This document shows positions 1 through 64,000 of a DNA stretch of 64,000 nt, piece by piece. Position numbers and translations under genes: made by a program. Source of the stretch: a virus; the IMG/VR virus record IMGVR_UViG_3300028844_006431, positions 1 to 64,000 of that record. The stretch is one strand, 5' to 3'. Within the stretch, counting starts at the first letter, position 1. Each line of letters opens with the position of its first letter. The notes under the pieces were generated by a model, which worked only from the letters and a program-made list of their open reading frames with translations, ran no database searches and was not told the DNA's origin.

Positions 1-234
1 GTGCGTTTGCGAGATGTTGATGTGGAAGTGATTGTTGTCCGAAGATTTACAAACTTTGTCACGGAAGAAAAAGTTGATCAATTAGGACAAGAACTAGTCG
101 CATGGGTTCAGAAGAATCAAGAGTATACAAATAATACTCGAGTAAAAGGACCTGTTCGTGTAGCAAGATTTGATCCAATGTGGACAATACCTTTTCTTCG
201 TAGAAATGAAATACATTTATTAGTAGATATTTAA
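1..234 (+). CDS. SOUL heme-binding-like protein, C-terminal part (5' truncated)
   Basis: This is the C-terminal 77 residues of a protein that begins left of the window. The end of the reading frame matches the SOUL/HBP heme-binding family: a VRRFTNFVTEEK segment like the family's vRrFsG...teek strand-helix, then ARFDPMWTIPFLRRNE, which parallels the family signature aRYdPPwtpwflRrNEV. SOUL-fold proteins bind heme or related tetrapyrroles and are known in several marine phages, where their role is unknown. The gene ends in TAA directly followed by the ATG of the next gene, so it heads a tightly coupled operon with two PilZ-like proteins and an adenylate cyclase. Heme binding by this copy cannot be judged because the N-terminal half is missing. 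Confidence 0.72.
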   Translation: MRLRDVDVEVIVVRRFTNFVTEEKVDQLGQELVAWVQKNQEYTNNTRVKGPVRVARFDPMWTIPFLRRNEIHLLVDI

Positions 235-633
235 ATGAAAGATCATAATCACATAGTGAAATATATTGATACTCCAGGTTATCGTGGAGATGACCGCAGA
301 AGACCAGAAAATTCTCCAAGAGTCCCGTGTATGGTTCCTGTTACTGTTGATGATGAATCGCCAGATAAGGAACCATATTATGGAAAGGTAATGAACATCG
401 GCCATGGAGGTTGTAAACTATTCACACATGAATTAGTGAATCAATCTGCTTTATTGAAAATTACCTTCTATTTGCAACGAGGTGAAGATTTTCATAAGTG
501 TACACCAATCACTGGTCGTGTAGTCCATGTACATGGAAAAGGATCAAATTATGTTGTGAATGTAGATTTTCGTGGTGCGATACACTATGAGCATGGTATT
601 CAAGAACTAATTGACATTAATTCAAAAAAATGA
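235..633 (+). CDS. PilZ-like domain protein (degenerate ligand motif)
   Basis: A 132-residue protein whose ATG follows the stop of the SOUL gene with no gap. It looks like a PilZ beta-barrel: an arginine-rich entry (DDRRRPENSPRVP), then beta strands and a NIGHGGCKL segment at the position of the PilZ (D/N)xSxxG motif, followed by strand-rich sequence. The canonical RxxxR spacing is not clear and the motif serine is replaced by glycine, so c-di-GMP binding may be weak or lost. It overlaps the next gene, a second and more canonical PilZ protein, by four bases (ATGA). Known: PilZ proteins are c-di-GMP effectors. Inferred: this copy could be a partner or a ligand-independent PilZ. Confidence 0.55.
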   Translation: MKDHNHIVKYIDTPGYRGDDRRRPENSPRVPCMVPVTVDDESPDKEPYYGKVMNIGHGGCKLFTHELVNQSALLKITFYLQRGEDFHKCTPITGRVVHVHGKGSNYVVNVDFRGAIHYEHGIQELIDINSKK

Positions 634-1037
634 AAACTAAACACAATCAAAGAAAAGAAGAACGCTTTCGAGTTTTACTTCCTGCTCGATTGACAGCAAC
701 TCATATTTCAGATTTAGTTCGTGTTGTAGATATCAGTATTATTGGTTGTCGATTCATGACAACCAAAAATTTAAATCTTCAAGCATCTACAACATTACAT
801 TTTTATCGAACTGATGAAATAATTGACCCTAAAACAGATGAGATTAGAGTTCAACATCATCCATGTAATGATATTTCTTGCCGTGTAGTTCGTAAATTTA
901 AATCACAACAAGAAGGCACAAATGTTTTTGGTGTTGAATTTATGGGTGTGGTCTTACCAGAACATTGTATAACTCAAATCATTGGTGAACTCGAAGTAGT
1001 TCGTAAAGATAATCGAGCAGCCTCTATAAAAAAATGA
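630..1037 (+). CDS. PilZ domain protein, predicted c-di-GMP binder
   Basis: A 135-residue single-domain protein. Both c-di-GMP-binding signatures of PilZ are visible in order: R8-K-E-E-R12 (RxxxR) and D34-I-S-I-I-G39 (DxSxxG), followed by a beta-strand-rich barrel with VVRKF and FGVEFMGV strands. This would make it a receptor for the bacterial second messenger c-di-GMP, acting in the host cytoplasm. Its ATG overlaps the preceding PilZ-like gene by four bases, and its stop overlaps the cyclase start by four bases, so the three are probably translated together. Which process it targets (motility, envelope, transcription) cannot be read from the sequence. Confidence 0.7.
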   Translation: MKTKHNQRKEERFRVLLPARLTATHISDLVRVVDISIIGCRFMTTKNLNLQASTTLHFYRTDEIIDPKTDEIRVQHHPCNDISCRVVRKFKSQQEGTNVFGVEFMGVVLPEHCITQIIGELEVVRKDNRAASIKK

Positions 1038-3166
1038 AATCTATATTACTCTTTTTGTGTATGTTGTTGTTCACTACTTCAGCATACACAAAAGAGACAC
1101 TGACTATTACATCCCCACAGCAAACTAAAATAGACCTACCTACTCATGCTTCTTATTTCGAATCAAAAAATCGTTTTTGGGCTGGTCATACTTTTTCAAT
1201 TGCTGACCTTGAAAAAGCAGAATGGACGGATGAACTAAAATCTCAACGTTCATACTATAGTGGTTTTTGGATTCGTTTTGAAATTTATAATGATACAAGT
1301 TATGAATACTTTGGTGTTGGCCATGAGAATCTCGAAGAAGCATATGTATATGTTGTTCATCGAGATAATGTCGTAAAGCATACTTATATACATAAAGAGT
1401 TTACGATATTAGAATCATTGACTGGTTTGGACTTTTATGATAACATGAGAGTTCGAATACCTCAACAATCTTCTGTGACTGTTTATAGTTGGATTGAATC
1501 ATCTCCTTACAATCGCTGGTATGGCATCACACGACCTTATGAACAAATTTATCTTACAGAATGGAATGAACTTCAAAAAAATATTCTATTCACATTTGGT
1601 TCAAAGTTAATTTTTGTAATTTTCGCATGGACTTTTGCCTTATATTTTCTGATCACATTACTCATCAATTTTCGTCGATATAATTTCTATCTTTTCGCCA
1701 TCACAGTTTGTACTGCAAGTTTATATACCTTTGGTGAAATAGGTATTGGTTATTATATTCATGCGCCAAAATTATTTACAATTTCAAATCTTTACGCTAT
1801 TGTAGCTGCAACTGGTATATTAGCTTACAACCAGTTCGTTTACGCAATGATTCAAAGTGTGCACTTTTATCCTCTTCTCAAGAAAATTCAAACAGTTACA
1901 CAATCAATCACAGCATTTGCCTTGTTCGCAAATATTTTTCTTTTGTTTTCTTTTCCGACCGATTTTGAAAAAGACTTAATTCAATATCCTTTGCTCGAAG
2001 TTCCACTTGGTCCATCTTTTGTTCCACCATTATTGATTATTATTTTTTGGACAATTCAATTATTTCCACTGATTGCTTTTGCGTCTGTTTCGTCTTTTCG
2101 TGGTAAATCTTATTCAGTCTCACTCTTAGTGAGTATGGTCTTTTTATTATTCATACCTTTCAAATACATTTTGATTTTAAAATTCAATGTGCCATTTGAC
2201 TCCTTACCTAGTTCAGAGTTTTTATTAGGTGGTTTGATTTGTTTACTTGGTGTCACATCAACTCTAAAGATTCGTCAAACAGAAAGTGACCAATTTAGTA
2301 ATCTCGTTTCACTCAAAGAATCTTATGCTCGTTTTGTTCCAGAAGAACTTCATTTATTACTCAATAAGAAAACAATCACAGAAGTGAAACTTGGTGACCA
2401 AAAAGCATATGATATGAGTGTTCTTTTTACTGATATAAGAAACTTCACAACAATCAGTGAAAAAATGTCACCAGAAGAAAACTTTAAGTTCATCAATGAT
2501 TTCTTAGATCATATGACACCAATCGTGAAAGAGAATAATGGTTTTGTGAATAAGTTCATTGGTGATTCAATCATGGCTATTTTTCATATGTCAAATACAG
2601 ATGCTGTAGATGCTGCTATTGATATGATTCGCAAGCTTTCAATTTTCAACACTTATTTGATCAATCAAGACTATGATCCAATCAAGATTGGTATTGGTGT
2701 CAACTCAGGAAGATTGATGCTGGGCACTTTGGGAATTGAAGACCGAATGGAAGCATCTGTGATTGGAGATGCCGTCAATCTCGCTGCCCGTCTCGAAGCC
2801 ATGACCAAGTACTATAATGTGCCGGTGCTATTGTCTGGACATACGGTCCAGAAGCTCCCAGAGTCTCGCTACCGGCTCCGAATGATAGACCGAGTAGCAG
2901 TGAAAGGGAAACAAGAAAAAACCGATATTTTTCAGGTTTTAGATGTCTATACGGAAGAGATGGTCACAAGGAAGCAAAAACTGCTTCCTCTCTTTGACCG
3001 AGCATATGATACATTTCAATCAGAAGATTTTGTTCGTGCTGAACTTCTGTTTCGTGAAGTCTTAGAGGGCGACCCTTCGGATCACGTTGCGAAGATTTAT
3101 CTTCAACGATGTAGTGAGGAGGGTGAACACCTCTCAGCAGAAAGACGGATGATACATTTTATGTGA
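1034..3166 (+). CDS. 7TM (DISM-type) class III adenylate cyclase
   Basis: A 710-residue membrane protein. Residues 1-19 form a signal peptide. Residues about 20-180 are an extracytoplasmic strand-rich domain like 7TMR-DISMED2 (GFWIRFEIYNDT). Residues about 185-405 contain about seven hydrophobic segments (7TMR-DISM). Residues about 455-645 are a class III nucleotidyl cyclase, and the tail is TPR-like. Metal ligands D467 (FTDIRNF) and D511 (GDS), adenine-selecting K507, and transition-state N582 and R586 (VNLAAR) are all present. The second selectivity position is S575, as in the class IIIb type where Thr or Ser replaces Asp. It should therefore make cAMP at the host inner membrane in response to an external cue. 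Base composition rises in GC over about 2690-3160 compared with the 5' half. Confidence 0.85.
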   Translation: MKSILLFLCMLLFTTSAYTKETLTITSPQQTKIDLPTHASYFESKNRFWAGHTFSIADLEKAEWTDELKSQRSYYSGFWIRFEIYNDTSYEYFGVGHENLEEAYVYVVHRDNVVKHTYIHKEFTILESLTGLDFYDNMRVRIPQQSSVTVYSWIESSPYNRWYGITRPYEQIYLTEWNELQKNILFTFGSKLIFVIFAWTFALYFLITLLINFRRYNFYLFAITVCTASLYTFGEIGIGYYIHAPKLFTISNLYAIVAATGILAYNQFVYAMIQSVHFYPLLKKIQTVTQSITAFALFANIFLLFSFPTDFEKDLIQYPLLEVPLGPSFVPPLLIIIFWTIQLFPLIAFASVSSFRGKSYSVSLLVSMVFLLFIPFKYILILKFNVPFDSLPSSEFLLGGLICLLGVTSTLKIRQTESDQFSNLVSLKESYARFVPEELHLLLNKKTITEVKLGDQKAYDMSVLFTDIRNFTTISEKMSPEENFKFINDFLDHMTPIVKENNGFVNKFIGDSIMAIFHMSNTDAVDAAIDMIRKLSIFNTYLINQDYDPIKIGIGVNSGRLMLGTLGIEDRMEASVIGDAVNLAARLEAMTKYYNVPVLLSGHTVQKLPESRYRLRMIDRVAVKGKQEKTDIFQVLDVYTEEMVTRKQKLLPLFDRAYDTFQSEDFVRAELLFREVLEGDPSDHVAKIYLQRCSEEGEHLSAERRMIHFM

Positions 3167-3168
3167 GA

Positions 3169-3666
3169 TTACCACTTGGTCCACCAAAATAATCTGTTTC
3201 CGATGGGAGTTTTTTCGTCTTCAATTTCCACTACTAGTGGCCACTTCATTCTCTCATCATTCGTTACCATTGCAATTTCGCAATATTCGTGATGTGCTGC
3301 ATCTTTGACTTCTCGATAAGATGCCTTCACATCAAAGGGAAAATGATTTTCGTAGATAACAATCCGTAGGTCATCATAGACAGTGATTTCTTTAAAATCA
3401 TAAATGTCTTTGTACAAAGCAATCACATCATCATAATATGTTTCTTTGAGTTCACAAATTGTATAAAGGGGGTAGCCGTATAAATCATTTTTGCTTGTGT
3501 AGAAAATCGGTAGTAAAACTCCTCCGCGGGTGATATAACGATTGATATCTACAAACTCTTGGTCATTACCAATGACGGTATCTGAATGTAATTCAGCTTG
3601 AGCAGGGATGGGCATGAAAAGAAAAGAGACAAGCACACACATAACAAGGATACGAATAAAAGACAT
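3169..3666 (-). CDS. Small exported protein of unknown function
   Basis: A 165-residue protein on the minus strand, convergent with the cyclase gene and ending two bases beyond it. The start is placed at 3666, not at an upstream ATG at 3726, because CGACAAGGAGTCCCATG gives a good Shine-Dalgarno and the protein then opens with a textbook signal peptide: Met-Ser-Phe-Ile-Arg, a hydrophobic core, and a PAQA cleavage site at about residue 24. The mature part is rich in Tyr, Asp and Glu with a single Cys pair and has no family I recognise. It may act in the periplasm, possibly with the extracytoplasmic sensor domain of the neighbouring cyclase, but only position supports that idea. Confidence 0.7.
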   Translation of the reverse strand: MSFIRILVMCVLVSFLFMPIPAQAELHSDTVIGNDQEFVDINRYITRGGVLLPIFYTSKNDLYGYPLYTICELKETYYDDVIALYKDIYDFKEITVYDDLRIVIYENHFPFDVKASYREVKDAAHHEYCEIAMVTNDERMKWPLVVEIEDEKTPIGNRLFWWTKW

Positions 3667-3707
3667 GGGACTCCTTGTCGATAGGTTATAAAGATAGTAT
3701 TTAGTAT

Positions 3708-3715
3708 GATAAATA
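3708..3715 (+). promoter_or_regulatory. Possible T4-type late promoter box (GATAAATA)
   Basis: GATAAATA lies in the intergenic space about 48 bases before the fibre gene at 3763 and differs by one base from the T4 late -10 element TATAAATA. The same octamer occurs upstream of other structural genes here. In such AT-rich DNA it could arise by chance. Confidence 0.35.
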
Positions 3716-3762
3716 AAAGTAATCAATAATCATTTATAACGAACATATCTGGAAAAAAATTC

Positions 3763-5748
3763 ATGAGTTATTATATACAGCCACTTCTTTCGTCAAACAC
3801 CTTTGGCGAATTTATGAACAGAATTAACGATGTAATTGATGAATTCAATTTGGCAAATTCTGTATTTCAACCAAATGTCATGGTTCGATTTGATTCAAGC
3901 GGTTCGTTATCTGCGAATACAATTGATACGAGTGCTATAAGTTTTTCCGGTTATACAATCAATTCTATTCAACAAAACTTCTTTACAAATAATCATAACT
4001 CTCTTGCTACTTCAAAAGCAATTTATGATTTATTAACAGGAGGTACAGCTTTAAGATTAAAGTTAAAAGCAAATTCGATTAACTTTGGCGATGGATATGA
4101 ATTAGATCAGATACTCCAAGTATCAGATATGCTTCAGTCAAGATTTACATATAATTATAATAAACCAATCACAGCAAATGCTGTGTTCGAAATTTTAGAT
4201 GGAGTACGACATCCACATAATTCTTATGCTATAAGTCCAAAATACATAGCACTTCCTAGTTCTGATGGCCAAATCTATCGGTTCAAACACAATTTTTCAG
4301 ATGTATCACATTCAGTGATTGTAAGTGCTAAAGCAATCAAGGATTGGTTATCAGGTTCAGGTTCACCTTTAGATTTGAAATTGGGTTCACTTGACTTTCG
4401 TGAACCAGGTAGTAATAAAGTTATTCGTATTGCCAATAATTTTGTTACACACAATGATGATGAGACTCTTATTACAGCCAAAGGTATCTATGAGTTAGTT
4501 GGTGGAGCAGATAAAGACATACGAACTCTTGAAGGAACTTCTCTCCGAATCAAAACTCATCTAATTGATTCAATACGAGATGATTTCACTTTAATTCAAA
4601 GTAATACACTACCTTCTACACTTGCTGTTCAAAACTATCTTGAAAGTGGAAATTATGATTTAGAAATTCAAGCAAATAATATTTTCTTGAATTATGAGAT
4701 CACAGCAAATACTGGAAATATCAATAAAGATTTATTTGTTGGTAATACAATCAATGTTGCAAATAGTCTGACAGTTCCTTATCTTTCTTCAAAAGAATTT
4801 TTCCTTTCAAACACAGCCAATCTTTTTGAAATCACAATCAATGCGATTTCAAGAGATATTCTTAGTTTAGATGACCACACTCTCGCAACTACAAATGCAA
4901 TTCATAAGTTCTTGGGTTCAGGAAATGTAGAATCGATTAGCGCAAATACATTGTTCACTCTTGCTGGTTATTCAGTCAATGCGATTACACGCATGATTGA
5001 TGCTGCAAATACAAACAATACAACAATTGCGACAACAGGCGCCATCTATGATTTGCTTACAGGTGCTGTTGTTAGTGTTCCTCCTCTACCCATTTCCGCA
5101 AATACATTTTCATTTCCTGGTGCGGGTCCTGGTGGTAATGTTGTTGTCAATTCAATCGCAACTGATTTCACAACAATCAATGATACTACATTAGTTACAG
5201 CAAATGCTGTTTACAATCTTCTTACTGATAATTCTTTATCTGCTCGACTAAACTCACTCAGTATTCAGGGTGGTCAAGTTGTTACGGATATTACAACACT
5301 TATAACACCAGCAACTACCAATCATAACACACTTGCTACTACTGAAGCAATCAAATTCTTAGTTGATAATAATCTATCTTCAGGTTCTGCTGTAATTTCT
5401 GCTGATGAAATTGCAGCAAATGATATTGAGGTAAAAAATCTGTTTACAAGAGTTATTGAAACAGGCGGAACAATCACGGGAGAATCACTCGGTCAGCAAT
5501 CATTCTCTGATTATACAGACCTTGGATATGTAGCTGGGCCTTATGTTTATTCTTCTGCTATTGAAGCATATGAAGAAAAGGATTTGAATAGTTCGGTAAT
5601 CTTACTTGGGGAGGGAGGAACTTCTGGAACAGGAGCATCAGATCAACAAGGTGAAGCACGAACAATCAAAATTATTGCCGGTGGAACAAATCTTACAGTA
5701 AACTCTCTTGGTGTGTTTATCAATGGCGCACCAGTTGTCACTTCCTAA
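3763..5748 (+). CDS. Repeat-built phage fibre / structural protein
   Basis: A 661-residue protein made of about nine degenerate units of roughly 60 residues. Each unit has a strand (ANTFSF or similar), a core like VNSIxxxFT, then NTTLATTxAIYDLLTG. Clear copies sit at about residues 45-95, 395-445 and 445-495. The C-terminus is Gly/Ala-rich. The low-complexity, Asn/Thr-rich beta repeats, absence of catalytic motifs and position beside the baseplate operon point to a trimeric tail fibre or other virion surface protein. It is transcribed toward the minus-strand baseplate block and a hairpin terminator separates the two. No enzyme domain or known chaperone motif is visible. Confidence 0.65.
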   Translation: MSYYIQPLLSSNTFGEFMNRINDVIDEFNLANSVFQPNVMVRFDSSGSLSANTIDTSAISFSGYTINSIQQNFFTNNHNSLATSKAIYDLLTGGTALRLKLKANSINFGDGYELDQILQVSDMLQSRFTYNYNKPITANAVFEILDGVRHPHNSYAISPKYIALPSSDGQIYRFKHNFSDVSHSVIVSAKAIKDWLSGSGSPLDLKLGSLDFREPGSNKVIRIANNFVTHNDDETLITAKGIYELVGGADKDIRTLEGTSLRIKTHLIDSIRDDFTLIQSNTLPSTLAVQNYLESGNYDLEIQANNIFLNYEITANTGNINKDLFVGNTINVANSLTVPYLSSKEFFLSNTANLFEITINAISRDILSLDDHTLATTNAIHKFLGSGNVESISANTLFTLAGYSVNAITRMIDAANTNNTTIATTGAIYDLLTGAVVSVPPLPISANTFSFPGAGPGGNVVVNSIATDFTTINDTTLVTANAVYNLLTDNSLSARLNSLSIQGGQVVTDITTLITPATTNHNTLATTEAIKFLVDNNLSSGSAVISADEIAANDIEVKNLFTRVIETGGTITGESLGQQSFSDYTDLGYVAGPYVYSSAIEAYEEKDLNSSVILLGEGGTSGTGASDQQGEARTIKIIAGGTNLTVNSLGVFINGAPVVTS

Positions 5749-5767
5749 TTTCCTCTAGACCTAAAAA

Positions 5768-5791
5768 AAGGCAAGCCTTTCGACTTGCCTT
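5768..5791. terminator. Bidirectional Rho-independent terminator
   Basis: An eight-base perfect stem (AAGGCAAG / CTTGCCTT) with an eight-base loop, flanked by an A-run on the left and a pyrimidine-rich stretch on the right. It sits between the convergent fibre gene (ends 5748) and gp8 gene (ends 5829), so it can stop transcription from both sides. Confidence 0.8.
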
Positions 5792-5828
5792 CTTCATTAA
5801 ACTTAAGAAAATCTCGTAAGTAGTTGAT

Positions 5829-8537
5829 TTAAAACTGGATTGAGATTTTAAGATCCTCTGTCTGATTTTGCGATCTTGACACCATTGAGCGATTCTCAAC
5901 ATACAAAATATGTCCAGAACCTGGCATCATACCTGGCTCTTCAGCAAGGTCATCAGCTAGTTTTGAGGTTCCCCAAATCGGTTCATTTTTAACGCTATGT
6001 TCAGTTATCGACTGAATCTTCAAAGGAGAACCATTTCCTTGGAGAACAGTGTAGAAATCTCCTCTTGGCTTAATTACACGAATCTTCTTATTGATGCGGT
6101 CATGGTCAACAAGTTTTGCTGTTGCGATGACGTCACCGTCAGCATACGCATATTGTGATCCATCAGGCTTCATTCGTGTAGCAGATAACCAAAGTGAATT
6201 ATCACCCAAAATAGTATGTGCATTATTCGCAATAAATTGAATATCCATGTCTGGCTCAAAATTGACGATATCAACACCTACGACGTCACTTTCGATAAAT
6301 GTATCTGTATCTAAGTTAAATCGATAGCATTGGTCAGTTTTATATCCTCTGAACAATTGTGAGTATTCAGAAGGCTCCATCCACAAAGTATTCAATGCGA
6401 TTCTGGCATCTGGATCAGTATATCCACCAACATAAGAAGCAGCATTTGTATAACCCAAAGGATTTTTCAGAATACCAATCTTTCGGAATTCGTTACCTAC
6501 TGTGAACTCATCAGATTCAGTTCCTTCAAAACGAGCGTTAATCATAACGTTGAATCCACCAAGTTCTCCAACTGGATCAAATCCGTGTCCACCAACAGGA
6601 GGAATTGAAGCAAATAATTTAGGCTTTGACATTATTCTTGTTGCGTCTACTCCAGCATTGATACCTACATCATCTAAGACACCGGCACATACTTGATAAG
6701 TTGAATACGCAGGATCAAGCGCCAAAAACGTTGTTCCATCTGTTGTAGATGCATCATCAAGTTCTGCGATATTAGCAGCCAACTCACAGCTATCAATACG
6801 ATAATGATAGCGTCCTGGATTCAACACACGAACGTCTATAACTCTTCCGAGAGCGGCAGTTTGATAAGCTTTTTCAGGATTTGAATCCGCAATTTCTTGA
6901 CCAGAAAAGAATGGTTCGCAAATCGCAATTGCTTCAAAAGAATCAACAGTATCAGCTATGGTTGAAGATTGATGATTTGCTTTTACAATTACTTTAGGAT
7001 GAATTTCAATTGTGAGTCCAGTTTGTGAAGCAGTATCAAGTAATGGATCAATACCTTTTTTCTTTGAAAGTGCCTGATCATAATGAGATTCTCCTACATA
7101 TTTTTCATAAACAGCCGTATCACACTTCAATTCGAGTTTTAGTCCATTCCAAGCTACATCTGTGATTTCCCAAGCAATTGATCCATAACGGTCTTGCATA
7201 TATTCGTCAGCAAGATTATTTGGCAAACCTTCACGAATCCAAACTGAATATCCTCTCATAATCAAACCGAGAGCAGTGGCAGCATCGCCACCAGCTGAGT
7301 CAAATATTCTCTGAAGATACCCTAATTTTGTATTATCATTCGTACCAGGATCACCAATTTCAAATTGATTTTTATTACAGGCAGTGTTCACATAACTGAC
7401 TGCTACGTTAGCATCTGGCCAATGACATCCTACTTTGTCATCCACAAGGTCATTCACTGTAAATTTCACAAATTCCGTTCCTGCGGTATGATCCAAATCC
7501 ATTTGAACATTCTCAAATGCCACCTGAAAGAATCCACATCCACCACCAGTAATTTCATATCCAAGAACAGTTCCATCTGACTTTTCTACAGGTGCTTTAT
7601 CTACAAGCACATTCATAATCGCACCCGGACGAGCATTCTCTTCCATGTAATATTGATCTGTATAATCAATTGGTCGTTCACCATTTTCTTTACGAACGGT
7701 TCGAACAGGAATATAAGAAGTTGTTACAAATTTGAGTGCTTCACCGGCATCAATTGTATAATAATATTTCCATTGATAGCCATCGTTAAATTCATTACCG
7801 ATTGTCATAAAATCTTCAGACAATCCAGACTCTGTAATTGTAGTTTGCGGTTCTCGGAAAGAATTATGATTCCAAACATAAAGGTTGTCATCAGAATCTT
7901 TATAGGTACCATCCGCAGGAGTTACTGATGACAAATCCATTGTTGCGGGATCATGAGCATACAGTTGAAAACGACCAATTCCTTGCTTCAAACACTTATA
8001 AACACGGAATCTTTCGTTTACAGTATGAATTAGAATATCATCATCAAAAAGATTATCAGCACGGTCATCGTATCCATCATATCGCATACCGATTTTCCAG
8101 TTTCTTACACCTTCCTGGATTTCATCGGCACGTTCTCGTTTGATTACATGAGAAACTTCCTTTGCTGATACTTTTTTAGCAGCAATCATATCATCCCAGT
8201 GATTGAAATGAGAATCTTTCATACTATCAACAGGAAATGGTGGAGCGTTCTCATTAATATTTGGATTGGGAACACCGTCTGGGGTATCATAAGCATTCCA
8301 AGCTGATACACGACCAATAAACAAATACATTTGGTCGTCAAGAGCATAGAAAGGAATTTTGTTTCCGTCTCCGGCCGAAAGAGCAGCACCAAGCGAAGGT
8401 TCTCCAGTGGCAGGATCAACGTTCATATTCGCTAAAGGAATGTATCCACCTACACCATGTTCTGTTTTTTCCTCAAAGCTTTCTTTAAATTGCTTTGCGT
8501 TACTTACACGAAAAGTAGTATGCACTAATGCGGGCAT
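5829..8537 (-). CDS. gp8: Baseplate wedge protein gp8, enlarged
   Basis: A 902-residue protein with both ends like T4 gp8. The N-terminal part has MYLFIGRVSAWN and APPFPVDS, as in gp8's FIxFGRxxPW...PPYPTDS, then FRVYKCLKQ and YQWKYYYTI strands. The C-terminus is GHILYVENRSMVSRSQNQTE, paralleling gp8's MIYMENR...QTEEI. gp8 is a dimeric wedge component of the contractile-tail baseplate. T4 gp8 is 334 residues, so more than 500 residues are inserted between the conserved ends. It follows the gp7-position gene, as in T4, and has an AAGGAG ribosome site. It is the last gene of the leftward baseplate block. Confidence 0.8.
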   Translation of the reverse strand: MPALVHTTFRVSNAKQFKESFEEKTEHGVGGYIPLANMNVDPATGEPSLGAALSAGDGNKIPFYALDDQMYLFIGRVSAWNAYDTPDGVPNPNINENAPPFPVDSMKDSHFNHWDDMIAAKKVSAKEVSHVIKRERADEIQEGVRNWKIGMRYDGYDDRADNLFDDDILIHTVNERFRVYKCLKQGIGRFQLYAHDPATMDLSSVTPADGTYKDSDDNLYVWNHNSFREPQTTITESGLSEDFMTIGNEFNDGYQWKYYYTIDAGEALKFVTTSYIPVRTVRKENGERPIDYTDQYYMEENARPGAIMNVLVDKAPVEKSDGTVLGYEITGGGCGFFQVAFENVQMDLDHTAGTEFVKFTVNDLVDDKVGCHWPDANVAVSYVNTACNKNQFEIGDPGTNDNTKLGYLQRIFDSAGGDAATALGLIMRGYSVWIREGLPNNLADEYMQDRYGSIAWEITDVAWNGLKLELKCDTAVYEKYVGESHYDQALSKKKGIDPLLDTASQTGLTIEIHPKVIVKANHQSSTIADTVDSFEAIAICEPFFSGQEIADSNPEKAYQTAALGRVIDVRVLNPGRYHYRIDSCELAANIAELDDASTTDGTTFLALDPAYSTYQVCAGVLDDVGINAGVDATRIMSKPKLFASIPPVGGHGFDPVGELGGFNVMINARFEGTESDEFTVGNEFRKIGILKNPLGYTNAASYVGGYTDPDARIALNTLWMEPSEYSQLFRGYKTDQCYRFNLDTDTFIESDVVGVDIVNFEPDMDIQFIANNAHTILGDNSLWLSATRMKPDGSQYAYADGDVIATAKLVDHDRINKKIRVIKPRGDFYTVLQGNGSPLKIQSITEHSVKNEPIWGTSKLADDLAEEPGMMPGSGHILYVENRSMVSRSQNQTEDLKISIQF

Positions 8538-8567
8538 CTTTTTTCTCCTTGAAAATTACTTTATAAA

Positions 8568-11500
8568 TTAAACAAAACACTCAGACTTTGTATTAGCATA
8601 CATCGGATAAGCAATTCCTCTAGAACTTTCCAAAAACTCTACTTCTTGGATGCTTGCTTCAAAATCTGTAACAAATGTATTTAGTTTAGAAGTTTCCCAT
8701 AAATAACCTTCCAACCTACCAGTTTTCATCTGTAAATTCGTGTTTGTAAATTTTCTCCAATCGTTTTTTAAACTCTTTGCTTTAAATCGTTTATTATTCA
8801 TCTTATATATATCAACGTCAAGATATGGTCCCAACATTGAAGAAATTAAGAAATCATCACCTAAAAGCATTGTAGTATTTATATTACTTATTTTACACTC
8901 AGAAATTTGAAAAGGAGATTCGACATTTTCTTCCAAATTCAAAGAAGTCATGATTGCGGTATTTGAATTTACACCCGATGTATATTCATATCCACCATCT
9001 TTATAATTTTTCTGACGGAACTTTTTAATTTCAAACATCTGTTCTGTCAAAGAATGAACCGATCCACCTTTCAAATGTGTTCGTATTGAATCAGTAATTT
9101 CAAAAGTATCCATTCGGTCTAAAATATATTCATTCAATACATTATGGTCAATTCTTTTTTCAGTATCAATCATACGATCGGCATTCTTTACTTGATTCAA
9201 AAATTCAAATACATATTCTTTCTCAGCAATTTCTCCTGAACCATCAACAAAGTTTGCTTCTTTTTCGAGTGTTGTTTGAACTTCTTTGAGTTTTGTTTTA
9301 AGAATATCCGATACTTTATCACCATCTTCATTCAATTCAAACTCATTATACATCGCAAATGTAAAGTGTGATGAGGCATCAACAGTGCGATTTGATTTCT
9401 TGACATCATAAGAAGTTTTCTTGACTAATTCACGATGAGTGATTGGTTGATCTAAAAACTCTTGTGTAATTTTTTCATGTAAGTTGATTACATTTTCTTC
9501 AACTTTTAAATCATCAATTTTGTTAAACTCAACAAAAGTTTCACCCGCATATATTCCAGAATCAATTAAATTTGTATGATGATTAAGCAATACAAACTCG
9601 GAAGCCTCAACAAATGGTGAAGCTAAAGGATTCATTACATGTGAATCATCGGAAAGGTCTCTTGGTATTGAAATTGCTTGTTGGCTTTCATAATTTGTTT
9701 TAACTGTTCTCGTAATTTCACCATATTCTTGAACAAGGCCAAATTTCAAATAGTCTTCAATGCGTTGAGTGTTGAATCCTATAATTAATTCATTACCACG
9801 GATAATAAATCGATCTGAAATATGATCTTTTTCTGTAAAGATTTGATTGAATTCACCATGAACTTCAGTTCCAGCTTCTAAGAAAGTTCCATTTGGTAAG
9901 TATAAAGTTGTATCAATTGAATAATAAGGTTGAATATTTTGCTGAGGTATAATTGTTTGCGGACTATCATCAACATACTTAGACGCCGCATCTTTATAAT
10001 GAGAATAAAACTGTGGATTGTATGTAATTTCAAACATACTTTTGGCGCCTACCGAAGGTATATGCTCACGATTATTCACCGCTATTTTTGCAAGTAAATA
10101 ATCTCCAATCTGATGATCAATAATATCAGTTCCATATATTCTACCATCAAGAGAAATATATTGATTGCGGTCAAAGATATTCACATCACCATAAATCAAA
10201 GTTCTTGGTAAAGGAATATCTGAAGTAGCATCAAGAACAGTTGTATTGGCAAAATATAATGTAGTATCAATTGAATAGAAAGGTTGTATATCTTTAAATG
10301 CTAAAGCATCTTCATGCTCATCAACATACTTATCTTTAGCATCGTAGTAGTGGGCATATAACTGAGGCTTATAGGTAATTTCAGGTTCATTTTTAGCAGA
10401 GACAGAGGGAATTGCTTCACCTCCCCACTCTGTAATTGGTAAACCAAACATATCCCCAGATATAGGATAATCAAGTCGATTATTTTTGATCTTATCACTC
10501 AGAGCAAAAACTTTCCAACTATCATAAATGTTGACATCTTCAATCACTTTTACAGCAGCATCCCAAGACTGAACAGTTTGTTCAAAGAAGGTTGTATTTC
10601 CATCATTCCAAATCATTTCTGGCATATAATAATCTTGTATATCACGATTATGATAATTATCAAAATTTTCATCTACATATTTACTCTTTGAATCTGTGTA
10701 ATTATAATATAGTTGAGGTTTATAATCAATTTCAACTTGAGGTAGAACTCTCACTCCAGGTAAAGTATCGGTCGCCCAATCTCTCAAAACCATACTCCAC
10801 ATACCACCGGTCAACTGACGGTCAAGTAATTGAAAATCAATAATGTCAGCCAAACCAAAGTTACGATGTGAATCAAGAATTTTATTTTCTTTTTCAATGT
10901 TAGTTCTTATATAAACTTCTTTTGAAGATGTAGCATCTAAGAAAGTTGTATTGGGAAAATAAACAATTGTGTCTTGTATATAATAATCTTTTACATCAAA
11001 AGAAAAGTTGGTTCCTTCAAAATTTTCATCAACATATTGATCTTCAACATTCTTACCATAATGCCAGTATAATTGAGGTGAATATTCAAATTCAGTTTGT
11101 GGGTGACATTGAACAGAAGGTATAGTATCACCTCCCCAGTCTCTCAAACGAATTGCTATTTTCATAAACTCTTTGATATTTCTTTTCAACCAGCGATGAT
11201 TGAAAATATCAAATAAAGCAAATGATGTATTTTTATTTACAACGTCGACAACACCTTCTAATTGATCAACTTTATAAACTTCTCTTGAAGCCGAGCCATC
11301 TAAGAAAGTTGTATTTGGGAAATATATAATTTGATCAGCATTATATACAGGTAGTTGATATCCTTTTAAGTTTTCAGCTTCTTCATTTATTTGAGCATTT
11401 ATTTCAATTTCAGTTTGAGGAATTACAAGGGCTCCTGGTAAACCATCTTTAGTATATTCAACAAGTCTTTGTGGAATAAATGCGTTTCGAATCAAATCAT

Positions 11501-14500
11501 TAAGTAAATCATATTCAACAAAATCATCAAGCATGAAAAGTAAATTACGATTTGGTATCGCAAGTTTAGTTTTTACATCAAAAACACTTTCAGTGAAAAC
11601 AGGAGTTGCGTCTAAGAAAGTTGTATTAGGGAAATAGATCGTAGTTGTAGTTTCATATCCAAAATCTACAACATAATTATTTGCTGTGAAAATTTTAGGT
11701 TGAGAAAGAACTGAAACGCTCGGTATTTTATCACCAAAGTAATCCGTAAACTTACTGTTGAACCAATCATAAATTCTTGTTCTTATCCAGGGCGCAATGA
11801 TATCTGTTGTTTGAAAATAAGGATTACGGTCTTCAACATGGAAATGTTCAATCGTATAATTATAAATGTCATCATTAATTGTACCATCAATAAAGTTTGT
11901 ATTTCCTTCCAATCCTGTTTCAACATATTCAACCATTGGAATTTTCTTTTCCATTGGTGCCAAATAAATTGTCGGTTCATGAAAAGCAGAAACTGAAGGT
12001 ATTGTATCTCCAAGCCAAGACTTGCTTCGTGCTTTCAACCAGGGATCAAATACCTTGTTAGTCCAGTCTGTATATTCATTACGAATTTGTTTATCATAAT
12101 CAAAATATAACCAACGATTTCCAATATGCTTTTCAAGGTCATAATCTAATACTGTTTTTATATTATTTGCTGTATCTGTTTTATGTTTTTCATAAGAAAA
12201 GACAGGATCAAGTCCACCACTAATCAAAGTACTTTTGATTTTTATATTTTCTCTTTTGAGTTCATTATCCCAGTGAAACCAATTTTCAAGAAGAGGCATT
12301 TCAATTTTAGCCATGAAATTTGTTTTATCCCAAAAAGTAAGTCCTTTATGTGGATAAAAATATCCTCGGTCAAAAGCATATTCTTTACTATCAAATACAA
12401 ATGGAGTATCACCAAATAAAGGTAAAGGTGGTCTTTCACCATAAGCAAATACATGACTCAATAGTTTTCTGTCAAAAATAAATTCATCTGGCATCCATAT
12501 TGTTGCATCAACAGGCATTTCAAATTCACGTTCTTGTTCAACTACCCAATAACTTGAAGATGATCCATCAAGATTACTTAACTCAACCATAAATTCTTGA
12601 CGATTATATAAATCATATTGACTATAATCAAATGTATAATTTCTTTGGTAAGTAGCAACAGCATTCTGAACATTCATATTGTCAGCAGCAAAATAAATAT
12701 TTGTTTCAATGTTTGGATCAACTACCAACTCACCTAAAACATAAAAATCCTTTTCATCAAAAACAGCATTGAGTTTAAAATCATCTACATTTGTAATGTT
12801 AATAAAATCTACTTTGATTGCTACTTCAAGTTCACCCGGCTGATAATAAATTGTATCTAAATCAAAGAAGGAATGATTTTCATCAAACTTGGCATATATT
12901 GAGTTAAAGCCATAGGGAAACATTAATTTACCATGATGACCACTTCTTTGAAATGCGTTGATTTTGGTATCTAAAATTAAGATACCATCACGATTTCTTG
13001 GATCATTCAAAGCATCAGGATCCATTGCTAATGGATTGATGTTTATTCTTTCGTCTAATGGATAATGTTCAATTCTTCTTGTTTCAACAAAAGAAGTTAC
13101 TTCAGGTAATTCATAATGGCTAATGTTATAAAGATTTACCTTTGAATATGTAATGGGTCTGCCATTGATATCTGTTTTTTCATTTGCTTTTATCCATGTC
13201 TCAAAAGATAATAGAGATACTTTATTGCGGTCAAATTGTTCAAATCCAAGAATTGTAACATTGGCACTTTCAGCTTCGTGAACAAGTACACTATAATTTC
13301 TTTGCCAATCATGAAATAAATGTTGGTCGGTGTTTATAATTGAAGCACTCACATTTGCTTGATTATATTGAACATTTTCAATTACAATTTTTTGAATTGG
13401 CCGATTATGATTATTTGCATCCAATTCAAAATAATTTTTTGACAGATCAAGGGTGAGTTGAGATTCTGGCACACCCTTTACATGTACAGGAGCGCATTTG
13501 AAACTTTCATCAATATCAACAGTGGAAAATTGAAAGGACTCAAATCCTAAGTTTGAGAAATATGTGTTGGTTGTATTGGAGTAATGAAAGATTTCTCTTC
13601 CATAATCAACAGTTATTTCTCGATCTTGTAAGAGTGAAATGTTAACGTCAGGGCGGGCAAGAATAACATGTTCAAGTGACGGGGACATTGTTTTGGGCAA
13701 GGCCACTATCGATGGCACCAGGCCGTAGGGAACCCCGGTGGCGCTCTTCTGGTCTCTTATCAAAAAAAAAATTTCGGTCGCTGCCACCTCCGGATAAGGA
13801 TTGCGAATTCTATGATAATGGTCTTGAGAATAGTTTAATGAATCAGTATCAAGAGTGGTTGTAGTCAATGTATAATTTGATTCATTTGCTGTATTCCCAT
13901 GAAGAGCCAATCCTTCTGGATTTTGATAATCAAAAACAATTGGCTCCAAATGAACGGGCAATATAAAATTTTGATTATATTCAAGATTAACTGAAAAGTT
14001 TTCTTCACTTACTCGTTTACTTTCATCAATGTATATTTCCGGTAAAGTATAACTGTTATCAATAATATAGTGTAATTCAAGTTCATCCATATCAACTTCA
14101 GTAGCCTTTGTCGGCATCTTAGCAAAGCCTTCAAAGTTATTAATCATCACACAAAATAAAGGTCCTGAATATCTACTTTTGATTATCTTTACAGTATTTT
14201 TGAGTGGAACTTTACCTGCGATGGGACTTTTACCAGCTTCAACTATTTTATCATCTACAATTGCTATACCATCAGGAGTTCTTGAAATATTGATGTCACT
14301 TGATTTTTTCTTATATAAAAGGTCATGTGTATCACTTAAAGCTAGTTCTTGATCTGAGATCACCGTAATTGAAAAGGTTGAACCATCAGTATATGTGTAG
14401 ATATTTCCCTCAAAATGAGTTGAATAGACTTCAGAAGGTTCTGTATATTTTACAATACCATCGGATCGCACTTCAGCAACTTTGACACCATACTCTAAAT

Positions 14501-17500
14501 TTTGAAATTGAACCCAGCCGTTTTCTGTTAGAATTTCAGCATCAGGTAAATAAGCACCTTGTTTTGACAGTGAGTTACCAGTTACAACTGGCATGAAAGC
14601 GGTTTGTCTGGCAAAACTAAATCCAATATTTCCACTATCTAAAGTTAAGTCTGAAGAACTAAAATCAGCGGCTGAGGTGAAAATTGATTGTGAGAAATCA
14701 GCCAATGAATTTGCCATTTGAATATCATCTGAATCAAATGTAGCACCTATTGTATTCGCAGATGTAATTGGTGATAAAAATGGATCTCTCGCAATGATCA
14801 TACCACCAATGTTTGTTCCTGTAATATATGTTTTGAGGTCATCAATCCAAACACGATGTTGGTGTATTGTCTTACCTGCCATTGTTTCAATTGGACCAGA
14901 ACGTGTTCCAATTGTTTGTGAGATCCAGTTTGCTTTGTCTTCTACATTAATCAGTTTTGTCCAAGATTGTGTTGCCATCAATAGGTCATAGACAGCACTA
15001 TTGGTTGAAATATGAGGCTCTGTTAAGTCACTCATATAATCATCAAATTCTTCATCAAGACTACGATGTGTATTCGCAATTAGAACTTGCTCTTCAGATA
15101 CAGTTCTCTGAACAATTGAGCGCCTTGAATTATTACCTATTCTTGTACCTAATCCTACATCACGATTATCGAATTTCCAAGGTCTACGATTATTTGACCA
15201 ATACGGGGGTATTACAGTATCATCAATAAAATACTTGAAAGCTTGATAGATATCAGCTATACCATCAACATCAATTTCAGTATATTCCTTTGCTTTGACA
15301 ACTTCATACTGCATTAGATTGGTTTCAATTTCATTCTGTAATATTTGATTAATAGTGAGTTCTCCAAATCTTTCCCATTCTTGTTCCATATGAGGATAAA
15401 TTACAGAATGGCAGTAGCCTTGTGATTCAATTTCAATCTCAGGCATTTCAAAATTCATAAATCGAAGCCTAAATTCAGAATCAAAACGATTGCGAATGAA
15501 AGCTAAGAAACCTGCTGGATGAAGTTCGTCAAGAAGAAGCGGTTCGATTGCTGTTGCTGGTATTTTTGTAATGATTTCATAAGAATACCATTGATAATAA
15601 TAATTGTCAAAGAAATACTTATCAGAAGATAGCATACTTTGATTGTTACGATATTCTTCATAAGGACGGTGATGAACGTCAAACACAGGTTCAACTTCAA
15701 ACGTCAAACCATGTTGGCAACGAAGATAGTTTGGTTCTTTTAGTGGATTACTAAAATTCTTACTTTCGGGCGCATTGAAAAAGAAAGGTGTTAAGTTTCG
15801 TCCCTTTTGAAGAGCCGGCTCTAAGACCTCAAGACCTGCTACACCATCACCTAAATGTGCCGTGATTTTTGCGGTATCACTGAGAGGTTGTACATTTACT
15901 AAGTCTACAATTTTACAGGTACGGACAGCCCCACCAGTATCTGTAAAAGTAAACATCGCATCATTTTCTAAATCGGCCATTGACCTTTGAGAAGCGAACC
16001 TTTTAGCAATATGATCTTCTGATAAAAGACCTGGAAGTAGAATCATACTATTTGTAACAGTCACATCACCAATATAATAAGCATCATTGTTTAGATTTGT
16101 TCCAGCACCAGATAATTCAATTGTTGTGTTTGTAACAATGAAATCATTATTCGCATCACTATCATCTAATAACAAATCAAAGACAAGCATTGTCTGAGCT
16201 TCTTTAATTGATGAATTTACATAAGCTGGTGGTGCAAATTTATAATCAAGTCCAGAATCTTCAAATGTGATCTCTTGAATCTGTCCAACTTCATAAGCTG
16301 GGAACATTGAAGCAGGAAGAATTTGATTAAGTGTAGAATCTTTAGCAGGTTGTGCAGCATTGTGAAATAAAGGATCATCTAATTTTACATGAGCAAATTT
16401 TGATAACTCATGATTTTTTATTTTATTGAATTGACTATTGAAAAAAGTTGTCAGAGATGGATCTTTATAGATTGCTGAAACATGTGCTTTAGCAAATTTT
16501 GTCGCTCCAGTAAAATCATTTTCAAAAACGACTTCATCTCCAACTGCATAACAAATACCAGGATCTTCAATCGTCATCTTAGTGACTGAATATTCTTCAA
16601 GTTTTGTAACTCTTGCCCGCCCATCAGCAAATCTGAATTCATCACCAACTTCATGTCCGATACCACCATCAGCTATTTTTAAATCAGTAACTGAAGTGTC
16701 GATGAATACTTCGGTTACTTTTATTCCCGTTGTCATATCAAATATATCGACTTTTTCACCAGCAATAAATTTTCCATTCAAATACACAAGGTCCATGTAC
16801 ATGCTGATTATACCATTATTTGAAGCCGAAATAATTTTACGACATATTGCTGATGCTTTTGATGATGTACCGTATATTCTTTTTTGGGAAAGTTGAGATG
16901 GTGTGTCGTGGTTTTCAATCGCAACTAAATTTTCACGATAATAACCACTATCAGATAATTTTAAAATGTCAACTTTGGGAAAATATAAGTCAATTGGCTC
17001 ATCAAAGAATATTCGAAAAAACCAATAATATGAATTTTCTGTTCCTCTTTTTTTGTAATAGTCAAGAATTTTTTTCGTAAGAGTTTTAGGATCTAGTTTA
17101 CGAAAAATACTATGGTCTAAAGAAACATTTTTATGAAAATATTTTTTGAAAAGAGTAAGAGTGGTTTGATAAACTGAATTTTCTTCAATGTCTGCAATGT
17201 ATTGATAGATATTTTTATACAGAGAACGTATAAAATATATTTCACCTGAAGTACCATTTACAATTACTTCATCTTTATAGAATTGATTATCTTTAGTTAA
17301 GTAATCAAAATAAACTCGATCTGGTGTAACTGTTTTTACAACTCCCTTTGCTTTTGAAAGAGAACCATAGATAAAATCACCCTCTTGAACATTCTTTATT
17401 TGGTCAAGAACCAAAACTGATGATTCAAGAAAGTTATAATATTCTCGGACAAACTCGGCAAATTGTGGGTATTGCTCGAGAAAGTAACCAGGCAGTTGGC

Positions 17501-17528
17501 TCTCGATTAGATCTTTAGGAGTTGTCAT
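8568..17528 (-). CDS. Giant baseplate protein in the gp7 position
   Basis: A 2986-residue protein between gp6 and gp8, the place of T4 gp7 (1032 residues), so most likely the wedge protein gp7 or its functional counterpart. The N-terminus (residues 1-200, with a PQFAEFVREYYNFLE segment and many Tyr/Phe) looks like the entry domain of large baseplate proteins in marine T4-like phages. Residues about 990-1145 form a degenerate Hint domain. Residues about 1840-2600 contain about seven repeats with the marks DTIPSV, PQLY-HY, KYVDE and YFPNTTFLDA. Its ATG overlaps the gp6 stop (ATGA). A GC-rich island at about 13675-13795 stands out from the AT-rich surroundings. The gp7 identity rests on gene order more than on sequence. 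Confidence 0.6.
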   Translation of the reverse strand: MTTPKDLIESQLPGYFLEQYPQFAEFVREYYNFLESSVLVLDQIKNVQEGDFIYGSLSKAKGVVKTVTPDRVYFDYLTKDNQFYKDEVIVNGTSGEIYFIRSLYKNIYQYIADIEENSVYQTTLTLFKKYFHKNVSLDHSIFRKLDPKTLTKKILDYYKKRGTENSYYWFFRIFFDEPIDLYFPKVDILKLSDSGYYRENLVAIENHDTPSQLSQKRIYGTSSKASAICRKIISASNNGIISMYMDLVYLNGKFIAGEKVDIFDMTTGIKVTEVFIDTSVTDLKIADGGIGHEVGDEFRFADGRARVTKLEEYSVTKMTIEDPGICYAVGDEVVFENDFTGATKFAKAHVSAIYKDPSLTTFFNSQFNKIKNHELSKFAHVKLDDPLFHNAAQPAKDSTLNQILPASMFPAYEVGQIQEITFEDSGLDYKFAPPAYVNSSIKEAQTMLVFDLLLDDSDANNDFIVTNTTIELSGAGTNLNNDAYYIGDVTVTNSMILLPGLLSEDHIAKRFASQRSMADLENDAMFTFTDTGGAVRTCKIVDLVNVQPLSDTAKITAHLGDGVAGLEVLEPALQKGRNLTPFFFNAPESKNFSNPLKEPNYLRCQHGLTFEVEPVFDVHHRPYEEYRNNQSMLSSDKYFFDNYYYQWYSYEIITKIPATAIEPLLLDELHPAGFLAFIRNRFDSEFRLRFMNFEMPEIEIESQGYCHSVIYPHMEQEWERFGELTINQILQNEIETNLMQYEVVKAKEYTEIDVDGIADIYQAFKYFIDDTVIPPYWSNNRRPWKFDNRDVGLGTRIGNNSRRSIVQRTVSEEQVLIANTHRSLDEEFDDYMSDLTEPHISTNSAVYDLLMATQSWTKLINVEDKANWISQTIGTRSGPIETMAGKTIHQHRVWIDDLKTYITGTNIGGMIIARDPFLSPITSANTIGATFDSDDIQMANSLADFSQSIFTSAADFSSSDLTLDSGNIGFSFARQTAFMPVVTGNSLSKQGAYLPDAEILTENGWVQFQNLEYGVKVAEVRSDGIVKYTEPSEVYSTHFEGNIYTYTDGSTFSITVISDQELALSDTHDLLYKKKSSDINISRTPDGIAIVDDKIVEAGKSPIAGKVPLKNTVKIIKSRYSGPLFCVMINNFEGFAKMPTKATEVDMDELELHYIIDNSYTLPEIYIDESKRVSEENFSVNLEYNQNFILPVHLEPIVFDYQNPEGLALHGNTANESNYTLTTTTLDTDSLNYSQDHYHRIRNPYPEVAATEIFFLIRDQKSATGVPYGLVPSIVALPKTMSPSLEHVILARPDVNISLLQDREITVDYGREIFHYSNTTNTYFSNLGFESFQFSTVDIDESFKCAPVHVKGVPESQLTLDLSKNYFELDANNHNRPIQKIVIENVQYNQANVSASIINTDQHLFHDWQRNYSVLVHEAESANVTILGFEQFDRNKVSLLSFETWIKANEKTDINGRPITYSKVNLYNISHYELPEVTSFVETRRIEHYPLDERININPLAMDPDALNDPRNRDGILILDTKINAFQRSGHHGKLMFPYGFNSIYAKFDENHSFFDLDTIYYQPGELEVAIKVDFINITNVDDFKLNAVFDEKDFYVLGELVVDPNIETNIYFAADNMNVQNAVATYQRNYTFDYSQYDLYNRQEFMVELSNLDGSSSSYWVVEQEREFEMPVDATIWMPDEFIFDRKLLSHVFAYGERPPLPLFGDTPFVFDSKEYAFDRGYFYPHKGLTFWDKTNFMAKIEMPLLENWFHWDNELKRENIKIKSTLISGGLDPVFSYEKHKTDTANNIKTVLDYDLEKHIGNRWLYFDYDKQIRNEYTDWTNKVFDPWLKARSKSWLGDTIPSVSAFHEPTIYLAPMEKKIPMVEYVETGLEGNTNFIDGTINDDIYNYTIEHFHVEDRNPYFQTTDIIAPWIRTRIYDWFNSKFTDYFGDKIPSVSVLSQPKIFTANNYVVDFGYETTTTIYFPNTTFLDATPVFTESVFDVKTKLAIPNRNLLFMLDDFVEYDLLNDLIRNAFIPQRLVEYTKDGLPGALVIPQTEIEINAQINEEAENLKGYQLPVYNADQIIYFPNTTFLDGSASREVYKVDQLEGVVDVVNKNTSFALFDIFNHRWLKRNIKEFMKIAIRLRDWGGDTIPSVQCHPQTEFEYSPQLYWHYGKNVEDQYVDENFEGTNFSFDVKDYYIQDTIVYFPNTTFLDATSSKEVYIRTNIEKENKILDSHRNFGLADIIDFQLLDRQLTGGMWSMVLRDWATDTLPGVRVLPQVEIDYKPQLYYNYTDSKSKYVDENFDNYHNRDIQDYYMPEMIWNDGNTTFFEQTVQSWDAAVKVIEDVNIYDSWKVFALSDKIKNNRLDYPISGDMFGLPITEWGGEAIPSVSAKNEPEITYKPQLYAHYYDAKDKYVDEHEDALAFKDIQPFYSIDTTLYFANTTVLDATSDIPLPRTLIYGDVNIFDRNQYISLDGRIYGTDIIDHQIGDYLLAKIAVNNREHIPSVGAKSMFEITYNPQFYSHYKDAASKYVDDSPQTIIPQQNIQPYYSIDTTLYLPNGTFLEAGTEVHGEFNQIFTEKDHISDRFIIRGNELIIGFNTQRIEDYLKFGLVQEYGEITRTVKTNYESQQAISIPRDLSDDSHVMNPLASPFVEASEFVLLNHHTNLIDSGIYAGETFVEFNKIDDLKVEENVINLHEKITQEFLDQPITHRELVKKTSYDVKKSNRTVDASSHFTFAMYNEFELNEDGDKVSDILKTKLKEVQTTLEKEANFVDGSGEIAEKEYVFEFLNQVKNADRMIDTEKRIDHNVLNEYILDRMDTFEITDSIRTHLKGGSVHSLTEQMFEIKKFRQKNYKDGGYEYTSGVNSNTAIMTSLNLEENVESPFQISECKISNINTTMLLGDDFLISSMLGPYLDVDIYKMNNKRFKAKSLKNDWRKFTNTNLQMKTGRLEGYLWETSKLNTFVTDFEASIQEVEFLESSRGIAYPMYANTKSECFV
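9720..12010 (-). repeat. Seven tandem ~92-121-residue protein repeats inside the gp7-position gene
   Basis: The encoded protein repeats the order (G)DTIPSV, (E)xxYxPQLYxHY, KYVDE, D(I/T)QxYYxxDT, YFPNTTFLDAT, then a variable helix-rich segment. Anchors for the IPSV-type motif fall near 11998, 11722, 11437, 11121, 10758, 10405 and 10051, giving periods of about 277 to 364 bases. The left copies are the more divergent; copies four to seven are the most alike. These look like diverged duplications of a fibre-like beta module, not recent exact repeats. Confidence 0.7.
14090..14560 (-). other. Degenerate Hint (intein-like) domain within the gp7-position protein
   Basis: Residues about 991-1146 follow the Hint fold order. 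The entry is AYLPDAEILTENGW, where a splicing Hint would have Cys; here it is Ala992. Then come GVKVAEV, STHFEGNIYTY, a block B-like LSDTHDLLY that keeps His1068, and YSGPLFCVMINNFEG in the place of block F. The terminal His-Asn and the following nucleophile are absent, and there is no homing-endonuclease insert. Known: such catalytically dead Hint domains occur in structural proteins of T4-like marine phages. Inferred: it serves as a structural module and does not splice. Confidence 0.65.
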
Positions 17529-19411
17529 GAGTCAAATAAACTTGCTTTTTCGAGTGATGATGATGTTGCTAATCTGTCTACAAATGGTCTTGGATCAACA
17601 ATCACATCATCAATTGTAATTGAAAAAATTTGATCTTTTTTAGGAACTAATAAATATTCGCTTGTACCAAATTCAAAAATCATTTCAGTTGAATTGTTTT
17701 GAACAAAGCTTGGAGAAAAACCTTCAAGTTCTAAAATACCCGATTCATAATCTACTTTACCAATGCCTTTATGTAAAATTTTTGTTGTACCATTTAAATC
17801 AAAAGCGATATCTACATTATATTTTTCGCCTTTTCGAACTGCTCTTGTAGCGTATTGAGAAAGTTCTGCTTCTTCTTCAACTTTTTCTCCACTTTCTTTC
17901 AAATAACAATTTGATATAGGATTTCCTTTAGCATCATTATAAACAAATTTTGTTGTTGCAAGAGTTTCTTTATCAATTCTACCATTGAAATCAATATTAT
18001 AATACTTGCCAACACCTATACGAATATCTCGTTTTTGATACACTCTTATTTTTACAGTTGTACCCATAAAATATTCATTCAAGTCATTTATTTCATTTGT
18101 TAAATTGGCTAATTGAAATGACCTATTAAATTTTAACAAATTTTCTTTAGCATACGAAATAGTCTTATTTTTTACTAAATCAATTACTTCAAGTTGACTC
18201 ATGTTTAAGTGGACTGAATTATAAATCACTCGAACATCCAATTTTAAATAAACATATTCTGGATCTACAATTTTAGGAACAATTGTAATTACATTTAACT
18301 GTTCAAGACGACTAATAATAAATTCTTTTTCATCAATGGTGAGTAACCCACGATTTTTTGGTTTGACTGCACAATAAACAGTTCCATACATAGGTGGTGT
18401 ATTTTTTTCTCCGCCCCATACAGCAAGAGAATCAATAAAGGGAAAGTATCGAAGTATTTGAATTTCAGTATCTCTTTCTGTCACTGAACGATTTTGACTT
18501 AAAAATAATCTTCGTGAATTGTGTCTTATTGTTTCAATGTTTTCTTCTTCTGTACCTTGCGAAGAAAATTGCTTTGTTACAATTACATAAGTAGTAGGTA
18601 AGATTGCCCGATCTGCTATATCAAAAGTAACACAACCATTACCTTTTGAGCCGGTTGTAATAATATACTCAGCCTCAATAATTTCATTATTTTCAGCTTC
18701 TCTTCCTAGAACACCATCACCAAATATAATTTGATATTTTTGATCATAATCTTGTTCAATATAAAAAACTTTTGACTCTTTATTTAGAAGTGTAATATCA
18801 TAAACTTGTTTATATTGTTCTCTTTTAGCAAAACGATCTTTTTTGATATAAATGTCTAAATTGTCTAGGTCAATATCAGGACTTTCTAATTTATATTTTT
18901 TCTCAAGTAATAAATTGTTGATTGTAATTTGCTGTTTTACAAACTGACCTTGAACTAAATCCAGGTCAGCGGTAAATTGATTTGACCTGTGAAGAGTAAC
19001 TGTATTCCATGTCATGAATGGATATACTTCACCTGTGCTATTTTTACCATAGAATAACGTATATCTTGGTATTGTAATCGCACCTGATAAATTTTGAGTA
19101 TTTGTTAGACGAAATGTTATATCTGCAATTGCTGCTTTTTTTGAGTTAGCAGTATAACCCATTTGTTTGGCATGAGATACCGCATTTTTTCTTTTTTGAG
19201 CGGTATCTAAAAACATTTCACTTGCTACTTGATTTAAGTAAAATGCTGTATATTGTGTATTGTATGAAAGAAGGTCAACAAGAAAATTTAAACCTGAAGC
19301 TTCAAAATCATAGTTTTTGAATTCAGAATTATTTTTGACAAAGGATAAAAAATTTTCACGAATCTCGTTAAAATCAAGTTCATTAATATTTTCTGGTGGT
19401 ATCTTTGCCAT
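17525..19411 (-). CDS. gp6: Baseplate wedge protein gp6 (baseplate J-like)
   Basis: A 628-residue protein close in length to T4 gp6 (660). The N-terminus reads FEASGLNFLVDLLSYNTQY followed by FYLNQVASEMFLDTAQKR, the hallmark opening of gp6/baseplate-J proteins in T4-like phages, and the middle has the strand-rich J-like core (YQIIFGDGVLGREAENNE). gp6 forms the iris-like ring that joins the baseplate wedges. Its ATG directly abuts the gp25 stop (TAAATG), and its own stop overlaps the next start (ATGA), the gene 25-6-7 order expected in this phage group. Confidence 0.92.
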   Translation of the reverse strand: MAKIPPENINELDFNEIRENFLSFVKNNSEFKNYDFEASGLNFLVDLLSYNTQYTAFYLNQVASEMFLDTAQKRKNAVSHAKQMGYTANSKKAAIADITFRLTNTQNLSGAITIPRYTLFYGKNSTGEVYPFMTWNTVTLHRSNQFTADLDLVQGQFVKQQITINNLLLEKKYKLESPDIDLDNLDIYIKKDRFAKREQYKQVYDITLLNKESKVFYIEQDYDQKYQIIFGDGVLGREAENNEIIEAEYIITTGSKGNGCVTFDIADRAILPTTYVIVTKQFSSQGTEEENIETIRHNSRRLFLSQNRSVTERDTEIQILRYFPFIDSLAVWGGEKNTPPMYGTVYCAVKPKNRGLLTIDEKEFIISRLEQLNVITIVPKIVDPEYVYLKLDVRVIYNSVHLNMSQLEVIDLVKNKTISYAKENLLKFNRSFQLANLTNEINDLNEYFMGTTVKIRVYQKRDIRIGVGKYYNIDFNGRIDKETLATTKFVYNDAKGNPISNCYLKESGEKVEEEAELSQYATRAVRKGEKYNVDIAFDLNGTTKILHKGIGKVDYESGILELEGFSPSFVQNNSTEMIFEFGTSEYLLVPKKDQIFSITIDDVIVDPRPFVDRLATSSSLEKASLFDS

Positions 19412-19789
19412 TTATCTTATTCGTTTGAGTGTTTTTTCAAAAACAAGTAGTTCTGAAGGTTCTGATTTTAAACGAAAATATATTGAAATTTCAATGTTAT
19501 GTAAATCTTCTACTAAAAGAAAATCTTCTAATGTTATTCTTGGTTCAAAATTTGATATTTGAGTTTTTATTTCAGTTTTTATACTGTCTTGAAGAACAAA
19601 GTTATTGATTTCAAATATATAATCTTGTATACCTACACCAAATGAATTATTGTATAACCTTTCACCTTTTCTTGTAAATAAAATATGATTCAATGACCGA
19701 AAAATTGCAGACTTCGGATCAAGATTATTGACTTTACGAGTTATAGGATGTGGTATAAACTTTAAATCTATATCTGAAAAACGTGACAT
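19412..19789 (-). CDS. gp25: Baseplate wedge protein gp25
   Basis: A 125-residue protein of the gp25/early-lysozyme-like family (T4 gp25 is 132 residues). Visible signatures are AIFRSLNHILFTRKGERLYN (the family's vk.sl.nll.t..GER...p.fG box), FGVGIQDYIFE, and a C-terminal FEPRITLEDF segment with paired beta strands. gp25 is the core wedge component that nucleates sheath assembly onto the baseplate; it has no enzyme activity despite the old family name. Immediately upstream (19811-19818) is a GATAAATA box that could be its late promoter. Confidence 0.93.
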   Translation of the reverse strand: MSRFSDIDLKFIPHPITRKVNNLDPKSAIFRSLNHILFTRKGERLYNNSFGVGIQDYIFEINNFVLQDSIKTEIKTQISNFEPRITLEDFLLVEDLHNIEISIYFRLKSEPSELLVFEKTLKRIR

Positions 19790-19810
19790 TTATAAGAAAA
19801 TCCGTATAAT

Positions 19811-19818
19811 TATTTATC
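19811..19818 (-). promoter_or_regulatory. Possible late promoter box (GATAAATA) before gp25
   Basis: On the minus strand GATAAATA sits about 22 bases before the gp25 ATG and overlaps the stop codon of the upstream gene. It is one mismatch from the T4 late -10 element. Its intergenic position supports it, but the octamer is not rare in DNA this AT-rich. Confidence 0.35.
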
Positions 19819-22800
19819 TATCTTATCCGGTAGAAATAAATTTCACTATCAAGAATTTGAAAAATTAAAGATTTCATATCAACTTCTGGTTTAGCAAATA
19901 AAGTTTTTTGAATTTGCTGCTGTTGTGGTGTAAGAAATTCTTGAGGTGGTTCATAACCTATGAGTATATAAGGTAATAATTGTTGGTCTTCTGATTTCTT
20001 AACTTCAAAAATTTCTGATAGAAATTTCTTTTTCTTACGATTTCCAAAATTGAAAACTGTATCGTGTTCAGCATTGACTTCAATTGCCTTTGTAAAGGTA
20101 TAGCCCTTTTCTTTAAAGAACACACCAAGATGAATGTTTATATTATTTAGTTTAGGCAATTCTCTGATGTTTAGTCCCGCCGCAGAAGAATGAGGTATAA
20201 CTGACATTGTAAATTCAAAACGATAAGTATATGTTTTTGCAACACCCGCAGACCATTTTGGTAGTGTCAAAACATTTTTACTTCTTACACCATGTAAATT
20301 CTTAAGTAACGGATTTTTCAAACGAAATTCATAATGAGGTGAAGAAGAAATTACCTCAAAGTAATCTGGATTTGTTGACTTATCAATTACATTTTCAAAA
20401 TTTGTATCACTTACACAACGGAAAGGTTCCCATTCAATTTTGATTGGTTCTGGCTTTGCTATGTTTTGTGAAGATGGATTCATATTTTTTGCTTGTTTAT
20501 CTAACGCACCTTTTAAAGTATCTAATGTATTATTAGGTAACATTGCGGATGCTCTACCTACATCAATTTGTTCAAGAGAAGGTGCTGTGATTGGATTACC
20601 ATCTTCATCAATCAAGCGCCAAGCATCAGCAAGCCATCTTACTGGATAGACATGCATTCCTTTTGGTAAATAACTTAAAAGAACCATTGAGAATCCAAAT
20701 TCACTTGAATACTTACGTTCTACTTTTGCAATTTCATTGTAGATTTTTCCTGTCCAATATTTTACTTTATCTTCTTTTGTATTTTTTTCATGCTGTGCTG
20801 TTTCAACAATTCCTGCATTGTCTAGATTGGCAAAAAGTCCGCTACCAATTTCAATAGGGAAAAAAGCAAGTTCCATCGCATCACTGATTTGTTCCGCTAC
20901 TGCTTCCTTTAACTTCAATGATTGTTCAATGACAGCCTCTCTTGCTCCGTAACCTTCATAAGGATTTGTAATACCAGGACGAATTTGACCATCAGGTGGC
21001 ATCAAAGGATCTACTTGACTTTTTTCATTGATCGCCTTTATTCGTTCATCATGATTTTGTTGTTGAAGATATAATTGGTCAATATCTAATTTGATTCGAT
21101 TTGCTTCCTCAGGATCAATTTTACGGATCTTCCCAAGATATTTTTGAACAGAAGAAAGTGAACTTGGTCTGAATCCTTTTTTTGGTGGTTTGGAATGGCC
21201 ATTTGTATTTGTCAAATCAGCGGCAAGTTTATCATATCCTTCAATACCCTCTTCTCGGCAATACTTACCCCATACAGTTCCTTCAAATTCAATACTCAAT
21301 AATAAAATGTTAAGAAGGTCGTCAATAATATCGATCAATTCAAGAAGCTTATCACGAATATCTCTTAAAACTCGAATCAATTGTTTCAACATTGTATCAT
21401 TCGGAGTAAACATATTCTCAAATGATTTCACTTTTTTCTGAAGTGCTTTAATTGTGGTTGTTGTTCCAATTAAATCTGAGAAATTTACACCAAACCAATT
21501 ACCATAACCTCCTGGATTAAAGTTCATTAGATTTTCATCCATAATAAAACCATCACCTAAAAATTCAAAGGTTGAGGTTGATGATCCACCCCCTGCTGCG
21601 CTACCTTTGCGATAAAGATGAACATAATCTCCAGAAACAAAATGATCTCTGGACATAGGAGGTCTGCGATATGAAAATTCGTAAACATAATTTTGCTGAG
21701 AAAGAGCATTTGGTAAATTTACTTTATCATTTTTATAAATGTCCCAAATATCTTTCGTGAAAGCAGTTTTATAATAAGTTTCAAGATGATTGCGATATAA
21801 ATGATTTTTATTTTTGATAGGATAACTACGATGAAAATAAGACATATAAGTTGAATTCTCATCATCAGTGGGTGGAACCATACCTGTTGTATTCACCATC
21901 TTACTTTCAAAATTTTTCAATTGCTTTTGCTTTACAGCAACTGATTCATGAAGACCTTTAAAATGTTCATTGAAAATTACTAAAGCTTCTTCTTTGAAGG
22001 TTTTTTCCATAATTTCAATATCTGAAATATATTCATCAATTTTCTTTTGTCTTTCTTCATTTGCCAAATTGGGTGGTGTGATTCGAAATATATCGGTTCT
22101 GCTTAGATAATCATCTCTTATAGAACTTGACATATTTTTTAATTCTGCTCCTATGCTCATCAACTGTACATACTGAGGATGATCCTTAGTGAGAAAAATA
22201 CCACTGGTGGCGTTCTCTACTTCAATCAGAGGGGCGTTTTCTGAAGTGTCTACTACTACCACATCACCTGTGACCGGATCAACGGTGGTGATAGATGTGA
22301 GACTTTTCGCTTTGAGATTCTTAACTTTCTCATATTGTTCACGAAATTGTTTTCTTTTTTCAATCAAAGTAAGAGTGTTATTTAATCGTGAATCTTTTGT
22401 CCAGGTGACACCAAAACTTGGTACTGAAGAAGATGATTCGCTTGCTGTTTCCACAAGGTCACTATTATACTTATTCATAAACTCTTCAACAACATCTAAG
22501 CTTGGATCTGTTAAGTTTTCAAGAATTGATTCAGGATTTGAAAAATCAACACCTCTTGCGAATTCAGCAGCAGCATATTGTGAAGCATAGAAAGTGTGTT
22601 CAATTTTAAGTTGAGCTAAATTTTCTTTTTTCAAACGATACAGATTACTTTTACGAATAAGTTCATTTTCAATATCTTGAATAATTTCATTTACACGATC
22701 GGGATTATGTTTTACATCATCTATTGAAGCATCTAACGAATCAATTTCATCTTGAACATTCGCTTTCAATCTTTCAAAACGATCTTCAGGCATAAATTCG

Positions 22801-23810
22801 AGAGGATCGGCTTTGACCATAATAATATCAGTTAGTTCATCATCAATTGGTATTTGTTTTCTTGTATACGCATCCACCTTTTCATATCTTACTTTTGAAG
22901 GATTTGTTACTTGAACTCCCTTCATTTGATAATTTGTAAGAATTTTTACTTTGCGTTGTTCATGTCGAAAGAAGAGAGAATCAAAATCTTCATGAAGCGC
23001 ACCTAAACTTTCAATTTGAAATAAATTTGCTAAACTTGCTATTGAATCAATAAACTTACGAATATTTGGCATATTCGTATTTGAGTCTATACTGAAATAT
23101 AAAAAGATTGCATCATATACACCAAGAGGTCTTGAAAGATTTTGAATTGACTTCTCAAAATCAATGTAATCGGTTTTCATTTCATCAAGAGAACTTTTAG
23201 CTCCTGGTATCAATTGTTCGAGAAGTGAACGTCCTTTATTGTCATGATGAACTCTTGTATATTTTTCGATTTTATTTTGAAGTTTTTTACCGCTTTCAAT
23301 GAGTCTTTCGTCTAGATCTTTTACATAAGGAAGTGCATAAGGAACATAAGGATCAGCAGAATCATAAAACTTTTTATAAACATTTTCTGCTTGCTCATCT
23401 AGTGATGTAGTTGGATAACCTTTATATGCTCGTTCTGTAAAATTTGGAGGAACAACTAATACATGCATACCTAAACGAAGATATGCATCAAGAGCATTAT
23501 AAACCAGGTTGGAGAGATATGTCATTACCATCGACATAAAATTCGGCAGCAAAAACATAAAGTCATTAATCAAAGTCAAAGTAGTAATTGCAAAATCAAA
23601 ATTGTTTACAACTAAATTTCTTATGTTCTCTAGATATTCTTTTGAATCTTCAATAAATTCTTTATTACTGCCAGTAAGGCCTGCGGCTAAGTGGTTGATT
23701 TGACGCCACTCACCTTCACCTGTCGGATTTGCAAACTCATCGCTTTTCGATAATTGATTTCCAAATTCAGTAAGAGTCCTACCAATTGGATATCTTTGAC
23801 CATCACTCAT
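19818..23810 (-). CDS. Large baseplate/tail structural protein, unrecognised
   Basis: A 1330-residue protein upstream of gp25 in the leftward tail block. I do not recognise a family. The first 150 residues include a hydrophobic pair of helices (about 75-115, FMFLLPNFMSMVMTYL). Residues about 320-520 and 590-650 are rich in Lys/Glu and look like coiled coil. A Gly/Ser stretch (AAGGGSSTSTFEF) follows near residue 740, another helical region lies at about 790-850, and the C-terminal about 200 residues are strand-rich. The coupled start (ATGA with a 50-residue ORF) and the setting among baseplate genes argue for a virion component. There is no lysozyme or peptidase motif. Confidence 0.6.
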   Translation of the reverse strand: MSDGQRYPIGRTLTEFGNQLSKSDEFANPTGEGEWRQINHLAAGLTGSNKEFIEDSKEYLENIRNLVVNNFDFAITTLTLINDFMFLLPNFMSMVMTYLSNLVYNALDAYLRLGMHVLVVPPNFTERAYKGYPTTSLDEQAENVYKKFYDSADPYVPYALPYVKDLDERLIESGKKLQNKIEKYTRVHHDNKGRSLLEQLIPGAKSSLDEMKTDYIDFEKSIQNLSRPLGVYDAIFLYFSIDSNTNMPNIRKFIDSIASLANLFQIESLGALHEDFDSLFFRHEQRKVKILTNYQMKGVQVTNPSKVRYEKVDAYTRKQIPIDDELTDIIMVKADPLEFMPEDRFERLKANVQDEIDSLDASIDDVKHNPDRVNEIIQDIENELIRKSNLYRLKKENLAQLKIEHTFYASQYAAAEFARGVDFSNPESILENLTDPSLDVVEEFMNKYNSDLVETASESSSSVPSFGVTWTKDSRLNNTLTLIEKRKQFREQYEKVKNLKAKSLTSITTVDPVTGDVVVVDTSENAPLIEVENATSGIFLTKDHPQYVQLMSIGAELKNMSSSIRDDYLSRTDIFRITPPNLANEERQKKIDEYISDIEIMEKTFKEEALVIFNEHFKGLHESVAVKQKQLKNFESKMVNTTGMVPPTDDENSTYMSYFHRSYPIKNKNHLYRNHLETYYKTAFTKDIWDIYKNDKVNLPNALSQQNYVYEFSYRRPPMSRDHFVSGDYVHLYRKGSAAGGGSSTSTFEFLGDGFIMDENLMNFNPGGYGNWFGVNFSDLIGTTTTIKALQKKVKSFENMFTPNDTMLKQLIRVLRDIRDKLLELIDIIDDLLNILLLSIEFEGTVWGKYCREEGIEGYDKLAADLTNTNGHSKPPKKGFRPSSLSSVQKYLGKIRKIDPEEANRIKLDIDQLYLQQQNHDERIKAINEKSQVDPLMPPDGQIRPGITNPYEGYGAREAVIEQSLKLKEAVAEQISDAMELAFFPIEIGSGLFANLDNAGIVETAQHEKNTKEDKVKYWTGKIYNEIAKVERKYSSEFGFSMVLLSYLPKGMHVYPVRWLADAWRLIDEDGNPITAPSLEQIDVGRASAMLPNNTLDTLKGALDKQAKNMNPSSQNIAKPEPIKIEWEPFRCVSDTNFENVIDKSTNPDYFEVISSSPHYEFRLKNPLLKNLHGVRSKNVLTLPKWSAGVAKTYTYRFEFTMSVIPHSSAAGLNIRELPKLNNINIHLGVFFKEKGYTFTKAIEVNAEHDTVFNFGNRKKKKFLSEIFEVKKSEDQQLLPYILIGYEPPQEFLTPQQQQIQKTLFAKPEVDMKSLIFQILDSEIYFYRIR

Positions 23811-23959
23811 TCACTTTTCTCTTTTCTTGGAGTTTTTTCATCAAGTTTATTAATGAAGTTAACACATAGAACAAGTGTTTCACGAAGTTCTTCAAGATGT
23901 TTTATTTGTTTTTGTATATTTTCTTTTTCTTTATGTCGATTCTGTGCATCTTCTGTCAT
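23807..23959 (-). CDS. 50-residue charged microprotein in the tail operon
   Basis: An ATG at 23959 opens a 50-codon frame overlapping the end of the 722-residue gene by 29 bases and ending in TGA that overlaps the next ATG (ATGA). The product (MTEDAQNRHKEKENIQKQ...) is almost wholly helical, rich in Lys and Glu with a central hydrophobic heptad stretch (LRETLVLCVNFI), so a short coiled coil is likely. The same close-coupled junctions occur between all genes in this block, and without it the neighbours would be separated by 120 bases. Function unknown; it could be an assembly factor or a translational bridge. Confidence 0.55.
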   Translation of the reverse strand: MTEDAQNRHKEKENIQKQIKHLEELRETLVLCVNFINKLDEKTPRKEKSE

Positions 23960-26099
23960 ATAATTGTGTACCTATAGTGTGGAATTTTTCGATATCTGTG
24001 ACGTCTGGAATACCTTTATATTCTTCAAGTCTTTTGTCTAAGTATTCTTCATAAGCAATTAAGTTGTATACACTTTGTCTTGTTTTGAATGCAATTCCTT
24101 CTTTATTCAAATACCATAACATAAATTCAATGAGTTTATATGTTAGGTTCTTAGGAACACCCGATGATAAAGTTTGAAATTGAGTAGGATCAGCGCATAA
24201 AGCACTCCACGTGGCTATATCATATCCCACATCACTTTCAAGTATGCTCTTGATATTACTATGAAGTCCAATTATTTGATTGATCTCACCTACAGTATTT
24301 ACATCGCAGAAAGGATAGTCTCGATTCAAAGCATTGGCATAAGGAAGCGGCATTACAGGATTTTTTAAAGTTGCTGCTTTTGTTGCCGAGGTAATAAAGT
24401 TTTGTAACCAAGATAAATTACCAGCACTGGCATCGTCCGGATAACCATTTTCAATATATGAATTCCAAACATCAAAGTTTGTTGGGAAAACTATTTGGTC
24501 AAGATACGGTTCAATTTCCCACTCTTCTCTTTGGACTTCAACATCCGGTCTTGAAGTATGATGTTCTAACTTAGTGAGTAAACTGTATCCATCAGGATGT
24601 TGAATCTTACCTTCATTTTGTTTTGATAACTGTTCAATAAAAACACCAGGGTTTGTTTCAAATGTTAAGCGAAATAAATTTGGAACAAAATACTTGTATT
24701 TTCTACCTAACTTGTGGTCATAATATTTATTTTTAAAATGATAGTCCGATTCAACAACTTTATTTTCTAAAAATGGTTTTTCGTAATGAAATGTATTTGT
24801 AAAGGGATGACAAGGATTACGGTCAAAATAAGGATATTCAAACTGATTATAAAAGTAAGACCACTCGCTGATTTGTCCAAAGTTCATCATAATTGGATAA
24901 GCTTTAGAACTTTCTTGATTTACTTCAGCTACTTTTGATCCAACTTTTTTCAAAGTAAAACTACCTCTAGCATGATGGGGTTTTTCATAACCAAAAGCGG
25001 CTTTGAATAAAGTATCAAGAAATTTAAGAGGAGCGCATATTGCTGCCCAAAGTTTGTCAAATACGTTAGGATTTCCAACACCAGGAACTTTATCTGTTAT
25101 ACTACCAATCAAATTATCAAGAGATGAAAGAATGCCTGGTTTAAGATTTTGATACACATAGTCATATATACCTGACGAATTCCAACCACCTCTTGTATAG
25201 ATTACAAAATGCCATCTTATTTTTTGGCTAAAAGGTCTTCGTGTAATTGTTACGATCTTTTTTTCATTCATTTTACCATCATTATTAACTGCCTTTGCGC
25301 CAGAGGCAAAATAAGGATTATAAAACTTTTTCAAAAAACTTGCATTTGAAATACTAGCAGGTGCTTGTACTGTTCCATGACCTTTATGATAATTATTTGG
25401 ATCTGGTGTTTTATCATAATCGTTTTCATCACCACACCAACAATAACTTAACATACCAGTTGGCCAATAGTCTCCATTCCAATTTCCAAAAACCCTATCA
25501 TTACGGGCCCATTGTGTAACTTCAAACCTTACTTCAGTTTCATATTCATCTAGTTGGTCACCCCAGTTTCCTACCCAATCATATATGAATGTTTTGGCTT
25601 CTACTTGTGAATAAAGTGATTTATTTTCAAATTTGCTTTTGGTATCGCCATGTTCCTGACTAATTTCTGAGTGAAAATGAAATAATACTTTTTCTTCAAA
25701 TTCATCTTCTTCAGTTCCACCAACAGCTTTATCGTAATTTATTTCTTGACGATGACATATACCAGGATTACTATAAAGCTGCGAATCTAAAGCCTTTGTC
25801 AAATCATTATGGCATTGTGATAGAGGATCATAACTGAAAGGTCCTATACCTAATCCTCGTCCTTTAAATTCTTCATGAGGAGTATATGGTTCTGTATATG
25901 TTCCACTCTTTAGACCAATATCAGGTGTTAGCCAATGACCAAGATAATTATAAAATTCCTTTGCTGGAACTTTCATCATATCATTGACTTGATCTGTATT
26001 GGCATTCCAGCCTTTTTTGATAATCACTTCAGGGCATACAACTGTTAATATACCAATATTATCTTGAACTATTTTTACTATCTTTTTAAAAAATGCCAT
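23931..26099 (-). CDS. Large structural protein of the tail block, unrecognised
   Basis: A 722-residue protein unusually rich in Trp, Tyr, Phe, Asn and His, with no signal peptide or enzyme motif that I can name. Aromatic-rich segments such as VFGNWNGDYWPTGML and FYNQFEYPYFDRNPCHPF are typical of beta-rich virion decoration or fibre proteins. Cysteines are scattered (VCPEV, YCWCGDE, RRCTEST). It follows the 541-residue gene by two bases without a visible ribosome site, so translation is probably coupled. It sits in the leftward baseplate operon between gp5 and gp25. Confidence 0.55.
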   Translation of the reverse strand: MAFFKKIVKIVQDNIGILTVVCPEVIIKKGWNANTDQVNDMMKVPAKEFYNYLGHWLTPDIGLKSGTYTEPYTPHEEFKGRGLGIGPFSYDPLSQCHNDLTKALDSQLYSNPGICHRQEINYDKAVGGTEEDEFEEKVLFHFHSEISQEHGDTKSKFENKSLYSQVEAKTFIYDWVGNWGDQLDEYETEVRFEVTQWARNDRVFGNWNGDYWPTGMLSYCWCGDENDYDKTPDPNNYHKGHGTVQAPASISNASFLKKFYNPYFASGAKAVNNDGKMNEKKIVTITRRPFSQKIRWHFVIYTRGGWNSSGIYDYVYQNLKPGILSSLDNLIGSITDKVPGVGNPNVFDKLWAAICAPLKFLDTLFKAAFGYEKPHHARGSFTLKKVGSKVAEVNQESSKAYPIMMNFGQISEWSYFYNQFEYPYFDRNPCHPFTNTFHYEKPFLENKVVESDYHFKNKYYDHKLGRKYKYFVPNLFRLTFETNPGVFIEQLSKQNEGKIQHPDGYSLLTKLEHHTSRPDVEVQREEWEIEPYLDQIVFPTNFDVWNSYIENGYPDDASAGNLSWLQNFITSATKAATLKNPVMPLPYANALNRDYPFCDVNTVGEINQIIGLHSNIKSILESDVGYDIATWSALCADPTQFQTLSSGVPKNLTYKLIEFMLWYLNKEGIAFKTRQSVYNLIAYEEYLDKRLEEYKGIPDVTDIEKFHTIGTQLYDRRCTEST

Positions 26100-26101
26100 A
26101 A

Positions 26102-27727
26102 TTAATCACCAATTTTATTAACAAGTAAACTATGATTACCGGGTTTGCTACCAACAACTGTGTTTGTTGTAATATTCGTTACTGTACTCGTAGGCCCTGA
26201 GCCTGTGGTTTGTCCGATACTACCTAATCCTGAACCAATATATTTCAATTGAAATGTTTTTGATACTATGTCACCACAGCCATTGAACAACTCAATTTTT
26301 ACAGATGTATCTATGTCGCTCGGAAGAATATTAAGTTGTTTCGGAACATCAGCTTCAAGTGCACTGTAAACATGATAATCTTGAACAGGATAATGTATAT
26401 GATAATACTGTTCGGGAAATTGATGTATTATTCTTTCAACATAAACATTTAATTTTAAACCAGCATCTGTAAATTCATACTCATTATTTGCATTGGGCGC
26501 AGATGCCATGTCAAAAGACTGCGTAACTATGTCAGGAATTGTACATTCATCGTAAACTGTAAGACCATTAAAAGATCCTATAAAAACACCAAGTTCATGT
26601 TTTACTGGAGGAACATCTGTATTTGTAAAATAATCCAGTGGTGACTTTTTAGAACCTTGTCCTTTAAGAGTAGTTAAGTCACCAAATTCAATAAAGGTAT
26701 TTGAATCTGGATCAGTTGTAACCCACCATTTAGTATAATTATTTGCTCCATCACTTTGTAAGTTAGGAAGATATACGTCAAAACTTGCGCCCGAACTTGA
26801 CGATAAATTTTTTGTTGTCGCATTCGCATAACACTCATGAAAAGAAACATTAGGAGTAAATGTGTCTTCTGTGAAAACATCAGCACTCATCGCATAAAAG
26901 TTAGCCCATCCTGTATTATTTGCTGTTCTCCATTCAGCATCATTTTCACCTTTATGCACAATTGTTTTTATGGGTGTTAATACTTCAGGGCGCCAATCAT
27001 TTGTTCCGATTGAAAATGAATAGTCAACAGTCTTACCAATTATATCCGCATCAGTAACTCCTTTGACTTTAATATTATGAGAACCGATACCAGAAATAGT
27101 CTCAAGAACAGGAAAACTATTTGCGTTTGCCCAAGCACCACCATCAACAGAAATCATCACATGACTTACATTTCCTTCTGAGCATTCTTCCAAAGGATAT
27201 GCCATGATTTCAATACTTACAGGACCTGTTGAATGAAAATGTCCTGTCTTGTTACGAAGAGTGACTATTGGTCCAGGAGGAGGTGGCGGTGATGGTATCC
27301 AATATATTGAACCACCATTAGTTCCGTCATGGGAATCCTTAACACTTACGCTAACACTATATTCATGTAGTCCATCACTTTGTTGTATATTTTGATCTTT
27401 ACCTAAGTACCAGATACCATTTGTTGTATAACCATTCCCTGTTGTACTTAGGTAATCATAGTCAAGACTAGACCAAGAACTACTCCAAACTACTGTGCCA
27501 CTTCCGGTAGATCCGGCAGGTCGTTCAGTAATCGTAACAGAGTTGCCCTTACCTCCGCCAGGATAACTAAATCCGTAACAATTGTTACCACCTGCGCCGC
27601 ATGATTCAAAACCAAGACCAAAATGTAATCGTATAAAACCCTTTTCATGATAAGCCTGTCCTAAACCAACACCGCTTCCACTCGAAGGTGGTTTTGATAT
27701 TCCTTTTAAATATTCGATAGTGGACAT
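26102..27727 (-). CDS. Structural protein with beta-sandwich-like repeats, unrecognised
   Basis: A 541-residue protein with a Gly/Ser-rich N-terminal region (residues 1-150; GLGFESCGAGGNNCYGF has a Cys pair), a proline hinge (SPPPPPGP, about 150), then strand-rich Ig-like segments (VSHVMISVDGGAWANANS) and a Gly/Thr-rich C-terminus. This layout suits an exposed virion protein with an Ig-like adhesion or decoration domain. It begins with a good AGGAG site overlapping the stop of the preceding gene. No enzyme or metal site is evident. Function unknown. Confidence 0.55.
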   Translation of the reverse strand: MSTIEYLKGISKPPSSGSGVGLGQAYHEKGFIRLHFGLGFESCGAGGNNCYGFSYPGGGKGNSVTITERPAGSTGSGTVVWSSSWSSLDYDYLSTTGNGYTTNGIWYLGKDQNIQQSDGLHEYSVSVSVKDSHDGTNGGSIYWIPSPPPPPGPIVTLRNKTGHFHSTGPVSIEIMAYPLEECSEGNVSHVMISVDGGAWANANSFPVLETISGIGSHNIKVKGVTDADIIGKTVDYSFSIGTNDWRPEVLTPIKTIVHKGENDAEWRTANNTGWANFYAMSADVFTEDTFTPNVSFHECYANATTKNLSSSSGASFDVYLPNLQSDGANNYTKWWVTTDPDSNTFIEFGDLTTLKGQGSKKSPLDYFTNTDVPPVKHELGVFIGSFNGLTVYDECTIPDIVTQSFDMASAPNANNEYEFTDAGLKLNVYVERIIHQFPEQYYHIHYPVQDYHVYSALEADVPKQLNILPSDIDTSVKIELFNGCGDIVSKTFQLKYIGSGLGSIGQTTGSGPTSTVTNITTNTVVGSKPGNHSLLVNKIGD

Positions 27728-27735
27728 ATTTTCTC

Positions 27736-30700
27736 CTAATCTAACTCAATATATTCAAATTCAACATTTCTTAAGAAATACGCATCAAGTAATCTTGGAG
27801 GTGATGAGAGTGGCTTATCTAAGCTCAACACAAATGTTCCGTCATCTGTTTCAGTCACCGAAGCAGCATCGACAATATGATTACTATTCACACTTATATT
27901 TACTGGAGAAGAACCAATCTCATGCGTGAATTCAGTAGCATTCATCAAATAGTTAAATTCATAATAAGATGCTGATGTTCCTTTACCACCAAAAATCATT
28001 GTCCTTGGATCCGATACAGTTGAGTATATAATACTATTCGCATTTACTGATCCATCCATGAATACATGCTTGAAGTATTTTGCCCAGTATTCAACAATAG
28101 GTCCGTTTGTTGCTGTTAGATATAAATCTGGATTTACATCATAAGAATGGAAAAATTTGTTTGCTTCTGAGAAACCATAAGAGCCATTTTTCAAAACTTT
28201 AAATCTTGAAGAATCAATTACTTCCTCAACACGAACTTGTAAACCACAATGACTATAATCATATTCATTGAGATGAGGGCTTTCAAAATGTGATACGCAA
28301 TCACCAAAAGGATCATCATATGAATGATGAGGTTCTTCTTTTACTTTACGAATCGTTAGAACATCTCCAGGAGAATATCCATTTGAAATGGAATCATCAT
28401 TCTCAAGAGTTTCAAGAACAATATAAGGATCTGTTCCATCTGTGAAAGTGACCTGTCCATTTTCTTTTTGATTTAGAATTTCTTCAATCGCTTCGAAGTG
28501 TTCTTCATATATAAGCTGACCTAAATCCTTTCCTTTGCTCTGTAGAAACGCTTGAAATAAATTATAGTCATAGGCTTCCATGAATTTTTCAACACCTTTT
28601 TTCACATTGAAAACTGGTTTAGCAGAGAGTCCTGTTGGTGCTTTTGTGAAATCATTTCGATTATGATGATATAAAATTGCTCTTGAGGGGTAATTTGCTA
28701 GAGCATTGGGTTCAATAGCAGGAGGAATATAGAAAGTTGGGCTATCTTCATTATAAGCATTTGTTGTTGTATTGTATAATCGGAATTGACCAACACCTTC
28801 AATATCAAATCCATTCAAATACATAGCAGGTGAAGGTTCTTGAGATTCAATGTTAAATCCAATGCGATTGACCGTACCTTCAAATCTTTCACCGTAATTA
28901 TAGTCTGGTGTAATTTGAATGGTTGTTTGACTATCTACCGAAGATACTTTATGATATATTTTAAATTCAGGTAACGCTCCTGAGATACCAACATTTGATG
29001 AACGAGAAAACTTTTCAAAACGAGTGAGTGTTACTCCTTGTTGACCCGCATTGATCGCAACATTATCAGTTCGATAAACACCTTTCAACCGGTTTCCTTC
29101 AATTGCTTGAAAACGATATTTTACACCATTGATTTGAATTAAATCACCCACTTCATAAAAATCAGAAACAAATCGTCCTGAATCTAAGTTTGGAAATTCT
29201 ATTTGTGAAATATAATTATTGATTGTATCTGGATAAAGATTGACTGTATCAGTTCTTTCTTTGAGTAAGTCAAGCATACCAAATTTGAGAGGTCTAATAC
29301 CGGCAATTCTATAAGTAGCATCATAAGTAATTGTATACCCATCAATTAATGTTTGTTGTTCCGAAGGATGTACTACTTGGTCAGTTAAGATATATTCCAT
29401 ATCAGCAATTTGAACACGAATATCATTATGATATTTCTTTGTAAAATCTGTTCCTGAATAGTATATTGTATGTCCGCCCATCGTATAGAAAGTACCACCT
29501 ACATATCTTGTGGGGAAAACAATTTCTATAATATTACCTACTTTAAGTTCATCTTCAAATCTTGTATTTGTTCCTGTAACAGGGTCTCTTTGATACATTA
29601 CAGAACCGGAATAAACAACATCACCTAAGCCAGTTCCTCTTGCGAGAAGATCGTAAGAACTTGCAGTATTACCTGTGAATGTAAAGGTATTACCTGAATC
29701 ATCTTCTCCTTCACCTTCCCACTTTGTTGGATTATATTCAACATCAATGTGAAGTAAATCGTCTTCATCATCAGTTACAAGAGTAAATGTTGTATTTGAA
29801 TCAATAATAACAGTATCTCCAGGACCTGTATCATCTCCTGGTCCTGGAGTAAAGGTTGGTTTACCTGGGCCACCAATTGGATTACGAATTGTTCCTGTTC
29901 CTGGATCACCAGGAGAAACTTCAGTAAATCCCGTAAGAGCAAAACGATTTTGTATAATGACTCTTTCTCCATCTACAGGTGAACCATCCATCACCATACG
30001 AAGTCTCAATGGCTTAGGTTGAATATCTTTTAGATAAGGGAATCCGTTATTTGGTGTGTTATATGGATATTGATTAGTTCCATAAGGTATAAGAATATTC
30101 AAGTCAGGTCGGTCTAAAGCACCTGTTGAAATGTCTGTAGATGATACACAATTCTCTGTATCAGGTATGTTTCTCAATAAACTACATTTCATGTATGGCA
30201 GCCAGGGTAGGTCAGGATCATTTCCACCATCACGATATTTAGGAATAAATGAAGTCAATGGTAGCTCAAGTTTATTTGATGCTGTAAATGCTACTGATGT
30301 GCCATTCACTACAGCATAGGCTTCACCTTCCATGTTGATTGCTTGAACAAGAATACTTTGCGTTTCACGGCTTGGTGAATCAACATAATAGTTGAAAGCA
30401 AATTTAGCAAAGTTACCACCACCTTTGAGGTCTGTTGACTCAGCACCTGTTGACCAAAATTGCTTTCCTGCTCCTGCTATACCATTCCATGATGAAACAT
30501 AAATGTCATTGATACGACTGGCAAATGTTCCGCTAGTTTGTTTATAACTATAGCTCGAAGCATTATTCATAATCCAAGTACCTATTGAATCACGATTTAT
30601 ATTACCACTATAACCGGCATTCATTGGTGAGACTGAAAATACACCACCTGAAAAATTGTTAAAGAAAGAAGGTGCTACAATATCAGGATTGTCTGTAATT

Positions 30701-31248
30701 TTTTGACTACCAATTGTAATTGCTGAAAAAGGATCTGATCCTACCGTTGAAGCAGAAGTAACACCTGCGGCAGGAAAAGCTTGCTGAATCATTTGTAAGG
30801 CATTATCACTACTTTGATACCCACCAATAATTGCGTAAGATTGTGAACCCGTGTTCATATAAGAATCTTCAACTAGAACAAGTGCTACATTTTTTGATCC
30901 AGTTGGTTCAATTTTATCTTGCCATGGCAAAGCACCTAACATATTGAAACGATAGATGTAACGATTGATTTCACCTTCTTCTGTGATATCGTGTTGAAGT
31001 CCTCTTAGAAATGCTCTTTTCATTCCAAGGGCTGTACATACACGAAGAATTTCAGATACTTCCGTGAAATCATGACTTCTCATTTCTTCAATAAGAAAAT
31101 TCGCATTATCAATGATTGTTTTTCTCATTTGCTGAATAGCAGGTGGTGCTTGAAGAAGTTGTTGCTTTAGAACTTTTTTCTTCTGAGCAAGACCTATATT
31201 ACCTCCGCCTGCTCCTACGGCAGTGGGTGGTTGAGAAGCTGATGCCAT
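27736..31248 (-). CDS. Large structural protein of the tail block, unrecognised
   Basis: A 1170-residue protein. The N-terminal about 140 residues look helical (QQLLQAPPAIQQMRKTIIDN, then a run of charged helices), residues about 150-330 are Ser/Gly/Asn-rich beta sequence, a Gly/Pro linker (PIGGPGKPTFTPGPGDD) sits near residue 465, and long beta-rich segments follow with FTLVTDDEDDLLHIDVEYNP and similar strands. The order (helical virion-attachment end, linker, beta shaft) recalls a baseplate-attached fibre or spike-associated protein. It follows the 155-residue gene by about 12 bases with an AGGA site. I know of no named T4 counterpart in this position. Confidence 0.55.
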   Translation of the reverse strand: MASASQPPTAVGAGGGNIGLAQKKKVLKQQLLQAPPAIQQMRKTIIDNANFLIEEMRSHDFTEVSEILRVCTALGMKRAFLRGLQHDITEEGEINRYIYRFNMLGALPWQDKIEPTGSKNVALVLVEDSYMNTGSQSYAIIGGYQSSDNALQMIQQAFPAAGVTSASTVGSDPFSAITIGSQKITDNPDIVAPSFFNNFSGGVFSVSPMNAGYSGNINRDSIGTWIMNNASSYSYKQTSGTFASRINDIYVSSWNGIAGAGKQFWSTGAESTDLKGGGNFAKFAFNYYVDSPSRETQSILVQAINMEGEAYAVVNGTSVAFTASNKLELPLTSFIPKYRDGGNDPDLPWLPYMKCSLLRNIPDTENCVSSTDISTGALDRPDLNILIPYGTNQYPYNTPNNGFPYLKDIQPKPLRLRMVMDGSPVDGERVIIQNRFALTGFTEVSPGDPGTGTIRNPIGGPGKPTFTPGPGDDTGPGDTVIIDSNTTFTLVTDDEDDLLHIDVEYNPTKWEGEGEDDSGNTFTFTGNTASSYDLLARGTGLGDVVYSGSVMYQRDPVTGTNTRFEDELKVGNIIEIVFPTRYVGGTFYTMGGHTIYYSGTDFTKKYHNDIRVQIADMEYILTDQVVHPSEQQTLIDGYTITYDATYRIAGIRPLKFGMLDLLKERTDTVNLYPDTINNYISQIEFPNLDSGRFVSDFYEVGDLIQINGVKYRFQAIEGNRLKGVYRTDNVAINAGQQGVTLTRFEKFSRSSNVGISGALPEFKIYHKVSSVDSQTTIQITPDYNYGERFEGTVNRIGFNIESQEPSPAMYLNGFDIEGVGQFRLYNTTTNAYNEDSPTFYIPPAIEPNALANYPSRAILYHHNRNDFTKAPTGLSAKPVFNVKKGVEKFMEAYDYNLFQAFLQSKGKDLGQLIYEEHFEAIEEILNQKENGQVTFTDGTDPYIVLETLENDDSISNGYSPGDVLTIRKVKEEPHHSYDDPFGDCVSHFESPHLNEYDYSHCGLQVRVEEVIDSSRFKVLKNGSYGFSEANKFFHSYDVNPDLYLTATNGPIVEYWAKYFKHVFMDGSVNANSIIYSTVSDPRTMIFGGKGTSASYYEFNYLMNATEFTHEIGSSPVNISVNSNHIVDAASVTETDDGTFVLSLDKPLSSPPRLLDAYFLRNVEFEYIELD

Positions 31249-31260
31249 AATAAATTCCTA

Positions 31261-31728
31261 TTAGATAAATGGTCCGGGGTAAGGTATGAATAAAGTCTTC
31301 GGATCAGAAACTGTAATTACAATCGATGTTGCTTGTAAATGAATAGCATTTGCGAGTTCAATTGAAAATGGAACCGAATTCAAATTGAATTTACGAGCAG
31401 CCGCTACTACTGAAGGAAGCATAACAAGACCAGGAGAAACAGCATTTACTTGAAACACTGTATATAATCCCATCAATCCTTGCCAAACAGCCATTGAAAA
31501 TTTTAAAGCAAAGATTTCAGGAATTAGATTTGGTGTACGAAAACATTCGATCATTTGACCGTAAGGAAATCCCCAGCATACGAAAGATCCAAAAGCTGCA
31601 TTATTTCCTGTAGATAGATAATTTGTAATATTATTTACAACTCGTACACCAATGATAGATGGATCAGGTGTGGGTGTTGCAAAAGCTGAAATAAATTCAG
31701 GATACATCACTGCGGGGGCTAAAGCCAT
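31261..31728 (-). CDS. Hydrophobic 155-residue protein following gp5, unrecognised
   Basis: A 155-residue protein, rich in Ala, Val, Pro and Phe, starting one base after the gp5 stop. The position directly after gp5 is where T4 carries the PAAR spike-tip protein gp5.4, but the PAAR hallmarks are not visible, so that role is only a positional guess. The sequence has hydrophobic segments (FALKFSMAVWQGLMGLY) but no clear signal peptide. Its family is unknown to me. Confidence 0.55.
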   Translation of the reverse strand: MALAPAVMYPEFISAFATPTPDPSIIGVRVVNNITNYLSTGNNAAFGSFVCWGFPYGQMIECFRTPNLIPEIFALKFSMAVWQGLMGLYTVFQVNAVSPGLVMLPSVVAAARKFNLNSVPFSIELANAIHLQATSIVITVSDPKTLFIPYPGPFI

Positions 31729-31729
31729 A

Positions 31730-33811
31730 TCAAAATACCATTGTTTTTAAACATAAAGATTGAGCAACCCAAGTTGCTAACATAGGATTTGTAATTAAGT
31801 CTACGGGCGTTGTTGGTCCCATTGCTGTAAGATGAGTGTGTGACCAAAAGGCTTTGAGAAAAGAAGGACCTTTCAAAGCAGGCTCACAAGCAGCATGAGA
31901 ACCCAAACGAACTGCTCCACCAATTGAAGCAATTGAAGTATCAACACCTGAAGTCATTCTTGTTGCTGTACCAGAAAAAGCATGTAATTCTGTTTCTGAA
32001 TAAATGACTGTTGCTGCTACTGAGTGTGTAAGCACAGCAGCATTCGCATGAACCATAAAGTTGACAGCAGCATTATTAATAATGTTTGATGCTGTTGAAG
32101 TTTGAACAATCAATCCTCCAGTTTCTTCAATCATACCCATCGGTGTTGTTCTTGTGCGAACACTGTTTAAGAATTTAGCTTCTGAAACAATGTCACCAAA
32201 ATAGGATTGCCAATAAATATATCCTGTTTTTGTCTGACCAACAATACTTCCTGGATGTGTTGGGTGAACTTCAATCATAGGTGATGGTTGCTGTTGAGCA
32301 ATCGAAGCGATTGAAGTAGGTAGAGCAGATGTAACTGTGAGTGATGCTGTATCAAAAACCCATCCTTTACCTCTTGCTGAAATTCTTGTATCACCATCCA
32401 TTGCGTTCATTTCAATGTGACCATGTGATGCTGTTACCTCAACCGCATTTGGAAAAGGTATGTAGAAAGGTAACATTGTAAAGGTATTCTCAGCATGAAT
32501 CGCAACTGTATGACCAGCACTCACATGTATGTTATCACCAGCACCCCAAGTTGAATTCATTTTTGAATTGAATCGTATCGATCCAGCAGTCATATCATAT
32601 AGACCACCCGCATCAATGCGATAATTATTTTCAATTTCGTTTATTTGGTCACCAGAATTGATTTGAAATAAGGATGGTGTGACTTGAAGAATACGATTCA
32701 ATGCTTCATGCTTGAGAGAATTTGTAACAAAAGTTGTTTCACCTGTTGGAACTTTGATTGTAAAATTACCCTCTTCTACAGTTAAATTATAATTCGCAGA
32801 ACCTGCTACTCTTACTTCGTAGTCTTCTCCACCAAAATTTCCAGCATTGACTAAGAGAGCAGCACCTTTACGATATGTTTCATACTTTGATCCTTTAGTA
32901 TATTCAAAACTATCTGCTTCAACAATATCATATTTCTCATTCATTGTTTGAGAAACTAATTTACCATCAGGATGTATTTCACGAAAGGTTCCTGAGCGAT
33001 GATATTCATGAATTCTTTCCGCCTTTGGTGTATCATCATACTCAATGATATGACCAGACTCTGTTTCTTGTACATGATTAAATGGATATACAGCATTATA
33101 AGGAGATGTTGGTTGATTGTAACTTACTCCTTTGCGAGATGTTTGAATATTTCTTGTTTCATTTAGATACTTTGAAAGCATCGGTTCTTTCATCGCCTTA
33201 TTTGTTTCAGCGATTGTTGAAACAGAAGCACTTTCTTCATCTAAAAAAATATTACGATCTTGAACACCTCTCGCAAGTTTAGGAACAGTTGAATATTCTT
33301 GGCTCTCTGTTCTTGGATATCTTTCAACATAATCATCTTCTTCAATTTCAGCACCTAGACGGTCTTTATCCTTACGAATATTGACCGGAGGTGAGGGAAA
33401 GCCTCGATTTTCAAGATGATGTTCTTCACGAACATCTTTGAATCCGTAAGCAAACCAATCAGGAGCATCTTCTGGATTCAGCTTATCTGGTGTGTGAGCA
33501 TAACCACCAATTGAACCAATCACTAAAGGTTGTTGAGCTTCTTCTCCATCAATGAAAAATCCTACAACCCAAGAACCCTCAACAATACCTGTTGGACTTT
33601 GACCCACATCTGTTTGTGCTGCTGATGTCACTGGCTGCATCACCATTGCCCATGGCAAATCTTCAGTTGGTATTTCAAAACGATTTGGTGTGTGATGTCC
33701 AAAACAACGAACACGAACACGACCTAAAAAATTTGGATCCATTCGATCTTCAACAACACCAAAGAACCAAACTAAATTTTGTCCAAAGTTTAATTTATTC
33801 AGGTCAAACAT
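31730..33811 (-). CDS. gp5: Central spike / hub protein gp5 without lysozyme domain
   Basis: A 693-residue gp5-type spike. The N-terminal OB-fold is clear: FFGVVEDRMDPNFLGRVRVR, then DLPWAMVMQPVTSA and GSWVVGFFIDGEEAQQPLVIGS. The central block ESGHIIEYDDTPKAERIHEY followed by GTFREIHPDGK marks entry to the spike shaft and is shared with gp5 of marine T4-like phages. The rest is a beta-rich shaft (GNFTIKVPTGETTFV). T4 gp5 (575 residues) carries a lysozyme domain between the OB fold and the helix; no such catalytic domain is visible here. The ATG overlaps the hub gene stop (TAATG). Confidence 0.88.
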   Translation of the reverse strand: MFDLNKLNFGQNLVWFFGVVEDRMDPNFLGRVRVRCFGHHTPNRFEIPTEDLPWAMVMQPVTSAAQTDVGQSPTGIVEGSWVVGFFIDGEEAQQPLVIGSIGGYAHTPDKLNPEDAPDWFAYGFKDVREEHHLENRGFPSPPVNIRKDKDRLGAEIEEDDYVERYPRTESQEYSTVPKLARGVQDRNIFLDEESASVSTIAETNKAMKEPMLSKYLNETRNIQTSRKGVSYNQPTSPYNAVYPFNHVQETESGHIIEYDDTPKAERIHEYHRSGTFREIHPDGKLVSQTMNEKYDIVEADSFEYTKGSKYETYRKGAALLVNAGNFGGEDYEVRVAGSANYNLTVEEGNFTIKVPTGETTFVTNSLKHEALNRILQVTPSLFQINSGDQINEIENNYRIDAGGLYDMTAGSIRFNSKMNSTWGAGDNIHVSAGHTVAIHAENTFTMLPFYIPFPNAVEVTASHGHIEMNAMDGDTRISARGKGWVFDTASLTVTSALPTSIASIAQQQPSPMIEVHPTHPGSIVGQTKTGYIYWQSYFGDIVSEAKFLNSVRTRTTPMGMIEETGGLIVQTSTASNIINNAAVNFMVHANAAVLTHSVAATVIYSETELHAFSGTATRMTSGVDTSIASIGGAVRLGSHAACEPALKGPSFLKAFWSHTHLTAMGPTTPVDLITNPMLATWVAQSLCLKTMVF

Positions 33812-35406
33812 TATACATTTTTATTTGTAGAGTTAATGAGTTGAACTTCAAGTTTTCTTAGTCTTGTTGCTAAGTTATAATCGTTTATAATCTCAGATGA
33901 AAGAATTGAAGTTCTTACAATATCTTGCTCTCGTTCTAAATCTAAATCTTTTGAGTTGACTTTGATTCCAATTTCATTTGATTTCTTTTTATCAGCAATA
34001 TCAAATCGATAATTTGTTGAAATCGAATCAGTGACCATTTCAACGAGAATACGATATTTACTATCTAGACTTACATTATGATGAATTCTTGTTACCATGT
34101 ATTTACCCGACAAATATAAATCACCTTCGGTATCCTGATGACGAGGAACATGAAAATGAACAAGGTCACCTACAGAAAGTCTACCTGAGCTATCACCAGC
34201 TAATTCAACTTGAACAACTAAAGCATCTAATTGAGCTTGCATGCTCATTCGTCTTTGATACATTTCTTTGCGATGGTCTGAATAATCTTGAGATTCAGGA
34301 TCGCCCGAATGAAACATTACAAGTTCATTGATTGTTGCTGGTGCTTCATTTTTAGGATCATGTAGAACATCACTATTTCGAGTTGTCAGTAAATAACCAT
34401 CGTTGTTTATATGATGTTGTTTTGACGCCTCATCTTGATAATAATAAGATTTTGTTTCAAACTTTCTTTTCTCTATATCAACATATGAAACTTCAGAAGA
34501 ATACATTCCTCTTGACATGTTTTGTAAAACATCAAATCTTTTAACTACTTTATAATCATAAACAATATTCCAAGAAAATTCAAATTCTTGACTTTTATCT
34601 TGAGAATCTTTTGGTATATAATATATTTTTTTTACATAATCATCATTTTTTGGTTTATTCTTAAAGATATCTTCGAGGCTTACAAATCGAAAACGATTAA
34701 TATCTTGAAAGAAAAAGAATAAAGAACCAGAAGGTGAAAGATTTCTTTTACATAATTTATTGATTACACGAAATGGTGAAAGACTTGGCGCAATATATTT
34801 CTCAATGTAAGGTGTTGTAGTTTCAACTGAATAATAATTATTATTCACATCTTTATTTTTTGATAAGTATCCACCACTATCAGTTGTTTTTACAGTTTGT
34901 TCATTGACTAAACCTAATTTTTTCTCACACAAATAAGCAACTACATGAGACAATTTACTTTTTGGAAAAGACATCGAAATCTTTTGTTTTTGATTTCGAA
35001 GAGCAACCTCTGAAATTAGATGTAAAGTATACATCTTTGTTTCTTCATTGATTTTTTCAATATTACTAATACTCGTTACACGAAACTTTAGTTCAATTGC
35101 AATTGCTGTATTCATTGAACGAAAAACAACATATAAAGTTTCTTCACCAATAAAAGGAAAATCAGTAAGTAAATTATTACCATCAATCAGTGTAATTGTA
35201 CCCGATAAACAATTTGAATATAAATCCTCATAGATACTAAAATTTTCAAAAATAAAATCAAGAGAAATCTTTTTCTGTAAAAAAGGCGCTGTTTCATCGC
35301 CTGAAAAGATCTTTGGTGTTTCAATAGTAAGAGCAATTAATTCGTAATCACCTATTTGATCTGGAAATAAATCACTTTTTAAAGTTTTATTAAAAACTCT
35401 TCTCAT
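33811..35406 (-). CDS. Baseplate hub protein, gp27-like
   Basis: A 531-residue protein immediately upstream of gp5, the gp5-gp27 pairing expected of a spike and its hub. The match is at family level: a segment from about residue 205 reads PYIEKYIAPSLSPFRVINKL, followed by FFFFQDINRFRFVSLEDI, which parallels the conserved hub core (site for docking, FlYE...fhFvSLEdL) in T4-like phages. The N-terminal half is strand-rich with many Leu/Ile and the C-terminus ends in a charged helix. T4 gp27 is 391 residues, so this copy is longer. The start overlaps the gp53 stop (ATGA). Confidence 0.62.
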   Translation of the reverse strand: MRRVFNKTLKSDLFPDQIGDYELIALTIETPKIFSGDETAPFLQKKISLDFIFENFSIYEDLYSNCLSGTITLIDGNNLLTDFPFIGEETLYVVFRSMNTAIAIELKFRVTSISNIEKINEETKMYTLHLISEVALRNQKQKISMSFPKSKLSHVVAYLCEKKLGLVNEQTVKTTDSGGYLSKNKDVNNNYYSVETTTPYIEKYIAPSLSPFRVINKLCKRNLSPSGSLFFFFQDINRFRFVSLEDIFKNKPKNDDYVKKIYYIPKDSQDKSQEFEFSWNIVYDYKVVKRFDVLQNMSRGMYSSEVSYVDIEKRKFETKSYYYQDEASKQHHINNDGYLLTTRNSDVLHDPKNEAPATINELVMFHSGDPESQDYSDHRKEMYQRRMSMQAQLDALVVQVELAGDSSGRLSVGDLVHFHVPRHQDTEGDLYLSGKYMVTRIHHNVSLDSKYRILVEMVTDSISTNYRFDIADKKKSNEIGIKVNSKDLDLEREQDIVRTSILSSEIINDYNLATRLRKLEVQLINSTNKNV

Positions 35407-36065
35407 AACTCAAACATTGATGATAGTTCAGAATATATACGAAATGCTACTTTTGAAGAAAATACTTTTATATTTTTCTTTTCTTCATTTTCACGAATAG
35501 CTTTTTGATATGCAGTTTCTCTTGTGGGTTTTTGTCTTTCAATTAATTGACCTTTATGTACTTGCGATGCTCTTCTTGTAACAGAAAATCCTAAATTAGT
35601 TCGCTCATTAACTGTCTGCTCACCATCTGTTTGTTTGAGAATCATGAAATTATGTGTTCTCCGTTTATATGCTAAGTTCAGTATTTCCCAACTCCTTTCG
35701 CTCACTTCATGACCAAATTCAGAATAATAATGAGCATATGTTTGATTTGAATTTTCAAGTGAACCATATTTTTGAATCAATTGAGTCTCAACAATATCAT
35801 TTGAGATCGGCCATTCATCATATATGCTGTATATCTTATTCAGTAATAAAATCATCCAAACATAATCGTATGTTCCATAAAGTTCATAAGATACTTCTTC
35901 TGGTCTTTTATCATTTTCAATTAGATAATCAAGAATAGTTAAATTATCTTTATACTTTTCAATATATTCAAAAAATTTTATACGAACAGAAATATCAATC
36001 ATTGAATATTTTTTATCGTTGGCATAAAATGTATCAAATCTTGGAAAGTCTGAAAAAAACTTCAT
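35403..36065 (-). CDS. gp53: Baseplate wedge protein gp53
   Basis: A 220-residue protein of the gp53 family (T4 gp53 is 196). The signature is the LysM-like block YDNLTIL-DYLIENDKRPEEVSYELYGTYDYVWMILLLNKI, in which VSYELYG and VWMILLLN followed by WP match the family's iAYelYGdp.lhWvi.l.N.i.d...dWPl pattern. gp53 joins wedges in the baseplate and contacts gp25 and gp6. It ends in a basic C-terminal tail and overlaps the hub gene by four bases. Confidence 0.88.
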   Translation of the reverse strand: MKFFSDFPRFDTFYANDKKYSMIDISVRIKFFEYIEKYKDNLTILDYLIENDKRPEEVSYELYGTYDYVWMILLLNKIYSIYDEWPISNDIVETQLIQKYGSLENSNQTYAHYYSEFGHEVSERSWEILNLAYKRRTHNFMILKQTDGEQTVNERTNLGFSVTRRASQVHKGQLIERQKPTRETAYQKAIRENEEKKNIKVFSSKVAFRIYSELSSMFEL

Positions 36066-36073
36066 GTAAAACC

Positions 36074-37201
36074 TTAGTTTAGAATATGAACATCATCTAC
36101 ATGATCACGATTATAAATTACATTTTCTTGAAGTGTTAAGTTTAATGTAGTCGATGTGTAATATTTTTTACCATCTGATTCAAGAAATGAAATTTCATTA
36201 AGTCCACTATTTTCTTGATTGTTATTGTGCGAAACATCCACTCTTGTAACTACAGCAGGTAAGAACTTAAATTTCATAAACTCTTTTCCGTCAACAAAAA
36301 TTTGCATTTGAACTTTGTTTGGATAAGTAAAATGATTATTGAAATTTATTGTTTTTTCAAGTTGATCATTGTTTACAATACCTGGTAAAGAATTTTTTAG
36401 AAATGCTTTTTCAATATCACTCAATGTGATCGCATCTTGTTCTGTTTTGGGTACAAGATTCCAAGACGGATAAAAGACACGATAATACATATAGTTTTCA
36501 CCAGAAAATAATGTAGTCAAATTTGGATTATAAGCAATACCTAAATTATATGGAAAAACTTTGACAGTTGAATCTTCTGTATTTAATAAACGATTCAAAC
36601 CCCAAGCTTCTGCTAATGTTTGAAATTTAATTTCTTCATCAGACCAACCTAGTGATATTGCTTCTTTTAAACCATTTGGTGTTACACCAAATTCTCGAGC
36701 ATTTTCAAATAATACATTGTTAACAATACCCAAACGTTCAGGAACTGTTCTTGATGTTAGGTCTTCGTAAAATAATCTTCCTGGTAAAGGCATTATAATG
36801 GATGGATAAACAATCTCTGTGAACGCCTGAGTTGTTTTTAGATCCTTAAAATTTGATTTATGTCGATAAAAACTGAAGTAAATATAATTCTGTTTATAAG
36901 GAACTGTTCCCAAATCATAAGGATATTTTAACAATTTATATTCTGATTTAGGCTCAGGTTTTCCTAATGACTTAGCATTTTGTGTATATTTCTGAAGTAA
37001 TGCTTGAACCGTTTCACTCTGTTCATATTGAATTTGTCCAATAGGACTTATATTATTAGGTCTTTGATAACCAGTTGGTTCAGAAATATGTTGTGGTAAT
37101 TCAGCACCGTAACTTTTTGCCAAAGCAACAAGTTGTTTTGAGATTTTATCTTGTTCAATGAGTAACTTTTGTTGGTCTGGAGGTGTAGCTGTTAATCCCA
37201 T
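36074..37201 (-). CDS. Baseplate tail-tube cap / initiator (gp48 or gp54 type)
   Basis: A 375-residue protein. YPYDLGTVPYKQNYIYFSFY near residue 92, then IIMPLPGRLFYED, resembles the opening of the T4 gp48/gp54 family, and the C-terminal KFKFLPAVVTRVDVSHNNN followed by STTLNLTLQEN fits the family's final beta domain. These proteins sit on the baseplate hub and start polymerisation of the tail tube. The preceding gene shows the same family pattern, so the two together should be the gp48 plus gp54 pair; which is which I cannot decide. The start is coupled to the preceding stop (TAATG). Confidence 0.5.
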   Translation of the reverse strand: MGLTATPPDQQKLLIEQDKISKQLVALAKSYGAELPQHISEPTGYQRPNNISPIGQIQYEQSETVQALLQKYTQNAKSLGKPEPKSEYKLLKYPYDLGTVPYKQNYIYFSFYRHKSNFKDLKTTQAFTEIVYPSIIMPLPGRLFYEDLTSRTVPERLGIVNNVLFENAREFGVTPNGLKEAISLGWSDEEIKFQTLAEAWGLNRLLNTEDSTVKVFPYNLGIAYNPNLTTLFSGENYMYYRVFYPSWNLVPKTEQDAITLSDIEKAFLKNSLPGIVNNDQLEKTINFNNHFTYPNKVQMQIFVDGKEFMKFKFLPAVVTRVDVSHNNNQENSGLNEISFLESDGKKYYTSTTLNLTLQENVIYNRDHVDDVHILN

Positions 37202-38664
37202 TACACACTCTCATATTTAACAACATGTGTTGAATTGAATTGTTTTTGTTCTCTTACCATCCAAGTTACATCATAAGAAGTGAAAAAATATTCATTATCT
37301 CCTGAAATTTGATCAGTGTGTTTGACAAAAGTATCCGCATCAGCACCACCCAAAATTGTAGAAAAACTATCTGTCATAAAAGGAAATGGAAAGTTTACAA
37401 GATGAGTAACTTCAGACATTTCTTTACCAACTTTTTCACAGACAGTAAATATAAATTCATGAGGAGCACGATAAGTTGAACTGTATAATTTATGATCGTA
37501 TTCTTTTTTCTTTGTTACATCAGACTGTTCTTGTAGAGTTTCATCTGGTCTAGTTTCATCTACAAAAGCTGCAACTTCCTCTAAAGCATATTTAAATTCA
37601 TCAACAACCGATACATCTGATAACTGAGGTAATGATGCTTTTTGAAGTTTTTTGAGAATAAGTTCAAGTACAGTTGCATCTTCATAGGTTTTTGGACGAA
37701 AGGTCCATCTTAAGATCAATTCTCTTGTAGGACCACCAATACCTTGAAACATGTTTGTGAAGTTTGGTGCTCGAGCAAAACCAGCACCTGCTCTCAATGC
37801 CTGAAAACTTTGATCTTCTGTTTTTTGAATTTGTTGTTCTAACCAAGTCGCCGGTAATTTTCCTAAGTTATCATAAAAACTTGACATACTTTCTCCCATC
37901 ACACGACCTATTTGATTCATCGTTCCTTCAAGCCCCAAGATTTTAGTCAGATTTGCATTCTCTGTTTTCAATGCTTCAGCAACAGAACCTAATTCTTCAG
38001 GACTATAAAGTAAAGAATGATTCTCTTGTAACAAACCATTAGGAACTGGTAAATAAATAATCATGTAAGGATTACGATTCTTTTCTTTTATGTTGATCGC
38101 AAAAGCTTCAATCCTCATGAAAAATTTTTGAAATTCTTCTGGGTTCGCAGGATAACTAAGTATTAAAGTTTGTTTTGGATCTTCAATTATATTCTTTGAA
38201 CCTCTTTTCATGGTGCCAGTTGGGGCAACTGACAATGTTCCAGAATCATTCGAAGTTCCTTGAGGTTGTCCATTAATTGCATCATATGTTTGTGGTCTTG
38301 CTGTTCCTCGAGGATTGACAACTTTATATTCAGTATCTGGACGATCATAGGGCCCTAAACCCTCTGCTGAAAAACCTGAACCACCTTTTAACTTCTGTTC
38401 AGCTTCTTTTATTTCATTGCGTGTGTTTTTTTCTTGAAGATATTTTTTCAAATCTTCTTGAAAAACATCTATTTTTTTTGATTCAATTTGTGGTGGTGCT
38501 TCTTCTGGAAGTTTAACTGTAGGGTTTTTACTAGTATTTGGTTGATCACCAGACCCTGAAAATCGATCCCCAACAGAACTATTATCTGATTCTAATGTAT
38601 TTTTTTTAAATAATTCTTGAATTTGTTGAGCAGTGGTTACTCTTCTAGGACCGTTATAAGCCAT
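37201..38664 (-). CDS. Baseplate tail-tube cap / initiator (gp48 or gp54 type), larger partner
   Basis: A 487-residue protein at the upstream end of the leftward tail operon. The first 150 residues are low-complexity and polar, probably disordered (rich in Lys, Glu, Pro, Asn). NMFQGIGGPTRELILRWTFR with PKTYEDATVLELILKKL then ASLPQL matches the family block seen in T4 gp48 (where an equivalent F.w.l.PRs.eeA..i..ii..lK segment occurs). The C-terminal half has FPFPFMTDSF and YDVTWMVREQKQ strands. Its ATG lies only ten bases from the divergently read gp4 ATG, so the promoters of both must lie inside the opposite gene. Confidence 0.5.
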   Translation of the reverse strand: MAYNGPRRVTTAQQIQELFKKNTLESDNSSVGDRFSGSGDQPNTSKNPTVKLPEEAPPQIESKKIDVFQEDLKKYLQEKNTRNEIKEAEQKLKGGSGFSAEGLGPYDRPDTEYKVVNPRGTARPQTYDAINGQPQGTSNDSGTLSVAPTGTMKRGSKNIIEDPKQTLILSYPANPEEFQKFFMRIEAFAINIKEKNRNPYMIIYLPVPNGLLQENHSLLYSPEELGSVAEALKTENANLTKILGLEGTMNQIGRVMGESMSSFYDNLGKLPATWLEQQIQKTEDQSFQALRAGAGFARAPNFTNMFQGIGGPTRELILRWTFRPKTYEDATVLELILKKLQKASLPQLSDVSVVDEFKYALEEVAAFVDETRPDETLQEQSDVTKKKEYDHKLYSSTYRAPHEFIFTVCEKVGKEMSEVTHLVNFPFPFMTDSFSTILGGADADTFVKHTDQISGDNEYFFTSYDVTWMVREQKQFNSTHVVKYESV

Positions 38665-38674
38665 ATATAAAACT

Positions 38675-39109
38675 ATGAGAAAAACTAAATTTCGTCAGGG
38701 AAAGTTCTTCCCTAAAAATGTTGAGAGGTACAAAGGAAACTCGACTGCAGTTATTTATCGTAGCAGTTGGGAGAAACGAGTGATGCACTTTTTTGACACT
38801 TCATCCAATGTTCAATGGTGGAACAGTGAAGGTCTAATTGTTCCCTATTTGAATCCGATTGACAAGAAAGTCCACAGTTATTTTCCTGATTTTGTCTACA
38901 TGAGCAAATCAGGACAAGCCTACATGATTGAAATCAAACCATATCGTGAAACTCTTCCACCTTCGAAACGCCTGAGAAATCATAAAGCTGCCGTGATTAC
39001 CTATATTATCAATCAGTCAAAATGGAAGCAAGCTCAAGAGTTTTGTAAGAAGCAAGGCTGGCAGTTTGTTGTCTGGACGGAGAATGAACTCAAGAAGATG
39101 GGAATTTAG
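38675..39109 (+). CDS. gp4: Head completion nuclease gp4 (TnsA-like)
   Basis: A 144-residue protein very close in size and pattern to T4 gp4. The order YRSSWEKRVM, WWNSEGLIVPYL, HSYFPDFVY, YMIEIKPY matches the TnsA-type restriction fold of gp4: E(33-ish), then D in the FPDF motif and EIK forming the metal site. Known: gp4 (with gp2/gp50) completes heads after DNA packaging and has a nuclease-like fold. It starts ten bases from the divergent tail operon. No ribosome site is obvious. Confidence 0.88.
   Translation: MRKTKFRQGKFFPKNVERYKGNSTAVIYRSSWEKRVMHFFDTSSNVQWWNSEGLIVPYLNPIDKKVHSYFPDFVYMSKSGQAYMIEIKPYRETLPPSKRLRNHKAAVITYIINQSKWKQAQEFCKKQGWQFVVWTENELKKMGI
38752..38759 (-). promoter_or_regulatory. 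Possible late promoter box (GATAAATA) for the baseplate operon
   Basis: A minus-strand GATAAATA lies about 88 bases before the first gene of the leftward tail block (ATG at 38664). It is inside gp4 because the two divergent genes leave no intergenic room. Same octamer as near 3763, gp25 and 47202. Chance occurrence cannot be excluded. Confidence 0.3.
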
Positions 39110-39145
39110 TGAAGAAACGTTTTTAATATATTAACAATTTTCCAC

Positions 39146-39174
39146 TTGACAACGTAACTACGTTGTGTTACAAT
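39146..39174 (+). promoter_or_regulatory. Consensus sigma70-type promoter with palindromic operator
   Basis: TTGACA (39146-39151) and TACAAT (39169-39174) are 17 bases apart, near-perfect host-type -35/-10 elements. Overlapping the -35 and spacer is a perfect eight-base inverted repeat with two-base centre, ACAACGTA-AC-TACGTTGT (39149-39166), placed as a repressor operator would be. It precedes the helicase gene at 39217. Confidence 0.85.
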
Positions 39175-39216
39175 GCAATCTGACGTGTTCTTTCCCATCA
39201 ACCACGCAGGAGTGAA

Positions 39217-41082
39217 ATGAAAATATATCATATTGATAACTACCTTTCTGAACTGGACTCAAATCTCTTCTTTCGTCATAAAAAATATACTTCTCTGATT
39301 AACTCACCCACTGGCACTGGCAAGACAGAAACAATCTTTGACCGAGCAAGAACTCAAGAGAAAGTGATTGTTGCTTTTCCTTACACTTCTCAGGTCATTC
39401 AACAGGCAAAGAAGAACCCTGGCTTTCAGTGCTTGTATGATGATGCTCAATACTCAACTGAGAAGACTCAGAGAATTATTTGTACCTATGACAAGCTTGT
39501 CACCTTAATTAATCATGACGTCAATCTGAATGAATATGAACTTCATCTAGATGAATGCCACAATCTCTATGTTGCTGCTGACTATCGAGATCGAGTCATG
39601 TACTATATTGCGTCCTCCATACGCCAGAGGGCTTACCAGCAGGTCTTTTGTTACTCTAGCACATATGACTCGAAGTATCTCAGTAACTATCTGGTGATAG
39701 ACCAGCACTTTCGTATTCAGAAGAATCTTCCTGTTCGGGATGATGTTACTTGTGTTCACCTTAACAATCAGAAAATCACGCTCAATGAATCACTCTATGA
39801 CTATATTCAGAAAAATGTCTCAGTCGATGAAAAAATTCTCATCTATCGCAATAACAAAAGTGAAAACACCGCCTTGGCTGATCTTCTGGAAGATGCGGGT
39901 ATATCGACAACGCTTGTGGATAGTGATTGCAAAAATGAGCAGGAGACAATTGAGCTTCTGGAGAACGAAATGCTTTCAAAGCAAACAAAGGTCCTCATTA
40001 CCACATCAATGTTGACAGAAGGAATCAATCTGCTGAACAATAACATCACTCAGATTCATTACATTGATAAGAGTAAGAGTGCTGCTACCATTCGTCAATT
40101 CGCAAGTCGGGCGAGGAACTCTACTCATAAAACTTTCGTCTGGTACAAGAAGGATGAGACACTTCATGTGAAGAAGGATATCTTTGAAGAGTGGATTGAT
40201 TTCATTGAAACATCTGGTCGGTTGGAGAAAAACTACAACAGTCTTGTAGCTGACACGCCAGATCATCTGAAACATAAACATATCAATCACTTGCTTCGTG
40301 GTTCTTCCATGTATGACCGAACCTGGAGACAGAAAGGTTTTCGTAATGTCAGTGGTGAGATCAAGATTGATTACACCAGAATTGCGAATTATTTTTACGA
40401 GTTAGATGTGACTAATCAAAGTCACAACTCATATATTCTGGGTGAAGAACTGGAGAAGTATGATTTTGATGTGTATTATATCAATTACGATACATCTAAT
40501 ATTGATCAATCTGATATTGATTCCTCAAAAGAAAAGTCCAGAACTGTTCGTGCGATTCGTAAAGCGGAACGTCTTGAAATTCTTGAGGGTTATCGAGATG
40601 ACCAGATTGATGTGAGAAAGCGATTGAATGTTTTGCTGAGAAAAAAAGGCAAGACAGCCAATGAAAATCGTGAAATCAAGATTGCGAAAGAATGGATTGC
40701 ACTGAAGAAGAGTAATGTGGCGGAAGATGATATCATTCAAATCATTCGTAAAAATAACACAAACAAAGCCAAGTTTCGTTTGTCATTAAAAGAACAGCAG
40801 AAGAATGATCTACTCTACAGTGAACTTTCATCACTCATTCATTTGAATCAAAGATATGATGTAACTGAGAGAAGTAATCTACTTGTAATTGCTGAGAAAA
40901 ACATTCGAGACAAACATTCAATTGAACTAAATATAAGGAAAACAAAAAACAATGAGATTCATGGTAAGATTAGTAAAGGTATTTTTAATACCTTGTTTAA
41001 TACAGAGTCTCATGTCTACAGCGGCAAGCATTCAATCTCAGTCACAAACTTTGATCCGCTGTTCTTTAAAACTACTAACTGA
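39217..41082 (+). CDS. Superfamily 2 helicase
   Basis: A 621-residue helicase. Motif I is SPTGTGKTE (K36, T37), motif II is DECH (112-115), a YSST motif III near residue 147, a TSMLTEGINL motif V near 265, and motif VI QFASRARN (Q294, R298, R300). The C-terminal 250 residues are charged, with no recognised domain, and may target the protein to its substrate. Known: such SF2 proteins act on DNA or RNA with ATP. The role here (replication origin, repair or counter-defence) is not visible. It has its own sigma70-type promoter with operator (39146-39174) and a good AGGAG site (39208-39212). Its GC looks somewhat higher than that of its neighbours. Bounded by gp4 and the DUF5872 gene. Confidence 0.82.
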   Translation: MKIYHIDNYLSELDSNLFFRHKKYTSLINSPTGTGKTETIFDRARTQEKVIVAFPYTSQVIQQAKKNPGFQCLYDDAQYSTEKTQRIICTYDKLVTLINHDVNLNEYELHLDECHNLYVAADYRDRVMYYIASSIRQRAYQQVFCYSSTYDSKYLSNYLVIDQHFRIQKNLPVRDDVTCVHLNNQKITLNESLYDYIQKNVSVDEKILIYRNNKSENTALADLLEDAGISTTLVDSDCKNEQETIELLENEMLSKQTKVLITTSMLTEGINLLNNNITQIHYIDKSKSAATIRQFASRARNSTHKTFVWYKKDETLHVKKDIFEEWIDFIETSGRLEKNYNSLVADTPDHLKHKHINHLLRGSSMYDRTWRQKGFRNVSGEIKIDYTRIANYFYELDVTNQSHNSYILGEELEKYDFDVYYINYDTSNIDQSDIDSSKEKSRTVRAIRKAERLEILEGYRDDQIDVRKRLNVLLRKKGKTANENREIKIAKEWIALKKSNVAEDDIIQIIRKNNTNKAKFRLSLKEQQKNDLLYSELSSLIHLNQRYDVTERSNLLVIAEKNIRDKHSIELNIRKTKNNEIHGKISKGIFNTLFNTESHVYSGKHSISVTNFDPLFFKTTN

Positions 41083-41092
41083 ACAATGAAAG

Positions 41093-41626
41093 ATGACTTT
41101 AGAAGAAGCATTTGAATATCATCACGAAGAAAATTTACCTTACTGTTTCAATCTTTTTCAACCTTACAGTAAAAAATTCTACGAGTTTTTTGCTGAAGCA
41201 AAAGAAAGGAAATTCACACATGAAGATGATCGAGAACTTTTTGAAGAAACAGATTTAGGTGAATTCGATACCTTTGAAGGTGCCTGGGTGCCTCTTGACT
41301 TACCTATTCTTTGTGAATCAAAGTCAGAGTATCAAGGTAAGAAAGTTGAACTGAACAAGCCAAAGCGAGGTGGTGACAAGAAATTCTATGTCTACACTCG
41401 CAATCCGCAAACAGGGAAGGTTATCAAAGTTTCTTTTGGCGCTGAAGGTGGTGGTGGAAGTTTGAAAGTTAAGTTTAATGACCCAAAGGCAAGAAAAAAC
41501 TTTGCTAGCCGTCATGATTGTGCGAATAAGAAAGATAAAACCAAGGCATCCTTTTGGAGTTGCAGGTTGCCTCGGTACGCTGCAAAACTTGGTATGAGTG
41601 TGAACAATCCAGGAGGCTATTGGTAA
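41093..41626 (+). CDS. DUF5872-like phage protein
   Basis: A 177-residue protein. The C-terminal half is the recognisable part: KKFYVYTRNPQTGKVIKVSF, then GAEGGGGSLKVKFNDPKARK, FASRHDCANKKDKTKASFWS and CRLPRYAAKLGM, with the two Cys about 20 residues apart. This matches a conserved protein found in marine T4-like phages (DUF5872); its function is unknown. The N-terminus is acidic and unlike the C-terminal domain. LCE and LFE tripeptides near residues 45-75 could be prohead-protease sites. The last bases overlap the next gene. Confidence 0.72.
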   Translation: MTLEEAFEYHHEENLPYCFNLFQPYSKKFYEFFAEAKERKFTHEDDRELFEETDLGEFDTFEGAWVPLDLPILCESKSEYQGKKVELNKPKRGGDKKFYVYTRNPQTGKVIKVSFGAEGGGGSLKVKFNDPKARKNFASRHDCANKKDKTKASFWSCRLPRYAAKLGMSVNNPGGYW

Positions 41627-41886
41627 ATGAACACTTTGTTCAGAATGGAAACATTCGAACAATTGAAAATGATCCAAGCCATTTCATTTGGCATCAAGAT
41701 GAATTTGACCGCATCATCTCTTTAATTTCAGGCGACAAATGGTTTCTACAAATGGAACATCAGTTGCCTGAAAAAATAGAGAAAAACAAAAACATGTATA
41801 TACAAAAAGAAGTCTGGCATCGTGTGTTCTGTACAAATACGAATGCTGAGAATCATCTAATCATTTCAATACAAGACATTCAATGA
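41620..41886 (+). CDS. Cupin-like small protein with TTG start
   Basis: An 88-residue frame. The segment SHFIWHQDEFDRIISLISGD then KWFLQMEHQLPEKIEKN and QKEVWHRVF follows a cupin-like beta pattern with conserved His (WHQDEFDR and WHRV). A similar partner often lies beside DUF5872 in marine phages. The start is chosen as TTG at 41620, three bases after AGGAGG (41611-41616). The nearby ATG at 41627 is out of frame and reads only 32 codons, and there is no in-frame ATG. The stop overlaps the next ATG (ATGA). Confidence 0.5.
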   Translation: MVNEHFVQNGNIRTIENDPSHFIWHQDEFDRIISLISGDKWFLQMEHQLPEKIEKNKNMYIQKEVWHRVFCTNTNAENHLIISIQDIQ

Positions 41887-42962
41887 AATCTTTTAAAGAA
41901 TTACACGAAGAATATCTCGAGGAAAAAAAATATCCTAAACTGAAACAACGCAAAGATGTTAGTTCAAAAACTAAAAGCGGTAAAGATAAGTCAACACCTG
42001 AAAAAAATTATCATGGTTTGAGCAAAGGTACCGCACAGGAAAGAGAGGATCATTGGAAGAAGCAGAGAGAAAAACATCATAGTGACTCTTCAGCTTACAC
42101 ACCCGCACCTGGTGATAAAAACGCCAAGACAAAGCCTTCCAAATATACAAAGGCCTATCATAAAAAATATGGTGACCCTTCAAAGGAAAAGAAGAAGGTC
42201 AGCGAAGATGTTGAAGGAGTGAACATACCATCCGAAACTTCAAAAGAAATTGAAAGACTTTCTAAATCATATAATGTAGAAGTATCTGAAATTGTAAAGC
42301 TTTATCGTAAACTTTACGAAAGATATCGAATTATGATGAGAACTGGTAACAACGCAAGTGTTCCGAATGAAAAAGAAGCAAAGATTCTACAGGGTTCAAC
42401 AATGTCGGCTATGAAGAAAGCTTTAGAGAAAAAAGATGATGATGTAAATTCTGAAATAAAAAGAAGAAGAATGGGTGGTCAAGAACGACCTGTTCGAGAA
42501 CCTCAGGATGACCGTTTCGCTGAAATGAAAAGACGTTCACAAATGGAGTCAACTGAAAGTTCAATTAAAGAACGTGTTTTAAATGAATATTATGAAACTG
42601 TTTTTGAGGTAAATCCTGTTGAATTATATGGTGAATATTTGGAAGAAGGAAAAGCCGATACAGGATTAGCCGCTAAAGCCAAAAAAAGTGGCATATCTTT
42701 AAGTACGTTAAGAACTGTATATAATCGAGGGATGGCAGCATGGCGTGGTTCACATCGACCTGGAACTACACCTCAACAATCGGCGAATGCTAGGGTAAAT
42801 TCCTATATTGCAAAAGGTAAAACTTGGCACACTGCCGATGCAGACTTACATGGCGGAAAAAAGAAAGATAATAAAACCAAGAAAAAGGGATCATCCACAA
42901 AACAATCAACTAAACCACGTACTAAAACCGGAAGAGGTGGAAGGACTAAATTACATCCATGA
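41883..42962 (+). CDS. DUF5824-like protein with capsid-targeting-type leader
   Basis: A 359-residue, strongly basic protein. The C-terminal domain (about 261-321) has the DUF5824 pattern KKSGISLSTLRTVYNRGMAA and HRPGTTPQQSANARVNSYIA. The N-terminus, MKSFKELHEEYLEE, resembles the T4 internal-protein capsid-targeting leader (MKTYQEFIAE), and L12-E13-E14 fits the prohead protease gp21 rule (L/I)-x-E. A second site, L253-E254-E255 before Gly256, sits exactly before the DUF5824 domain, so cleavage would free that domain. Inferred: a core or cargo protein of the head. It overlaps the HNH gene (ATGA). Its highly charged middle could contact DNA. Confidence 0.65.
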   Translation: MKSFKELHEEYLEEKKYPKLKQRKDVSSKTKSGKDKSTPEKNYHGLSKGTAQEREDHWKKQREKHHSDSSAYTPAPGDKNAKTKPSKYTKAYHKKYGDPSKEKKKVSEDVEGVNIPSETSKEIERLSKSYNVEVSEIVKLYRKLYERYRIMMRTGNNASVPNEKEAKILQGSTMSAMKKALEKKDDDVNSEIKRRRMGGQERPVREPQDDRFAEMKRRSQMESTESSIKERVLNEYYETVFEVNPVELYGEYLEEGKADTGLAAKAKKSGISLSTLRTVYNRGMAAWRGSHRPGTTPQQSANARVNSYIAKGKTWHTADADLHGGKKKDNKTKKKGSSTKQSTKPRTKTGRGGRTKLHP

Positions 42963-43465
42963 AAACAAAATGTTGTGTGCCAACTGTAATACACCATATA
43001 AAACCACGTTATATTGGTGGTACAGATGAGCCTGAAAATTTGATAGAACTAACATACAAAGAACATGCCACAGCACATTTTTTATTGTGGCTACAATACC
43101 ATGATGAAAGAGATTGGTTAGCATGGCGAGGCTGCGAAGGACTTATCGGTAAAGAACAAATACATAAAGAGATATGTTCAATCGCTGGTAAGAAAAGTTA
43201 CGCTGAAGGAAAAGGAATACACGATAAGACAAAAAAATCTGAATGGGCTAGAATGGGCGCAGCCGCAGCATATGCAAAACACAAAGAAAAGATAGATGCC
43301 CAGCTGAGAGAGAATGCCCGTAGAGGAGCAGAACTTGGACTTGGTGGGCATGAAGCAGGTAAATGGATTTGGATAACTAACGGACAAGAGAGTAAGAAAG
43401 TTTTGAAAGCAGAACAACTACCAGACGGATGGCGCAGAGGTCGTCATAGTCGAAAGGCAGCATGA
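42959..43465 (+). CDS. HNH homing-type endonuclease
   Basis: A 168-residue protein. Near the N-terminus the HNH core is IHHIKPRYIGGTDEPENLIE followed by LTYKEHATAHFLL: H12-H13, N27, H36 and H40. The rest carries a basic helical spacer and a C-terminal WITNG...PDGWRRGR repeat-like block. This is the pattern of free-standing phage HNH homing endonucleases. It sits between two genes with capsid-targeting-like leaders and overlaps each by four bases, so it is embedded in that cassette. It may have invaded it, or it may be part of it. Confidence 0.8.
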   Translation: MKTKCCVPTVIHHIKPRYIGGTDEPENLIELTYKEHATAHFLLWLQYHDERDWLAWRGCEGLIGKEQIHKEICSIAGKKSYAEGKGIHDKTKKSEWARMGAAAAYAKHKEKIDAQLRENARRGAELGLGGHEAGKWIWITNGQESKKVLKAEQLPDGWRRGRHSRKAA

Positions 43466-44673
43466 AAGCATTTAAACAATTCGTTATTGAAGAACAACTT
43501 TTAACTGAAGGTGGTAATTCACCTTTTATTAATCGTGAAACAGGACAAGTTCTAGGTCGTGCTGAACGTATGAACATGGCATCTGTAAATCGTAAACAGA
43601 TTCAGGAGAAGTTGCTGACCATGCTTCAGGAACTTAACGTTAAATTCGGTAAAATGTTTGGCAAACCCTTATGGCCGTCTTGGTCAATTGTTGCGTCTGG
43701 TGAAGCTTTTAACGGTTCCAGTGAGCAATTTTTTGACAGCTCGATCTCTGATGCGGACTTCAAGAAATATAAGAAAACTGTTGGTGATATGGACCTGACA
43801 ATCCCTCATGGTAATCTTGGACCTTTGTTTGACTTACTTGCTACTCTCGAAAATAAAAAGCTTGCTGGAGGAACTTTTATCTACAAGGGACAGAATAAAA
43901 AGAAACAGCAGGGACATCAAATCAATTCAATCTTTCAATTACAAAATCCAAAACTCAATCTTCAAATTGATTTTGAAGGTGTGAACTACGAGAAAGATAA
44001 ACCAGACGCCTTTGGTAAGTTTTCACATAGTTCAAACTGGGAAGATATGAAAGCAGGTCTGAAAGGTCTGGGTCATAAACTTTTACTGATGAACATGGCA
44101 AGAGCCTTATCCGCAATGCATAATGTAGTTGTGCTGACACCTTCCTCAACTGCTGAAAACCCTAAAGTTTCGGAAGCAGAAACAGAAAAGTTTCCCACGA
44201 ACTTAGCATTCTCTGTTGATAGTGGCGCTCGTTTTAAATACGAGCCAGTGATGAAAGGTGAAACGCAATTAGAGATCAATGGTAAAAAGGCTTACAAGAA
44301 ACTTCCGACAAAGAATAGTAAATACACAACAAATCTAAAAGAAATTTTTTATATGATGTTTTCAAAGAAACCATCAGAAACGGATCTGATTAAGTTTCGA
44401 AGTTTTGTAGGTATTCTTTCATTGCTCAAAGAAAAGAAAATAAAAAAACAAGTAATTATAGACATCTTTGAAAACCTTCTTACAAAAAGTATGTTCTGTA
44501 AACATTGTCAGGGAACAGAAGTAAATAATCCAGATGGTGATCGAAATACAAAAATGATCATTGTCAATAAAATGGTATCAGAATTTTCGTATCTCAAGCC
44601 GATTCTGGACAAAGCTCAACCGATGATTGAAAAGTATTATCAAAACTATAAAGAAGTAAAGGTAGATTCATGA
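43462..44673 (+). CDS. Predicted nucleotidyltransferase with capsid-targeting-type leader
   Basis: A 403-residue protein. The nucleotidyltransferase fold is suggested by IVASGEAFNGSSEQFF (residues 76-91) followed at 108 by GDMDL with D109 and D111, the GS...DxD signature of the polymerase-beta-like superfamily. The rest is Lys-rich with a FCKHCQG Cys pair (about residue 350). The N-terminus, MKAFKQFVIEEQLLTEGG, has a T4-like leader with L14-T15-E16 then Gly17, a textbook gp21-type cleavage site. Its substrate is unknown. It shares its start with the HNH stop and its stop with the ligase start, so the cassette is translated as a unit. Confidence 0.62.
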   Translation: MKAFKQFVIEEQLLTEGGNSPFINRETGQVLGRAERMNMASVNRKQIQEKLLTMLQELNVKFGKMFGKPLWPSWSIVASGEAFNGSSEQFFDSSISDADFKKYKKTVGDMDLTIPHGNLGPLFDLLATLENKKLAGGTFIYKGQNKKKQQGHQINSIFQLQNPKLNLQIDFEGVNYEKDKPDAFGKFSHSSNWEDMKAGLKGLGHKLLLMNMARALSAMHNVVVLTPSSTAENPKVSEAETEKFPTNLAFSVDSGARFKYEPVMKGETQLEINGKKAYKKLPTKNSKYTTNLKEIFYMMFSKKPSETDLIKFRSFVGILSLLKEKKIKKQVIIDIFENLLTKSMFCKHCQGTEVNNPDGDRNTKMIIVNKMVSEFSYLKPILDKAQPMIEKYYQNYKEVKVDS

Positions 44674-46283
44674 TGACTTTTCGCACTTTCGTAGTCAGAA
44701 AAAATTACATAACAGAAGCCGCCTCAGGTAGACTTGATACAAGTATTGTAAATGCGGACAAAGCTTTCAAGAAGAAAGTTGAGTTCTTCTTTGTCTTAGA
44801 TAAAACAGGTAATACACTCAATCCTAGAGAATATACGATTGAAGAAAAGTTTGATGGTGTCAAGTTGAATCTTTTTCGCAATAATCAAGATTTTGATCCA
44901 AAAGATTTTTCAAAGAATTGGATTGTTTCTTATAAGAACAATATTATGCATCCTGATGAATTCAAATCAGTTTCTGCTAAAAAATCAAAAGAGCAGGGAA
45001 TTGGTATCACTCAGTATCGTTTAGTGTTTGATCACTTAAGAAAGCATCATCGTCACACAAAAAGTATACCAAAGAACACTGAATTCTTTATTGAATACAT
45101 GATGAAGAAACCGACTCTCACTCGAGAGTATGAAACAAATCATTCGATGGTTCTGATTGGTTATGCTCATAATATGAAAATTGATAAGCAATCTGATTTT
45201 CGTATCTACACTAAAGAAACTACTTTAGAGAATAAAGAAAATGCTCACTATGCGGAGATGCTTGGAATTGAAAGCGGTGCGGTAGTTTTCGAAGGATCAA
45301 TTGATTCTTATAATGACCTACATTCAGGTGCTAAGAATAAATCTTTGAAATCAGCTATTTCAAAGAATAAAAAGTTTCTACAGAAATTATATAAGGACCG
45401 TAATTGGGATGAACTTTATACTCTGGTCAAAGAAATATTTCTTGAAGTGAAAAGTGTCTATGGTGGTAGTAAGACAGAAGGTGTTGTAATCAAAGATCAT
45501 TTGACAAAAAAGACATTCAAATTCTTACAAGATGACCAACATGATAAAGATGTTCGAGCAAATGTCAAATCAAATTATAAAATGAACGATGAAGAAGAAA
45601 ATAATTATTATACAAAACTTCGTGAAATTGCTACTGAAATTTTGAATGACCTTGACCTTTCACAATCTTTCAGTGAAGTGATGAAAGAAATTTCAGCTAA
45701 AGTACATCGATATAAACTACCTACCAAAATTCACACAAAGAAAAATATACATCAAGTTCGTGAAGACTTACATTTGACTACGAAGATGAAGTTTGAAAAA
45801 CTGAAAGAAGGTTGGGCTGGTGTTGTAGGCAAGTTCCGAATTGTTACAAATGAACATGTCAAGATGATTGAATCCGCTTTTGACAAAGGTTATAAAGGTG
45901 TGACTGTAATGATCGTTGCGGGTTCAAGAGATCCTGGATTAGCAAATGCGAGTAAAGAAATTCTTCAAGAAATCTTCAAAGGAAAGCCAATTGAATTTGT
46001 GATCGCAAAAACAGGTAACATTGTTTCTCTTGAAAGAAAAACTCGTAATCCAATTGTAGCCTATATATGTGGACCAGATCGTGAATTAGATTATGAAAAT
46101 CAACTCAAGTCAGCAAACAGTGATGCGATTGTTGATACTTACGATGGTGGTAAACGAGGAGAAGTTTCTGCGACTCAAGCAGAAGAAGCATTGAACAGTA
46201 ATAACTATGGCAAGTTAGCCAAAATTGTACACGAAATTGCACTTAAACAAATTGATAAATGGTCTAAGTTTATAAAGAAATAG
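44670..46283 (+). CDS. RNA/DNA ligase-like + nucleotidylyltransferase fusion, capsid-targeting-type leader
   Basis: A 537-residue two-domain protein. Residues 55-300 form an ATP-dependent ligase-like core: motif I is EEKFDG with lysine K60, IEY around E142, TEGVVIKD with E270, and K281/K284 in motif V. Residues 386-500 look like an HxGH-type nucleotidylyltransferase (VGKFRIVTNEHVKMIESA, then VTVMIVAGSRDPGLANAS), with the usual TxGH written TNEH (H396). The N-terminus is MMTFRTFVVRKNYITEAASG, with I14-T15-E16 before Ala17, the gp21 protease rule. Inferred: a virion-packaged enzyme that joins or caps nucleic-acid ends. The NMNAT-type fold suggests a mononucleotide substrate, possibly NMN. Confidence 0.68.
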   Translation: MMTFRTFVVRKNYITEAASGRLDTSIVNADKAFKKKVEFFFVLDKTGNTLNPREYTIEEKFDGVKLNLFRNNQDFDPKDFSKNWIVSYKNNIMHPDEFKSVSAKKSKEQGIGITQYRLVFDHLRKHHRHTKSIPKNTEFFIEYMMKKPTLTREYETNHSMVLIGYAHNMKIDKQSDFRIYTKETTLENKENAHYAEMLGIESGAVVFEGSIDSYNDLHSGAKNKSLKSAISKNKKFLQKLYKDRNWDELYTLVKEIFLEVKSVYGGSKTEGVVIKDHLTKKTFKFLQDDQHDKDVRANVKSNYKMNDEEENNYYTKLREIATEILNDLDLSQSFSEVMKEISAKVHRYKLPTKIHTKKNIHQVREDLHLTTKMKFEKLKEGWAGVVGKFRIVTNEHVKMIESAFDKGYKGVTVMIVAGSRDPGLANASKEILQEIFKGKPIEFVIAKTGNIVSLERKTRNPIVAYICGPDRELDYENQLKSANSDAIVDTYDGGKRGEVSATQAEEALNSNNYGKLAKIVHEIALKQIDKWSKFIKK

Positions 46284-46288
46284 GTACT

Positions 46289-46888
46289 ATGAATGTGTTG
46301 ATTGAAATTTATGGAACACCAAAAGAAATTGTTGTTGGAGAAATCAATGAAGAACAATATGAATTCTGGAAAGAAAGAGAACATGACCTTTTGTATGGAT
46401 CTGAAGGTGAATTTCTTTCTTTCCAAGAATATTGTTTAGGAAAATATAATGAATATCAAGTCTATGAAGATTATGATTTTATTCTTGATGATTGGTCAGA
46501 TGTAAATGATGTTTATACGAATATAGGATTTTTTCAAGATGAAAACCTTAATGAAATTGAAGTCAAGTTTACACAGGTTGACTCTGAAAATTCTTTGACT
46601 ATATCATATACAGAACCTAAAATTGAAACATTCGTTGAAATTGATGAACCTGATGTTGGTTCTTTTCATTTCATAGGACAAGAAATTTATGAAAAACAAT
46701 TATGTTTTTCTGCTACTGTAAATGAAGAAGATTTGAATGAAAGTATAGTCAAAGAACTATCTTTTCAGCAAGATATCATTTATGATCAAAAAATAATCAC
46801 AGAGGTTTCTTTTCGAAATGTAAGTTTATTTAATAAAGCTAAAATAAATTCATCAGTGATTGAACAAAAATTCTATTTGAAACCTTAA
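46289..46888 (+). CDS. Acidic protein of unknown function
   Basis: A 199-residue protein, very acidic (many Asp and Glu), with a Phe/Tyr-rich beta-type pattern and no motif I recognise. It starts seven bases after the ligase stop, with a weak AGGT site, and probably belongs to the same transcript. Its last bases overlap the convergent minus-strand gene. Possibly a DNA-mimic or structural adaptor, but that is conjecture. Confidence 0.5.
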   Translation: MNVLIEIYGTPKEIVVGEINEEQYEFWKEREHDLLYGSEGEFLSFQEYCLGKYNEYQVYEDYDFILDDWSDVNDVYTNIGFFQDENLNEIEVKFTQVDSENSLTISYTEPKIETFVEIDEPDVGSFHFIGQEIYEKQLCFSATVNEEDLNESIVKELSFQQDIIYDQKIITEVSFRNVSLFNKAKINSSVIEQKFYLKP

Positions 46889-47202
46889 TTTGACTCAGAT
46901 ATCAAGCGGTCGTAATCGACTTTAATTTCATAAGTGTAGTCCTCATAGAAATGAAATTTGATCAAATCATCTTCAAGCCGCTCTAAATATAAGAGTTGAA
47001 ATTTGTTTAGAAAAACTTTTTTTGAATCAACTTCACATGTAAAAAAATACTCAGAAAATTCTGATGTGTCGATAGATTCATAGCCAGGAATTTTCAAAGA
47101 TGTAGTTTTATTGTAATGAACTGTAATGTTTTGACCTTCATATTCAATAACATTTGCATTTGAAAAATTAAATAAGAAATTATCAGCTTCGACTAAAATC
47201 AT
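46885..47202 (-). CDS. Small protein of unknown function (minus strand)
   Basis: A 105-residue protein with beta-strand-like aromatic sequence (LDTSEFSEYFFTCEV) and no recognised family. The start is well supported by CGTAAGGAGAATCATG. It is convergent with and overlaps the acidic plus-strand gene by four bases. A GATAAATA box (47239-47246) lies 37 bases upstream, so late expression is possible. It is divergent from the tail-fibre cassette. Confidence 0.55.
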   Translation of the reverse strand: MILVEADNFLFNFSNANVIEYEGQNITVHYNKTTSLKIPGYESIDTSEFSEYFFTCEVDSKKVFLNKFQLLYLERLEDDLIKFHFYEDYTYEIKVDYDRLISESN

Positions 47203-47216
47203 GATTCTCCTTACGA

Positions 47217-47224
47217 TATAAATA
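47217..47224 (+). promoter_or_regulatory. T4-type late promoter box (TATAAATA)
   Basis: A perfect TATAAATA octamer, the T4 late -10 element, 45 bases before the first tail-collar fibre gene at 47269 and in a region with no gene. Together with the divergent box at 47239-47246 this looks like a promoter pair for the two directions. Confidence 0.55.
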
Positions 47225-47238
47225 ATATAAGATTAAGT

Positions 47239-47246
47239 TATTTATC
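47239..47246 (-). promoter_or_regulatory. Possible late promoter box (GATAAATA) for the 46885-47202 gene
   Basis: A minus-strand GATAAATA 37 bases before the ATG at 47202, in the 66-base divergent intergenic region. One base from the T4 late consensus. Confidence 0.4.
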
Positions 47247-47268
47247 ACAAAATTATAAAGGTTTATTA

Positions 47269-48549
47269 ATGGCTAGAGTAGATTCAATTCAAAAACCTAC
47301 AACTCTTTTGACTTTGAAAAAATCAAAGTCAGTAGCAAACGAAACTGCTGGAACATTAGCCGGTGAAATCATGCTGATTACAGATGATTTAGGTACTGTT
47401 CAGGGTGACATTCGCATTTCTTCAGGTAGATACTATCATACTCTTCCTTTTGTTCAAGTAGGCTCAATTATTTATTACGCAGGAGAACACGTTCCTGATG
47501 GTTATCTTATTTGCGATGGTTCACTTGTTTCACAAAGATTATATCCAGAACTATTTGATAAAATACAAAATTTTTGGTGGAAACGACCATTCAAACATGA
47601 TAATCAACAAGATGCTACAGAAGTTTATTATGTAGGTTCAGGTGGAACTCGTCCAACGGGATCGTTAGAAACTTGGTTTTGGAGCAATTGGAAGATTAAA
47701 TTTCTTCAAGAAGACCATCCTTCAGGTCCTCAATTTAATACATATGGCAAAATCTTTCAAGAAAGAGATGACCAATTTGAACCTTATTATCAAAAAATTC
47801 AGTATCCTTCATGGACTAGATCTTGGATTTCCAGTGAAATATCATCTCAGGGTAATTTTTTATTTAATGGCGGTACAAATTTTAACGCAGAATTTAATGC
47901 TGCGTACGGTCGTCTTCCTGATCCAGCAATAGATATAGTTCGTGATCCTGTTTTTGCTTTACCCAACTTTACAAGTTTATATACGGCTGAAGCAACAGAA
48001 AGAGAAAAATTACAAGGTTACTTTGTTCGTAATTTGAATGAAAATTATACAGAGTCGCATCCAGATTATTATAAAACTGAATATGATGAAAGAGGATTGT
48101 GGAATTGGTCTTATCATGATGGTTCAAATTATAGAAGTTCTGGACCAGTTGAATTTCATAAAATTATGAGAAGTTATAGTTCTCTTCAAGAAAATGAAGT
48201 TCGACGACATCGACATCGACTTGAAGATGTTGGTGAAGGCCCGGGAAGGTCAGGTAAATCAGGCGCTCATGCTCATGATTATCATGGTTCTGTGAATTCT
48301 ACCAATGGAGATCCTTTAGGTAGAGCGGTTGCCGGAGTCGCCGGTAGAGAAGACCAATTCGGTAGAAGGGCAACAACAGTTGAAACTTTTGATTCTGGAT
48401 GGCATAACCATTTTGGTTATGTAGGGTTTGGACATTCTGTAGACCATGAGGAGCATGAAACTTATGTTGTCAATAAAAAAGATGAAACTCTGAATTCTAT
48501 TGAAACAAGACCATGGTCTTATTCAGTACAATTTTGTATAAAATACTAA
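47269..48549 (+). CDS. Tail-collar fibre protein 1
   Basis: A 426-residue fibre protein. The tail-collar domain is marked by VGSIIYYAGEHVPDGYLICD with GSL...LYPELFD (residues about 60-100), as in T4 gp12 and other collar-domain fibres. N-terminal repeats of the GEIMLITDD...GDIRIS type lead in. His-rich runs (RRHRHRLEDV, GAHAHDYHG) are typical of the metal-binding core of collar trimers. It ends QFCIKY, like its two neighbours. Role: receptor binding or baseplate-attached fibre. A late-type promoter precedes it. It is followed after 14 bases by the second fibre. Confidence 0.75.
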   Translation: MARVDSIQKPTTLLTLKKSKSVANETAGTLAGEIMLITDDLGTVQGDIRISSGRYYHTLPFVQVGSIIYYAGEHVPDGYLICDGSLVSQRLYPELFDKIQNFWWKRPFKHDNQQDATEVYYVGSGGTRPTGSLETWFWSNWKIKFLQEDHPSGPQFNTYGKIFQERDDQFEPYYQKIQYPSWTRSWISSEISSQGNFLFNGGTNFNAEFNAAYGRLPDPAIDIVRDPVFALPNFTSLYTAEATEREKLQGYFVRNLNENYTESHPDYYKTEYDERGLWNWSYHDGSNYRSSGPVEFHKIMRSYSSLQENEVRRHRHRLEDVGEGPGRSGKSGAHAHDYHGSVNSTNGDPLGRAVAGVAGREDQFGRRATTVETFDSGWHNHFGYVGFGHSVDHEEHETYVVNKKDETLNSIETRPWSYSVQFCIKY

Positions 48550-48563
48550 AGGTATAATTAACA

Positions 48564-50606
48564 ATGGCGTTACAATCAATTAAATCAGGAGCCTTCAAAT
48601 TTTCAAAAACAATTGAAAATCTTGATAAAGTTTCAACAGCAGGTTCAATTATTATTTCTGTAGATGATGATACAAATTTGACAGGTGATATTCGTGTTCA
48701 TGATGGTGTAACACCAGGAGGAATTTCTGCTCCTCCACCAGGAACAGTTTCTTATATTATTACTGAAAGAAAATTAATTGAAGAAGTATTTATAGCAAAT
48801 GTTCATTCTGATTTTATAACAACAGCGCCTGGAGGAATTGGCAACGCTATTTCATTTTCAGCAAATTATCCAGCTTCTGGTAATTTAGATACTGGTCCTT
48901 ATCGTTTTTTTGGTATTCAAATAGAAACAGAACGTAAAGACATACCTTTGGATGCTATTGATGCTTTGAGTGATAAATTCTTTTTATTCCCAACACTAAG
49001 AGGAACGGGTGAGACAAAATTTGATATTACACATTTATTAAGAGATTCATCTACGGGATTTCAGTATCCTTATACAAGTGAATTAATGTCATCAAGTGCT
49101 AGTAATCCTAATCGTAAAATCGAAAGAACTGGTTTAGTGATTCCCGATGATACTGAATTAAGCCGTTTTATGTATTCATTTGATGCTGATGCAAATACAA
49201 TCACAATTTCTGCAGATGATTTTATTTTTCCTTTAAAGACAGGGGATAAAATAAAATTACAATATGTAGATGGTGATACAGGATTTCAAGATCCTGATGG
49301 TTGGTTTTATTGTGATGGTAGAAGAGTGAAAAAAGAATTTTATTCTGCTTTGTTTCGTGAGATTGGTGATATATGGAATATATCACCAAGTGATAGAGAT
49401 ATCTTTGATCCAGGTTTTTATATAAATCGTGCTACTTTTCCATTTCAAGATATTCGTGAATATTTTTCACAAGGATTTGAAAAAAGATTTGATGTAAATT
49501 ATTCAAACGGAAGAGTTCGTGTATTTAAAGCACCTTCGGGATTACCAAATGATATAGTTGAAGTTCCAACATCAGATTATACATTAGGGACAGCCGGAGA
49601 TGGTCAGACTTATATTCGTTTTCCTGATGATAAAATACCGCAATCTGGAGAAAGAATTTTAGTTGTTGGAACTCCAGATAGTGATGAATTTCAAATACCA
49701 GATTTTCGTGGGTTTTATTTGCGGGCTTGGAATTCAAAAAGATTCATTGATACAAAAGGTGTAACTCATTACACGCCTCCTGGAATTCTATCAAAAAAAC
49801 ATTATGCTGTTCAAAAACACTCCCACTTTATAGGACTTGCCACTGGTGGTAAACACAAACATAAATATATACCTTGGGAATTTGGTGGAAATTCACCATT
49901 TGCAAAAGCAGTTTGGGGTGATTGGCCAACAAATATGCCAACTGGTGAAAACTCATGGCTGAGTTCGTATACTCATCACAGCCCAAGTTTAATTGGAACA
50001 GGGGAAGATTTTTATGGAAAATGGCAACATGATGCAACTGAAGCTGAAGTAGGAAGTAATATTGATATAAAACGAAGAACTAAGTTATGGCAAGTTGGAG
50101 TAGGAAATTATTCAAAAGTAGAACCTGATAAAGCGCATAGAGGTTATAGTAATGCATCAGGATATCAAGATTGGTCTCTAGATGGTTCTTGGAATTATTC
50201 AAAAGATCATGTTTCGTACGTTCTTGGTTCAGGGCCTTGTAATATGGTTGATTTTGGTCCTTCAAGAATTGAAAACACGACTTTTAATTATCGTCATAAA
50301 CATTTTATAAAATTTTCAAAAACAATTATTGACCCAGGTGATATTCGTGGAAGAAGTTCAGCCGCTCTTGGATATGAAGGTCCAGGTTCAGGCATTTTCA
50401 CTAATGGGCATACATACCTAGGAACATCTCGAACTGGATGGCAAACTGAACATAACAATCAACCGGTATATGGTTACGAAAGCTATAACAGTGGTACTGG
50501 TGTATCAAAAGCTCAAGGTGGATATCGAGTTGAAGGTAGAGATACTACAAGTTTACATGAAGTTGATATCACAAATATAAAATTACCAACTTTTATAAAG
50601 TACTAA
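48564..50606 (+). CDS. Tail-collar fibre protein 2
   Basis: A 680-residue paralog of the preceding fibre. The collar block is GFQDPDGWFYCDGRRVKK with FYSALFREIGDIW (residue about 240), then FQIPDFRGFYLRAW at about 375. The N-terminal SIIISVDDD...GDIRVHDG leader is shared with both neighbours. Several HxH runs (KHSHFIGLATGGKHKHKY, RHKHFIKFS) suggest metal-organised trimers. C-terminus TFIKY. Long C-terminal beta-rich part is likely the receptor-facing region. Confidence 0.75.
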   Translation: MALQSIKSGAFKFSKTIENLDKVSTAGSIIISVDDDTNLTGDIRVHDGVTPGGISAPPPGTVSYIITERKLIEEVFIANVHSDFITTAPGGIGNAISFSANYPASGNLDTGPYRFFGIQIETERKDIPLDAIDALSDKFFLFPTLRGTGETKFDITHLLRDSSTGFQYPYTSELMSSSASNPNRKIERTGLVIPDDTELSRFMYSFDADANTITISADDFIFPLKTGDKIKLQYVDGDTGFQDPDGWFYCDGRRVKKEFYSALFREIGDIWNISPSDRDIFDPGFYINRATFPFQDIREYFSQGFEKRFDVNYSNGRVRVFKAPSGLPNDIVEVPTSDYTLGTAGDGQTYIRFPDDKIPQSGERILVVGTPDSDEFQIPDFRGFYLRAWNSKRFIDTKGVTHYTPPGILSKKHYAVQKHSHFIGLATGGKHKHKYIPWEFGGNSPFAKAVWGDWPTNMPTGENSWLSSYTHHSPSLIGTGEDFYGKWQHDATEAEVGSNIDIKRRTKLWQVGVGNYSKVEPDKAHRGYSNASGYQDWSLDGSWNYSKDHVSYVLGSGPCNMVDFGPSRIENTTFNYRHKHFIKFSKTIIDPGDIRGRSSAALGYEGPGSGIFTNGHTYLGTSRTGWQTEHNNQPVYGYESYNSGTGVSKAQGGYRVEGRDTTSLHEVDITNIKLPTFIKY

Positions 50607-50607
50607 A

Positions 50608-53085
50608 ATGTCTAGAAAAAATTATTTTTCAAATCGCATATCAATCAATCAAATTAAAGATGATTTAGGTATTATAGGTGATCCAAGCAGGGCTGCTTTA
50701 GAAAAACCTGGTATTCAAAGACTGAATAATTCAGCGATTCGTATAGTAAACAAGAGAGAATTTTCAGCATTTCGAGATTCTTTTATAACAACTGAAACTG
50801 CTTTTGATACTTTCAACCAAAAAAAGACAACATCTTCAACTAAAACTTTGCACTATCGTGATCCAGTTTCAAACGCTCACGCACCAGAACCTTATAGTTG
50901 TTTTGATGGTCCTGACAAACCAACAAAAGGGCAAATTGTAGTTATTGAAAATCCTTATTATAAAGGTCAACTTGATGGTGATATACGAATTACAGATGGA
51001 GGTAAAAGTTTTTCCGGTGTAACATTCCCACCAACTGGAACTTTGGGATATTTTGCTTATGATGATAAAACACCAGACGGTTGGCTTGAATGTAATGGAC
51101 AACCTGTTTTGTATCGTAAGAGATTAGGTCAAGGATATGTTGATACTGAATATACAAGATTATATGAAATTTTATATTCTTGGGGAATATTCACTGATTA
51201 TACAGATATTACACCAGATGCTACCTACGGTAAAGTTTTTCGAGCACCAAACTTAACAGGTTTCTTTGTTCGTGGTCTCAATGTAACAAGCACAGGCCTT
51301 GAAGATAATAGCAGTCTTCAAAGAAAACCTTTTGACCGAACAATCAACATTGATGTAGTTGATCATGAGCATACTGGATACAATCCTTATAATCGTCCTG
51401 AAAAAATTACAAAAGTTTGGTTTCGAAGACCAAATTATACTCCACATCGTTCAGGTGAGTTGGGTCAGTGGGAAGATACATCAAGCCCGCCTCCAGATCC
51501 GGGTAGAGGTTACAGAAATCAAAATGGTTACAGACATCATAGGCGAGATGTTCATACCGCAAGATATGACAGTAATTCAGGTAATAAAATAGCTTATCAA
51601 GGTGATGGCGCTCAAGGAAGATACTGGTATCCAACACCTTCAACAGGATATGAAGTTTATTTCTTTGGCCGAGGTGGTGGAAAATTTTCTCTTTATGGAG
51701 AAACAAATCCATATAGTTATGGTTGGGGCTATGATAAGTTATATTGGGATGATTATATGCTTGTTAATTATAAGTACTATAGAGGCGCTCCTAAAGGTTT
51801 GTGGATGTGGCATCACGATATTTGGCATCGCCATTCTAACTCAAATAGTCCATGGACTCATGGCTACATGAAAGTTTTTTATGCCAATGAAAAAAGCGCA
51901 CATCCTTACGAAGGCGAAGGGGACGCAACTAAGGGACGCATCGATTACCAAACTTATGTTGAAGATTGGTCTCATGGAAATGATAATGGTACTTATCATC
52001 ATGGAAATGCTGAAATGATGTGGGATGATTTATATGATTATAGTAACTTTGTTATAAATCTTGAGGTGGATAATCAAAACGCTGCTCAAACCACTGGCTG
52101 GTATAAAAAATCATTTTCAAATGTTGGCCAATATTGTGACCATGCGCCTGATTATTTAATAGAAAACAAGCAAACGGTGTATCAACAAAATGTAGTTCTT
52201 CGTCAAAATACTGGAAGACGATATGGAATATGGTGTGGTAAATATGCTAATCAATCATATTATTATAATTGGCAACGAGGTAGCGATTGGCACGATGAAG
52301 GTGTGACAGTTGGTGATGGTGCTGATAGTACTGGTAGATCGAATAGTCATATTTATTATCCAAATGCAAGTGTAGTTCGTAGAAAACATGAAAATGAACC
52401 CCCAACTGGGCCATATGGTACAGCTACAAGTTATAATGATAGCCAAGATGAATCAAAAAATAATTTTCGAAGAAATCCATGGATTTGGGGTTTTGACCGC
52501 CATTATCATAATAATATTATGACATATTATCGTAGTACTTGGTTTCCAGATCCTGATCCAGCCTTAGGGTATTCTGGTTGGCAGTTTCCACAACATTCTG
52601 ACCATACACGATGTAATATTGATAAATTGACTTTAAGAAATGAGATTGGATGGAGGGCACTGAACAAAGATCGTTATGTTTATGATTCAAGCCGAGATGA
52701 AATTGATTATTTTTATTGGTCAAATGAAGGTGGTGTTGTTTGGAAAGAAAGAGGTAGTAACAGTAGAAATGATGATTTAAAATCGATATATATGCAGGCT
52801 GGTCATAGTGGTATTACACGTCGAAGGTATATGGCAAAAAATGATACATACACTCCGCATAACGATCACTGGTGGGTATCTTTTTGTTACATAACAAAAC
52901 CTTCTGTTGATAGTTCTGGTAATGTTGAGGAGGCTCTACTAAATACAGGTGATAATGGAGCAAAAACTTCTTTAGCCGGAGATCACAATCATCTTGCTTT
53001 TGGTCATGAAGATAGTGTATTTTACCAAGGTCAAGAAGAAACAAGACCGCATAATGTGGCATTGAGAATGTTTATTAAGTATTGA
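50608..53085 (+). CDS. Tail-collar fibre protein 3
   Basis: An 825-residue third paralog, starting two bases after fibre 2. The collar block is TLGYFAYDDKTPDGWLECNG followed by VFRAPNLTGFFVRGLN (about residues 150-230). The remainder is Tyr/Trp/His/Asn-rich beta sequence with no enzyme motif; the last residues RMFIKY match fibre 2. The KGQIVVIENP...GDIRITDG leader is shared. The variable C-terminal region is probably where host range lies. Confidence 0.75.
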   Translation: MSRKNYFSNRISINQIKDDLGIIGDPSRAALEKPGIQRLNNSAIRIVNKREFSAFRDSFITTETAFDTFNQKKTTSSTKTLHYRDPVSNAHAPEPYSCFDGPDKPTKGQIVVIENPYYKGQLDGDIRITDGGKSFSGVTFPPTGTLGYFAYDDKTPDGWLECNGQPVLYRKRLGQGYVDTEYTRLYEILYSWGIFTDYTDITPDATYGKVFRAPNLTGFFVRGLNVTSTGLEDNSSLQRKPFDRTINIDVVDHEHTGYNPYNRPEKITKVWFRRPNYTPHRSGELGQWEDTSSPPPDPGRGYRNQNGYRHHRRDVHTARYDSNSGNKIAYQGDGAQGRYWYPTPSTGYEVYFFGRGGGKFSLYGETNPYSYGWGYDKLYWDDYMLVNYKYYRGAPKGLWMWHHDIWHRHSNSNSPWTHGYMKVFYANEKSAHPYEGEGDATKGRIDYQTYVEDWSHGNDNGTYHHGNAEMMWDDLYDYSNFVINLEVDNQNAAQTTGWYKKSFSNVGQYCDHAPDYLIENKQTVYQQNVVLRQNTGRRYGIWCGKYANQSYYYNWQRGSDWHDEGVTVGDGADSTGRSNSHIYYPNASVVRRKHENEPPTGPYGTATSYNDSQDESKNNFRRNPWIWGFDRHYHNNIMTYYRSTWFPDPDPALGYSGWQFPQHSDHTRCNIDKLTLRNEIGWRALNKDRYVYDSSRDEIDYFYWSNEGGVVWKERGSNSRNDDLKSIYMQAGHSGITRRRYMAKNDTYTPHNDHWWVSFCYITKPSVDSSGNVEEALLNTGDNGAKTSLAGDHNHLAFGHEDSVFYQGQEETRPHNVALRMFIKY

Positions 53086-53095
53086 AAGGATTTTT

Positions 53096-53689
53096 ATGGC
53101 GAATTTAAAAAAATATAAAGATGTATGTGTAGTTGATGAAGATAATATTTTTGTTTCAATAGCAAGAGCATATTTAGATCCCAAAGATCCAACTCGTTAT
53201 TTGGTTGGTGACTCAAGTTTAGATGTTGAACCTCCTCTTGTTGATAAGCTTCAAAAACATCTTGCTAAATGGGATAACGAAGAAAAACGTTGGAAATATA
53301 TATTGCGACATGAATATGAAACGAATCCAGAAGCAGAAGAAAAATTTGAAGAACCTCCTCAAGCACCAATTGAAGGTTTTACTGAAGAGTCTGCTGAAAC
53401 AGAAGCAATGGATATTTTATATTTTATTCGAGAAAATCGATTGAAAGATACAGATCCTTTTGTTCTTGTAGCCTATGAAAAGGGGACTGAAGTACCTAAA
53501 TATATTCAAGAATATCGTCAAAAGCTAAGAGATATACCAAATAAAATTCGTGAAGGTAAATTTGAAAAGCCTGTTCTTTCTGATGTTTATAAAACAACTT
53601 CAGAAAATGTGAGAAGAACAAAAGCAACTGATTTGATTGTATTCAATCATTGGCCGAAAACTCCAGACAAAATTACACATGGACTCTAA
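53096..53689 (+). CDS. Tail-fibre assembly chaperone-like protein 1
   Basis: A 197-residue protein directly after the fibre genes, with an AAAGGA site. It opens with CVVDEDNIFVSIARAY and carries near residue 135 VPKYIQEYRQKLRDIPNKIR, the family signature of phage tail assembly chaperones (YRqaLRDlP). Position and motif point to a chaperone for the adjacent fibres. The next gene is a diverged paralog and overlaps its end. Confidence 0.62.
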   Translation: MANLKKYKDVCVVDEDNIFVSIARAYLDPKDPTRYLVGDSSLDVEPPLVDKLQKHLAKWDNEEKRWKYILRHEYETNPEAEEKFEEPPQAPIEGFTEESAETEAMDILYFIRENRLKDTDPFVLVAYEKGTEVPKYIQEYRQKLRDIPNKIREGKFEKPVLSDVYKTTSENVRRTKATDLIVFNHWPKTPDKITHGL

Positions 53690-54455
53690 TAAAAAATATT
53701 GTGTCATTGATGAAAAAAATAAATTTGTAAAAGTTCTTGAAACAGACAGTGCTAATTATAACACAGTGTATGCTGTTCCACCATTTCTTCGAGCAAATGG
53801 GGAAGCTTTTTGGAAAAATCCAGGTTGGTCTATTAAAGTAAATCGTTCTGATCAAAAAAATCGTATTGCTCTATCTGAAGAAAAAGAAACAGCAATAAGA
53901 AATATCACAGAAATGACTGTGAAGAATAGAAAAATGAGCTATGTTGATTTTCTTATTGAACGACTTGAAAAAAGAATGGAACAGTATGATGAAATGGTGA
54001 TTTTTTATTATGAAAAAAGAAAATTACCAGAACAATTTACAGGTTATAAAAAGAAACTTCAAGATGCATTGAATAGAGTAAAAGAAAATTATCTAAATTT
54101 TGAATTTTATTTTTTATATAAAGGTGACCAAAATCAGTCATTTTCTGAAACAGAAGAAAAAGAAACTATAAAAGTAATGATGGAGAATATTATTACTTCA
54201 AATGAAGAAGAATCAACTGATAGTGGTTTAACAGTACCACCAGGTGCTTTAGATAATATTCCTGAAGAATTAGAAATAAAATATACATTTGATTTGATTA
54301 CGCAAAAGTTATTTACTGATTATACATTTGACTTAAAGAGAATGTTTCCTGATTTACTTGAAGAAGAGTTAAATTATCCCCTTGAGCTAAATTATTTTGT
54401 AGATACCGTTTCAGATATTATAAAAGAAGAAGAAGCTGCTGCACTAAATCAATGA
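53679..54455 (+). CDS. Tail-fibre assembly chaperone-like protein 2 (paralog)
   Basis: A 258-residue protein. The start is taken at the ATG at 53679 (MDSNKKYCVIDEKNKFV), not an upstream frame-open codon, because this matches the N-terminus of its paralog (KYKDVCVVDEDNIFV). It shares the helical centre with a Tyr-rich LPEQFTGYKKKLQDALNRVK block that parallels YRQKLRDIP, but the LRDIP core has drifted. The C-terminal half is acidic (EEELNYPLELNYF). The start overlaps the upstream gene by 11 bases; the stop overlaps a 52-residue ORF (ATGA). Confidence 0.55.
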   Translation: MDSNKKYCVIDEKNKFVKVLETDSANYNTVYAVPPFLRANGEAFWKNPGWSIKVNRSDQKNRIALSEEKETAIRNITEMTVKNRKMSYVDFLIERLEKRMEQYDEMVIFYYEKRKLPEQFTGYKKKLQDALNRVKENYLNFEFYFLYKGDQNQSFSETEEKETIKVMMENIITSNEEESTDSGLTVPPGALDNIPEELEIKYTFDLITQKLFTDYTFDLKRMFPDLLEEELNYPLELNYFVDTVSDIIKEEEAAALNQ

Positions 54456-54610
54456 AAGAAGTACCAGAATCACTCAAGCTTGAGTTCACTATGGCAATTC
54501 GAGAATTACAAGATGAAATTAAAAAACAACAAGAACGAAAAATGATTCAACAGGCAATTGAAGAATCTTTTTCAGAAGATAAAAAATGGAAGAAGTTCCA
54601 GACGAATTAG
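54452..54610 (+). CDS. 52-residue ORF after the chaperone-like gene
   Basis: ATG at 54452 overlaps the preceding stop (ATGA). The product, MKEVPESLKLEFTMAIRELQ..., is a charged helical peptide rich in Lys, Glu and Gln, of the coiled-coil type. Tight coupling supports it, and no domain is recognised. Phages often encode such small helical proteins after fibre genes, but no function can be assigned. Confidence 0.42.
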   Translation: MKEVPESLKLEFTMAIRELQDEIKKQQERKMIQQAIEESFSEDKKWKKFQTN

Positions 54611-54693
54611 ATTCAGGGGACTTAGATTTTCTTTTCCGCCTCGTTGTTGAGGCTCGTAAAAATAAAGATCGGCACAAGAAAAAAAATACTTGA
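54586..54693 (+). CDS. Possible 35-residue overlapping ORF
   Basis: ATG at 54586 lies inside the end of the 52-residue frame, in another frame, and reads to TGA at 54693. The product (MEEVPDELDSGDLDFLFRLV...) is acidic then basic. It would share the EEVP-like start of the upstream peptide (KEVPESL), a hint of relationship, but at this size the evidence is weak. Its stop overlaps the following -35 element. Confidence 0.28.
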   Translation: MEEVPDELDSGDLDFLFRLVVEARKNKDRHKKKNT

Positions 54694-54718
54694 CAATTTA
54701 CTCGAAGTATGCTATATA
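54690..54718 (+). promoter_or_regulatory. sigma70-type promoter for Hsp20
   Basis: TTGACA (54690-54695) with TATATA (54713-54718) at 17-base spacing. It precedes a long structured leader and the hsp20 gene, so transcription probably begins near 54725. Confidence 0.75.
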
Positions 54719-54722
54719 TTAA

Positions 54723-54747
54723 TGCAGTGTGAATGGTTCGCACTGCA
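54723..54747 (+). promoter_or_regulatory. 5' leader hairpin of the Hsp20 transcript
   Basis: TGCAGTGTGAA - TGG - TTCGCACTGCA forms an 11-pair stem (one G-T wobble) with a three-base loop, at the predicted 5' end of the transcript. A second weaker pairing (GCAAT ... ATTGC) follows in the leader. It could stabilise the mRNA or regulate it; it does not pair with the ribosome site. Confidence 0.55.
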
Positions 54748-54805
54748 TCAGCAATTGCTCGATTGAGGATTGCGTCTGACTAACCTTGCTTATTTAGGAG
54801 GCAAT

Positions 54806-55297
54806 ATGTTTATTACAAATATATCTACCAATGAATTTGACCGTTTTCTACGTCATTCAATTAATGTATTTGACCACTTAGATGAAGTGTTTCGAGAATC
54901 TCGTTTCTCGAGCAACGTGACTTCAACGTTTCCCCCTCACAATATTCGCCAAAAAGATAATTCGTATCTGATTGAAATGGCTGTTGCTGGTTTCTCAAAA
55001 GATGAAATCACAATCACAAAAGAAAAAGATTATTTACATGTGGAAGGAAAGAAAGCTGAAGATGAAAAGAACGATGAGTATCTAACTTATCGTGGCATCG
55101 CTTCACGTTCTTTTAAAAAGTCTTTTGTGTTAGGCAAAAACATGAAAGTCTTGGCTGCTGATGTGAAGGATGGATTGTTGTTTATTGGTCTTGAGAAGGA
55201 AGTTCCTGAAAAAGATAAACCTGAGACAATTGAAATCGGATCAGATGAAAATATATTGTCAAATATTGTTTCGAGTGTCAAGAAATTGGCCGCATAA
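54806..55297 (+). CDS. hsp20: Hsp20 / small heat-shock protein
   Basis: A 163-residue alpha-crystallin-domain chaperone. Start at 54806 because AGGAGG (54796-54801) lies four bases upstream; a more upstream TTG is open but unsupported. The alpha-crystallin domain is visible: SYLIEMAVAGFSKDEITITK, LHVEGKK, then YRGIASRSFKKSFVLG and MKVLAADVKDGLLFI. Hsp20 proteins are ATP-independent holdases and are common in marine T4-like phages, where they may help fold virion proteins. It is followed by a strong terminator. Confidence 0.95.
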   Translation: MFITNISTNEFDRFLRHSINVFDHLDEVFRESRFSSNVTSTFPPHNIRQKDNSYLIEMAVAGFSKDEITITKEKDYLHVEGKKAEDEKNDEYLTYRGIASRSFKKSFVLGKNMKVLAADVKDGLLFIGLEKEVPEKDKPETIEIGSDENILSNIVSSVKKLAA

Positions 55298-55307
55298 TAT
55301 GAAGGAC

Positions 55308-55329
55308 GAGGTGACCAACAGGTCACCTC
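55308..55329 (+). terminator. Rho-independent terminator after Hsp20
   Basis: A nine-base perfect stem (GAGGTGACC / GGTCACCTC) with a four-base loop, then ATTTT. It sits 11 bases beyond the Hsp20 stop. Confidence 0.85.
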
Positions 55330-55335
55330 ATTTTA

Positions 55336-55350
55336 AACACACACACCACA
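55336..55350 (+). repeat. AC-rich leader element, copy 1
   Basis: AACACACACACCACA occurs exactly twice, here before the 55359 gene and again at 55670-55684 before the 55695 gene. Both copies precede a start codon at a similar distance, so this may be a shared leader or translational element. Confidence 0.55.
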
Positions 55351-55358
55351 GGAGAAAT

Positions 55359-55666
55359 ATGTCTTACTTCGATCTACATACCACCTTTCGGTCCACCCGC
55401 TACCAAGAAATGCAAACTTATTTTAAGAATGAATATAAGCTTGACCACGAATGGGCTTTTAACAATTGGCTTGAATCAAAAACTGAAGCCAAAAAAAAAG
55501 TTTTTTCGCATATTGCTGCGATCTTTGGAGTCTTGCTTTTCCTACGGAGCAACAGCTAAAAGAAAAATATTTAAGTCAGGCGACTGACCTTGTGGATCTT
55601 GAACATCGTTTAGAAAACTGGGATCGACGAAGTAGTCGCCAGAATAATTCAGGCGTAACATATTAA
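55359..55666 (+). CDS. Small protein needing a -1 frameshift (or disrupted gene)
   Basis: An ATG at 55359 with a GGAGAA site opens a frame of 66 residues (to 55559). At a run of nine A (55491-55499) the -1 frame continues without a stop to TAA at 55664-55666, giving a coherent product of about 102 residues ending LKEKYLSQATDLVDLEHRLE... Six bases after the A-run is a hairpin TCGCA-TATTGC-TGCGA (55506-55521), the layout of a programmed -1 frameshift (slippery A-AAA-AAA, spacer, stem). The zero-frame tail (HIAAIFGVLLFL) looks less protein-like in this context. Alternative: a real disruption or a homopolymer error. Function unknown. Confidence 0.5.
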
Positions 55667-55669
55667 TAT

Positions 55670-55684
55670 AACACACACACCACA
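55670..55684 (+). repeat. AC-rich leader element, copy 2
   Basis: A second exact copy of AACACACACACCACA, four bases after the frameshifted gene's stop and just upstream of the 55695 gene. Confidence 0.55.
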
Positions 55685-55694
55685 AAAGGTAATT

Positions 55695-55973
55695 ATGGCT
55701 GATGGTAAAAATCCATATCAAATTCGTCAAGAACTTCTGAATCAAGCACAATCGTTTGTTGAGAATGCGTATCAAATGCAACAATCTGTCATTGAACGAA
55801 ATTTTCAACTTGCTGAAATGATGATGAAAACAAATGAAGCAGCAGGAGTGTCCTTGTTCAAAGCAACAACAGATAACTTAGAGAAATACTGTAAAGGTTA
55901 TCCTGGTGTTGATGCTGTTGTTGAAGCAGCACGTGAGATGCAAAATTTTGTGGATAATAAATCAAAACAGTGA
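55695..55973 (+). CDS. Small conserved phage protein of unknown function
   Basis: A 92-residue, almost wholly helical protein (PYQIRQELLNQAQSFVENAY..., AAREMQNFVDNK). A similar 'YxIRqeLLxQAQ' protein recurs in T4-like marine phages, but its role is unknown to me. It follows an AC-rich leader and an AAAAGG site. It is separated from the frameshifted gene by 28 bases. Confidence 0.6.
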   Translation: MADGKNPYQIRQELLNQAQSFVENAYQMQQSVIERNFQLAEMMMKTNEAAGVSLFKATTDNLEKYCKGYPGVDAVVEAAREMQNFVDNKSKQ

Positions 55974-55980
55974 TTTATTT

Positions 55981-56022
55981 GCTCCTAAATATTAAGGTCA
56001 ATAATCTTCAGTATTTAGGAGC
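55981..56022 (+). promoter_or_regulatory. Inverted repeat that could hide the RuvC ribosome site
   Basis: GCTCCTAAATA (55981-55991) and TATTTAGGAGC (56012-56022) are a perfect 11-base inverted repeat with a 20-base gap. The right arm contains AGGAG, the Shine-Dalgarno of the gene starting at 56026, so the fold would block initiation. There is no U-run, so it is unlikely to be a terminator. It could also be a DNA operator. Confidence 0.6.
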
Positions 56023-56025
56023 AAC

Positions 56026-56604
56026 ATGTTACACATTGGCGTTGATTTTTCCATCACAAGTCCTTGCGTTTGTTTTTGGAATACAAACAAAGAACATCTC
56101 TTTGAAAACTGTGACTTCTTTTTTCTAAAATCTCACAGCAAACAAAACGATTACCCATCAAATATTTCATTCGCAGATTCTTCATTTTCGAAAGACAACT
56201 CAATTCGTTTTTCTGAAAATGCTCAGGTTCTTAGGACTGAAATTAAAAAAAGACTTGACTCTTCACGCCATTATGCTATAATGATGGAAGGCTATTCAAT
56301 GGGAGCAAAGGGTAGACTTTTTGACATCGGTGAAGCCACAGGAATTTTCAAGTATTTTCTTTCGCAAGAAAAAATTAACCCAATTATAATAGCACCTTCA
56401 GTGATTAAAAAGATTGCTACAGGAAAAGGTAATGCGAATAAACATCAAATGCTTGAAAAATTTTTAGAAATAAATAATAGTTTACTCGAATCACAATGGG
56501 TAAAAAATCTTATTACGGAAAAGCGTTTACAATCTCCGTTGACCGATATTGTAGACGCTTTTTTTATTGCTAACTCATTCACGGTTTCATATGATCAAGG
56601 CTAA
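56026..56604 (+). CDS. RuvC-like Holliday junction resolvase
   Basis: A 192-residue nuclease of the RuvC/RNase H-like fold. Visible in order are HIGVDFSITSPCVCFW (D7), AIMMEGYSMGAKGRLFDIGE (Glu at the second catalytic site), IIIAPSVIKKIATGKGN, and SPLTDIVDAFFIA with the C-terminal Asp pair. It should resolve branched DNA before packaging. An 11-base inverted repeat covers its ribosome site. The 3' end overlaps the ThyX-like gene by 14 bases. Confidence 0.82.
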   Translation: MLHIGVDFSITSPCVCFWNTNKEHLFENCDFFFLKSHSKQNDYPSNISFADSSFSKDNSIRFSENAQVLRTEIKKRLDSSRHYAIMMEGYSMGAKGRLFDIGEATGIFKYFLSQEKINPIIIAPSVIKKIATGKGNANKHQMLEKFLEINNSLLESQWVKNLITEKRLQSPLTDIVDAFFIANSFTVSYDQG

Positions 56605-57505
56605 TATAGTTCAAGATAGTAGTCTTCCTACAGGAGAAAGATTATTGACATACAATCTCCGATATGGTAGACTTATTCATAGTGAACTTTTGCGGCATCG
56701 AGCAGCATCCCATTCAGTCAAAAGTTCAAGAGCAATTCCCACCAAGAAATATCGCAAAGAAGTTGAAAGCGATCCTTACATTCCAGTCAAATTTGGAACA
56801 AATCAGAAAGGTATGCAAGCTGGTAAACAAACAGCAGCCAGTGTAGCCTATGGTACTAAAATCTGGAAACTTTCAGCTAAGTTTGCTTGTATGGCACATT
56901 CACTCATGGAGTATGTGAATGTTCACAAAGAAGTTGCGAATCGTATTTTAGAACCTTATGTATGGGTTGAAGAAACATTGACAGTTGAATTTGACGCACT
57001 TCAACAAATTGCAGAGCTTCGTATTCATGATGATGCTCAAGAAGATATTCGTGCGATTGTTGAAGAAATGATTTATGAGGCAGAACAACATAAAGAGAGC
57101 AGTGTGATTCTTGAAGAAAATCAATGGCATGTGCCATATGTTATTCGTCAAGTGAATGGTAATATGATTTATAAAGATAATGATGGTAAAAACCTTACAC
57201 TGGATGAAGCAATCATTTGTTCAGCTGCAAGGTGTGCGAGAAGTTCTTATGCAAATCATGATAATTCAACAACTACATATGATAATGATACAAAACTTGC
57301 TGATCGATTGATTGGTTCTGAACCAATGCACTTGTCACCCTTTGAGCATCAAGCAAGAGCATTTATCAGTCAACAAGAACGTTATGAATTTGGCTCAAAT
57401 TTTCGTCATTTCTTTCAACAACGAAAGGCAATTGAGAGACAATATGCATCTACAAATCAAACCTCTGAAACCTTTGAAGAAGAAAACCTTCAGAAAGCTA
57501 GTTGA
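56591..57505 (+). CDS. ThyX-like flavin-dependent thymidylate synthase family protein
   Basis: A 304-residue protein. The start at 56591 (MIKANIV) is chosen over an upstream codon because of the 14-base overlap with RuvC. The RHRx7S core is R35-H36-R37 ... S45 (LRHRAASHSVKSSRAIP). HLSPFEHQARAF, which comes before the RHR motif in canonical ThyX, comes near residue 270 here, so the order is permuted. This permuted form is known in phages. Role: dTMP or modified dUMP synthesis. It overlaps the methylase by 62 bases, so the two are coupled. Confidence 0.75.
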   Translation: MIKANIVQDSSLPTGERLLTYNLRYGRLIHSELLRHRAASHSVKSSRAIPTKKYRKEVESDPYIPVKFGTNQKGMQAGKQTAASVAYGTKIWKLSAKFACMAHSLMEYVNVHKEVANRILEPYVWVEETLTVEFDALQQIAELRIHDDAQEDIRAIVEEMIYEAEQHKESSVILEENQWHVPYVIRQVNGNMIYKDNDGKNLTLDEAIICSAARCARSSYANHDNSTTTYDNDTKLADRLIGSEPMHLSPFEHQARAFISQQERYEFGSNFRHFFQQRKAIERQYASTNQTSETFEEENLQKAS

Positions 57506-58778
57506 AGAGAACTGGAGAAGTCCGAACAAAGCAATTCTTCAGCATATCGAAGATACAGCAGATCGAAAAGGCTATCCAAACATACCGAATTGGCTTGACT
57601 TCACTCAGGGAAAGAATGAAGTCGAAGTCTATTCGACATTGATGAATTATATTCTAACAAAACAACTTCCTCTACCAAGTTCAAGAGGAACGGAAGAGGA
57701 AGCTCAAAAGGCTTTTCACAAATATAAGTATAAAACATTTTCACCTTTTGTTCATTCGAATGATATTGATCGAGAACTCACACATCGCTTGACTGAAAGT
57801 TTGAAATATAAACATGACTATTGTGATGAGTATACATTAGGTTATTTTCCTCAATATACTCGAGCAAATCCTATTTCAAACTATTTTGCTGAAGGCGAGA
57901 GATTGTTATGTGAAGTGATCAATAAAGAATCACCAACTTTTCTCTGGACAGAAGAGCATGGTGTTTCTCGTTTGATGGACACAATGAGAAGAATCGGTGT
58001 GAAAAAATTGAATGAAGCAGCCTTCAAAAGTTTCTTTGCTCATGCGGGTCAAATTGCTGCTCAATTTAATGTGAACACGGCAAAGAACATTTATAACACC
58101 GCAAAGGGAGACGTCATCTTTGACATCTCTTGTGGATGGGGTGATCGATTGACAGGCTTCTATCTCTCAGAGAAAAGCACATATTATGGCACTGATCCAA
58201 ATCTAAATATGTTTGAGATTTATAAAGAGATGTGTCACACATATGAAAAATGGTTAGGTTGTGAAAGTATCCTTTATAAGGAAGGAAAAGATTATTTTGA
58301 AATTCATGGTAAGAAACATGTTCGTATCTACAATCTTCCCGCTGAAGATGTGAACTACGATGAAATACCAGATATTGATTTGACATTTTCATCTCCGCCA
58401 TATTTTAATAAAGAACTTTACGGCAAGAATTCAAAGGCGCAAAAGAATCAATCATGGAGCAGATATGTCACAGAGGATGCCTGGCTCACAGATTTTCTTT
58501 ATAAGATTATGGATGAACTCATACCTAAATCAAGAACAACAATGATCAATATCACTGATGTAGGTATTGATAAGAACCGAGTAAACATTTGTGATCCAAT
58601 GGTAGAACGATACAAAGATTCTTTTGTTGGTATCGCAGGATTTCAACTTTCAAAAAACATGAATGTCAAAGAAGAGAAAGATTTATTCCGAAAAGATACA
58701 ATTTATACAGAACCTATCTGGACATTCGGTGAACCTTTAGTTGAAAAAAATCGTGCTAAACTTTTAGACTTATTTTGA
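57444..58778 (+). CDS. DNA methyltransferase (SPPY type)
   Basis: A 444-residue protein. Start at 57444 (ATG, GAGAG nearby) since the upstream open frame has no support. Motif I is DISCGWGDRLTGFY (D227), motif IV is SSPPYF (S317-P-P-Y320), so an amino-group (N6-A or N4-C) DNA methylase is likely. The N-terminal 200 residues (FRKLVEENWRSPNKAI, then many charged residues) lack a known name. Coupled to ThyX-like by overlap. Could also modify nucleotides. Confidence 0.72.
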   Translation: MHLQIKPLKPLKKKTFRKLVEENWRSPNKAILQHIEDTADRKGYPNIPNWLDFTQGKNEVEVYSTLMNYILTKQLPLPSSRGTEEEAQKAFHKYKYKTFSPFVHSNDIDRELTHRLTESLKYKHDYCDEYTLGYFPQYTRANPISNYFAEGERLLCEVINKESPTFLWTEEHGVSRLMDTMRRIGVKKLNEAAFKSFFAHAGQIAAQFNVNTAKNIYNTAKGDVIFDISCGWGDRLTGFYLSEKSTYYGTDPNLNMFEIYKEMCHTYEKWLGCESILYKEGKDYFEIHGKKHVRIYNLPAEDVNYDEIPDIDLTFSSPPYFNKELYGKNSKAQKNQSWSRYVTEDAWLTDFLYKIMDELIPKSRTTMINITDVGIDKNRVNICDPMVERYKDSFVGIAGFQLSKNMNVKEEKDLFRKDTIYTEPIWTFGEPLVEKNRAKLLDLF

Positions 58779-58784
58779 GGAATT

Positions 58785-59069
58785 ATGGCATTACACCGCA
58801 TCACTGCTATCTTTGATAAAGATAAAGTATTTGAAAAGATGATCAATTTAGATTATCTAATTTCAATTGAACCTTATGCTGAAAAGAATAGTTGTTACTT
58901 AAAGTTTGTAACAACAACAGAAGACTTTAGTTTTGTTTATAATAACATGGAAGACATGAAAAAAGATTATGACAAAATTCACGAAAGCATGTCAGACCAA
59001 TTTAACTCAACACAAACAGTAATTGACGGATGTGTAGATATTCAAACATCTCAACTACTTACGGGGTAA
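58785..59069 (+). CDS. Small protein of unknown function
   Basis: A 94-residue protein with an AGGA ribosome site, coupled between the methylase (six bases upstream) and the flavoprotein (one base downstream). It has mixed strand/helix sequence (LDYLISIEPYAEKNSCYLKF) and no recognised family. Confidence 0.55.
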   Translation: MALHRITAIFDKDKVFEKMINLDYLISIEPYAEKNSCYLKFVTTTEDFSFVYNNMEDMKKDYDKIHESMSDQFNSTQTVIDGCVDIQTSQLLTG

Positions 59070-59070
59070 T

Positions 59071-60525
59071 ATGAGAGAAGTAGACGTAGTAATCTTTGGC
59101 GCAGGTTCTGCTGGTATGTCAGTATATCGTGCCGTCAAGAAAGCAAACAAATCATGTATTCTAATTGAAAATCATCTTTACGGAACTACATGTGCGAGGG
59201 TGGGTTGTATGCCTTCGAAATTGCTGATTGCTGCCGCTCATGCTGCTCATGAAGTAAAGAAAGCTCATCAGTTTGGAATTCATACAGACTTAAACTCTCT
59301 TGAAATAAATCGTTCTCAAGTGATGAGAAGAATACGACAAGAAAGAGATCGTTTTGTTGGCTTTGTTCTTGAAGATATTCATGATTTTCCTAAAGAAGAT
59401 ATGGTGCTAGGTGATTATCATTTCATCAATGAAAACACAATTGAAAGTGAGATAGGTAGACAAATTCAAGCAAAAAGATTTGTCATTGCTACTGGTCAAA
59501 AACCATTTATTCTACCTGTTTTCTCAAATATACCTGATCGAATTCTTGATACAGAAGATTTCTTTAACTTTAAAATTCTACCCAAGAGTGTTGCTGTAAT
59601 TGGAACAGGAGCGATTGGTCTTGAAATCGGACAATCACTGACAAGATTGGGTGTAAAAACAACAATCTTGGGAATTGACCGTTTAATTGGTACACTTACA
59701 GATCCTGAGCTACTCAATATTGCGAATGATATATTCAAAGGTGAATGTCGAATCTTTAACGAAGCGAACATTCTTTCAGCAAATCTTGTAAATAAGCCCG
59801 ATGATGAATACGAAAAAGTTGTTGAACTTCATTGGGAAGAAAATGATATTCTACATACAGAACATTTTGAATATATTCTCTCAGCAACTGGTACAGTACC
59901 AAATCTCGCATCACTCAATTTAGAAGCTACACCTTTAAAGTTTGAGAAGAAAAGACCAGTCTACAATCGTCAAACATTGCAATGCGAGAATCTAGATGGT
60001 TCTTCTTCAAATTTCTTTATTGCTGGAGACATTACGGGTGAAAGAATGATTCTACATGAGGCAATCTGGGAAGGACAGTTTGTTGGTAAAAATGTAGTGG
60101 AATCAATGAGGGATGGTTATATTGATTCTGCTCCGAATCTAGTGATGTCAAGAGAAATTAAAACAGCATTGGGTGTAATCTTCACTGATCCTCAAATATG
60201 TATGGTAGGCAAAACCTATTCAGAACTTACTGATGAACATGCAATTGGTAGAGTTGATTATACAAGACAAGGTCGTTCAAGAATTGAACTGAAGAATTAT
60301 GGCGCACTTCACATCTATGGGAATCAAGAAACTCGCCAGATTGTTGGTTGTGAAATGTGTGGTCCTGCTGCTGAACATATTGGGCATCTGATTGCCTGGG
60401 CGATTGAAATGGGCTTGACAGTTGAGCAAGCCTTAGAAATGCCTTTTTATCATCCTGTGAAAGAAGAAGGTGTTCGTACTGCTTTACGTGATTTACAAAA
60501 AGAATTCAATGAACGACAAATCTGA
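59071..60525 (+). CDS. Dihydrolipoamide-dehydrogenase-like flavoprotein
   Basis: A 484-residue class I pyridine nucleotide-disulfide oxidoreductase. FAD site GAGSAG (10-15), redox pair GTTCARVGCMPSK (C41-x4-C46), NAD(P) site GTGAIGLEIG, a GD near FFIAGDITGE, and the C-terminal FYHPVKEEGVRTAL with the His-Glu catalytic dyad. It is full length for dihydrolipoamide dehydrogenase or related mercuric or glutathione reductases. Such enzymes are rare in phages. Probably an auxiliary metabolic or redox gene, cytoplasmic. The small membrane protein overlaps its end. Confidence 0.85.
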   Translation: MREVDVVIFGAGSAGMSVYRAVKKANKSCILIENHLYGTTCARVGCMPSKLLIAAAHAAHEVKKAHQFGIHTDLNSLEINRSQVMRRIRQERDRFVGFVLEDIHDFPKEDMVLGDYHFINENTIESEIGRQIQAKRFVIATGQKPFILPVFSNIPDRILDTEDFFNFKILPKSVAVIGTGAIGLEIGQSLTRLGVKTTILGIDRLIGTLTDPELLNIANDIFKGECRIFNEANILSANLVNKPDDEYEKVVELHWEENDILHTEHFEYILSATGTVPNLASLNLEATPLKFEKKRPVYNRQTLQCENLDGSSSNFFIAGDITGERMILHEAIWEGQFVGKNVVESMRDGYIDSAPNLVMSREIKTALGVIFTDPQICMVGKTYSELTDEHAIGRVDYTRQGRSRIELKNYGALHIYGNQETRQIVGCEMCGPAAEHIGHLIAWAIEMGLTVEQALEMPFYHPVKEEGVRTALRDLQKEFNERQI

Positions 60526-60841
60526 AGAATATACTGATTACAATTCAGAAGTTGTTGATAAGATTGTTGAAAATGATCCGCAACTCAGTAAGATTGTTAC
60601 ACCTGTTGATGATTGGACTTACTGGGCCAAGTGGATTGGCAATTTCTTTCTAATTGTAGGGACACTTCTCACGAATCTAGAAATATATCCTTTCAACTAT
60701 ATTTTCACACTGATTGGTTTAAGTCTATGGGCAATTGTTGCTGCTCAATGGAATGACCGGTCACTTGTTGTACTCAATGTTTTTTTACTGGGAACAGTTT
60801 GTATGACTTTAGCTAATCACGTAAAACAATTCTTTTTGTGA
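60509..60841 (+). CDS. Small membrane protein (DUF6552-like)
   Basis: A 110-residue protein. The ATG at 60509 is chosen inside the end of the flavoprotein gene (17-base overlap); the upstream frame is unsupported. After a charged 30-residue N-terminus come three hydrophobic segments (about 35-53, 58-76, 81-100). WAKWIGNFFLIVGTLLTNLE is the DUF6552-like block. An inner-membrane protein of unknown role. Its stop overlaps the GTG of the oxygenase. Confidence 0.6.
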   Translation: MNDKSEEYTDYNSEVVDKIVENDPQLSKIVTPVDDWTYWAKWIGNFFLIVGTLLTNLEIYPFNYIFTLIGLSLWAIVAAQWNDRSLVVLNVFLLGTVCMTLANHVKQFFL

Positions 60842-61494
60842 ACAGATACATGGTATATTCAGACATCAAAATTGTAGCAGAGCGGGTTCAAACCGAGAAC
60901 ATTGAATTTTATCAAATTGAAAATTTCCTCACCAAATATGAATGTGACAATTTGATTGAGATTATGAAACCGAAATTGACACCTTCAAAAATAGTTCAAA
61001 ATTCGAATTCAAATGGATATCCAGATATAGTTAGCTCAGAGACACGAAGTAGTTCAACTTGTTATTTTTCAGACAAAAATGAATTACTTGTTTCAGTTGT
61101 TGAATCGAAAATGTCTCTAGTATCCGGAAATGATCCAAAGAAAAGTGAATCTCTACAAGGTCAACATTATACTGTAGGGCAAGAATTCAAGAGACATTTA
61201 GATACCTTTCCTTCAGGTGATGAGAACAATGCTCATCTGAGCAGAGGTGGTCAAAGAACTTGGACCTTCATGGTTTATTTGAATGATGTCGAATCTGGAG
61301 GTGAAACAGTATTTGATATGATTCCTCTGACTTTCATACCAAAAGCAGGAAAAGCAATTTTCTGGAATAACTTGACAATTGATTCAAAAGGTGATAAGAT
61401 CGTTAACATCTATGCTTCGCACTGCGGCCTCCCTGTGGTCAGCGGTGAAAAATATATCCTCACTAAATGGTTTCGTGAATCTTATTTCAAATAA
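60838..61494 (+). CDS. 2-oxoglutarate/Fe(II) oxygenase, prolyl-4-hydroxylase-like
   Basis: A 218-residue protein of the P4H family. Metal site H120-x-D122 (RHLDTF) and H195 in NIYASHCGLPV; the 2OG-binding K205 in SGEKYILTKWF. Also TWTFMVYLNDVESGGET and TFIPKAGKAIFWNN, typical of the family. It needs 2OG, Fe(II) and O2. The GTG start overlaps the previous stop (GTGA); the ATG at 60850 is an alternative. Protein target unknown; in marine phages these are thought to hydroxylate proteins or act in DNA repair. Confidence 0.85.
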   Translation: MNRYMVYSDIKIVAERVQTENIEFYQIENFLTKYECDNLIEIMKPKLTPSKIVQNSNSNGYPDIVSSETRSSSTCYFSDKNELLVSVVESKMSLVSGNDPKKSESLQGQHYTVGQEFKRHLDTFPSGDENNAHLSRGGQRTWTFMVYLNDVESGGETVFDMIPLTFIPKAGKAIFWNNLTIDSKGDKIVNIYASHCGLPVVSGEKYILTKWFRESYFK

Positions 61495-61506
61495 TCAAGG
61501 ATTATA

Positions 61507-64000
61507 ATGTTTTACACAAACGTTGCTCTCATAGGCAATAATATGCATATGAGGTATATTGAAAACGGTGTGAGAAAACAAGGTAAATTTCGTTTCAGTC
61601 CCGAACTTTTCATCTCGCACCCGAACGGTGATTATGTCGATCTCAAAGGTAAACCCTATAAAAGCAAAACAGTCAAAAGTGTTTACGATGCTCGACAATA
61701 TGTCAAAGATTATTCTGTTGATGGTAACACAATCTGCGGCAATCCTAAACCTGAATTTGAATTCATTGATAAGTTCTTCAAAGAAGATGTTTCATTCGAT
61801 CAAGAATTGATCAACATTGTCTATCTTGATATTGAAGTTTTCACTGATGGTACCTTTCCTGATCCATCAGAATCAAAGTTTCCCATCAATGCGATTTCAC
61901 TTCGAACAAGAGGCGTCACCTATGCCTTTGGTCTCACCTATGAAGGTTGTGGTGATTTTGTAAATGACCGTGATGATATTATTGTTCAGCTATATGATAA
62001 CGAAGAAACTCTTCTCTCAAAGTTTATTCAACTCTGGACTGAGCTTGAGATCGATGTCATCTCTGGCTGGAACTCAACTACTTTTGACTTACCTTACATC
62101 TGTGGAAGAATTGAGAAAGTCTTAGGTGAAGACAGTATACGAAAACTCTCACCTTTTAACAATGTCTATGCTGGCACAAAACAAAACAGTTTCGGTCAGC
62201 GTGAGTTGTTCTATGTGATCAAAGGTATCTCTCAGTTAGATTATCTTGCTCTCTATAAAAAGTTCACCTTTGTCAATCGTGAAAGCTACAAGCTTGATTT
62301 CATTGCTGAAGTTGAGTTAGGTGACCATAAAGAAGATATCTCTGAGTTTGATAATCTGTTTGACTTGTATGAGAAAGACTTTCAACTGTTCATGGACTAT
62401 AACATCAAAGATACTGAACTTGTTGAACGGCTTGATGATCGATTGAAGTTTATGGATATCGCATTGACTCTTGCCTATTTTTCAAAGGTCAACTATGAAG
62501 ATATCTTCAGTCCGATGCGATACTGGGAAAACATCATTCAGAACTATTTGTATAGTGAAAAGATTGTTGTGCCTTATGAAAAGACTGTCAGTGAGAAAAC
62601 AGCCAAGTTTGAAGGTGCTTATGTCAAGTCACCGATCACAGGTAAGCATGAGTTTATGGTATCCTTTGACTTCACTTCTCTGTATCCTTATATCATTCGC
62701 ACATTCAATATCTCACCCGAGACAATTGAATATCAGAAGCCAATGACCATTGAGGATATTCTGAATCAGCAGAAAGATTTGTCTGAAGACTATCGTAAAG
62801 ATGTTGCTGTTGCCGCAAACGGCGTTCGCTTCTCAAGGAATCGAACAGGTTTCATTCCGACTCTTGTCAAGAGAATGCTTGACCTGAGAGTTGATTCAAA
62901 AAAGGCAATGATTTCAACGAGACAAGAAATTGAAAGACTGAAAGAAACAGGTGAAAAGTCTCGCATTTCTGAACTCGAAAAGAAGGCTGTTGCTCTCTAT
63001 AATATGCAGCTTGTTGCGAAAGTTGCCGCAAACTCCTTCTATGGTATTTGTGGTCTGAAATACTTCCGTTTCTATGACATTCGTCTAGCTGAAGCCGTCA
63101 CCTATTCAGGTCAGGCAGTCAATCGTTTTGTTGAAAACTATTTGAACAATTATCTAAATGAAACATTCAAGACAGACAACCTTGACTATGCTGCCTATAT
63201 GGATACCGATTCAATCTATTTTCGACTTGATGAGATTGTGAACAAGGTAATGCCAAACAAAAGTCGAGCAGAACAAAACAAGTTTGTTCAGAAAGTTGGC
63301 TACACAAAACTCTCTGAAAAGATTGACGAAGCTGTCGACAAGTTCAATAAATATCTGAACGTTCATGAAGAAGTTCTGAACATGAAGATTGAAGCAGTTG
63401 GTAGTGGTGTGTTCATCGCAAAGAAAAAATATGTGATGTCAATTGTTCACATGGAAGGTGTTGACTATGCTACACCAAAGATCAAGATGACCGGCGTCGA
63501 AGCAGTCAAATCATCAACACCCGCACCCGCAAGAGAAGCATTGACTGATTGTGCTAAGATTGTAGTTCAAGGCACAGAAGAAGAACTCATTGATTATGTT
63601 GCTGAATTTTCAAAGAAATGGTATTCACTCTCACCTGAAGAGATTGCCTTACCTACATCAATCAAAGGTATTCGCAAGTATCATCGTGGTGAAAATCAAT
63701 ATAAACTTGGATGTCCGATTCATGTAAGAGCAGGCATCAATTATAATTATTGGCTGAAAAGCCACAAACTGGAGAACTATTATTCTGATATCAAAGATGG
63801 CGCAAAAGTTAAGTATGTCTTTCTAAAAGACCAAAACTACACGAAAGAGAATGTGATTGCCTTTCCAAATCGTCTACCAAAAGAACTTGACCTACATGAT
63901 AAAGTTGATTTTGATGCGATGTGGGAAAGAGCATTTATCTCACCTCTCAAGATTATGTTAGAGCCAATCAAATGGCACTATGAAAAAAGAGTAAATCTTA
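61507..64000 (+). CDS. gp43: B-family DNA polymerase gp43 (3' end beyond window)
   Basis: An open frame of 831 residues so far (T4 gp43 is 898). ATG at 61507 with AAGGA. Exonuclease motif I is YLDIEVFTDG (D108, E110), ExoII is WNSTTFDLPYICGRIE, Pol motif A DFTSLYPY (D388), KVAANSFYG, and motif C DTDS (D566, D568). All catalytic residues are present, so it is an active replicative polymerase with 3'-5' proofreading. It closes the nucleotide-metabolism operon in the window. The C-terminus lies beyond position 64000. Confidence 0.95.
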   Translation, partial: MFYTNVALIGNNMHMRYIENGVRKQGKFRFSPELFISHPNGDYVDLKGKPYKSKTVKSVYDARQYVKDYSVDGNTICGNPKPEFEFIDKFFKEDVSFDQELINIVYLDIEVFTDGTFPDPSESKFPINAISLRTRGVTYAFGLTYEGCGDFVNDRDDIIVQLYDNEETLLSKFIQLWTELEIDVISGWNSTTFDLPYICGRIEKVLGEDSIRKLSPFNNVYAGTKQNSFGQRELFYVIKGISQLDYLALYKKFTFVNRESYKLDFIAEVELGDHKEDISEFDNLFDLYEKDFQLFMDYNIKDTELVERLDDRLKFMDIALTLAYFSKVNYEDIFSPMRYWENIIQNYLYSEKIVVPYEKTVSEKTAKFEGAYVKSPITGKHEFMVSFDFTSLYPYIIRTFNISPETIEYQKPMTIEDILNQQKDLSEDYRKDVAVAANGVRFSRNRTGFIPTLVKRMLDLRVDSKKAMISTRQEIERLKETGEKSRISELEKKAVALYNMQLVAKVAANSFYGICGLKYFRFYDIRLAEAVTYSGQAVNRFVENYLNNYLNETFKTDNLDYAAYMDTDSIYFRLDEIVNKVMPNKSRAEQNKFVQKVGYTKLSEKIDEAVDKFNKYLNVHEEVLNMKIEAVGSGVFIAKKKYVMSIVHMEGVDYATPKIKMTGVEAVKSSTPAPAREALTDCAKIVVQGTEEELIDYVAEFSKKWYSLSPEEIALPTSIKGIRKYHRGENQYKLGCPIHVRAGINYNYWLKSHKLENYYSDIKDGAKVKYVFLKDQNYTKENVIAFPNRLPKELDLHDKVDFDAMWERAFISPLKIMLEPIKWHYEKRVNL

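Follow-up and report, generated by a model that had tools for sequence, protein, structure and literature searches.

A degenerate Hint domain, probably a fossil intein, in the gp7-like baseplate wedge protein of an uncultured T4-like phage

The stretch of DNA analysed here (the window, 64,000 nucleotides) belongs to a virus record of 84,110 bases and encodes a very long gp7-like baseplate wedge protein that carries a Hint domain related to intein splicing domains, in which the residues of canonical splicing have been replaced. We consider it probable that this domain is a fossil intein, catalytically dead and retained in gp7 as an inert insert whose fold is under selection. An intein is expected either to maintain itself by homing or to disappear, and inactive ones should harm the protein that hosts them; to our knowledge, in-frame dead inteins inside intact, apparently essential proteins have seldom been described. 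The course of events that we propose is that a phage intein with the family pattern 'C...TPNH...VYC...GN|S/T', closest to the inteins of NrdA, entered the variable region of gp7 in the ancestor of a small phage clade. Its chemistry would then have been lost, with replacement of Cys1 and the C-terminal Asn and, most likely, of the block-B Thr and His, and the dead domain would remain part of the mature protein, an inert insert rich in beta structure. The fold would now be what selection sees, possibly with a role as spacer or surface module within the baseplate wedge. The gene, its neighbours and the domain are located in the window as follows.

5829..8537, minus strand: gp8-like baseplate wedge protein (PF09215 Phage-Gp8, 1e-8; PHROG 438, 4.2e-63)
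8568..17528, minus strand: gp7-like baseplate wedge protein of 2986 aa, which carries the domain (Pfam PF23786 Baseplate_wedge, 7.8e-10; PHROG 17744 baseplate wedge subunit, 1.9e-29)
14085..14567, minus strand: degenerate Hint (intein splicing) domain, residues ~988-1148 (intein profile domain E 5e-16; HHalign E ~2e-16; AlphaFold N-half; Foldseek)
17525..19411, minus strand: gp6-like baseplate wedge protein (PHROG 219, 1.8e-130)

The gp6 homologue lies upstream and the gp8 homologue downstream of the gp7-like ORF, an order identical to that of T4. Judged by both marks of membership, the family match and the gp6-gp7-gp8 order, the 2986-aa ORF is a gp7-like homologue of the T4 baseplate wedge protein from an uncultured T4-like phage, which gives a name to the structural protein in which a dead Hint domain had originally been predicted. 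The Pfam and PHROG matches are N-terminal, and searches of these two collections gave no family match for the C-terminal 1800 residues. Residues ~1-400 and ~605-800 align with other gp7s, and the Hint segment is found beyond them, in the variable part. The protein is unusually long, since its counterparts in Melnitz, Mosig and HTVC008M have 896, 874 and 1016 residues, respectively, and IMG/VR together with phage records gave 43 complete gp7-like ORFs, with a median of 875. Its distal part also contains at least five imperfect repeats with a YFPNTTFLDA-like motif (residues ~1964-2620; window 9669-11639, minus strand), which start at residues 1964, 2068, 2190, 2425 and 2542. Adjoining the baseplate genes there is, in addition, a 1330-residue ORF (19818-23810, minus strand) without a convincing Pfam or PHROG match. 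Another giant at the gp7 position was observed in Synechococcus phage S-SZBM1 (L014:8084-13959, plus strand), where the gene after gp6 is annotated as a virion structural protein of ~6600 residues.

The presence of a Hint domain at this place was borne out by several sequence comparisons. Residues 990-1067 matched, with a domain E of 5e-16 in HMMER, a profile made from 34 N-terminal splicing regions of other phages' inteins, none of them from the clade of the window, and HHalign gave E ~2e-16. Searching phage records by tblastn with a 221-aa region retrieved intein-bearing genes at E = 1e-7 (a staphylococcal phage nicotinamide phosphoribosyltransferase with an intein) and 5e-5 (a Vibrio phage 'hint domain protein' that is really NrdA with an intein). 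In the C-terminal half, the block-F strand Y1120-S-G-P-L-F-C1126-V is present, with Cys1126 aligned to the invariant block-F Cys; when the downstream region was shuffled 2000 times, a score as good was obtained once, and the motif occurs nowhere else among the 29,662 residues of the virus record. By these alignments the Hint segment is homologous to intein splicing domains; membership of the Hint/intein superfamily is certain for the N-half and comes through the shuffle test for block F, the evidence for the C-terminal part being the shorter. A Pfam scan of the isolated segment and a PF13403 search of the phage's own record returned no match, a PDB sequence search with the segment returned nothing useful, and PHROGs returned only a weak match to thymidylate synthase (0.0056), a family in which phage inteins also occur, as in the intein-containing ThyA of L136. 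The GC content of the domain is not distinct from that of the rest of gp7.

Regarding the predicted structure, AlphaFold run on an intein-containing alignment gave a pLDDT of ~80-87 at residues ~990-1062 and of ~80 at the block-F strand (~1112-1131), with low values elsewhere (mean 54.9). The top PDB matches of this model in Foldseek were inteins, bacterial intein-like (BIL) domains and hedgehog (best E 2.2e-4, for a model fed mostly an intein alignment), and its viral structure matches were mostly intein-bearing proteins. Since most sequences in that alignment were inteins, the model does not count as evidence independent of the homology; from three close relatives alone the pLDDT was 28.6. 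AlphaFold modelling thus supports only the N-half and the block-F strand of the Hint fold that had been predicted.

To establish which residues have been lost and which kept, we compared the domain with 37 relatives for Cys1 and block B, and with the 27 of them having a C-half for block F and the terminus, taking as conserved those columns shared by at least 85% of the relatives in the alignment. The positions concerned, all on the minus strand, are listed below.

14553..14555, minus strand: block A position 1, Ala992 in place of Cys1 (Cys in 37/37 relatives)
14349..14360, minus strand: block B equivalent in the preferred register, I1057-S-D-Q1060 in place of TPNH (ungapped alignment; family spacing 68)
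14325..14327, minus strand: His1068, the block-B His of the original prediction, 8 residues off the preferred register (HHalign alternative)
14184..14336, minus strand: middle loop, residues 1065-1115 (endonuclease site in most relatives; not conserved between lineages)
14151..14153, minus strand: Cys1126, the block-F (F:4) Cys, retained (Cys in 27/27 relatives; shuffle 1/2000)
14085..14093, minus strand: lost C-terminal Gly-Asn|+1 site, now Asp1146-Met1147-Asp1148 (block-F Cys-to-Asn/Gln spacing 21-22 in 27/27 relatives)
14052..14057, minus strand: Asn1158-Ser1159, the only candidate alternative C-terminal junction (spacing 32 vs 21-22, off by ~10)

Among the conserved columns, the block A Glu, Leu, Thr, Glu, Gly and Trp were kept, followed by a Val, a Pro, a Gly and the block-F Tyr and Cys. 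Those that changed are Cys1, now Ala992; the Thr behind the block-A Asp, now Ala; a Lys, now Val; in the preferred register the block-B Thr B:7 and His B:10, now Ile1057 and Gln1060; and, in the C-half, a Val, an Arg and the terminal Gly-Asn, now Ile, Lys and Asp1146-Met1147, respectively. Conserved columns unconnected with catalysis are therefore mostly kept, whereas Cys1, Thr B:7, His B:10 and the terminal Gly-Asn have all changed. Furthermore, endonuclease inserts are visible in relatives at the position of the middle loop and the domain of the window has no endonuclease. The two losses proposed at the outset, of the splicing Cys to Ala992 and of the C-terminal end, are thus confirmed, the latter by the Asp-Met-Asp that stands at the family spacing after the block-F Cys. 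On these two replacements, as read from the alignments, canonical splicing is excluded.

The suggestion that block B retains only His1068 is, on the other hand, probably a misalignment. The distance from Cys1 to the block-B His is 66-72 residues in 36 of the 37 relatives (mode 68); from Ala992 it is 68 to Gln1060 and 76 to His1068. HMMER and the family alignment put block B on I1057-S-D-Q1060, whereas HHalign and one MAFFT run preferred His1068, at the cost of an 8-9-residue gap in the hairpin. The equivalents of the block-B Thr and His are therefore probably Ile1057 and Gln1060, not His1068, according to these spacings.

Three splicing routes have been described for inteins (PMC3196547), and each was compared with the domain. 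For class 1, Ala992 stands where the N-terminal nucleophile should be Cys, Ser or Thr, the block-B TxxH is replaced by ISDQ at the family spacing and recovered as SDTH only with an 8-9-residue insertion, and DMD occupies the place of the C-terminal Asn/Gln plus Ser/Thr/Cys, the nearest Asn-Ser being 10 residues further on. Ala992 would fit class 2 (KlbA type), but in that class the other motifs are intact and a +1 nucleophile follows, and the domain has kept neither block B (in the preferred register) nor block G. The WCT signature of class 3 consists of Trp B:12, Cys F:4 and Thr G:5 (PMC3196547); in our reading of the alignment Cys1126 is present, B:12 is Leu in either register and G:5 is Val or Ile. 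Class 3, to which Ala at position 1 with a block-F Cys might point, was also rejected on the ground that this Cys occurs in 27/27 of the Cys1-bearing relatives with a C-half. None of the three routes is expected, because Cys1 is absent in either register and the class 3 signature is incomplete.

These same residues could be read as an atypical reactive intein, with Ser1065-D-T-His1068 as block B, Asp-Asn1158|Ser1159 as C-terminal junction and Cys1126 as nucleophile, cleaving or splicing like class 2 or class 3. The HHalign and MAFFT preference for His1068, the retained block-F Cys and an Asn-Ser pair that is identical in both related lineages would agree with this; Asn1158-Ser1159 was also set against GN|S in two MAFFT alignments, not in the fragment alignment. 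Both spacings, however, fall outside the family range (76 vs 66-72 and 32 vs 21-22), it is not uncommon for a stretch of a dozen residues to contain, by chance, an Asn with Ser/Thr after it, and neither the invariance of the block-F Cys in Cys1-bearing relatives nor the missing Trp and Thr (in either register) speaks for class 3, so that we regard a reactive domain as very unlikely. Equally unlikely, in our estimation, is a non-canonical self-cleavage (for example at Asp-Asn1158|Ser1159, with an altered active site containing Cys1126 and His1068) by which the giant gp7 would mature into two pieces, a wedge part and the C-terminal 1800 residues.

If the domain is dead, as we favour, the question is what has kept it. 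It had been argued that the frame remains open and that selection therefore keeps the fold. The frame is indeed intact across all gp7 in related contigs and the whole-gene dN/dS is 0.14 (window vs contig L010); the open frame is nonetheless no evidence of selection on the domain, because a stop or frameshift would remove the 1800 downstream residues. The part of the argument that stands, modestly, is the constraint on the core. In the comparison with L010, of only nine changes in the core (residues 992-1064 and 1116-1148, delimited by hand) 7 were silent and 2 replacing, against an expectation of 2.85 silent under the observed transition bias (P = 0.006; one comparison). The middle loop (1065-1115) showed 2 silent and 6 replacement changes, matching the neutral expectation, and the P value for the whole domain was 0.048. 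The gp7 flank before the domain is about as constrained as the core. A constrained core with a free loop is the pattern predicted for a maintained fold, to which it lends modest support. A functionless relic, kept in frame for no other reason than that an imprecise deletion would cost the protein its 1800 downstream residues, and tolerated as an insert exposed to solvent, is a possible but distinctly less probable account. It agrees with the location of the domain in a variable region past the conserved core of gp7 (no homology beyond about residue 800), with the neutral behaviour of the loop and with the very long branch of the domain described below; it does not predict the excess of silent changes in the core, nor the retention of scaffold columns when the catalytic ones are gone, although some upkeep of the fold may only reflect avoidance of misfolding. 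Co-option of the domain as a structural or assembly module, also part of the original prediction, is plausible and unproven, with a modest substitution bias behind it.

Concerning its origin, the nearest relatives of the domain are phage inteins with intact motifs, and the closest are those in NrdA. The maximum-likelihood tree groups it, with modest support, with the NrdA inteins (SH-aLRT 81-90, UFBoot 44-78), where its branch is very long, at 2.95 substitutions per site, and the best identity of its N-half, 35%, is to the NrdA intein in L101. Moreover, the phage's own nrdA (L140:9949-11805, plus strand; same record, outside the window) has an empty site, AYRQGK|TRKGS, that is occupied by an intein in relatives. 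The tree grouping, the best identity and the empty site make a donor of the NrdA type plausible, and we regard this sequence-based origin as such, not as proven. The residues KQG just ahead of the domain recall the N-extein of NrdA (YKQGE|C, YRQGK|C), a likeness of three residues, offset by one, that we do not count as evidence alone. The NrdA of the uncultured virus L101 (2964-6740, plus strand) was itself seen to have two intein-like insertions, the second of which (residues ~597-947) matches Pfam Intein_splicing and LAGLIDADG.

Scans with the domain, gp6, gp7 residues 401-985 and the gp7 C-part always returned the same three contigs, all of which carry the domain, one identical to the window and two ~96% identical. 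Of the other gp7-like ORFs, 43 complete and 24 partial (67 in all), none gave a Hint match, and no empty-site gp7 allele was found among the contigs scanned, the other gp7s not being alignable at the domain position. This last result would suit a Hint-like module that joined gp7 already inactive, as a shuffled structural domain, and was never an active intein there. Against this, a scan of viral contigs with a three-sequence alignment yielded 39 further loci that, where a family could be assigned, are mostly inteins in enzymes and terminases; the nearest relatives have all motif residues and no inactive structural Hint family was recovered, which makes such a module improbable and leaves decay of an intein within gp7 as our preferred explanation.

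Lastly, inactive inteins are already known (PMC3196547), as are decayed traces in phage nrdA (PMC3653736), and our search of one literature library brought up no baseplate protein reported to contain a dead Hint domain; what would be new here is an in-frame dead intein within an intact virion protein. The clean split between catalytic and scaffold residues makes it possible to ask whether the fold alone was retained, and the baseplate position of gp7 can be imaged, so that, if confirmed, this would be a testable case of a selfish splicing element turned structural insert. Phage NrdA inteins (L101; Vibrio phages 1.161.O and 424E50-1) resemble the domain in the best-matching block A (TEILTENGWV.F..L..GVKVA.V), in the common block-F motif Y.G..[YN]C and in an N-half 32-35% identical; unlike it, they have Cys1, TPNH/TPSH, a central insert, GN|T and a conserved enzyme site. 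BIL domains are likewise Hint domains in variable regions of non-conserved proteins, some without the C-terminal motif (PMC7765530), but they cleave at their own ends, whereas the domain of the window has no N-terminal nucleophile. In the intein pseudogene Arth_1007 of Arthrobacter FB24 the frame also remained open after essential residues were lost, including the block-B His, although that element falls in the class 3 clade, is flanked by only 66 aa and is not part of any known structural protein (PMC3196547). The nrdA intein traces of Listeria phages A511 and P100 also represent a decayed intein in a phage; there it survives as non-coding sequence between nrdA fragments, whereas the domain described here is in frame (PMC3653736).
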